DNA from: an uncultured Candidatus Pelagibacter sp.
GTDB taxonomy: Bacteria; Pseudomonadota; Alphaproteobacteria; Pelagibacterales; Pelagibacteraceae
Assembly: GCA_905612435.1 (NCBI GenBank)
Contig: CAJQRZ010000017.1
Location: 1 to 36,231 of the forward strand
Reading direction: 5' to 3'
DNA length: 36,231 bases
Shown piece by piece: positions 1 to 36,231 of this stretch; position 1 is the first letter of the stretch, and each line of letters opens with the position of its first letter. The position numbers and the translations under genes are program-made. The notes below the pieces were generated by a model that made no database searches, was not told the DNA's origin, and saw only the letters and a program-made list of their open reading frames with translations.

Positions 1-128
1 TAATGAAAAAATATAATATTCCTGAAGGCAAAGAGTTGGGAATCAAACTTAAGATGATTGAAGAAATTTGGGTTAATAATAATTTTCAAATTTCAGAAAA
101 AGAAGTTCAAAAAATAGTAAATAATTAA
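1..128 (+). CDS. cca: Probable CCA tRNA nucleotidyltransferase / poly(A) polymerase family, C-terminal end (partial)
   Basis: Only the last 41 or so codons are inside the window, read in the frame that ends with TAA at 126-128. The visible peptide contains PEGKELGIKLKMIEE followed by a tryptophan and an acidic/amide-rich helix. This fits the extreme C-terminus of alphaproteobacterial CCA-adding enzymes, where a G-x-x-(L/I)-G-x-x-L segment is followed by an E-x-W helix and a short 'NDF/NNF' stretch. The family repairs or adds the 3' CCA of tRNAs. The catalytic domain lies upstream of the window, so the call rests on a short tail and is tentative. Its stop codon overlaps the end of the convergent greA gene by 4 bases. 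Confidence 0.5.
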   Translation, partial: MKKYNIPEGKELGIKLKMIEEIWVNNNFQISEKEVQKIVNN

Positions 129-601
129 AGATATTTAACGTCTTTAATCTCAAATTTTTTAACTCCTGCAGGAGTGGTTATCTCAACTAAATCATTTTTA
201 TTTTTTCCAATTAATCCCTTCCCAATAGGTGATTGAAAATAAATTAGTTTTTTTTGTAAATCAGCCTCATCTTTTCCAACAATTTTATAATTAATTTTTT
301 CATTAGTATCAAGATTTTCTAAATGCACTGTTGAACCAAAAATAACTTTTCCATCATTACTGATCTTTGTAACATCAATTACATTTGCTCGAGCAATAAT
401 GTCGTTGATTTCCGTTATTCTACCTTCATTGTGAGATTGTTCTTCTTTAGCGGCATGGTATTCAGCATTCTCTTTTAAATCTCCATGTGATCTTGCCTCG
501 GAAATTGCAGCAACTATTTTAGGACGTTTTTTTTCTTTTAAGAAAATTAATTCTTCTTTTAATTTTTCCAAACTTGCTAATGTTATTGGCTCTTTATCCA
601 T
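125..601 (-). CDS. greA: Transcription elongation factor GreA
   Basis: GreA enters the secondary channel of RNA polymerase and stimulates cleavage of backtracked transcripts. The 158-residue length is standard. An N-terminal coiled coil (about residues 8-75) carries the acidic tip in the segment GDLKENAEYHAAKEEQ, with D41 and E44 in the positions that chelate the catalytic magnesium. The C-terminal FKBP-like domain includes the conserved FGSTVHL and SPIGKGLIGK segments. The ATG at 599-601 sits one base from the hemF stop at 603, so hemF and greA look co-transcribed with trmL. The 3' end overlaps the convergent upstream gene by 4 bases, leaving no room for a separate terminator. Identification is secure. 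Confidence 0.97.
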   Translation of the reverse strand: MDKEPITLASLEKLKEELIFLKEKKRPKIVAAISEARSHGDLKENAEYHAAKEEQSHNEGRITEINDIIARANVIDVTKISNDGKVIFGSTVHLENLDTNEKINYKIVGKDEADLQKKLIYFQSPIGKGLIGKNKNDLVEITTPAGVKKFEIKDVKYL

Positions 602-602
602 A

Positions 603-1430
603 TTAATTCCATTTTGCTATTGGAGGTAAAGACATTAAAATGCCCTCAACATTGCCTCCAGTTTGTAAACCAAATTTTGTTCCTCTATCATAAAGTAAAT
701 TAAATTCAGCATATCTTCCTCTTTTAATATACTGTAATTCTTTTTCTTTTGCAGTCCATTTTTTCTTATATTTTTTATTTATTATAGAATTAAGTATCAT
801 TTGAAAAGTTACACCAAGATCACAGACAAATTTGAAGTCTTTTTTCCAATTATTTTTTTTATTATCAAAAAAAATCCCCCCTATGCCTCTAGTTTCTCTT
901 CTATGAGGAAGGTAAAAATATTCATCACACCACTTTTTATATTTTTTGAAATAATTTTTATCATGTCGATCACACATTTTTTTTAACTCTTTATGAAGAA
1001 ATGCTTTTTCTTTATCATCTTTAATACATGGGGTTATATCCATTCCGCCACCAAACCAATCATGTGTAGTATAAATATATCTAGTATTAAAATGAATTGC
1101 AGGTACATGGGGATTATTCATATGCATAACAACTGAAATTCCAGATGCCCAAAAATTTGGATTTTTATTTGCTCCTGGAATTTTTTTTTTCATTTCATTA
1201 GTAAATTTTCCACATACTTCAGAAAAATTTACACCAACTTTTTCAAAAATCTTACCACCTTTTAAAATTCTGAATTCGCCACCACCTTTGTCTTTAATTT
1301 TATCCCTATTCCATATTTTTGATCTGAATTTTATTTTATTTTTTTCTAATTTTTCAATATCATTACAAATAGTATTTTGTAATAATTTGAACCAATTTCG
1401 AGCAAGTTTTTTTTTAATTTCTTTATCCAT
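603..1430 (-). CDS. hemF: Oxygen-dependent coproporphyrinogen III oxidase HemF
   Basis: HemF carries out the O2-dependent oxidative decarboxylation of coproporphyrinogen III to protoporphyrinogen IX in heme synthesis. The 275-residue protein has the family's signature blocks in order: HMNNPHVPAIHFNTRYI (about residues 103-119), WFGGGMDITP, HRRETRGIGGIFFDN, and RGRYAEFNLLYDRGTKFGL followed by GGNVEGILMSLPP at the C-terminus. Length is slightly below the roughly 300 residues of the E. coli enzyme. It overlaps the trmL stop in a TAATG junction, so the two are probably translationally coupled. An aerobic-only heme enzyme fits an obligate aerobe and the neighbouring cytochrome bc1 genes. Confidence 0.96.
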   Translation of the reverse strand: MDKEIKKKLARNWFKLLQNTICNDIEKLEKNKIKFRSKIWNRDKIKDKGGGEFRILKGGKIFEKVGVNFSEVCGKFTNEMKKKIPGANKNPNFWASGISVVMHMNNPHVPAIHFNTRYIYTTHDWFGGGMDITPCIKDDKEKAFLHKELKKMCDRHDKNYFKKYKKWCDEYFYLPHRRETRGIGGIFFDNKKNNWKKDFKFVCDLGVTFQMILNSIINKKYKKKWTAKEKELQYIKRGRYAEFNLLYDRGTKFGLQTGGNVEGILMSLPPIAKWN

Positions 1431-1891
1431 TATTTAGTAAAGCTGGTTTGTCTTAAATTTTCTGAAAGAATTATAGCAACCGAAGAGGCTATATTTAAAG
1501 ATCTTTTATTAATCACCATAGGTATTTTTAATCTATATTTGATTAAATTATGAATATGATCAGGTACGCCAGCGCTTTCTCTACCAAACAGCAGTGTATC
1601 ATTACTTTCAAATTTAAAAGTGGCATATGACTCTGCTGATTTTGTTGTCATTAATATTACCCTTTGATTTCTTTTTGATTTAAAGAATTCATCAGAACTT
1701 TGATAAAATTTAATCATTTTTTCATCTATATAATCCATCACTACTCTTTTAAACCTTTTATCACTGAATAAAAATCCACATGGCTCTATAATTTCCAAAT
1801 TAGCACCAAGACAAGAACATATTCTTATAATTGCAGCAGTATTTTGGGGAATATCTGGTTCGTATAAGGCTATTTTAGGTCTTAAATTCAT
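1430..1891 (-). CDS. trmL: tRNA (cytidine/uridine(34)-2'-O)-methyltransferase, TrmL type (SpoU/TrmH superfamily)
   Basis: This 153-residue protein is a minimal SPOUT methyltransferase that 2'-O-methylates the wobble base of certain tRNA-Leu species using SAM. The three SpoU motifs are visible: an N-terminal block with PDIPQNTAAIIRICSCLG (about residues 13-30), the central LLFGRESAGVP, and the C-terminal knot segment IPMVINKRSLNIASSVAI. There is no extra N-terminal RNA-binding domain, which matches TrmL rather than TrmH or RlmB. It is the first gene of the minus-strand run trmL-hemF-greA and is divergent from petA across 85 bases. The family is certain; the substrate position is inferred from size and motif similarity. 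Confidence 0.9.
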   Translation of the reverse strand: MNLRPKIALYEPDIPQNTAAIIRICSCLGANLEIIEPCGFLFSDKRFKRVVMDYIDEKMIKFYQSSDEFFKSKRNQRVILMTTKSAESYATFKFESNDTLLFGRESAGVPDHIHNLIKYRLKIPMVINKRSLNIASSVAIILSENLRQTSFTK

Positions 1892-1976
1892 TGTTTCTGT
1901 GTCATTGTTTCAGTGGAAATAAAACTTTTTTCTTATATGAAATCATATATTAAATATTAAAAAACAAAAAATTAAA
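1892..1976. promoter_or_regulatory. Divergent intergenic region trmL / petA
   Basis: These 85 bases separate two divergent transcription units and must hold promoters for both. The stretch is extremely AT-rich, with TATATT at 1946-1951 as a possible -10 element for petA, but I find no convincing -35 partner on either strand. No clear Shine-Dalgarno sequence precedes petA. The regulatory role is inferred from gene orientation. Confidence 0.35.
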
Positions 1977-2486
1977 ATGTCAGAAAAAAAGACTGAAAGA
2001 AGAGAATTTTTATTTACAGCCTCATATGCTGTAGGTGCTGTAGGAGTAGGAGCAGTTATTTGGCCTTTAGTTGATCAAATGAATCCTGATGCATCTGTTA
2101 AAGCTTTAGCGAGTACAGAAGTTGATGTTAGTTCAGTTGAGCTAGGAAAAGCTATTACAGTGCTTTGGAGAGGAAAACCAGTTTTTATTAAAAGAAGAAC
2201 TCCTGAAGAGATAGTTGAAGCAAGAGCAGTTAAAATGGAAGATTTAAAAGATCCACAAAAAGATGAAGATAGAGCAAAAGATCCAGAGTGGTTAGTGATG
2301 CTGGGTGTTTGCACTCATTTAGGATGTGTCCCACTAAACGATAAAGGTGATTATAATGGATGGTTTTGCCCATGCCATGGATCACACTATGATACATCTG
2401 GAAGAATAAGAAAAGGTCCTGCTCCAACAAATATGGAAATTCCAAAATATGAATTTGTAAATAGTAATACAATTATAATTGGGTAA
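1977..2486 (+). CDS. petA: Ubiquinol-cytochrome c reductase iron-sulfur subunit (Rieske protein)
   Basis: This is the Rieske [2Fe-2S] subunit of the cytochrome bc1 complex, which moves electrons from ubiquinol to cytochrome c1. The 169-residue protein has an N-terminal RR pair (residues 8-9, ERREFL) before a single membrane span (about residues 13-33), consistent with Tat-dependent insertion. The cluster-binding motifs are complete: C112-T-H114-L-G-C117 and C131-P-C133-H134-G-S, giving two Cys and two His ligands plus the C117-C133 disulfide pair. It starts the petA-petB-petC operon, 10 bases before petB. Identification is secure. Confidence 0.98.
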
Positions 2487-2496
2487 AAAATAAATT

Positions 2497-3756
2497 ATGA
2501 GTGATCACGAGTATGTTCCTAAGTCAAAATTTGGAAAATGGTTTAATGATAGATTGCCACTTTTATCACTAGGAAATCATTTAGCAGATTATCCAACTCC
2601 TAAAAACTTAAATTACTGGTGGACTTTTGGTGGGATATTAACTTTTTGTTTAATTATTCAAATTGTTACAGGTTTAACTTTGGCAATGCACTACATTGCT
2701 CATGCGGATTTTGCTTTTGAAAGTGTTGAGCATATAATGAGGGATGTAAATTATGGTTGGTTAATTAGATATATTCATTCAAATGGTGCTTCTATGTTTT
2801 TCTTAGCAGTTTATATTCACATCTTTAGATCTTTATTTTATGGTTCTTATAAATCGCCAAGAGAAATAATTTGGATAATTGGAATAATAATTTATCTTTT
2901 AATGATGGCTGCGGCATTCATGGGATATGTTCTTCCGTGGGGTCAAATGAGTTTTTGGGGGGCGACTGTTATTACTAATCTTTTTAGTGCAATACCTTTT
3001 GTCGGTGAAGGAATAGTTCAGTGGTTATGGGGAGGCTACTCAGTAGGTAACCCTACTTTAACGAGGTTTTTTACACTCCACTACTTAATACCATTTTTAA
3101 TTTTGGGCTTAGTAGCTCTTCATATTTGGGCACTACATGTTCCTGGAAATAATAATCCTATAGGAATTGATGTTAAAAAACCTTCAAGAGATACCGTACC
3201 ATTTCATCCATACATAGTCATTAAGGATGGATTTGCTTTATTAATGTTTATGATTGTTTTTGCATTTTTTGTTTTTTATTCACCAAATATCTTAGGTCAT
3301 GCAGATAATTACATTGAAGCAAATCCGATGGTCACGCCTGCTCATATTGTCCCAGAGTGGTATCTATTACCTTTTTATGCAATTTTAAGATCTATACCTG
3401 ATAAGCTAATGGGTGTTGTTGCGATGTTGTCAGCAATTTTAATTTTAGCGGCACTTCCATGGTTAGATACATCAAAAATTAGGTCTGCAGTATTTAGACC
3501 TTTATATAAACAATTTTATTGGATATTGGTGGCTGACGTAATAATACTTGGTTATGTGGGTGCAATGCCAGCAGAAGGACTCTATTTGTTAATTGCTAGA
3601 GTTACTACAGCATATTATTTTATACATTTTTTAATGATCCTTCCAATCCTAGGGTTTAAAGAAAAAACTTTACCTGTGCCTCTAAGTATTACGGAGCCAG
3701 TTCTTGGAAGTCATCCAAATCAATCAACTGTTAAAAAAAAAGAGAATTTAAATTAA
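2497..3756 (+). CDS. petB: Cytochrome b subunit of the bc1 complex
   Basis: This is the membrane-embedded, quinone-oxidising core of complex III. The 419-residue length matches the unsplit bacterial/mitochondrial-type cytochrome b. Four heme-ligand histidines are seen as two pairs 14 residues apart: H94 and H108 in helix B, H195 and H209 in helix D. The quinol-site PEWY motif is at residues 285-288. The [19 protein letters not shown] block (about 144-162) is also typical. Many hydrophobic helices follow through residue ~390, then a hydrophilic tail. The operon is often named fbcFBC or petABC. It lies between petA and petC with short spacers. Confidence 0.98.
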
Positions 3757-3760
3757 TCAA

Positions 3761-4540
3761 GTGAAAAATATTTTTAAAATATCCTATTTGACCATTTTGC
3801 TATTAGCAACTACGCACCAAGTTAAAGCAGAAGAAAAAGTAGAGCTTTTAAAAACAGATTGGAGTTTTAAAGGTTTATTTGGAACGTTTGATAGGGGATC
3901 ATTACAAAGGGGTTATCAGGTGTACACAGAGGTATGTGCCTCATGTCACTCAATGAAATATTTAAGTTATAGAAATTTATCCGAAAAAGGTGGACCAGAG
4001 TTTTCTATAGAGCAAGCAAAAGCCATAGCAGCAAGTTTTGAGGTAACAGATGGTCCAAATGAAGATGGAGAAATGTTTCAAAGACCAGGAAAACTATCTG
4101 ATAAATTTGTAATGCCGTACGGAAATGTAAAAGAAGCTCAAGCTGCAAATGGTGGAGCCTATCCTCCTGATATGTCAGTTTTGGCAAAAGCAAGAAGTGG
4201 TGGAGTTGACTACATTTATTCAGTTCTTCTAGGTTATGAAGATCCTCCAAGTGGAGTAACTTTAGATGATGGTGTCTATTATAATAAGTATATGTATGGA
4301 AATAATATTAAGATGTCTCAACCTCTATATGATGGTTCAGTTGAATATAGTGGTGGCACAGAGGCCACCAAGGAACAAATGGCAAAAGATGTAACAACAT
4401 TTTTAATGTGGACCGCAGAACCTCATTTAGAAGCTAGACATAAAATGGGATTTAAAGCAATTTTGTATTTAATTATTTTAACTATTTTAGTTTACTTTAG
4501 TATGAAGAAGATTTGGTCACGTATTGAATCTGAAGTTTAG
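3761..4540 (+). CDS. petC: Cytochrome c1
   Basis: Cytochrome c1 accepts electrons from the Rieske protein and passes them to soluble cytochrome c. The 259-residue precursor begins with GTG at 3761, directly after the petB stop. It has a cleavable signal peptide (about residues 1-23, ending VKAEE), the heme-binding C59-A-S-C62-H63 motif, a likely axial methionine at M185 in KMSQPLYDG, and a C-terminal membrane anchor (about 232-250) followed by basic residues. The last 24 bases overlap the 3' end of the convergent ychF gene, so the end of each coding region is antisense to the other. Confidence 0.97.
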   Translation: MKNIFKISYLTILLLATTHQVKAEEKVELLKTDWSFKGLFGTFDRGSLQRGYQVYTEVCASCHSMKYLSYRNLSEKGGPEFSIEQAKAIAASFEVTDGPNEDGEMFQRPGKLSDKFVMPYGNVKEAQAANGGAYPPDMSVLAKARSGGVDYIYSVLLGYEDPPSGVTLDDGVYYNKYMYGNNIKMSQPLYDGSVEYSGGTEATKEQMAKDVTTFLMWTAEPHLEARHKMGFKAILYLIILTILVYFSMKKIWSRIESEV

Positions 4541-5590
4541 TATATCACCATCTTTAACAATATAATCTTTTCCTTCAAGTCTCATTTTTCCATTTGTTTT
4601 TGAATTTATCCAGCCTTGATTAGCGATAAAGTTTTGATAGGAAATCGTTTCAGCTCTTATAAAACCTTTTTCAAAATCGGTATGAATTTCACCTGCAGCT
4701 TTTTGCGCTGTGCAGTTTTTTTGTATTGTCCAAGCTCGTGTTTCTTCAGGTCCAGAAGTAAAATATGTGTATAGCTCCAAAATATTATAGCCTTTTTGAA
4801 TCAGCATATTTAAGCCAGTTCTTTTTAATCCAATCATTTCCATATAATTTTTTTTTTCTTCGTTTTCTAACTGATTTATTTGATTTTCAATATCGGCCGA
4901 AACTATTAAAGTATTTTTTTCTCCAAATTTTTTAATAAAAGCATCTGTATAATGATTTCCATTTTGAACACTTTCCTCATCAACGTTACATACAAAAATT
5001 TTAGGTTTTAAAGATAGCAAACTGCTCTGGTTTAATATCTTTTTTTCGAATTGGTTGTGGAGGATTTGGATATCTTTAGAGTTATTTATACAATCTGAAG
5101 CTATTTCTAATATTTTTAATTGTTCTTCATCAACAGTTTTTTTATTATTCTTTTCTAATCTTTTTTGAATAGACTCTAAATCTGCGAGCATCATTTCTGT
5201 TTCAATGATTTCTAAATCTCGTATTGGATCTACTGTTAGGTTTACATTTTGAATGTCATCAGAGTCAAAACATCTAATCATATGAATTATTGCGTCAACC
5301 TCTCTAATATGAGATAAAAATTTATTGCCCAACCCTTCTCCTTTTGAAGCACCTTTTACAAGACCTGCGATATCTACAAATTCAATAGTTGTGTTTATTT
5401 TTTTTTTTGATTTTGATATTTCAACTAATTTATCCAATCTTTCATCTGGAACTGCCACAATACCTATGTTTGGATCTATTGTGCAAAATGGAAAGTTAGC
5501 TGCCTGAGCTTTACTAGAATTAGTCAATGCATTGAAGAGCGTTGATTTACCAACATTAGGCAAACCAACAATTCCACACTTAAAACTCAT
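4517..5590 (-). CDS. ychF: Redox-regulated ATPase/GTPase YchF (Obg family)
   Basis: YchF/Ola1 is a conserved ribosome-associated P-loop NTPase of the Obg family linked to stress responses and translation. The 357 residues contain the P-loop GLPNVGKS (9-16), the G3 motif DIAG (73-76) followed by LVKGASKGEGLG, and a G4 motif N-V-D-E, matching the NxxE form that in this family favours ATP over GTP. A coiled-coil insertion (roughly 130-200) and a C-terminal TGS-like domain follow. It starts immediately after the pth stop with no gap. The chain lgt to ychF is likely read mostly as one unit. The 3' end overlaps petC by 24 bases. Confidence 0.97.
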   Translation of the reverse strand: MSFKCGIVGLPNVGKSTLFNALTNSSKAQAANFPFCTIDPNIGIVAVPDERLDKLVEISKSKKKINTTIEFVDIAGLVKGASKGEGLGNKFLSHIREVDAIIHMIRCFDSDDIQNVNLTVDPIRDLEIIETEMMLADLESIQKRLEKNNKKTVDEEQLKILEIASDCINNSKDIQILHNQFEKKILNQSSLLSLKPKIFVCNVDEESVQNGNHYTDAFIKKFGEKNTLIVSADIENQINQLENEEKKNYMEMIGLKRTGLNMLIQKGYNILELYTYFTSGPEETRAWTIQKNCTAQKAAGEIHTDFEKGFIRAETISYQNFIANQGWINSKTNGKMRLEGKDYIVKDGDILNFRFNT

Positions 5591-6151
5591 TTACTTATTA
5601 TTTACAGTGCTTGAAAAAAGATTTAATTTTTTATCAAGTAAAATTGACATAGAGTCAACAATATCGGTTGTAATTTTTTTTAATTCTATTTTTTCCTCTT
5701 CATCAAAATCTTTAAGTACATGATCTGTAACATCAGCTTTAGTTTTTGGTTTACCAATGCCAACTCTCACTCTTGAATAATCTTTTCCTATAAACTTATC
5801 AAGTGATTCAATTCCATTATGACCAGCACTTGAGCCTCCAAATTTTGCTTTAATTTTTCCAAAATCAATATCTATATCATCATGAAAAACAATTATATCT
5901 TCTGCATTTATTTTAAAATATTCAATTAATTCTCTAATACATATTCCTGAATTATTCATAAATGTTAAAGGTTTGATTGCATAAACCTTTTTTTCATTAA
6001 TAATTCCTGTTGTTAATAGTCCCTTAAATTTTGGTTTTTGCTTAGATAAGCTAAATTTTTGATTTATTGCATCAATAATTTTGAATCCGATATTATGCCT
6101 ATTATCCTCACTATCTCGAGTGGGATTACCTAAACCTACAAATAAGAACAT
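5591..6151 (-). CDS. pth: Peptidyl-tRNA hydrolase
   Basis: Pth cleaves the ester bond of peptidyl-tRNAs dropped by ribosomes, recycling the tRNA. The 186-residue protein has the GLGNPT start (residues 6-11; N9 in the substrate-binding position), catalytic H19 in NRHNIGF, the KPLTFMNNSG block, the FHDDIDIDFGKI segment with the activating aspartate, and SSAGHNGI with the conserved HNG. It sits between rplY and ychF, the common rplY-pth-ychF order of proteobacteria. A small hairpin lies in the 42-base spacer upstream. The C-terminus (about 170-186) is a basic/polar extension. Confidence 0.97.
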   Translation of the reverse strand: MFLFVGLGNPTRDSEDNRHNIGFKIIDAINQKFSLSKQKPKFKGLLTTGIINEKKVYAIKPLTFMNNSGICIRELIEYFKINAEDIIVFHDDIDIDFGKIKAKFGGSSAGHNGIESLDKFIGKDYSRVRVGIGKPKTKADVTDHVLKDFDEEEKIELKKITTDIVDSMSILLDKKLNLFSSTVNNK

Positions 6152-6163
6152 AATTTTTTATTT

Positions 6164-6184
6164 AAAAAACTGGGAGTTTTCACT
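6164..6184 (-). terminator. Small hairpin with T-run between rplY and pth (possible weak terminator/attenuator)
   Basis: On the minus strand, rplY is followed by AAAACT-CCC-AGTTTT (6166-6180), a perfect 6-bp stem with a 3-base loop, running into a T-rich stretch that leads to the pth start at 6151. The stem is mostly A-T, so it would be weak and may allow read-through. In such AT-rich DNA a chance origin is possible. Confidence 0.25.
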
Positions 6185-6193
6185 ATTTTTTGA

Positions 6194-6913
6194 TTATTTT
6201 TTTTCTGCAGGGGCTTTTTTAACGTCACCTTCTTTTTTATCAGTTTCTTTTTTATCTCCATCAGCAGCTTTTGCCTCACCATCTGTGCCTTCAGTGGTAA
6301 CCTCAGTACCTTCCGTTCCTTCTGCAGCTTCAGCAGGTTTTTCAGGTTCTTTCATTACGGTAGGAGCTGCTAGTGTTGCCACAACAAAATCTCTTCCCTG
6401 AATAGTTGGAGTAACATTCTCTGGCAATTTAATAGATGAAATTTTAAAACTTTCACCAATATCAACACCATCAAGATCAACAATTAGTTCAGTTGGAATA
6501 TTTTCTGTTGGGCATTTTAATTCAACTTTTCTTCTGACTATATTTAATACCCCACCTCTTTTTAATCCTGGAGATTTTTCATTATTTATAAATTTTACCG
6601 GTATTTCTAAAATTACTTTTGCACCTTTGATTATTCTAAGAAAGTCAATATGTATAGGTTCATCAGAAACAACATCATACATAATTTCTTTAGGAAGTAC
6701 ATTTTCAGATTTTCCATCTATATTAAGAATTAAAATATTTGATAAAAAATTTTCTTTATCTACTAATGATCTGATTATTTTTTTTGAAATAGAAATTTTT
6801 TGATTTTGATCTGCACCACCGTATATTATAGCCGGAACATTCCCTTGTTTTCTAAGAGAGTTTATTTCTCCCTTAGTTTTTGTATCTCTAGTGGTAACAT
6901 CTACTGAATTCAT
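6194..6913 (-). CDS. rplY: Large ribosomal subunit protein bL25, Ctc/TL5 long form
   Basis: bL25 binds 5S rRNA. This is the long, two-domain Ctc/TL5 form: the N-terminal L25 domain (about residues 1-90, with RDTKTKGEINSLRKQGNVPAIIYGG) and the TL5 beta domain (about 95-185, with LNIVRRKVELKCP and LPENVTPTI). A low-complexity tail of about 50 residues, rich in Glu, Ala, Lys, Thr and Gly, follows from about residue 190. The tail DNA is visibly less AT-rich than its surroundings, as expected from Ala/Gly codons. Such tails are common in alphaproteobacterial bL25. It lies 44 bases downstream of prs on the same strand. Confidence 0.96.
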   Translation of the reverse strand: MNSVDVTTRDTKTKGEINSLRKQGNVPAIIYGGADQNQKISISKKIIRSLVDKENFLSNILILNIDGKSENVLPKEIMYDVVSDEPIHIDFLRIIKGAKVILEIPVKFINNEKSPGLKRGGVLNIVRRKVELKCPTENIPTELIVDLDGVDIGESFKISSIKLPENVTPTIQGRDFVVATLAAPTVMKEPEKPAEAAEGTEGTEVTTEGTDGEAKAADGDKKETDKKEGDVKKAPAEKK

Positions 6914-6957
6914 AAAACAAAGGCTTGTAACTTATGTTCTTTAATAATTCAAGTTAA

Positions 6958-7890
6958 TTATTTGAATAAATCTGATACAGACGTAGAATTAGAAATTCGC
7001 TTAATTGCTTCTCCCATTAAGTTAGATATTGTCAAAACTTCAATATTTTTAGCTTTCTTAAGTCTTTCATTGTTATCAATAGTGTCTGTTATGACTAATT
7101 TTTTGATAACTGATTTTGTAATTTTTTCAACGGCTTCTCCGCTTAATACTCCATGAGTAATATAAACATAAACTTCTTTTGCGCCTCTATCCTTAAGAGC
7201 TTTAGCAGCATTAATAATAGTACCTCCAGAGTCAATTATATCATCAACAATAATACAAGTCTTTCCGTTAACATTTCCAATAACATTCATTACTTTAGAT
7301 TTTCCAGGGGCAGGTCTTCTTTTATCAACTATTGCTAAACCAACATCTAATAGTTTGCCTAGTGCTCTAGCTCTTTCAGTTCCACCAACATCAGGAGCAA
7401 CACAAATAATATTTTTACTTTTAATATTTTTTTTTGCATGTCTCGCAAAAATGGGAGTAGCAAATAAGTTATCTACAGGAATATCAAAAAAACCTTGAAT
7501 TTGACCGGCATGAAGATCTACAGTTACAACTCTATCCGCACCAGCTTTAGTAATTAAATTTGAAACTAGTTTTGCAGAAATTGAAGTTCTAGGTGCTACT
7601 TTTCTGTCTTGTCTAGCATACCCAAAATAAGGAATAACAGCAGTAATATTTTTTGCAGAAGATCTTTTAAGGGCATCGATACATAATAGTAATTCCATTA
7701 AATTATCATTAGCAGGAGAAGAAGTGGACTGTATAATAAAAATACTGTTACCTCTAATATTTTCATTAATTTCGATATAAATTTCGCCATCAGCAAACTT
7801 TCTAATACTGGAGTTGATTAATTTAGATTTTAATTTTGTAGAAATTTTTTTACTTAAAGCTTTGTTGCTATTTCCAGTTAATAATTTCAT
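6958..7890 (-). CDS. prs: Ribose-phosphate pyrophosphokinase (PRPP synthetase)
   Basis: Prs makes 5-phosphoribosyl-1-pyrophosphate from ribose-5-phosphate and ATP, feeding purine, pyrimidine, histidine and tryptophan synthesis. The 310-residue length is standard for class I enzymes. Visible motifs are [16 protein letters not shown] (32-47), [10 protein letters not shown] (88-97), [12 protein letters not shown] (124-135) with the metal-binding histidine, the catalytic KRRPAPGK segment (190-197), and the PRPP-binding loop [10 protein letters not shown] (215-224). The gene is 9 bases downstream of pgeF and 44 upstream of rplY. Being next to rplY and pth is a common proteobacterial arrangement. 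Confidence 0.98.
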
Positions 7891-7899
7891 TGAGGTATC

Positions 7900-8661
7900 T
7901 TAATTAATCATAATTATTGAAATATTTCTACCATAATCATTCTCATTATTGAAAATTGATCTTCTTGCACTAAAAAAATGATTTTTTGTATCAAAAGTAT
8001 TTTTGTTAATTATTTCTAGGTTTTTAACACCCAACTTTTCTAATTGATAGTAAATATACTTATTAAGGCTAAAATAAGTTTTATTTTTTATAATTTTGAA
8101 AAATTTTTTATTTTTTTTGTCTTTTTTATTAAACTTTTCTTTAAAATCTTTTTTAACTTCATAGTTTTTTTGAGAAATACATGGACCAATTATTCCAATT
8201 AAGTTTTTGGTTTCACTTCCATTTTTAATTAAAAAATTTATTACTTTTTTTATTATTTCTTTGTATGCACCTTTCCATCCAGCATGAATAGCAGAAATAA
8301 TTTTTTTATGCCTATCGTAAATTAATATTGGCGCACAGTCTGCAGTTAAAACACCCAATGCAATTCCTTTAATATCTGTAATTAATGCATCACCTTTAAG
8401 TTTTGTATTATTAAATTTATAATTTTTATTTATAAAATGAAATTTATTACTGTGGATTTGATCTAATATAATAAGTTTTTTATAGGGAGTACGAATTTTA
8501 TTACAAACTATATTTAAATTTTTTAAGACATTCTTTTTTAAATCATTTGATCTTCTTCCACAATTTAAGCTACTATATATTCCCTCAGATTTTCCACCTT
8601 TTTTGTTAAAAAATCCGTGGCGTATTTCTTTAAATTTAAGAAGTTTTTTTGATTTTATCAA
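7900..8661 (-). CDS. pgeF: Peptidoglycan editing factor PgeF / YfiH-LACC1 family purine nucleoside phosphorylase-like enzyme
   Basis: This 253-residue protein belongs to the YfiH (DUF152) multicopper-oxidase-like fold. Members have been described both as PgeF, which limits misincorporation into peptidoglycan precursors, and as zinc-dependent purine nucleoside phosphorylase/adenosine deaminase enzymes. Family signatures are RHGFFNKKGG near the N-terminus, DQIHSN, LTADCAPILI (with the active-site Cys) and AIHAGWKGAYKEI (with the active-site His), then GPCISQKNYEV. It overlaps the MidA-like gene by 4 bases and ends 9 bases before prs. Lysine, asparagine and isoleucine are enriched even by the standard of its neighbours. 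The family is secure; the physiological substrate is not. Confidence 0.9.
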   Translation of the reverse strand: MIKSKKLLKFKEIRHGFFNKKGGKSEGIYSSLNCGRRSNDLKKNVLKNLNIVCNKIRTPYKKLIILDQIHSNKFHFINKNYKFNNTKLKGDALITDIKGIALGVLTADCAPILIYDRHKKIISAIHAGWKGAYKEIIKKVINFLIKNGSETKNLIGIIGPCISQKNYEVKKDFKEKFNKKDKKNKKFFKIIKNKTYFSLNKYIYYQLEKLGVKNLEIINKNTFDTKNHFFSARRSIFNNENDYGRNISIIMIN

Positions 8662-9710
8662 TTTACAAATCCTGTTTTAAATTTGGTATTTTTATCCGTT
8701 GCTAGTAGAACTTTAAATAATTCCCCCATAGAATCTTTATCAATTAATCTTTTAATCCTAAAATAGATATCGGCTTTTTTTGAAAAAGGTAATTTTTTTG
8801 AAATAATTTCTGCTCTTTTAAGTATTCCAAGGTTAAGAAGGAATTTTTTTTGATTAGTTTTTCCATTAATTTTAAGATTAAAATTTTTAAGTATTTTTTG
8901 AATTATTTTAAAATTTATATTATAGGTAATATCTGCTTTACCAAAATTATTTAATAAATCAACATGCTTATGATTATATATAGATTTTATAGTATTTTTC
9001 ATTAAGGTATCCCAATATCCATAATCAATAATTAATATTCCTCCAGTATTTAAATTTATTTTTTGCGAAATTATGTTTAGGTATTCTATTGCAGATGGAG
9101 AATATTCAATGAATTTTTGTTTATAGGAAATTTTAAAGCCTATTTTTTTTTCTACTTTACTTATATCATACAAAATATCTAATAATTTAGGTTTATTTAA
9201 ATTATAAAATTTGACATTTCGTTCATACCATTTTTTATTTTTTTTAATAAATTGCTTAAATGGAAGAGCATCAAAAAATTCATTAGCTATAAATATACTT
9301 GGTAGATTAGAAACTTGATTAAGATTATTTAGCCATTTAATATTTTTATTTTTTAATTTATTTTTTTGAATTTTTTTTAAGTATGGACTTTTTTCTAAAA
9401 TATTAATTTTACAACATTTTTCAAATAAGGGAAAATTTTCAAAAGTTTTAATTATTTGATCTATCATTTCTCCATTTCCTGAACCAAGCTCAATAAGATT
9501 AAATTCTTTTGGACTTTTAAGATTTTGCCAGAAAGAAATAATCCAAATTGCAATCATTTCTGAAAAAAGTATTGAAATATTTGGCGCAGTGATAAAATCA
9601 CCTTTTATCCCAAAAGGATTTTTTTTCATGTAGTAGCCTGTCTTATTATTATATAGAGCTTCATAAATATATTTATCTATAGTTAAAATATCGTTTTTTT
9701 TAATTTTCAT
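8658..9710 (-). CDS. MidA/NDUFAF7-like class I SAM-dependent methyltransferase
   Basis: The 350-residue protein matches the DUF185/MidA family, whose mitochondrial member NDUFAF7 methylates an arginine in the complex I subunit NDUFS2 during assembly. It has the N-terminal substrate block GYYMKKNPFGIKGDFITAPN (about 22-41), the SAM-binding motif NLIELGSGNGEMIDQI (about 70-85), FIANEFFDALPFKQF and GGILIIDYGYW. Whether the bacterial protein methylates NuoD-type subunits is inference from the eukaryotic homolog. Its first 11 bases overlap lgt and its last 4 overlap pgeF, so it is read in one operon with both. The lgt-MidA-pgeF order recurs in alphaproteobacteria. Confidence 0.9.
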   Translation of the reverse strand: MKIKKNDILTIDKYIYEALYNNKTGYYMKKNPFGIKGDFITAPNISILFSEMIAIWIISFWQNLKSPKEFNLIELGSGNGEMIDQIIKTFENFPLFEKCCKINILEKSPYLKKIQKNKLKNKNIKWLNNLNQVSNLPSIFIANEFFDALPFKQFIKKNKKWYERNVKFYNLNKPKLLDILYDISKVEKKIGFKISYKQKFIEYSPSAIEYLNIISQKINLNTGGILIIDYGYWDTLMKNTIKSIYNHKHVDLLNNFGKADITYNINFKIIQKILKNFNLKINGKTNQKKFLLNLGILKRAEIISKKLPFSKKADIYFRIKRLIDKDSMGELFKVLLATDKNTKFKTGFVN

Positions 9711-10473
9711 TTTTTTTTAATAAATAAAAAAATATTCCTAGAGAGAAAAATACGAAACTAATAATTTGACCCATAGTTAATTCATATAATAAGTAACCAA
9801 TTTGTGGATCAGGTTCTCTAAAAAATTCTATTCCAAATCTAAAAATAGAGTAAAAAATTATAAAAGTTAAAGAAATTAATCCTGGTTTTTTATAGTGTCT
9901 TTTTTTTGAGAGGTAATTTAACAAATAAAAAAGAATTAAACCTTCAAAAATAGCCTCATATATTTGTGACGGATGTCTAGATACATTATCAATAGTTACA
10001 AACTTAACTGACCACCAGATATCAGTTTCTCTACCGTATAATTCTGAGTTTATAAAGTTAGCTATTCTTCCAAAAAATAAACCTATAGGTGCAGCTAGCG
10101 CTATTAAGTCTAAAAAAATATAAGTGTTAATTTTGTGTTTTTTACTAAATATTATAGTGGCTAGAATTACACCTAACAAACCACCATGAAAAGACATGCC
10201 ACCGTTCCAAATCATTATAATTTCAGGTAAATTATTTAAATAATATTCCAGATTATAAAAAAGAATATACCCCATTCTTCCCCCTAAAATAATTCCAATT
10301 ATTAAATAAGTTATGAGATCATCAAATAATTTAAAAAGTTTATTATTATTTATTAATATTTTTTTGCAGTGAAACCATCCAAGTAAAATTCCTATTATAT
10401 AAGCCAATGAATACCATCTTATTTCAAGCGAAAATACTTGAAAAGCTACTGGGTCAAAATTATTAATAAACAT
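9700..10473 (-). CDS. lgt: Prolipoprotein diacylglyceryl transferase
   Basis: Lgt moves a diacylglyceryl group from phosphatidylglycerol to the lipobox cysteine of prolipoproteins at the inner membrane. The 257-residue protein has about seven hydrophobic spans. Visible signatures are GGRMGYILFYN (64-74), WNGGMSFHGGLLG (89-101) with H96, and the Lgt signature GRIANFINSELYG (135-147) with conserved R136, followed by HPSQIYEA. The gene heads the minus-strand operon running to ychF and is divergent from ubiK across 45 bases. pgsA elsewhere in this window makes the precursor of its phospholipid donor. Confidence 0.98.
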   Translation of the reverse strand: MFINNFDPVAFQVFSLEIRWYSLAYIIGILLGWFHCKKILINNNKLFKLFDDLITYLIIGIILGGRMGYILFYNLEYYLNNLPEIIMIWNGGMSFHGGLLGVILATIIFSKKHKINTYIFLDLIALAAPIGLFFGRIANFINSELYGRETDIWWSVKFVTIDNVSRHPSQIYEAIFEGLILFYLLNYLSKKRHYKKPGLISLTFIIFYSIFRFGIEFFREPDPQIGYLLYELTMGQIISFVFFSLGIFFYLLKKNEN

Positions 10474-10518
10474 TTTTAAAAAATAATTGTAAGCTATAGT
10501 AATTTTATTAAAAATTAT

Positions 10519-10773
10519 ATGTCAAAATCAAAATTTATGTTTGATAAATTTGCTAAGTTAATTGAAGAAGGTTTTATATCTTATAAAGACTTTAGTTCAG
10601 AAATTTTAAATATATTAAAATCAAAAAGAGATGAAATCATTTTTAAAATGAAACTTACAAGTAAAGAAGAAACAGATATTTTAAATAAGAGAGTTGAAAA
10701 CTTAGAGAAAAAAATTCAAAAATTAGAAAAAAATTATTTAAAAAAAAGATCTAAAAAGGTAAAAAAACTTTAA
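10519..10773 (+). CDS. ubiK: Ubiquinone biosynthesis accessory factor UbiK (BMFP-domain protein)
   Basis: This 84-residue protein has the UbiK/YqiC layout: an N-terminal amphipathic helix (about residues 6-45), then a long trimeric coiled coil (about 48-76, with NKRVENLEKKIQKLEKN), and a very basic tail ending KKRSKKVKKL. UbiK in Escherichia/Salmonella assists the UbiJ-organised complex of late ubiquinone enzymes. The match is by length, helix order and the coiled coil rather than strict residues, so function is moderately sure. It is a lone plus-strand gene between lgt and the sensor kinase, and its last 23 bases overlap the 3' end of the kinase gene on the other strand. Confidence 0.8.
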   Translation: MSKSKFMFDKFAKLIEEGFISYKDFSSEILNILKSKRDEIIFKMKLTSKEETDILNKRVENLEKKIQKLEKNYLKKRSKKVKKL

Positions 10774-12070
10774 CTCTTAAACCATTCATTGGAGATTCAT
10801 CTAGAGTGATTTTTCCACCATGTGATCTGATTACATCAGATGCAATCGATAGACCAAGTCCAACGCTAGATTTTGAACCACCTCTACTTTTATCTATTTT
10901 AAAAAATGGTTTAAAAACATTATCGTAATATTTTTTTTTAATTCCAGGTCCATCATCATCTACTAATATGATTATATTGTTATTAGTTTTTTTTAATTCA
11001 ATTTTAATATTTTCAGCATACTTTATGGAATTATCAATTAAATTATTTAAACATCTCTGAATTAAATTTTTTCGACCATCTATATAAATTCTTTGACTTA
11101 AATCTGATTTAATATTTTTATTGTCATATCTTTTAATGGTTTTTTCTATTAATTCACTGATATTAAAAGTTTCTGTTTTTTCAGCAGAACGTGAACTTGC
11201 AAATTGTAAGTATTCATTTAACATTTTTTCCATTTCCATCACATCTTCAGACAGTTTTATTGAAATATTTTTATCTTTTATGAATGCTAGTTGTAATTTC
11301 ATTCTAGTTAGAGGAGTTCTTAAATCATGACTAATGCCTGATAACATCTCGGATCTCTGATTTAAGTGTTTACTTATTCTTTTTCTCATTTTGTCAAATT
11401 CGTATCCAGCTTGTCTTATTTCGAGGGCTCCAGATGGTCTAAATTCATTTACATCTTCACCTCTTCCGAATCTTTCAGCCGCCTTTGCTAAATTTATAAT
11501 TGGTCGAGTTTGATTCTTTAAAAAAATAATTGCTATGGTTATTAATAAAAAAGCTGGAAGAGTAATCCACAAAGCAAACATTCTTGCAGAAGTAGTCGTT
11601 ATTCTTTCCTTTGGAATATAAAATTGAAAATAGCCATTATTATAACTAATTTTAAGATCAATTAAATCCTTGTATGTAGTTGTGTCAAACCAATACTTTA
11701 ATTTTTTAGATTTAAGTTCTCTTCTTAAAGTTCTATCAGTTGGACTAAACCACCTTTCCTGGTTTTGTTTTGGTAAAATTTTTGATGCTTTAAATTTTAC
11801 ATTAAAATTAAGATGTTCTTGAAAAAGCTTAGTTAGTAAATCTTTATTATATTTTTCTACTTCATAAGCGGCAATAAATGTTTTAATTTCTCCGACTAAA
11901 GCTCGTGTCATTCCTTTATTAGTTTTTATCCAAAGACTATCAAAAAAAACAATTGAAATAGTTATTTGTAAAATAATAATTGGTGTAGCAACAATTAATA
12001 GAGCACGGTAAAATAATTGTCTTGGTAATAAACTTTTTATAAATCTAAGCAATCCATAAAACATAGCCAA
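10751..12070 (-). CDS. EnvZ-type membrane sensor histidine kinase
   Basis: A 439-residue two-component sensor. It has two membrane spans (about residues 22-43 and 164-184) enclosing a periplasmic domain of about 120 residues, a HAMP linker (185-237), the phosphoacceptor helix GISHDLRTPLTRMK with H248, and a HATPase domain with the N box NLIDNSIKYAE, the G1 box DDDGPGI and the G2 box VGLGLSIA. The periplasmic part shows no domain I recognise. It overlaps the upstream response regulator by 26 bases, so the pair is cognate and translationally coupled. An EnvZ/OmpR label is used for such proteins, but the alphaproteobacterial context suggests a different stimulus from osmolarity. Confidence 0.93.
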   Translation of the reverse strand: MAMFYGLLRFIKSLLPRQLFYRALLIVATPIIILQITISIVFFDSLWIKTNKGMTRALVGEIKTFIAAYEVEKYNKDLLTKLFQEHLNFNVKFKASKILPKQNQERWFSPTDRTLRRELKSKKLKYWFDTTTYKDLIDLKISYNNGYFQFYIPKERITTTSARMFALWITLPAFLLITIAIIFLKNQTRPIINLAKAAERFGRGEDVNEFRPSGALEIRQAGYEFDKMRKRISKHLNQRSEMLSGISHDLRTPLTRMKLQLAFIKDKNISIKLSEDVMEMEKMLNEYLQFASSRSAEKTETFNISELIEKTIKRYDNKNIKSDLSQRIYIDGRKNLIQRCLNNLIDNSIKYAENIKIELKKTNNNIIILVDDDGPGIKKKYYDNVFKPFFKIDKSRGGSKSSVGLGLSIASDVIRSHGGKITLDESPMNGLRVKVFLPF

Positions 12071-12722
12071 CTCCTCTTATTGTTTGAAGGTACTTTGGGT
12101 TTTTGGGTTCGATTTCAATTTTTTTTCTCAATCTAGTTATTATAACATCAACAGATCTTTCTTTATCTATTTTAATTAATTTACCAATAGACTCTCTAGA
12201 AAAGGTTTGTCCAGGCGCATTAATCATTTTTTCAAGTATAATTTTTTCAGTATTGTTTATCTTAAATTCTCTAGAATTTTTAAGAATTAATGATTTATTT
12301 AAGTCTATTTTTACATTATCAAATTTAATAATTTGTCTTTGGTTATTTTTTTTAGTTTTATTGAGAATATTTTTAATTCTTAATATAAGTTCTTTAGGCT
12401 CAAAGGGTTTAGGTAAATAATCATCAGCGCCAATTTCTAATCCTTTAATTCTTTCATTAGCCTCTCCTTTTGCAGTTAAAAGTATTATCGGTGTTTGAAT
12501 TACTTTTTTATACTCCTGAACAAATTCTAAACCACTTTTACCTGACATCATTATATCCAGTACAATTAGATCAAATTTAATTACTTCTACTTTTTTAATT
12601 GCATCTTCGGCACTGTTTGCAGTCGTAATAAGAAAGTTATTTTCAGTCAAATATTGCCTAACCAAAGACCTAATACCATCATCATCATCAACAACCAAAA
12701 TATGTGCCACAAATTTATTCAT
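12045..12722 (-). CDS. OmpR-family response regulator, PetR-like
   Basis: A 225-residue DNA-binding response regulator. The receiver domain (1-120) has the acidic pocket VDDDD (11-15), phosphoacceptor D56 in LIVLDIMM, T83 and K105 in LPKPF. The C-terminal winged helix (about 128-225) ends with RSVDVIITRLRKKIE and YLQTIRGVGYVL. It overlaps marR by 8 bases and the kinase by 26. In Rhodobacter capsulatus a MarR-type PetP and an OmpR-type PetR are encoded together upstream of the bc1 genes and are needed for respiratory growth. This MarR-regulator pair has the same domain make-up, and petABC is 6 kb away here. Orthology to PetR is inferred. Confidence 0.92.
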   Translation of the reverse strand: MNKFVAHILVVDDDDGIRSLVRQYLTENNFLITTANSAEDAIKKVEVIKFDLIVLDIMMSGKSGLEFVQEYKKVIQTPIILLTAKGEANERIKGLEIGADDYLPKPFEPKELILRIKNILNKTKKNNQRQIIKFDNVKIDLNKSLILKNSREFKINNTEKIILEKMINAPGQTFSRESIGKLIKIDKERSVDVIITRLRKKIEIEPKNPKYLQTIRGVGYVLWIA

Positions 12723-13152
12723 TAATTATTCTTTTTAAAACATTATTAAAATTAAGGACTTCTTCTGAATTAGAATTTAAAAGTGCTGTATAAATTCTTT
12801 TTTTTTGTATAGTAAATATTTCATTAAAAATTTTTTCCCCTTTTTCATTTAGAAAAACATGTTTTATTCTTGTGTCTTGTTTATCTTTTTCAAAAATAAT
12901 TACTTCTTGTTTTATTAAATCCTTTAGGATTCGGTTTAAACTTTGTTTGGTTACTTTTAGTTTTTTTAATAATTCAGAAATAGAGATACCTTTATACATC
13001 GATAATAAATGTATGACTTTATGGTGGGCTATACCAAATGAATATTTATCCAATATTTTCTTTGCATCGGCAAAAGATTCTCTGTAACCAATGAAGAGTT
13101 TTTCTAGGATATCTTTTAATTGATCATCTTTTAAGTATAAAAGTTCTTTCAT
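12715..13152 (-). CDS. MarR-family transcriptional regulator, PetP-like
   Basis: A 145-residue winged-helix regulator. The DNA-binding core spans about residues 42-110: SFGIAHHKVIHLLSMYKG, then SISELLKKLKVTKQSLNRILKDL as helix-turn-helix, and the wing with DKQDTRIKHVFLNEKG. The GxAHHxV(I/L)H and TKQSLxRxL signatures resemble the alphaproteobacterial PetP group more than classical MarR. It is the first gene of the three-gene regulator operon and overlaps the response regulator by 8 bases. It is divergent from ilvE across 70 bases, where promoter-like elements on the two strands overlap, so autoregulation or control of ilvE is possible but not shown. Confidence 0.9.
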   Translation of the reverse strand: MKELLYLKDDQLKDILEKLFIGYRESFADAKKILDKYSFGIAHHKVIHLLSMYKGISISELLKKLKVTKQSLNRILKDLIKQEVIIFEKDKQDTRIKHVFLNEKGEKIFNEIFTIQKKRIYTALLNSNSEEVLNFNNVLKRIINE

Positions 13153-13167
13153 AATTGGTAAGTTATA

Positions 13168-13196
13168 TTGACATATTATAGATACAAAGATAATTT
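13168..13196 (+). promoter_or_regulatory. Putative sigma-70 promoter for ilvE, overlapping a -10 for the divergent marR
   Basis: On the plus strand a perfect -35 hexamer TTGACA (13168-13173) is followed after 17 bases by TAATTT (13191-13196), placing a start of transcription about 20 bases upstream of the ilvE ATG at 13223. On the minus strand a perfect TATAAT occupies 13175-13180, inside the ilvE spacer, and would start marR transcription about 15 bases before its ATG. Polymerase binding at the two would be mutually exclusive. Confidence 0.4.
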
Positions 13197-13222
13197 TTTA
13201 AAAAAATTCAATTATTTTATTC

Positions 13223-14104
13223 ATGATACCTTACGATAAAAGATCTGGCAAAATTTGGTACAATAACCAGCTTGTTGATTGGTCAGATGCCAAAATACAT
13301 ATTTTAAATCATGGACTACATTACGCTAGCTGTGTTTTTGAGGGAGAAAGAGTTTATGAAGGTTCAATTTTTAAATTAGAAGAGCATACCTCAAGACTTT
13401 TTTATTCAGCAAAAAGAATGGGGATTACAATTCCATATGAAGAAGACGAAATAAATTTAGCATGTAATAAAATTATTTCAGTCCAAAGTGTACAAAATGG
13501 ATATGTTAGACCGATGGTTTGGAGAGGAAGTGAGATGATGGCAATCTCGGCGCAACAAACAAAAATTCATGTCGCAGTTGCAACATGGGAGTGGGGGTCT
13601 TATTTTGATCCAAAACTAAAAGTAGAAGGAATTAGATTAAATATTTCTAACTGGAGAAGACCGGCCCCGAATACAATACCTTGGGATACAAAAGCATCAG
13701 GTCTTTATATGATTTGTACACTATCAAAGCATGAAGCTGAACAGCAGGGATATTCTGATTCTTTAATGCTTGATCATGAGGGAAATGTTGCAGAAGCAAC
13801 TGGAGCTAATATTTTTTTTAAAGATAAAAATGGAGGTATTCATACACCAACTCCAGATTCTTTTTTAGATGGGATAACAAGAAGAACAGTAATTGAAATA
13901 GCTAAATCAAAAGGTATTAAAGTTCATGAAAGAAAAATTGCTCCAACAGAATTATCAAATTTTGTTGGATGTTTTTTAACAGGAACTGCTGCAGAAGTAA
14001 CACCTGTATCTTGTATTACTGAAAATCAATTTAAAGTTTGTGATACAATAATTGATTTAAATAAAAGTTATCAAGCTTTAGTTAGAAAAAAGAAAGTAGC
14101 TTAG
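13223..14104 (+). CDS. ilvE: Branched-chain amino acid aminotransferase
   Basis: IlvE is a fold-type IV PLP enzyme that transaminates the keto acids of leucine, isoleucine and valine with glutamate. The 293-residue protein shows the N-terminal HILNHGLHYASCVFEGERVY block (about 26-45), the PLP lysine K157 in WDTKASGLYM, the class IV signature EATGANIFF (191-199), and the TGTAAEVTPV segment near the C-terminus. It is monocistronic, flanked by the divergent marR and the convergent pgsA, whose stop codons overlap by 4 bases. D-amino acid transaminase and 4-amino-4-deoxychorismate lyase share the fold, but length and the N-terminal block fit IlvE. Confidence 0.96.
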   Translation: MIPYDKRSGKIWYNNQLVDWSDAKIHILNHGLHYASCVFEGERVYEGSIFKLEEHTSRLFYSAKRMGITIPYEEDEINLACNKIISVQSVQNGYVRPMVWRGSEMMAISAQQTKIHVAVATWEWGSYFDPKLKVEGIRLNISNWRRPAPNTIPWDTKASGLYMICTLSKHEAEQQGYSDSLMLDHEGNVAEATGANIFFKDKNGGIHTPTPDSFLDGITRRTVIEIAKSKGIKVHERKIAPTELSNFVGCFLTGTAAEVTPVSCITENQFKVCDTIIDLNKSYQALVRKKKVA

Positions 14105-14685
14105 TTTTTATTATCTTCTGATATTGCGTGGTCAATACCTTTTCTTAAATATTCATAACCTGTATACAAAGTTAAGAACGCAGACAGCCAAAGAAGGATT
14201 ATGCCAATAGTTTGAGCATTATAATTCTGGAAGTTTAAAATTTTATTTCCAGTTTCACCTGTTAATAAAAGTGAAATAGCCACCATTTGCAAAAACGTTT
14301 TTAATTTTGCTAAATTAGAAACGGGTAACCTAATTTTTCCTTTTGCAAGAAACTCTCTTAGCCCAGAAATTAAAATTTCTCGTGTTAATATTATTATTGC
14401 AGCAATTACCTCATAGTTTCTAATTGTTCCATCCATAACCAGGAGTATTAATGCTGTAGCTACAATAATTTTATCTGCTATTGGATCTAATAGCTCTCCC
14501 AATTTAGATTCTTCTCCTAGCATTCTTGCCAACATGCCGTCTAAAAAATCAGTAAATGATGCAATTACAAATAATACAAATGCAGTTAAATCTCCATAAA
14601 AACCAGGCAAATAAAACGCAAGTACAAAAAATGGTACTAATATTATTCTACCAATAGTTAATAAATTTGGGATTTTTTTAAGCAT
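14101..14685 (-). CDS. pgsA: CDP-diacylglycerol-glycerol-3-phosphate 3-phosphatidyltransferase
   Basis: PgsA forms phosphatidylglycerolphosphate from CDP-diacylglycerol and glycerol-3-phosphate, the committed step to phosphatidylglycerol. The 194-residue membrane protein carries the full CDP-alcohol phosphatidyltransferase motif D(x2)DG(x2)AR(x8)G(x3)D(x3)D, with D46, D49, G50, A53, R54, G63, D67 and D71. Several hydrophobic spans lie on either side. It follows uvrC by 2 bases, matching the uvrC-pgsA order common in proteobacteria, and is the last gene of the minus-strand train. It converges on ilvE with a 4-base overlap. Confidence 0.97.
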   Translation of the reverse strand: MLKKIPNLLTIGRIILVPFFVLAFYLPGFYGDLTAFVLFVIASFTDFLDGMLARMLGEESKLGELLDPIADKIIVATALILLVMDGTIRNYEVIAAIIILTREILISGLREFLAKGKIRLPVSNLAKLKTFLQMVAISLLLTGETGNKILNFQNYNAQTIGIILLWLSAFLTLYTGYEYLRKGIDHAISEDNKN

Positions 14686-14687
14686 AA

Positions 14688-16523
14688 TTATTCGTGAAAA
14701 AAGTTATATATCTTTTTTGCAACTTTTTCCTCAACACCTTCGACTGATTTAATTTCATCAAAACTGGCAGATTCTACAGCTCTAGCAGAGCCAAAATGGT
14801 TTAATAATGATCTTTTTCTGATAGATCCAATGCCATCTATTTGATCTAACATTGATTTTCTAATTCCTTTGGCTCTTTTAGTTCTATGAGAATTGATTGC
14901 GAATCTATGAGCCTCATCACGGAGTCGTTGCATAAAAAATAGTGTAGGGTCATTTCTTTCAAATTTAAATGATTTGCCATTGTAAAAAAAAGTCTCATCA
15001 CCACTATTTCTTAGTTTGCCTTTTGCAATAGCAATCATAGGAAGATCGTACAGGCCAAATTCATCTAATATTTCTTTAGCTGAAGAATATTGTCCTTTCC
15101 CTCCATCAATTAGTATTAAATCTGGTAATGTTAGGTAGTTTCCCTTTTCAAGCATTGCTCTTTTAAACCTTCTGGTAAGAACTTCTTTTAACATTGCAAA
15201 ATCATCTTGCTCTGCACCTTTAGTTTTAATATCAAATTTCCTATATCTTTTTTTAATAAAACCTTCATTCCCAAAAGTTACCATTGCACCGACACTATTT
15301 GTTCCTGAAATATGACTGTTATCGTAAACTTCAACTAAACTTATACCATTTTTAAGGTTAAATTTCTTAGATATTCCTTCGAATAAATTTTTATTATTAT
15401 TAGTTTCATAAAGTTTTCTATTTAATGACTCTTTGGCATTTTTTTCGGCCATTGCAATGACTTTAGCTTTAGTTCCTTTTTTTGCTACATTAATGGAGAT
15501 GGTATTATTTTCTTTTTTACTCAAAGTTTCTTCTATTAATTTTTTATCATTGATACCAGAATTTATTATTATTAGCTTTGGAACACTTTTATTTTCATAA
15601 AATTGCATTAAAAAAGAAGACATAATTTCATTAACATTTTGATCAGGATCATGTTTTGGAAAATAAGCTTGATTGCCCCAGTTTTGTTTAGATCTATAAA
15701 AAAATACCTGAATACATGTTTTGCCAGATTCTTTGTAAACTGCTATTACATCGGCATCGACAAGGTTTGCTTCATTAATTCTTTGTGATGATTGAATTAT
15801 ATTTAAGGATTTAATTCTATCTCTGAAAATAGAAGCTCTTTCAAAGTCAAGTTTGTCACTAGCTTCTTCCATTTGTTTTGATAAGTTTTTTTGAATATCT
15901 CTAGATTTTCCAGAGACAAACTGGATTGCATGATCAACTGATTTTTTATAATCATCTTTATTTATATAATTAACACAAGGTCCAGAGCATCTTTTTATTT
16001 GATAAAGTAGGCAGGGCCTCTTTCTACTTTTAAAAGTAGAGTCATCGCAAACCCTTAATTGAAATATTTTTTGAAGCATTTTTATTGTCCAATTTGCCGT
16101 TCCAGCAGAAGCAAAAGGTCCAAAATAAAAACCATCTTTATCTTTCTTTCCCCTATGTTTTGTAACTTGCGCCCACTGATCATTGTTACTGATAAAGATA
16201 AAAGGAAAAGACTTATCGTCCTTAAGTAATATATTGAATTTAGGTTTATATTTTTTGATTAAATTAGCCTCTAAAAGTAATGCTTCGCTTTCATTAGCTG
16301 TAGTCGTTATCTCTAATTTAAAAGTTTGAGACAGCATTCTTTCAGTTCTAATAATGTGATTTTTTTCAGTTATATAGCTTTTTAATCTATTAGGTAAATT
16401 TTTTGCTTTTCCAACATATAGAATATCATCTTTATGATTAAGCATCCGATAAACACCAGGACTTTTAGGGATTAAGGGGAGTTCTTTTCTAATTACTTCT
16501 TTACCTAGTTCAGAACTTTTCAT
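14688..16523 (-). CDS. uvrC: Excinuclease ABC subunit UvrC
   Basis: UvrC makes both incisions in nucleotide excision repair. An N-terminal GIY-YIG nuclease contains [20 protein letters not shown]. Four cysteines follow in the pattern C-(x11)-C-(x7)-C-(x3)-C around [17 protein letters not shown], positioned like the [4Fe-4S] ligands of UvrC. Then come the UVR helix ([20 protein letters not shown]), the RNase H-like 5' nuclease with [18 protein letters not shown] and [10 protein letters not shown], and C-terminal helix-hairpin-helix motifs. I chose the ATG at 16523 (611 residues). A GTG at 16562 in frame would add 13 residues and lengthen the folB overlap to 53 bases, but the ATG start is closer to the family N-terminus and has a purine-rich leader. 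Confidence 0.96.
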
Positions 16524-16935
16524 GACTTCTTTTTTTGGTAATTTGGATACCAACAGAGGCACATTCTTTTATGATTTCTAACTTTTCAATTTGAAGCATT
16601 ATTTTTCCAATTCGTTTATCTTTAAATAATACATCAAAAACATCTTCGGCTAGTGTTTCTAAAAAATTGTAATGTTTTTTTTTTGCAAGTTTTGTAATTA
16701 ATTTTACAACTTGGCCGTAATTAACAATAGATTTAATATCTTTATCATTTGTTGGTTTTTTATCTTCGTAATCAATTTCTAAGCTAAATTTTAACTTTTG
16801 TATTTTTTCTTTTTCAAAATCATAATATCCAAGTTTTAAATTTAGAATTAATTCTTTGATAAGTATTTTTTTTTCGTAATTAAATAAATTTTTGCCCTTA
16901 TCTAATTTTATAATATTTAAATTATTTTTTTTCAT
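16510..16935 (-). CDS. folB: Dihydroneopterin aldolase
   Basis: FolB converts 7,8-dihydroneopterin to 6-hydroxymethyl-dihydropterin in folate synthesis. The 141-residue protein is slightly longer than the usual ~120 because of about 20 extra N-terminal residues ([20 protein letters not shown]). The core has [51 protein letters not shown], with the conserved Tyr and Glu of the active site, and a C-terminal [13 protein letters not shown]. It overlaps the SDR gene by 4 bases and the start of uvrC by 14. Divergence is considerable, but the aldolase blocks are clear. Confidence 0.88.
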
Positions 16936-17684
16936 TCTTTTCCAATTACATCTGGTGTCTGCCAGTTTAAACTTTGTCCACTATCTATTGCAATTACCTG
17001 ACCTGTAATTGAACTGTTTTTGATAAAAAAGTCAACAGCAGAACATATGTCTTTTACACTTACCTGTTGTTTTAAAGGCGTTGCTAAATACTGTTTTTTA
17101 AAATGCATATCATTTTGTCTTTTATTTTTTATGGTTGGTCCAGGTGCAATCCCATTAACTCTTATATTAGGAGCCAAGTCCATAGCGCTAGTTTTTGTAA
17201 GAGTATACAGGCCAGATTTACTTAAAGTATATGAAAAAAAAAACGGTGTTAATTTAAAAACTCTTTGATCAATTATATTAATAATATTATTATTTTTACC
17301 TTTTGTATTTTTTGAAAATTCTTTTGTAAGGTATGCTGGAGCTTTTAAATTTACATCTAGATGCTGATTCCAACTTTTAGAAGAAAAGCTTTTAAGGCTA
17401 TCATTTTCAAACAGTGAGGCATTATTAATTAAACAATCAAAATATTTTAATTTTGATTTTGAAAATTTTATGATTTTTTTTAGATCTTGTTCTTTTGCAA
17501 GGTTACCTTTTACCAAATATACTTTCGTTTTATTTTTTAATAATTTTTTTTGTAGTTTTTCAGCTTCTTTTTTAGAATTTTTATAATGAATTACCATCTC
17601 AACTCCTGGACCTGAGAGCTTTTCTGCGATAGCAGCACCCATTCTCGTTGCTGCACCAGTAATTATTATTTTGTTTGCTTCCAT
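16932..17684 (-). CDS. SDR-family reductase, pteridine reductase / FolM-like
   Basis: A 250-residue short-chain dehydrogenase. The cofactor loop is TGAATRMG (9-16), the TGxxxRxG form with Arg that is characteristic of pteridine reductases, rather than the usual TGxxxGxG. NNAS is at 87-90. The catalytic set is D139, Y152 and K156, where classical SDRs have Ser; the same Asp-Tyr-Lys spacing (13 and 4) occurs in trypanosomatid PTR1 (D181, Y194, K198). Placement between uvrB and folB, overlapping both (19 and 4 bases), supports a pterin or folate substrate. I infer reduction of dihydromonapterin or dihydrofolate. Oxidoreductases of this fold are promiscuous, so the substrate remains unproven. Confidence 0.85.
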
Positions 17685-19837
17685 TTTTTCTTACCTTTTT
17701 GTGCTCTTGTACCAGGTAAACCCATTGTTGATCTACCCTTTGGATATGTTCTGTTTTCTTGGTTATAGTGTTTTACTTTTGGATTTAAAACAATTTCTAA
17801 TTCAGAAGCCTCTATATTCCTTATTTCGTCCCTTATCTTTGCAGCTTCTTCAAATTCAAGGTTAGTTGCAGAATCCTTCATTCTTTTATTTAATGCTTTT
17901 AAGTGTTTTTTTAAGTTTCCACCAATATTGTCTCCTGTACCTACTTTTAGATAATCTTTTTCATAAACACTTTGTAAAACATCATTAATTTCTTTTTTGA
18001 TAGAGACTGCATCAATATTATGCTTTTTATTATAAGCAACCTGTATTGATCTCCTTCGATCCGTTTCTTGTATTGCTTTTTTAATACTTTTGGTTTCTTT
18101 GTCAGCATAAAGAATCACTCTACCATCAAGATTTCTTGCTGCTCTCCCAATAGTTTGAATTAAGGAGGTCTCAGATCTTAAAAATCCCTCTTTATCAGCA
18201 TCTAAAATTCCAACTAATGCGCACTCTGGAATATCAAGTCCCTCTCTTAAAAGGTTTATTCCAACTAAGACGTCAAATACACCAAGCCTAAGGTCACGCA
18301 TAATTTCTATTCTCTCAAGTGTATCAATGTCAGAATGTAGATATCTAACTCTTATTCCATTTTCGTGAAAGTATTCTGTTAAATCTTCTGCCATTTTTTT
18401 TGTTAAAGTGGTTACTAATATTCTGTAATTTTTATCAATTGTTTTTTTACATTCATACATCAAGTCATCAACTTGATTCTTTGCTGGTTTAATCTCAATA
18501 GGCGGATCAATTAATCCAGTCGGTCTTATAACTTGTTCTACAAATTTACCTTTTACTTGCTCTAGTTCCCAAGGACCGGGTGTTGCGGATACAAAAACTG
18601 TTTGTGTTCTCATGGCATCCCATTCTTCAAATTTTAGAGGTCTATTATCCATACAAGAAGGTAGTCTAAAGCCATATTCTGCAAGATTACTTTTCCTAGA
18701 TCTATCTCCTTTATACATTCCATTTAATTGAGGAACTGTTACGTGGCATTCATCTACAAAAATAAGAGTGTTGTCAGGAAAATATTCAAATAGAGTGGGA
18801 GGTGGTTCTCCTGGTTTTCTTCCTGATAAAAAACGAGAATAGTTTTCAATTCCTGCACAAGATCCTGTTGCTTCAATCATTTCTAAATCAAATTTAACTC
18901 TTTCTTCCAATCTTTGTGCTTCAAGTAATTTATTTTGTTCTTTAAATTTTTTTAAAGTTACTTCTAGTTCTCTTTTAATTTTTATTATTGCTTGCTCGAT
19001 AGTTGGCTTGGGAGTGATGTAGTGACTATTTGCATAAATTTTTATTATATCTAAGTCATTTATTAGATCTCCTGTTAAAGGATCAAACTCTTCAATTTTT
19101 TCTAGTTTGTCACCAAATAAACTTAACCTCCAAGCTCTATCTTCTAAGTGTGATGGAAATATTTCAAGATATTCCCCTCTTGCTCTAAAGGTTCCTCTAT
19201 AGAAGCTTTGATCATTTCTTTTATATTGAAGGGCTACTAATGATTTAATTAACTGCTCTCTATTGTAGTCATAATTTTTTTTTAAACTTAATGTCATTTT
19301 ACTGTATGCCTCAACAGAGCCTAAGCCGTAGATACAAGACACACTTGCAACAATAATTACATCATCTCTCTCTAATAGCGATCTAGTAGCCGAGTGACGC
19401 ATACGATCAATTTGTTCATTAATGGATGCTTCTTTTTCAATATAAGTATCTGATCTCGGAACATAAGCTTCAGGCGTATAATAGTCATAGTAGGAGACAA
19501 AATACTCAACAGCATTATCTGGAAAAAAAGATTTCATTTCGCCATAAAGTTGAGCAGCAAGTGTTTTATTGGGGGCAAGTATTAGGGCCGGTCTATTAGT
19601 TTCCTGAATAACCTTGGCCATTGTAAAAGTTTTTCCAGAACCAGTTACTCCTAGTAAAACTTGGTTTATTTCATTTTTTTTTGTGCCGCTAACTAATTTT
19701 TTTATAGCGTCAGGTTGATCTCCAGCAGGTTTAAAATCTGTTACAAGTTTGAACTTTTTTCCACCTTCCAATTTTTGATGAATTTCTGGATTTTTACTTT
19801 GTATTTCAGTAATTAAATCTTGATAAGTATTTGGCAT
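17666..19837 (-). CDS. uvrB: Excinuclease ABC subunit UvrB
   Basis: UvrB is the damage-verifying helicase-like subunit of excision repair. The 723-residue protein has the Walker A motif [12 protein letters not shown] (about 63-74), the beta-hairpin region [20 protein letters not shown] (about 116-135), a Walker B-type [11 protein letters not shown] in place of the more usual DESH, helicase motifs V and VI including [10 protein letters not shown] and QTIGRAARN, and a C-terminal UVR domain ([17 protein letters not shown]) that contacts UvrC. It begins the train uvrB-SDR-folB-uvrC-pgsA and overlaps the SDR by 19 bases. I see no alphaproteobacterial LexA box in the short upstream spacer. Confidence 0.98.
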
Positions 19838-19858
19838 TATCTATAAAACTAGTAGAAT
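19831..19858 (+). promoter_or_regulatory. Putative sigma-70 promoter for the aminotransferase gene
   Basis: TTGGCA (19831-19836) and TAGAAT (19853-19858) are separated by 16 bases and each match the consensus at five of six positions. The predicted start of transcription is only about 8 bases upstream of the ATG at 19873, giving a very short leader. The -35 element lies partly inside the first codons of the divergent uvrB. Confidence 0.3.
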
Positions 19859-19860
19859 AA

Positions 19861-21072
<1,212 letters not shown>

Positions 21073-21075
21073 TTT

Positions 21076-22020
21076 TTAGTGAGATAGAAATTTTTCAGCT
21101 TCAAGTGCAGCCATACAGCCCATTCCTGCAGCAGTAACAGCTTGTCTGAATGTTTTGTCTTTAACATCACCAGCAGCGTAAACTCCAGGGATATTGGTTT
21201 CAGTAGAATCTGGTTTAGTTAATAAATAACCTTCTTTATCCATATTTAATTGATCTTTAAAAAGAGCAGTGGCTGGATCATGACCAATAGCAATGAATAA
21301 GCCATGAACTTTAATTTCATCAACTTTATTTGTTTTAAGATTTTTAACTTTAATAGCTGTAACATTTCTAGGCTCACTATCTCCAATAACTTCTTCAACG
21401 GCACTATCCCAAATTATTTCAATTTTTTTATTCTCCATTAATTTTTTTTGAAGCATTTTTTCAGCTCTTAATGTGTCTCTTCTGTGGATTAATTTTACCT
21501 TTGATGCAAATTTTGTAAGAAACATTGCTTCTTCGACAGCAGCATTTCCGCCACCAACAACAGCAACTTCTTTTTCTTTAAAGAAGAAACCATCACACGT
21601 TGCGCATGCAGAAACTCCAAAGCCTCTAAATTCTTGTTCTGATTTTAAATTCAACCATCTTGCTTGAGCACCCGTTGAAATAATTATGCTATCAGCGGTA
21701 TATTTTTGTCCACTATCACCAATTGCTTCAAATGGAGTTGATTTTAAATTTACTGAAGAGATATGATCTTCAATTAAATCGGTTCCAACAGCCTTTGCTT
21801 GATCTCGCATTTGATCCATTAACCATGGACCTTGAATTACATCTGAAAATCCTGGATAATTTTCTACATCAGTTGTGGCAGTTAATTGTCCACCAGGTTG
21901 AATTCCATAAACTAAAATAGGATTAAGCATTGCTCTGGCTGCATACACAGCCGCAGTATAGCCAGCTGGGCCAGATCCTATTATTAACACTTTTGTGTGT
22001 TTAGTTGGATTTTTATTCAT
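21076..22020 (-). CDS. trxB: Thioredoxin reductase (NADPH)
   Basis: TrxB is a flavoenzyme that passes electrons from NADPH to thioredoxin. The 314-residue protein has the FAD-binding GSGPAG (15-20), the redox-active C139-A-T-C142 in ACATCDGFF, the NADPH-binding VGGGNAAVEEA, HRRDTLRA, and the C-terminal FAD motif GVYAAGDVKDKTFRQAVTAAG. Length and motif order match low-molecular-weight TrxB. It is divergent from the ELM1-like gene across only 21 bases, so the promoters of both must extend into coding sequence. Confidence 0.97.
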   Translation of the reverse strand: MNKNPTKHTKVLIIGSGPAGYTAAVYAARAMLNPILVYGIQPGGQLTATTDVENYPGFSDVIQGPWLMDQMRDQAKAVGTDLIEDHISSVNLKSTPFEAIGDSGQKYTADSIIISTGAQARWLNLKSEQEFRGFGVSACATCDGFFFKEKEVAVVGGGNAAVEEAMFLTKFASKVKLIHRRDTLRAEKMLQKKLMENKKIEIIWDSAVEEVIGDSEPRNVTAIKVKNLKTNKVDEIKVHGLFIAIGHDPATALFKDQLNMDKEGYLLTKPDSTETNIPGVYAAGDVKDKTFRQAVTAAGMGCMAALEAEKFLSH

Positions 22021-22041
22021 GCAGAAGTTATATAAGGATAA

Positions 22042-22995
22042 ATGACAAAATTAAAAGGGTTATTATTAACAGAAGGTATGCACGGCATGGTTAGCCAAGT
22101 TGAAGGGTTGGCGAAGGCTCTAGATTTAGATTTTATACACGAAAAGATTGAACTTAATAATTTTTGGAAATTATTTCCACCCAAAGTAACGCCCATTCAT
22201 GATTTTGTTTTTAAAAATAAGATTAATAGTCAGTTTAATATTGTTATTTCCTGTGGAAGAAAAAGTGTAATTCCATCAATTTATTTAAAGAAGAAACTTA
22301 AAAAAAAAATTATAAATATTCACATTCAAGAACCTAAAGTTTCATTAGATAATTTTGATTTTGTTGTTGTTCCTGAGCACGACGGTCTAAGAGGAGATAA
22401 TGTAATAACAAGCAAGGGTGCGATTCATTATTTAACTAATGAAGAATTAGAAAAAAATGAAAATTATTTAAAACCTAGAATAAACACCCAAAAGAAAATT
22501 GTTACATTGATAATTGGAGGGCCAACCAAGTATTATGATTATAACGATAAAATTGTAGATAGCATTTTTTCAAAGATTGAACAAAATTTTTTAAAAAATA
22601 ATTATCAATTAATCATTATTCCATCCATGAGAACTCCAGAGCATATAATTGAAAAAGCTAGAAATTATTTTAATGATGATCAGATCTTAATCCCTAGTGT
22701 TGATAAAAAAGCCTATCTTTCTTCATTAAAAATATCAGATCATATTATTGTTACTTGCGATTCTACCTCGATGATTTCTGAAGCGGCAATTACAGGAAAG
22801 CCAATTTATGTAGCTCAAATGCCAGCAATTAAAAATAATCAAAGATTTAAAAGTTTTTTTAATTTATTTGAATCTTTAAATATAATAAAAGAATTAAATA
22901 ATTCAGTTGAAAACTGGACTTATACAAAATTAAACGAAACAAATAAAATAGCAGACCAAATAAGAGAAAAAATTAAACAATATGACTTTTCTTAA
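22042..22995 (+). CDS. Mitochondrial-fission ELM1-like family protein (GT-B-like fold)
   Basis: This 317-residue protein matches the DUF1022/ELM1 family, named after a plant protein needed for mitochondrial fission; the bacterial role is unknown. Visible blocks are the N-terminal LLTEGMHGMVSQVEGLAKAL, a SCGRKSVIPSIYLKK segment, IHIQEPKVSLDNFDFVVVPEHDGL, LIIGGPTKYYDY and VTCDSTSMISEAAITGKPIYV. The arrangement, with a C-terminal S-E-A block, resembles nucleotide-sugar GT-B glycosyltransferases. AAGGA just ahead of the ATG is one of the few clear Shine-Dalgarno-like sites here. It overlaps the following oxygenase by 14 bases, so the two are coupled. The biochemical function is not known to me. 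Confidence 0.85.
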   Translation: MTKLKGLLLTEGMHGMVSQVEGLAKALDLDFIHEKIELNNFWKLFPPKVTPIHDFVFKNKINSQFNIVISCGRKSVIPSIYLKKKLKKKIINIHIQEPKVSLDNFDFVVVPEHDGLRGDNVITSKGAIHYLTNEELEKNENYLKPRINTQKKIVTLIIGGPTKYYDYNDKIVDSIFSKIEQNFLKNNYQLIIIPSMRTPEHIIEKARNYFNDDQILIPSVDKKAYLSSLKISDHIIVTCDSTSMISEAAITGKPIYVAQMPAIKNNQRFKSFFNLFESLNIIKELNNSVENWTYTKLNETNKIADQIREKIKQYDFS

Positions 22996-23644
22996 TTCAA
23001 TTTTAAACAATTCAAAGGAACATAATAACCCTTTTAAACATTGGGAACTAAATGAACCTTTATCAAAAGAAGCAATTATCGAAATTATAAAAGCAGACAT
23101 ACCAGATTTAAATGAACTTGATTTAAAATACGATGGAACTAGAGCAATTGATGGTGGTGCACCCGAGTTTAGGGAGGGGATTATGAGCGGTGGCAAAGCA
23201 ATAAAATTTAGATGCTTTATTACAAAAAAAAATAGTACAAAGTTTCCAGCTTTAACTAAGTTGATTAACGAACTTCAATCAAAAGAGACATGTTCGAAAA
23301 TTTCAAGCCTTATAAATAGAGATCTGTCTAATTCCTATGTAAGAGTAGAGGTAATTTGTGATCGAAAAGGATTTTGGCTTAAACCACATTGTGACATTAA
23401 AGAAAAACTAGTCTCATGCTTGTTATTTGTTAATCAATTTAATGAATCTGAAACGCTAGGTACTGATTTTTATAATGAAAAGTTAGAAAAAGTTAAAACT
23501 ATTTTATATAAAAATAACTACGGTTACTTCTTTACTAGTGGTCCTAATACTTGGCATGGAATGGAAAAGAAGGAAATAGTTAAAGAAAGACGTTGTTTAC
23601 AGGTGAATTACGTCTCTTTTCCTACAGATTGGAAAGTGAAGTAG
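22982..23644 (+). CDS. 2-oxoglutarate/Fe(II)-dependent oxygenase-like protein
   Basis: A 220-residue protein whose C-terminal half has the double-stranded beta-helix metal triad of Fe(II)/2-oxoglutarate oxygenases: H136 and D138 in LKPHCDIKEK, and H192 in NTWHGMEKK. An arginine 11-12 residues later (R203/R204) is suited to bind 2-oxoglutarate. The N-terminal 70 residues include an unusual GGAPEFREGIMSGGKAIKFR segment. The substrate is unknown; related small oxygenases hydroxylate proteins, amino acids or secondary metabolites. It overlaps the ELM1-like gene by 14 bases. Its final codons (WKVK-stop) are echoed downstream of the next gene (WKVE-stop). Confidence 0.8.
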   Translation: MTFLNSILNNSKEHNNPFKHWELNEPLSKEAIIEIIKADIPDLNELDLKYDGTRAIDGGAPEFREGIMSGGKAIKFRCFITKKNSTKFPALTKLINELQSKETCSKISSLINRDLSNSYVRVEVICDRKGFWLKPHCDIKEKLVSCLLFVNQFNESETLGTDFYNEKLEKVKTILYKNNYGYFFTSGPNTWHGMEKKEIVKERRCLQVNYVSFPTDWKVK

Positions 23645-23655
23645 CTTTAAATCCA

Positions 23656-23704
23656 GAGAGACTTGTATCTATTGTAAGTCATAGGTGGTAGAAGTCTTTT
23701 TTTT
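23656..23704 (+). terminator. Putative intrinsic terminator after the ELM1/oxygenase pair
   Basis: AGACTT (23659-23664) pairs perfectly with AAGTCT (23692-23697), extendable with G-U pairs, and the right arm runs directly into eight T residues (23697-23704). A small inner stem, CTAT/ATAG, sits in the loop. This is the most terminator-like structure in the window, although the loop is large and the stem AT-rich. Confidence 0.4.
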
Positions 23705-23780
23705 AGATACTGCCAGAGAATTTTTAAACTTCATTACTTAGGCAATAATTTTTTAGAAAACAATTTTTAGAAAGAAAACA

Positions 23781-23809
23781 TCATTTACGCACTTACGTGT
23801 GATTAATGA
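23781..23809 (+). promoter_or_regulatory. Imperfect hairpin immediately upstream of the ATP-grasp gene
   Basis: TCATT (23781-23785) pairs with AATGA (23805-23809), and inside it CGCAC (23788-23792) pairs with GTGTG (23797-23801) around a TTAC loop, with one G-U pair. The structure ends 12 bases before the ATG at 23822. It contains the only GC-rich spot in the 177-base spacer. It could be a leader structure or a protein-binding site; nothing identifies it further. Confidence 0.3.
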
Positions 23810-23821
23810 ATTTGATTTATT

Positions 23822-24877
23822 ATGATTATAAAAGACATAGCTAAACAACAAATACCAGTAATAGGTAATGTTTTACCGTTCAAAAAAAATAATATTATTC
23901 CAATAAAAATTAATAAAACAATAGAAATAGTTATTGTTCCTAACTTGGGAGAAGTAAATTCCCATCAAGATAATGTTGGAATTATATTAGAAGAAAAAAA
24001 AGTTTTAAGAATTTTATCTAAACGATATAAAAACGTGTCAATCACTGAAATTAATTCCGTAGAAGACCTTGAAAAATTAGTTAAAAGAAAACCTGACCTG
24101 GTATTCTCTGGTGTTAAGTACTTCTTTTTTAATAATAAAAATATATGGTTAAATGATTACTTGGAAATGTTTGAAATTCCGTATATCGCATCAAATAAGA
24201 CAGCTCTTGATAATGAGAGTAACAAAAATAGAGCTAAAAAACTTATGCAAAAAGCTAAAATCAAAACAGCAGATTTCTTTATAACTAATCCCGGAGAATA
24301 TTTAGATGAAACATTAATTCCTATAAAGTTTCCTCTTTTTATAAAACCAGTAACAGGCGGGGATAGTAGGGGTGTAGACAAAAATTCAATTGTATTTAAT
24401 TTTGAGAGTTTTGCGGCAAAAGTTCTTGATATCAAGATTAAGCAAAATTCACCTTCATTAGTAGAAACATATTTATCCGGAAAAGAATATAGTGTCGGTA
24501 TTTTTGAAGATAGTATTAATGGGAGTTTAAGGGCTATGCCTATAGAAATTATAGTTAAAAAGAATGTAGATGGTCATTCTATTCTTGATTTTGATGTAAA
24601 AAAAAATGATGAAGAAAAAGTAATTCTTGTTACCGATACTAAGATTTTTAAAAAACTTTCAAAATTAGCAAAAGATTCTTTTAAAGCTTTGGGAGGAAAA
24701 TCTTTAGGTAGAATTGATATTAAAATGAATCATCGTGGTGTTCCTCATTTTATTGAAGCCAATCTTATGCCGGGTCTTCGAAAAGGTTATTTTTATAGAT
24801 CATGTGTGTTAAATCTTGATATGAGTTATGAAGATATGATTTTTAGTATTGCAAACACTGGATTGTCTTCACATTAA
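23822..24877 (+). CDS. D-alanine-D-alanine ligase-like ATP-grasp enzyme
   Basis: A 351-residue ATP-grasp protein with Ddl architecture. The N-terminal domain covers about residues 30-125. IPYIASNKTALDNESNKNRAKKLM contains the equivalent of the Ddl 'GS...A...KdkaK' region, then come PLFIKPVTGGDSRGV (171-185, with K175), LVETYLSGKEYSVGI (213-227), and the metal/phosphate ligands D299, E312 and N314 in RIDI and EANLMPGL. In true Ddl the last block reads EINTxPGMT, so the acceptor pocket differs. No mur or fts genes lie nearby, so cell-wall D-Ala-D-Ala synthesis is unlikely to be its only role. Formation of some other dipeptide or depsipeptide is possible. It is an isolated gene preceded by 177 bases, the longest spacer in the window. 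Confidence 0.82.
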   Translation: MIIKDIAKQQIPVIGNVLPFKKNNIIPIKINKTIEIVIVPNLGEVNSHQDNVGIILEEKKVLRILSKRYKNVSITEINSVEDLEKLVKRKPDLVFSGVKYFFFNNKNIWLNDYLEMFEIPYIASNKTALDNESNKNRAKKLMQKAKIKTADFFITNPGEYLDETLIPIKFPLFIKPVTGGDSRGVDKNSIVFNFESFAAKVLDIKIKQNSPSLVETYLSGKEYSVGIFEDSINGSLRAMPIEIIVKKNVDGHSILDFDVKKNDEEKVILVTDTKIFKKLSKLAKDSFKALGGKSLGRIDIKMNHRGVPHFIEANLMPGLRKGYFYRSCVLNLDMSYEDMIFSIANTGLSSH

Positions 24878-24890
24878 TTTTCACTTCTGC

Positions 24891-24908
24891 CAACTGGAAA
24901 GTGGAGTA
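24891..24908 (+). repeat. Short repeat of the oxygenase 3' end
   Basis: The sequence around 24893-24907 (TGGAAAGTGGAGTA) matches the last bases of the oxygenase gene (TGGAAAGTGAAGTA, from 23631) at 13 of 14 positions. In the matching frame both read W-K-V-(K/E) followed by a stop codon. The copies lie on either side of the ATP-grasp gene. It may be the remnant of a second copy of the oxygenase 3' end left by a recombination event. Confidence 0.35.
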
Positions 24909-24924
24909 AGTATTATCTAATTTA

Positions 24925-25488
24925 TCAATTCCAACTTATTTCAAACATCGCTTCATTTCTTCGAGACATAGGAAGTGTGAATGGTTTATCATAAGTTGCT
25001 CTGATTTCTGGACCAATAATTGAAATGCTTTCATCTAAAAGTATTTTTTCTAAAATTTTTTTATGTTTAATAAAATTTATATCTGAAGCTCTTCCTGAAT
25101 ATTGAATAACAGCATAAAATCCCTCTTTAATATTTACAATCTCAATATCTGATCTTGTTGGATTTGGGATATTATTTTTATTAAATTTTGTTGGAAGAAA
25201 AAATTGCAGTATCATTTTATCTTTTTTCTTGATTTGAGTCACTGGGGCTGTCATTTTAATTTTTTGATTGTTATCATTTTGCCCAGAGATATAACCAAAT
25301 AATTTTCGAAAACTATTATTACCATCCTTACTTATAGTTTGGATAACTACTCGATCAGAATATTTTCTTATCTCATAAATTTCATTTTTTTTTACAACAT
25401 CATATTTTGCTTCATCGTAAGCCATCACTTTAGAATATGAACATATGAATAAAGTGTAAATTAGAATAATTACTAATTTTTTTTTCAT
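24925..25488 (-). CDS. Exported SOUL-family heme-binding protein
   Basis: A 187-residue protein of the SOUL/HBP family. A signal peptide (about residues 1-23, hydrophobic core VIILIYTLFICSY, cut near VMA-YD) directs it to the periplasm or membrane. The mature part begins with YDVVKKNEIYEIRKYSDRVV, the usual 'yevie..g.yeiR.Y' opening, and contains the KMTAPV signature (about residues 82-87) and a C-terminal ATYDKPFTLPMSRRNE block. Animal homologs bind heme or porphyrins; the bacterial role is not established. It lies 12 bases downstream of carB on the same strand at the end of the carA-carB run, though co-function is not implied. Confidence 0.88.
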   Translation of the reverse strand: MKKKLVIILIYTLFICSYSKVMAYDEAKYDVVKKNEIYEIRKYSDRVVIQTISKDGNNSFRKLFGYISGQNDNNQKIKMTAPVTQIKKKDKMILQFFLPTKFNKNNIPNPTRSDIEIVNIKEGFYAVIQYSGRASDINFIKHKKILEKILLDESISIIGPEIRATYDKPFTLPMSRRNEAMFEISWN

Positions 25489-25500
25489 GAGAATTTAAAA

Positions 25501-28500
25501 TTATATATCTTGAAGGGCTGTTATTGTAATTTCTTTTGTTTTTAAAGATCTGATACCTTCCATACAGGCCTGAGCAGTTGACATATTTGTACAATATGGA
25601 ACTTTATTTACTAGTGTTGCTCTTCTTAAGGCAATAGCATCATTAAGACGATGTTCACTATTTCCACCACCTGTATTAATCACTAAAGCAATTTTTTTAG
25701 AATTTAATACATCAACGATATGAGGTGATCCCCCACTGAGTTTATTTATTTTTTGACATTTGATTCCATGTTTATGAATATAGTCTGCTGTTCCACTGGT
25801 AGCACACAATGTAAAGTTTAATTTTAATAGTTGTTTTGCTAGGTCCACACCTTCATTTTTGTGACTATCTTTTAAAGAAATAAATGCCAAACCCTTTGTT
25901 GGTAAAGAGTTTGATGCAGCAATTTGGCTTTTGGCATAAGCCATACCAAAGTCTTTATCAAATCCCATAACTTCACCTGTTGATTTCATTTCTGGACCCA
26001 ACAAAACATCACTTTTTGAAAATTTATTAAAAGGAAACACAGCTTCTTTAACTGCAAACATATTTTTAGTTTTACTCTTTAAATTAAAATTAGATAATTT
26101 TTCTCCAGTCATCACTCTGGATGCAATTTTTGCAAGTGGAATACCTTTAGCTTTTGATACAAAAGGAACCGTTCTGCTAGCTCTTGGATTTACTTCGATT
26201 ACATAAATTTCATCATTTTTAATAGCAAATTGAATGTTCATAAAACCTTTTATATTTAATGCTAAAGCTAATTTTTTTGTTTGAATTTCTATTTCTGTTA
26301 TTAAATTTTTCTTAATTGAGATTGGGGGCAAACAACAAGCAGAGTCACCCGAGTGGATACCGGCTTCTTCAATGTGCTGCATTACCCCTGCAATAAATAC
26401 TTCTTTGCCATCAGATATTGCATCAACATCAACTTCCATGGCATGACTAATAAACTTATCAATTAATATTGGATTTTCTTCTGCAGCCTTAAATGCTTCT
26501 TTTACAAAATTCTTTAGCTGACTTTTTTCATGGACAATTTCCATCGCTCTTCCACCCAAAACATAAGAAGGCCTAACCATTAAGGGTAGTCCAATTTTTT
26601 CAGCAATTTGAAAGGCTTGTTTGTATGTTTTAGCTATACCACTTTCTGCTTGTTTTAATTTTAATCTATCTAGTAATTTTCTAAACCTATCTCTATTTTC
26701 AGCTAAATCTATCGATGTATATTGAGTTCCTAAAATTGGAAGTTTGTTATCATCTAAAAATTTTGCAAGTCTTATTGGCGTTTGTCCACCAAACTGGGTA
26801 ATAATTCCCACAAGGTTTCCTTTTTTCTGTTCTTTTTTAATAATATTGTAAACATACTCTTCTTTAAGAGGCTCAAAGTAGAGTCTATCACTAGTATCAT
26901 AATCTGTTGAAACCGTTTCTGGATTGCAGTTAATCATTATAGTTTCAAAACCAGCATCTTTAAGGGAATAACTTGCTTGACAACAACAGTAATCAAATTC
27001 AATTCCTTGTCCAATACGATTAGGGCCACCGCCTAAAATTATAATTTTTTTCTTAGAAGAGGGGGCTGCTTCACATTCTGAGTTTAAAGCATAATTTCTT
27101 TGATATGTTGAATACATATAAGGAGTAAAAGACTTAAATTCTGCCGCACATGTATCCACTTTTTTATAAACTGGTAATACTTTTAGAGCACTTCTTTTTT
27201 TTCTAACAATTTTTTCAGATATTTTAGTGATTTCAGATAGTTTTTTATCAGAAAAACCTATTGATTTAATTCTGTTAAATTCATTGTAGTCTTTAGGTAG
27301 GCCTTTTTTTTGTATTTGATTTTCTGTATCAATAATTTCTTTTATTTGTTCCAAGAACCAATTATCTATTTTAGATAAGTTGTGTATTCTTTTAATATTA
27401 ATTTTTTTTCTAAAAGCTTCAGCAACTAATAAAATTTTATTGGGAATATTTTTCTTTAATTCTTTTTCTATTTCTTTCTTATTAAGCAAAAATATTTTAT
27501 CTAAGCCTGAAAAACCGACTTCAAGAGAAACTAGTGCTTTTTGAAGAGATTCTTTGAAGTTTCTACCAATTGCCATAGCTTCACCAACAGATTTCATTGA
27601 AGTTCCTAAAATTGCCTCTGATGTAGAAAATTTTTCAAAGGTAAATCTTGGAATTTTTGTAACCACATAATCAATGCTTGGCTCAAAAGAAGCAGGAGTT
27701 GTTTTAGTAATTTCATTTTTTAATTCATCCAGCGTATAACCAACAGCAAGTTTTGCTGCAACTTTTGCAATTGGAAAACCAGTTGCCTTAGATGCAAGAG
27801 CTGAAGATCTAGAAACTCTTGGATTCATTTCAATTATGACCATTCTTCCATCTTTTGGATTGATTGCAAACTGAACATTAGATCCACCTGTTTCTACTCC
27901 AATTTTTCTAAGACAAGCGATCGATGCATTTCTCATAACTTGATATTCTTTATCAGTAAGTGTTAGGGCAGGAGCTACAGTCACAGAGTCACCTGTGTGA
28001 ATTCCCATTGGGTCAACATTTTCTATTGAACATATAATTATGCAGTTATCTTTTTTGTCTCTGATAACTTCCATTTCAAATTCTTTCCAGCCCTCAAGGC
28101 ACTCTTCTATTAAAATTTGACTTACAGGAGATTCGTGGAGACCCTCTTTCACTATTTTAAGATACTCTTTTTGAGTTTTAGCAATACCTCCACCCAATCC
28201 ACCCAATGTAAAAGCTGGTCTAATTATTACAGGTAATCCAATTTGTTTAAGAGCTTTAGCAGCATTCTTGATATGATTAACAGCTATAGATTTTGGCAAG
28301 TCCAAACCAATATCCAGCATATTTTTTCTAAACTTTTTTCTATCTTCTGCATTTGAGATGGCTTTAGAATTTGCACCGATAAGTTCAATTTTATATTTTT
28401 TTAAGATTCCTTTTTTTTCTGCTTCCATAGCTAAATTCAAAGCAGTTTGACCACCCATTGTTGGCAGAATTGCATCTGGTTTTTCTTTTTTAAGGATTTT

Positions 28501-28725
28501 TTCTAAAACTTCTAAAGTAATAGGCTCAATATAAGTTTTGTGTGCAACACCAGGGTCAGTCATGATAGTTGCAGGATTAGAATTAATTAAAATAACTTTA
28601 TAACCCTCATCTTTTAAGGCTTTACAGGCTTGTGTACCTGAATAATCAAACTCACATGCTTGACCAATTATTATTGGTCCGGCACCAACGATTAATATAG
28701 TTTTAAGATCTTTTCTTTTTGGCAT
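25501..28725 (-). CDS. carB: Carbamoyl-phosphate synthase large subunit
   Basis: CarB uses ammonia delivered by CarA, bicarbonate and two ATP to make carbamoyl phosphate for pyrimidines and arginine. The 1074-residue protein shows the duplicated synthetase layout. Each half opens with a preATP-grasp segment ([19 protein letters not shown] and [19 protein letters not shown]), has an ATP-grasp domain (with [18 protein letters not shown] and [18 protein letters not shown]), and there is an oligomerisation region between. An MGS-like allosteric domain (about 930-1074) carries the GTADYI and NTGGG segments. It overlaps carA by 23 bases, so they are coupled. Length and motifs are canonical. Confidence 0.98.
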
Positions 28726-29899
28726 TTTTTTCCATGTTTTTAATAAATTCTTTAAATAAATAGACGCTGTCTTGCGGTCCTGGATTTGATTCAGGGTGAT
28801 ACTGTACTGAAAAAATAGGTTTATTTTTTAATTTAATTCCCTCAATGCAATCATCAAATAAAGATTTGTGAGTTACTGAAATATTTTTTGGTAAAGTTTC
28901 TCTTATAATTTCAAAACCATGATTTTGACTTGTAATTTCAACATTATCTTTAATTAAGTTTTTAACTGGGTGATTAGCTCCTCGATGACCCAGTTTCATT
29001 TTTTTAGTTTTTGCACCGAGAGTTAAAGCAAGTATTTGATGACCAAGACAAATACCAAAAATAGGTAAAGTATTTTTAATTAATTCTTTAATAATTTTTA
29101 TTGCATATTTTCCTGTTGCAGCAGGATCTCCAGGGCCATTAGATAAAAAAATACCATTGGGTTTTAATTTTAGTATTTCTTTTGCGTTAGTTTTGCATGA
29201 GACAATGGTTACTTTGCATTTAAAGTCTGAAAAATATCTTAAGATATTTTTTTTAATTCCATAATCAATAGCCACAACATGCAAAGAGTTGCTCTTATTC
29301 TTTAAATAACCAGTTTCTTTTTTCCAAGTTTTAAATCCTGACCAAATATAGTTTTTCTTAGTGGTAACTTTTTCAGCTAAATCTAAATTTTTTAATCCAC
29401 TCCATTTGATTGTAGTATTGACAAGTTTACCAATATTAAATTTACCAGCTTTAGAAAAAGAAATAGTACCTTTTGGTGCCCCTTTATCTCTAATAAAGTT
29501 AGTTAAACTTCTGGTATCCAGTCCAGTAATTCCCACTATCTTATTTTTTTTTAACCAAAAATCTAAATTAGTCAAAGATCTATAGTTTGAAGGGCTTGTT
29601 ATTTCAGAATTAAATATCACACCTTTTGTCCAAATTTTATCAGACTCAAGATCTTCTTTATTTGTTCCAACATTACCAATATGAGGAAAAGTAAAATTAA
29701 TTATTTGTTCTGCATAAGAAGGATCTGAAATAATTTCTTGGTATCCAGTTAGTGAAGTATTGAAACAAACTTCTCCCGTAGCAGTTCCTTGGTATCCAAT
29801 TCCAGTGCCTCTAAATACTACTTTATTTTCGAGAACTAAAACGCCTGAGTGAATCTGAGAGATTTTGTGTGAGCTAATTTTTTTTGCTTTTTTGATCAA
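28703..29899 (-). CDS. carA: Carbamoyl-phosphate synthase small subunit (glutamine amidotransferase)
   Basis: CarA hydrolyses glutamine and channels ammonia to CarB. The 398-residue protein has the N-terminal CPSase_sm_chain domain (about 18-150, with [17 protein letters not shown] and [14 protein letters not shown]) and a class I amidotransferase domain with nucleophile C284 in FGICLGHQ and H368/E370 in VQYHPE. No ATG is available in frame; the start is TTG at 29899-29897, since an upstream ATG at 29910-29908 is in another frame and meets a stop after four codons. The CarA-type N-terminus begins close to this TTG. A 12-base palindrome lies just upstream. CarB follows with a 23-base overlap. 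Confidence 0.97.
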
Positions 29900-29903
29900 T
29901 TAC

Positions 29904-29915
29904 AACTCATGAGTT
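29904..29915 (-). promoter_or_regulatory. Perfect 12-base palindrome upstream of the carA start
   Basis: AACTCATGAGTT reads the same on both strands and ends 5 bases before the TTG start of carA. It contains the ATG of a four-codon mini-ORF (Met-Ser-Cys-Asn-stop) whose TGA overlaps the carA TTG as TTGA. It could be an operator for a dimeric regulator or a translational coupling device; neither is shown by sequence alone. Confidence 0.35.
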
Positions 29916-30024
29916 AAAGGTTAATACAATAAAAGCTTATTTATCGCAACAGAGATGTATTATAAAATTAAAAAAAATTTTTCTTTTGAAGAATTTTCTG
30001 TTTGAAGTAGATTGAAAAATAATT
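29916..30024. promoter_or_regulatory. Divergent intergenic region carA / YqeY
   Basis: This spacer must serve carA on the minus strand and the YqeY-dnaG-rpoD unit on the plus strand. On the minus strand there is TATAAT with a T/A-rich upstream stretch (29969-29974), and also TTGCGA about 17 bases before TATTAA, both weak candidates for carA. I see no well-matched promoter for the plus strand and no conserved leader structure. Confidence 0.3.
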
Positions 30025-30486
30025 ATGTCATTGAAAGAAACAATAGAAACTAACTATAAAAATTCTCTTAAATCCAAAAATAAGATGGAGATATCAACCT
30101 ACAGGTTAATCTTATCTTCAATTAAAGACCTAGATATTGCTAACAGACCGGGTCCAGATAAAAAAGAAACTGATGATGGCGATATTAAGAAGCTTTTAAA
30201 AAAAATGATTAAGCAAAGAACCGAATCAATTGAGATATATACAAAAAATAATAGACAAGATTTATTAGAAGTAGAGCAAAAGGAGTTTGATCTACTATCA
30301 ACTTTTTTACCTCAGCAATTAAACGAAGAAGAAACTAAAAAAATTTGTGCAGAAACAATAAGTAAATTAGGGGCCGAATCTATTAAAGATATGGGCAAAG
30401 TTATGGGTGAATTAAAAAAACAATATCCCGATAATTTAGATTTTGCTAAAGTTGGCCCAATACTTAAAGAGTTATTAAATAAATAA
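30025..30486 (+). CDS. GatB/YqeY domain-containing protein
   Basis: A 153-residue stand-alone YqeY protein, related to the tRNA-binding tail of the amidotransferase subunit GatB. Typical segments are the N-terminal helices with KSKNKMEISTYRLILSSIKD, the KLLKKMIKQRTESIEIYTKNNRQDLLEVEQKE stretch, LSTFLPQQLNEEE, and the C-terminal GAESIKDMGKVMGELKKQYP. The molecular role of free YqeY is not established, although association with tRNA has been suggested from homology. It sits directly upstream of dnaG with a TAATG stop/start overlap, part of the macromolecular-synthesis gene order (here YqeY-dnaG-rpoD, without rpsU). Confidence 0.93.
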   Translation: MSLKETIETNYKNSLKSKNKMEISTYRLILSSIKDLDIANRPGPDKKETDDGDIKKLLKKMIKQRTESIEIYTKNNRQDLLEVEQKEFDLLSTFLPQQLNEEETKKICAETISKLGAESIKDMGKVMGELKKQYPDNLDFAKVGPILKELLNK

Positions 30487-32261
30487 TGAAATATCCAAAA
30501 GAGTATTTAGACGAAATTAAAACTCGTTTAAAGGTTTCGACAGTAGTATCTAAAGTTGTTAGCTTAAAAAAAAGAGGTAAAGAATTTATTGGCCTATCTC
30601 CGTTTAAAACAGAAAAGACTCCATCATTTACTGTGAATGATGAAAAAGAATTTTATCATTGCTTTGCAACATCTGAGCATGGAAATATTTTTGATTTTGT
30701 AATAAAAACTCAAAATTTAAAATTTGGTGAGGCTGTTAAATCTTTAGCAAATTTAGCGGGAATGAGACCGTATACATTTTCAAAACAAGACGAGGTAAGA
30801 GAAAAGAATTGGCAAGAGTATTGTTCAATTTATAATCAATATATTAAGTTTTATCATGTCGAAATACTAAAGAATGAAAGCTTAACAATTGCAAGAGACT
30901 ATTTGAAAAAAAGGAATCTTACAAAAAATGAAGTTAAGAAATTTAAAATTGGTTTTGTAGAAAGAAATTCAAATTTCTATGAAAAATTAAAAGATGAATT
31001 TAATGAGAAAATTTTAATTGAAAGTGGACTTTTTTATTTAGACGAAAAGAAAAATACTTATGTGGAAAGATTTAGAGATAGAATTATTTTCCCAATTAAT
31101 AATATTTCAGGCCAACCTATAGGATTAGGTGGAAGAACAATTAAAGAAAATAATTATTTAGCTAAATACATTAATTCTCCTGAAACACCTTTTTTTAAAA
31201 AAGGTTCAAATTTATATAACTTAGATTTAGCTAGAAAATTGTCTAATAAGATTGATCATGTTTATCTTGTTGAAGGCTACATGGATGTTGTTGGCTTGAG
31301 TAAAATTGGAATTGAAAATGTAGTAGCAAATTTAGGAACCTCATTAACAGATAAACAAATTTTAATTTTAAATCAATTTTTTGAGGATATAATTATCTGT
31401 TTTGATGGTGATGAAAGTGGATATAAAGCTGCTTTAAGAGCAGCAGAAAATTCAATTAAAGAACTTCAACCTGAAAAACAAATTTCATTTCTTTTTCTAC
31501 CAGATGGTGAAGACCCTGATAGTTATGTAAATAAAAATGGTAAAGTAAATTTTATTGATTTTACTAAACAAAGTAAAATTTCAATTCATCAATTTATATT
31601 TAATCACTATAAAAAACAAACAGATAACAACCCATCGTCAATGGCAATTTTTGAAAAAAAATTGAGAGCTATTGCTAAAAGTATTAAAGATGATTTTATT
31701 AAAAAATATGTTTTGGAGTACTTTTTAGAAAAAATTTCATCATTAACTCCTCACTCTAATATGGGTAAAAAACACTTTTATAGCAAAAAAATTAAATCAT
31801 TACAATCTACTCAAAAACATTTTAATGAAAGTAAATCATTAAGTGGTGTAGAACTTAAAGAATTTTCTTTACTATATTTGATAATGAATAACTTAGAGAT
31901 ATTTCAAGATAATATTTATTTAATTGAAAACATAAAATTATTTAGTAGTGAAAATAAATTAATTTTTGAGGCAGTTCTATCAAAATTAAAGAGTAAAGAA
32001 AAATTTACAATAGAAGAAATTGCAATTGACCCTCAGTTAGTTGATAAGATTAATAAATTCGCTTCAATCAAACATATTTTGAACAATAACCAAAATGATC
32101 AAGAAAAGATGTTTGGATTATTAGAAGAAATTTCTAGAGATCTTAAAAATTACGATTTAGAGTTCAGAATAGAAGAGTTAGAATCAAAATTCTCTAAAGA
32201 TTTAAGCGAAAGTACTTTTAATGAAATAAGAGAGCTAAAAAAACAAAAAAACATCAATTAA
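30486..32261 (+). CDS. dnaG: DNA primase
   Basis: DnaG makes RNA primers for replication. The 591-residue protein has an N-terminal CHC2-like domain, the catalytic core with the TOPRIM acidic motifs VYLVEGYMDVVGLSK (about 258-272) and IICFDGDESGYKAA, and a C-terminal helicase-interaction region that is diverged. The zinc-binding site is degraded: where bacterial primases have CPFH...CFGC, this one has S38-P-F-K41 and C59-F-A-T62, so three of the four metal ligands are replaced. The surrounding residues EKTPSF and HGNIFDF are kept. The gene overlaps YqeY by one base and is followed 66 bases later by rpoD. Confidence 0.96.
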   Translation: MKYPKEYLDEIKTRLKVSTVVSKVVSLKKRGKEFIGLSPFKTEKTPSFTVNDEKEFYHCFATSEHGNIFDFVIKTQNLKFGEAVKSLANLAGMRPYTFSKQDEVREKNWQEYCSIYNQYIKFYHVEILKNESLTIARDYLKKRNLTKNEVKKFKIGFVERNSNFYEKLKDEFNEKILIESGLFYLDEKKNTYVERFRDRIIFPINNISGQPIGLGGRTIKENNYLAKYINSPETPFFKKGSNLYNLDLARKLSNKIDHVYLVEGYMDVVGLSKIGIENVVANLGTSLTDKQILILNQFFEDIIICFDGDESGYKAALRAAENSIKELQPEKQISFLFLPDGEDPDSYVNKNGKVNFIDFTKQSKISIHQFIFNHYKKQTDNNPSSMAIFEKKLRAIAKSIKDDFIKKYVLEYFLEKISSLTPHSNMGKKHFYSKKIKSLQSTQKHFNESKSLSGVELKEFSLLYLIMNNLEIFQDNIYLIENIKLFSSENKLIFEAVLSKLKSKEKFTIEEIAIDPQLVDKINKFASIKHILNNNQNDQEKMFGLLEEISRDLKNYDLEFRIEELESKFSKDLSESTFNEIRELKKQKNIN

Positions 32262-32267
32262 AACCAC

Positions 32268-32289
32268 AAAAAAATACATGGATTTTTTT
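32268..32289 (+). other. A/T-only hairpin between dnaG and rpoD
   Basis: AAAAAAAT (32268-32275) and ATTTTTTT (32282-32289) can pair over 8 bases around the loop ACATGG, just after the dnaG stop. All pairs are A-T, so stability is low and chance is a fair explanation. It could slow polymerase and reduce read-through into rpoD. Confidence 0.2.
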
Positions 32290-32327
32290 AAAATTGGGCT
32301 TATATAGGTCATCTCAAATATACTATT

Positions 32328-34157
32328 GTGGAAAGAATAATTACCAAATCATTTGCCAGACTTATGGGTCGAGGGACCCATAGAGGATTTATAACTTTTG
32401 AAGAGCTTAATAAATCTTTAGGCAAAAGAAATCTTTCTAATGAAAATCTAGAACAGGCCTTTCTTCATATACTTGATGAAAAAGTAATATTAGTAGAAAA
32501 AAAATCAGATTTTAAAGTTTTAAGAAAAAAAGATAACCCATCAAAAGAAGAGGGAAAATCTATTGAGAAAAGCGATGATCCAATAAGAATGTATCTTAGA
32601 GAAATGGGTGGTGTTGAATTACTGTCCAGAGAAGGTGAAATTGCTATTGCTAAGAGAATAGAAGCTGGCAAAGATGTAATGCTTAATGCTTTGTCTAGAA
32701 GTCCAATTACTGCAGAACAATTATTTGACTGGAATATAAAGCTTCAAAATAATGAAATTTTAGTTAGAGAAATTATAGATATAGACACCAATTATATGGA
32801 AGATGAGAACACCGGACAAAGTGCAAAACAAAAGAATTCAGATGATGGAACAAAAGATAAAACTGAAGACAATGAAAATTCTGAGGATGAATTTAATCCC
32901 ACGCTTGCAGCAATGGAAAATGAAATTAAGCCGAAAGTTCTAGAAACGATAAACATTTTAACAAGAGATTATAATAAATTAATTAAATATCAAAAAGAAA
33001 AATTAAATTGTATTTTAAATTCTATAACTTTTTCTAGTTCTAAAGAAAAAAGTTATCAAAAAATAGTTAATGAAATTTTAGAAAATATTAAGTCACTTCA
33101 ATTGTCACCTTCAGTTTTAGAGGCACTTGTTCAAAGACATTATGTTGAAAACAAAAAAATAGTTTCACTTGAAGGAAATTTATTAAGATCAGCAATGGAT
33201 CAAAATATTTCAAGAAATGAATTTATTAAATTTTATGTTGGAAATGAAATTAATCCTAATTTAAAAAAATTTTTAGATACAAATCTTGTATGGAAAAATT
33301 TCTTTCAAAAAAATAAAGAAGATTTTAAAAATATAAGAGAGAGATTAATAGAGATTAGTCATAAACTGCAAATTTCAGTAACAGATTTTAAAAAACTTGT
33401 AAGCAGAATACAAAAAGGTGAAAAAGAATCAAGAATAGCAAAAAAAGAAATGGTTGAAGCTAATTTAAGATTAGTAATATCAATAGCTAAAAAATACACC
33501 AATAGAGGGTTACAATTTTTAGATCTTATTCAAGAGGGAAATATTGGTTTAATGAAAGCTGTAGATAAATTTGAATATAGAAGAGGATATAAATTTTCAA
33601 CATATGCCACATGGTGGATTAGACAAGCCATAACAAGATCAATAGCTGATCAAGCAAGAACAATAAGAATACCTGTGCATATGATTGAAACGATAAATAA
33701 AATTGTTAGAACTCAAAGATTAATATTAAGTGAGTTTGGAAGAGAGGCTACCCCTGAAGAGCTTTCAAAAAAATTAAGAATGCCATTAGAGAAAGTAAGA
33801 AAAGTTTTAAAAATTTCTAAGGAGCCAGTCTCTTTAGAAAAACCAGTTGGTGACGAAGAAGACTCGAGTTTGGGAGACTTTATAGAAGATACAAAAGCTC
33901 TTGCACCATTAGAGCAAGCCATTAAATCAAACTTAAGTGAAGCAACTACTAAAATACTATCAACTTTAACACCACGTGAGGAAAGAGTTTTAAGAATGAG
34001 GTTTGGTGTCGGAATGAATACAGATCACACTTTAGAAGAGGTAGGTTTACAATTTTCTGTAACTAGGGAAAGAATTAGACAAATTGAAGCAAAAGCTTTG
34101 AGAAAATTAAAACATCCTAGTAGATCAAAACAATTAAAAAGTTTTCTCGAAAGTTAA
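32328..34157 (+). CDS. rpoD: RNA polymerase primary sigma factor RpoD (sigma-70)
   Basis: The 609-residue housekeeping sigma factor. Region 1.1 is present ([18 protein letters not shown], about 15-32), then region 1.2 ([22 protein letters not shown]), an acidic non-conserved region, and region 2 for -10 recognition and melting ([40 protein letters not shown]). Regions 3 and 4 follow, the latter with the -35-binding helix-turn-helix [27 protein letters not shown]. The start is GTG at 32328; an in-frame stop at 32289-32291 excludes a much longer N-terminus, and length is close to the E. coli protein. It is probably co-transcribed with dnaG. Confidence 0.97.
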
Positions 34158-34187
34158 TTGCTCTTTGATTACACAATTTGTAAAACT

Positions 34188-35423
34188 ATGAATGTTAAAA
34201 ATATAGCTAACAAGTATTTTTTTATTTTATTTTCGATACTACCAATTTCTATCATTGTTGGTCCAATGATTTCATTAGCTAATGTATTAATTATAGCCCT
34301 ATCTTTCTTAATTTATGTCACATTTATCAATGAATGGAGTTGGATTATGGATAAAAAAATACAGCTACTATTTATTATATATCTTTATCTTATTTTTAAT
34401 ACATTTATTGCGCAAGAGTTTTCAAATAGCGTTAATAGAAATTTTGGATTTATAAGGTTTATTCTTTTTTTTGCTGCATTTAATTATTTTTTTTTCAATT
34501 ATAAAAATTTTTATAAAATTTTTATAATATGGACAATTGTAATTTTAGTTGTGGTTCTAGATATGTATTATGAGTCTATTACTGGCAGTAATATTCTTGG
34601 GTTTGGTCATAACGATAGAATTTACAGCTTTTTTAATAAACCTATAGCTGGAAGTTTTATGTTGAGTTTTTATCTTTTAATAAGTGGTTTTTTATATGAA
34701 TTTTTCAAAGATAAAAACTATTCAAGTAATTATTTAATTGTTATTACTTCAATAATTTTTTTATTATCTATTTTGATTACTGGAGAAAGATCCAATACAA
34801 TAAAAGCATTTTTAGGTTTTGTAATTTTTTATGCCTTTATAAAAAATTTTTCTTTTAAGCAAAAAGTTACTTCATTAATAGTTATCTTATTATTAACTTC
34901 AATTATATTTGTAAATTCAAATTTTCTTAAAATGAGGTATATTGGTCAATTGTTTATTCACTTTCAAACAAAGGATCAAATTATAGATTATTATAATAAT
35001 AGTACGTACTTTAATCTTTATCGTTCAGGAATTGAAGTTTTAAAAAAATATCCATATTTTGGAGCAGGTAATAAAAATTACGGTTTTGAAACTTGTTGGG
35101 ACAAAGAAATTTATAACCCAAACTATCATTGCAATAGTCATCCTCATCAAATTTATTTTGAGTTTTTGTCAGAGCATGGAATATTAGGAGCAATCCTTAT
35201 TTTATTCATATTTTTCAAATTATTTTTTGATTTATTAAGAAAGATAAATATTGAAAAAAATAAAATACAGTTTGCTAGTTTTATATATATTTTAATTGTC
35301 TTTATCCCATTATTGCCAGGTGGTGCATTTTTTAGTGATAGTCTATTAACACTATTTTTTATAAATTTTTCTTTATTATTTTGTGTTGATAGAAGTTCTA
35401 ATATTTTTTTTAATAAACCATAA
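34188..35423 (+). CDS. O-antigen ligase / polymerase-like membrane protein (Wzy/WaaL family)
   Basis: A 411-residue polytopic membrane protein with about ten hydrophobic spans and a large periplasmic loop (about residues 250-335). The Wzy_C-type signature appears at the end of the loop: PHQIYFEFLSEHGILGAIL, preceded by KYPYFGAGNKNYG, the 'P..G.G...f' segment typical of O-antigen ligases. Such proteins join or polymerise undecaprenyl-linked glycans at the periplasmic face. I chose the ATG at 34188; a TTG at 34158, directly after the rpoD stop, would add ten residues that look unlike a membrane N-terminus. Ligase and polymerase cannot be told apart by sequence here. Confidence 0.85.
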   Translation: MNVKNIANKYFFILFSILPISIIVGPMISLANVLIIALSFLIYVTFINEWSWIMDKKIQLLFIIYLYLIFNTFIAQEFSNSVNRNFGFIRFILFFAAFNYFFFNYKNFYKIFIIWTIVILVVVLDMYYESITGSNILGFGHNDRIYSFFNKPIAGSFMLSFYLLISGFLYEFFKDKNYSSNYLIVITSIIFLLSILITGERSNTIKAFLGFVIFYAFIKNFSFKQKVTSLIVILLLTSIIFVNSNFLKMRYIGQLFIHFQTKDQIIDYYNNSTYFNLYRSGIEVLKKYPYFGAGNKNYGFETCWDKEIYNPNYHCNSHPHQIYFEFLSEHGILGAILILFIFFKLFFDLLRKINIEKNKIQFASFIYILIVFIPLLPGGAFFSDSLLTLFFINFSLLFCVDRSSNIFFNKP

Positions 35424-35436
35424 TTATTTTTTAGAT

Positions 35437-36231
35437 TTATTGTTTATAAAATTTAATTCGATTAAAAACCAAAGGTCCAATTAATCTTCCAACGAACCTC
35501 AAAAAATTATTAGTTATTTTTTCGAAATAATTTTTGCCATATATAAAAATAGAAATAATAAATTTGAGAAAATAATAAATAGATTTTAAATAATTAACAA
35601 ATATTCCATAAATAGTTCCAAATTCATTTATGTCAATGAAATGTCCAAGCACACCAAGTCTATAACTTCTTTCAATTAACCATTTAAATGTTTGTCTGTG
35701 TTTATGTATTTTTTCATAAACTTTGATATTTTTATTCCAAAAAATTTTATATCCAAGTTTACTTATAGTAGAAAAAAATAGCTGATCTTCTCCAACTCCA
35801 AATTTATTTAATTTTTTATTAAAAATTAATTTGTGTTTTTTAATTATATTATAATCTACTATTACATTATTACTTGCTGCCCATTTAACTAAATGGCTTT
35901 TATCTCCATTATATTGCTTCTCAAATATTTCAGCATAATTAAATATTTTACCATTAGATTTACTAAGGTACACTTGGGGACCAGTAGCCACATCAGCTTT
36001 TTTAAGTTTTATAATTTTAAATGCATTTTTAATCCAAGATTTATCGATAGTGCAATCATCATCTAAAAAACTTATATAATTAGGATTAATACTTTTAAGT
36101 TTTTTTAAGCACTTATTTCTTGAATTAACAATTCCTCTCTTTTTTTCACTTAAGAAAAAAATTTTATATTTTGAAATTTTAATTAATTTTTTTTTAATTT
36201 TAAATAGGTTATTATTATTTGAATTATCTGT
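35437..36231 (-). CDS. Family 2 glycosyltransferase, 5' end outside the window (partial)
   Basis: The open frame runs from the stop at 35437-35439 to the window edge without interruption, giving 264 visible residues. The GT-A core is clear: KRGIVNSRNKCLKKLK (about 31-46), the metal/sugar-nucleotide motif FLDDDC (55-60), ADVATGPQVYL, KWAASNNVIVDY with the acceptor-side region, and GVGEDQLFF, in which an acidic pair is typical of the catalytic base. The C-terminal part (about 180-264) is aromatic, basic and membrane-associated in character. A GTG at 35991 lies inside the conserved core and is not the start. It converges on the O-antigen ligase-like gene with 13 bases between, suggesting a polysaccharide locus that continues beyond the window. 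Confidence 0.88.
   Translation of the reverse strand, partial: TDNSNNNNLFKIKKKLIKISKYKIFFLSEKKRGIVNSRNKCLKKLKSINPNYISFLDDDCTIDKSWIKNAFKIIKLKKADVATGPQVYLSKSNGKIFNYAEIFEKQYNGDKSHLVKWAASNNVIVDYNIIKKHKLIFNKKLNKFGVGEDQLFFSTISKLGYKIFWNKNIKVYEKIHKHRQTFKWLIERSYRLGVLGHFIDINEFGTIYGIFVNYLKSIYYFLKFIISIFIYGKNYFEKITNNFLRFVGRLIGPLVFNRIKFYKQ

Follow-up and report, generated by a model that had tools for sequence, protein, structure and literature searches.

A PruA/FolM-type pteridine reductase encoded beside folB as a candidate for the missing dihydrofolate reductase of SAR11 bacteria

ThyX does not convert tetrahydrofolate to dihydrofolate. Organisms that use ThyX are described as needing no high dihydrofolate-reducing capacity, and in 2007 the enzyme that makes tetrahydrofolate in ThyX bacteria lacking FolA was called not yet identified (PMC1971073). 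The use of ThyX by SAR11 bacteria is already expected in print (PMC5954106). A DHFR-TS null line of Leishmania infantum is reported to grow with a bacterial ThyX, and PTR1 could then not be eliminated (PMC8104401).

The closest described relatives of the enzyme considered here are the pteridine reductases PruA, FolM, and PTR1. According to a 2026 review (PMC13259868), the PruA group of Alphaproteobacteria is distinct from the FolM proteins of E. coli and P. aeruginosa. The same review reports that A. tumefaciens PruA and its B. abortus homolog make no effective use of H2folate, and that P. aeruginosa FolM, 30% identical to PruA, is most active with H2folate. E. coli FolM has been called DHFR1 (PMC1971073) and has also been described as a poor dihydrofolate reductase (PMC5587915). 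The structure of TbPTR1 with methotrexate is described as follows: an Arg binds the cofactor pyrophosphate, Ser95 binds pteridine N2, Phe97 stacks on the pteridine, Phe97 and Phe171 flank the pABA group, Asp and Tyr pass the proton, and Lys positions the nicotinamide (PMC1618733).

The window, that is, the whole stretch of DNA analysed, comprises 36,231 nucleotides of a 1.1-Mb, 71.5%-complete assembly (G000) of an uncultured Candidatus Pelagibacter sp. A 250-aa frame on the minus strand occupies 16932..17684, exactly where a sequence-only reading had placed a pteridine reductase gene within a train of repair and folate genes next to folB, and the neighbours agree with that description. folB, for dihydroneopterin aldolase (16510..16935, minus strand), lies directly downstream and overlaps the 3' end of the reductase gene by 4 bases; its product matches PF02152 with E 1.6e-21, scores 74 bits with TIGR00526, over the cut-off, and 59.6 bits with TIGR00525, under the cut-off of 72.15. 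Upstream, the last 19 bases of uvrB (17666..19837, minus strand; NF003673, 1060.7 bits) also belong to the start of the reductase gene. uvrC (14688..16562, minus strand; TIGR00194, 572.7 bits) overlaps the end of folB; its start codon was taken from the ORF list, and the real start may be slightly downstream. The conserved run ends with a pgsA-like gene for a CDP-alcohol phosphatidyltransferase (14101..14685, minus strand; PF01066, E 4.3e-39), which is conserved next to uvrC. The run in the window thus reads uvrB-folM-folB-uvrC-pgsA, the reductase gene taking the folM place.

Other features were seen elsewhere in the window. A gene for a SOUL heme-binding domain protein (24925-25488, minus strand; PF04832, E 5.3e-41) lies just downstream of carAB-like genes. 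At 22042-22995 on the plus strand there is a match to PF06258, 'Mitochondrial fission ELM1' (E 1.3e-77), and this ELM1-like gene is overlapped by a 220-aa ORF (22982-23644, plus strand) that matches nothing in Pfam at E<=0.001. Genes for a histidine kinase, a response regulator, and a MarR-like regulator are consecutive at 10751-13152 on the minus strand; SAR11-type genomes are described as having few transcriptional regulators.

The gene order was compared across 135 loci with the reductase gene, namely 80 named SAR11 loci, 20 + 15 from other genomes of the order, and 20 from the wider class, some genomes being counted twice. The best 80 named loci returned were all from Pelagibacter, Pelagibacteraceae, or Pelagibacterales (SAR11); the closest relative among them, RIS_SAG_29, is 96% identical to the window reductase, and the copy of Candidatus Pelagibacter ubique HTCC9565 (L031) is 92% identical. 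By tblastn, uvrB is upstream on the same strand in 124/135 loci and folB and/or uvrC downstream in 130/135, counts in which the SAR11 loci are partly non-independent (L031 and L141, and likewise L104 and L002, appear to be the same assembly). The whole run plus a divergent aminotransferase gene is present in 82/135 loci, and many of those without it end at contig ends or are short fetched stretches. The 20 class-wide loci often keep these neighbours (uvrB upstream in 11, folB and/or uvrC downstream in 18); therefore, the repair-folate run is widespread in Alphaproteobacteria and not peculiar to SAR11.

One further arrangement was noticed in a single case. In the alphaproteobacterium G163 (L118, G163:C1:303734-316474) the reductase gene and thyX share a strand, with a gap of about 570 bases; this would link the reductase directly to ThyX. 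In its family-mates G261 and G331 the two genes are about 37-45 kb apart.

The window protein is almost certainly a PruA/FolM-type pteridine reductase that would reduce pterins, as judged from its sequence and predicted structure. Among the best 25 of the 209 NCBIfam models matched, NF006597 (PRK09134) alone passes its cut-off (285.5 bits against 281, E 3.3e-85, residues 4-248). NCBIfam names this model merely SDR family oxidoreductase; it appears to be the model of the PruA group. The second best model, NF006598 (PRK09135, pteridine reductase family), scores 189 bits, below its cut-off of 288. The scores also fall below the cut-offs for FabG 3-oxoacyl-ACP reductase (TIGR01830, 114 bits vs 297.75), E. 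coli-type FolM/dihydromonapterin reductase (NF005066, 111.5 vs 249), the trypanosomatid PTR1 equivalog (TIGR02685, 100.8 vs 321.7), and the bifunctional dihydropteridine/dihydrofolate reductase TmpR (NF012208, 100.4 vs 325). The family assigned by the sequence-only reading, PTR1/FolM, stands as far as the pteridine reductase type is concerned and is more exactly, in all probability, the alphaproteobacterial PruA-type group.

Structural comparison points to the same relatives. The best sequence matches in the PDB are 5tgd (E 1.1e-53), named 'FolM Alternative dihydrofolate reductase' from Brucella, and 5bt9 (E 9.7e-53), whose title says FolM and whose sequence-file name is acyl-carrier-protein reductase; the next match is at 1e-24. 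An AF2 model built from a 37-sequence alignment of the window protein and relatives has a mean pLDDT of 92.2, and its best 8 Foldseek chains are all from NADP-bound 5bt9 or 5tgd (TMq 0.88-0.92, rmsd 1.5-1.8). In pairwise comparison the window protein is 33% identical to TbPTR1 (115 bits), 25% to E. coli FabG (65 bits), and 23% to E. coli FolM (60 bits). A 45-row tree places E. coli FabG together with seven other SDRs of the SAR11 order beyond a 100/99 branch; eight such comparison SDRs had been fetched, and L156, a 141-aa frame, was dropped. 5tgd sits among the alphaproteobacterial class sequences, and A. tumefaciens PruA is absent from the tree. PTR1 and E. coli FolM are long branches whose placement has 49/1 support, the class sequence L124 does not group with the rest of the Alphaproteobacteria, and only 18% of bootstrap trees unite all 35 alphaproteobacterial rows.

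The active site can be traced residue by residue. Residues 9-16, TGAATRMG (17637..17660, minus strand), form the TGX3RXG cofactor loop with Arg14, and the catalytic triad D139...Y152xxxK156 (17217..17270, minus strand) aligns with D161-Y174-K178 of TbPTR1. Both had been recognised in the sequence-only reading, which gave the triad the spacing of PTR1 D181-Y194-K198; the 13/4 spacing was confirmed and holds for TbPTR1 as well. Beyond that residue list, the pterin-binding Ser90 and the stacking Phe92 (NNASxF) are also present: NNASLF, residues 87-92 (17409..17426, minus strand), supplies the equivalents of TbPTR1 Ser95 and Phe97 in the alignment to 2c7v. In all, Arg14, Ser90, Phe92, Asp139, Phe149, Tyr152, and Lys156 correspond to TbPTR1 Arg14, Ser95, Phe97, Asp161, Phe171, Tyr174, and Lys178. 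The protein thus has the residue pattern of pteridine reductases, with TGX3RXG rather than the SDR TGX3GXG, Asp-Tyr-xxx-Lys, and the stacking aromatic F92. All seven residues are invariant in 115/115 loci of the SAR11 order, some genomes occurring twice (for example, L031/L141). Among 123 class-wide sequences, Arg14, Phe92, Asp139, and Tyr152 are each kept in 122, Lys156 in 117, and Ser90 in 114. Five of the seven (Arg14, Ser90, Phe92, Asp139, and Phe149) are not shared by E. coli FabG, which has TGASRGIG at the loop and Ser at the Asp139 position.

Based on these aligned residues, the enzyme would be an NADPH-dependent pteridine reductase, NADPH being suggested by the NADP-bound homologues. 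The Arg14 loop would bind the cofactor, the pterin ring would lie between the nicotinamide and Phe92 with Ser90 on its 2-amino group, and a 7,8-dihydropterin would be reduced to the tetrahydro form.

The folate genes of the SAR11 order bear on which dihydropterin matters. The sequence-only reading had supposed an organism without a classical dihydrofolate reductase and proposed a search for folA, thyA, and thyX. Run on the order, that search found folA (PF00186) over the cut-off in 0/147 genomes, thyA in 0/147, and thyX in 131/147, including the window's own genome (101/105 at >=90% completeness); phhA was found in 0/147. The same searches in 14 control genomes found folA in 9, thyA in 9, thyX in 6, and phhA in 1 (Caulobacter). 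The combination named beforehand as speaking against the reading, a folA together with a FabG-like placement, was looked for as well, and neither part was found in the 147 genomes or the tree. The reductase (E<=1e-50) is present in 133/147 genomes and in 99/105 at >=90% completeness. folK is present in the SAR11 genomes G001, G003, and G005 of the class sample and gave no match in the 71.5%-complete assembly of the window.

There were ten weak PF00186 matches in the order, at 18.6-20.9 bits. By sequence reading, the one at L022 falls in a MurD-like ligase of 440 aa, encoded next to an FtsW-like gene, and the one at L021 in a phytoene synthase, so both were rejected as divergent FolA; the eight others (440-451 aa) resemble L022 in size and matched part. 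Similarly, the 14 genomes of the order without a strong reductase match were not taken as real losses. Six of them are 92-95% complete and eight 58-85% complete, and given completeness of 58-95%, absent sequence is the simpler reading.

Since the order has no FolA over the cut-off and uses ThyX, the SAR11 reductase would most probably have as its chief substrate dihydrofolate (or dihydropteroate) supplied by de novo synthesis. Because ThyX spares tetrahydrofolate, we infer that a slow reductase of broad specificity would suffice. The overlap with folB may tie the reductase to the pterin branch, as the gene order suggests. Taken as a whole, the statement that this is a pteridine reductase with dihydrofolate (or dihydropteroate) as its main substrate in SAR11 is one that, going by sequence evidence, we consider somewhat more probable than its negation. 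For the dihydrofolate reductase that SAR11 seems to lack, the reductase is at present the strongest candidate, and this role is argued from gene content, namely the lack of folA in the order and the retention of the reductase together with folK. The suggestion that it could supply reduced folate accordingly fits the gene content and sits less well with the biochemistry of the nearest relatives; it stays at the level of a proposal. By analogy, the SAR11 gene set may be likened to the Leishmania case above: DHFR is absent, and ThyX is paired with a PTR1-like enzyme. No earlier proposal of this gene as the SAR11 dihydrofolate reductase was found in a search of open-access papers by title, abstract, and selected passages.

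The association with folate synthesis was examined in 241 alphaproteobacterial genomes, the window's genome plus 240 at >=95% completeness. The reductase (E<=1e-50) is present in 170, folA in 95, thyX in 150, phhA in 53, and folK in 190. folA and thyX strongly tend to exclude each other (both in 12 genomes, p 2e-41, n=241). Without regard to folK, the reductase is independent of folA (67/95 folA+ vs 103/146 folA- genomes, p=1). The split by folK, a marker of de novo folate synthesis, was added after this result had been seen. The reductase is then kept in 98/106 folK+ folA- vs 63/84 folK+ folA+ genomes (p=0.001), in 5/40 folK- folA- genomes (one being the incomplete G000), and in 4/11 folK- folA+ genomes; 71 of the 98 are without phhA. 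When one genome per family was counted (126 families; G285, G300, G318, and G365, which have no family label, were excluded), the reductase is found among folA- genomes in 46/52 with folK vs 3/24 without (Fisher p 1.5e-10), and among folA+ genomes in 29/42 vs 2/8 (p=0.04). Within folK+ families the contrast between folA+ (29/42) and folA- (46/52) is weak (p=0.037), and these counts ignore kinship deeper than the family. It should be noted that NF006597 was scored on <=10 SDR candidates per genome, so that some absences may be misses; G236 may be one, since the reductase is present in G312 and G375 of the same family.

The reductase accompanies folate synthesis in both folA backgrounds, and more tightly without folA. 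As the association with folK is also seen in folA+ genomes, the link to folate synthesis extends beyond the folA-less genomes, and the 63/84 folK+ folA+ genomes that keep the reductase point to another role there. Eight folK+ genomes (G227, G241, G242, G245, G305, G355, G373, and G378) have neither folA nor the reductase by these searches, so other solutions exist.

A broader view can be put forward only tentatively, and we would not bet on it: in Alphaproteobacteria that lack folA and depend on ThyX, SAR11 among them, the regular dihydrofolate reductase may be a PruA-type enzyme, with FolA having taken over in Agrobacterium and Brucella. A. tumefaciens and Brucella presumably have folA. The uvrB-folM-folB-uvrC locus would then be the site of an SDR-based folate cycle, and the Agrobacterium and Brucella SDR would have drifted to signalling once FolA took over, position 146 being a possible marker. 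Residue 146 (codon 17247-17249, minus strand) is Thr in the window protein and aligns with TbPTR1 Cys168 in the active-site cleft. Thr is found there in 73/77 folA-less vs 26/47 folA-bearing relatives, and Asn in 5tgd. Among 2254 residue tests on 123 sequences, the strongest folA contrasts are at positions 168, 245, 246, 148, and 146. folA status switches 12 times on the tree vs a shuffled mean of 38, and position 146 changes in 1/6 small mixed clades; therefore, the specificity positions are leads, confounded by kinship.

The main competitor of the dihydrofolate reading is that the enzyme reduces dihydropterins only, like Agrobacterium PruA, and that another enzyme reduces dihydrofolate; tetrahydromonapterin or tetrahydroneopterin would then have an unrecognised use as antioxidant, signal, or hydroxylase cofactor. 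It agrees with the specificity of both PruA-type enzymes with reported kinetics (PMC13259868): such relatives are poor on H2folate and the nearest solved homologues are from Brucella, which argues against a dihydrofolate reductase role. The retention of the reductase in 63/84 folK+ folA+ genomes favours this reading as well, and since dihydroneopterin aldolase is reported also to epimerise dihydroneopterin to dihydromonapterin (PMC1971073), the folB neighbour fits a dihydropterin-only role too. Possible users of tetrahydropterin are phenylalanine hydroxylase and PruR-DcpA signalling, PruR being a protein of about 170 aa (PMC13259868), yet phhA is found in 0/147 genomes of the order and a PruR-sized PF00174 match in 0/25 SAR11 genomes, so that the supply of tetrahydromonapterin suggested by the sequence-only reading found no consumer in these searches. 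PF00174 by itself is a weak test for PruR; it matches in 10/25 SAR11 genomes, each time within an ORF of 298-428 aa. Of the 49 folA+ reductase+ phhA- genomes, the first 34 were scanned, and 7 of these contain short, weak matches (182-263 aa), putative PruR at most. Moreover, the small genomes of the order keep the reductase (99/105 at >=90% completeness), and a dihydropterin-only enzyme would leave SAR11 without a candidate for the dihydrofolate step. We regard this reading as a real possibility, clearly behind the dihydrofolate one.

A dual role, in which the enzyme, like trypanosomatid PTR1, would reduce both free dihydropterins and the dihydrofolate needed for one-carbon metabolism, appears improbable. 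TbPTR1 is described as acting on pterins and folates (PMC1618733), the window protein is nearer to it (33%, 115 bits) than to E. coli FabG or FolM, and the H2folate preference reported for P. aeruginosa FolM (PMC13259868) points the same way; against this, the phhA and PF00174 searches identified no demand for free tetrahydropterin in SAR11, and the PTR1 equivalog score is 100.8 bits against a cut-off of 321.7. That the gene encodes an ordinary FabG-like or other non-pterin SDR which chances to adjoin folB has hardly any likelihood left. The SDR fold is shared, and Foldseek matches FabG with TMq 0.83-0.86, but the NF006597 score of 285.5 bits compares with 114 for the FabG equivalog, E. coli FabG has other residues in place of Arg14, Ser90, Phe92, Asp139, and Phe149, and the 100/99 branch separates E. 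coli FabG and the seven SAR11-order SDRs. This identity was rejected on model scores, active-site residues, and the tree; folB and/or uvrC downstream in 130/135 loci also speaks against a chance neighbourhood.

The interest of the case lies in its SAR11 host and in the clean test it allows; the enzyme family itself is already known. If the reductase is the SAR11 dihydrofolate reductase, the 2007 question closes for a large part of the ocean plankton. One survey used dihydrofolate reductase (EC 1.5.1.3) as a folate marker for a set in which the LD12 genus Fonsibacter was represented (PMC7527133), and surveys based on EC 1.5.1.3 could then wrongly score these bacteria as dependent on folate. Otherwise, SAR11 has another dihydrofolate reductase or keeps tetrahydropterin for another purpose, which would also be of interest.

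The window protein has TGX3RXG and YX3K in common with A. tumefaciens PruA as the review describes that protein (PMC13259868), and its W241-x-T-P-D tail resembles the C-terminal extension reported for PruA (PMC13259868). Unlike A. tumefaciens PruA as described, it has no N-terminal extension; PruA is reported to feed PruR-DcpA biofilm signalling, whereas 25 SAR11 genomes gave no PruR-sized PF00174 match. The Brucella proteins 5bt9 and 5tgd are about 39-40% identical over nearly the full length and have the same active-site residues, with Asn in 5tgd where the window protein has Thr146. 'Alternative dihydrofolate reductase 1' is the title given by the Brucella depositors, and the profile reported for the B. 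abortus homolog is PruA-like (PMC13259868). E. coli FolM shares the TGX3RXG loop and the S, D, Y, and K residues, but has Trp in place of Phe92 and is 23% identical; its gene has no folate gene adjoining within the 8 kb shown, unlike the gene in the window. Trypanosomatid PTR1 has inserts relative to the window protein in the alignment and is reported to reduce fully oxidised pterins (PMC1971073); at 33% identity, all seven active-site residues of TbPTR1 (2c7v) are matched in the window protein.
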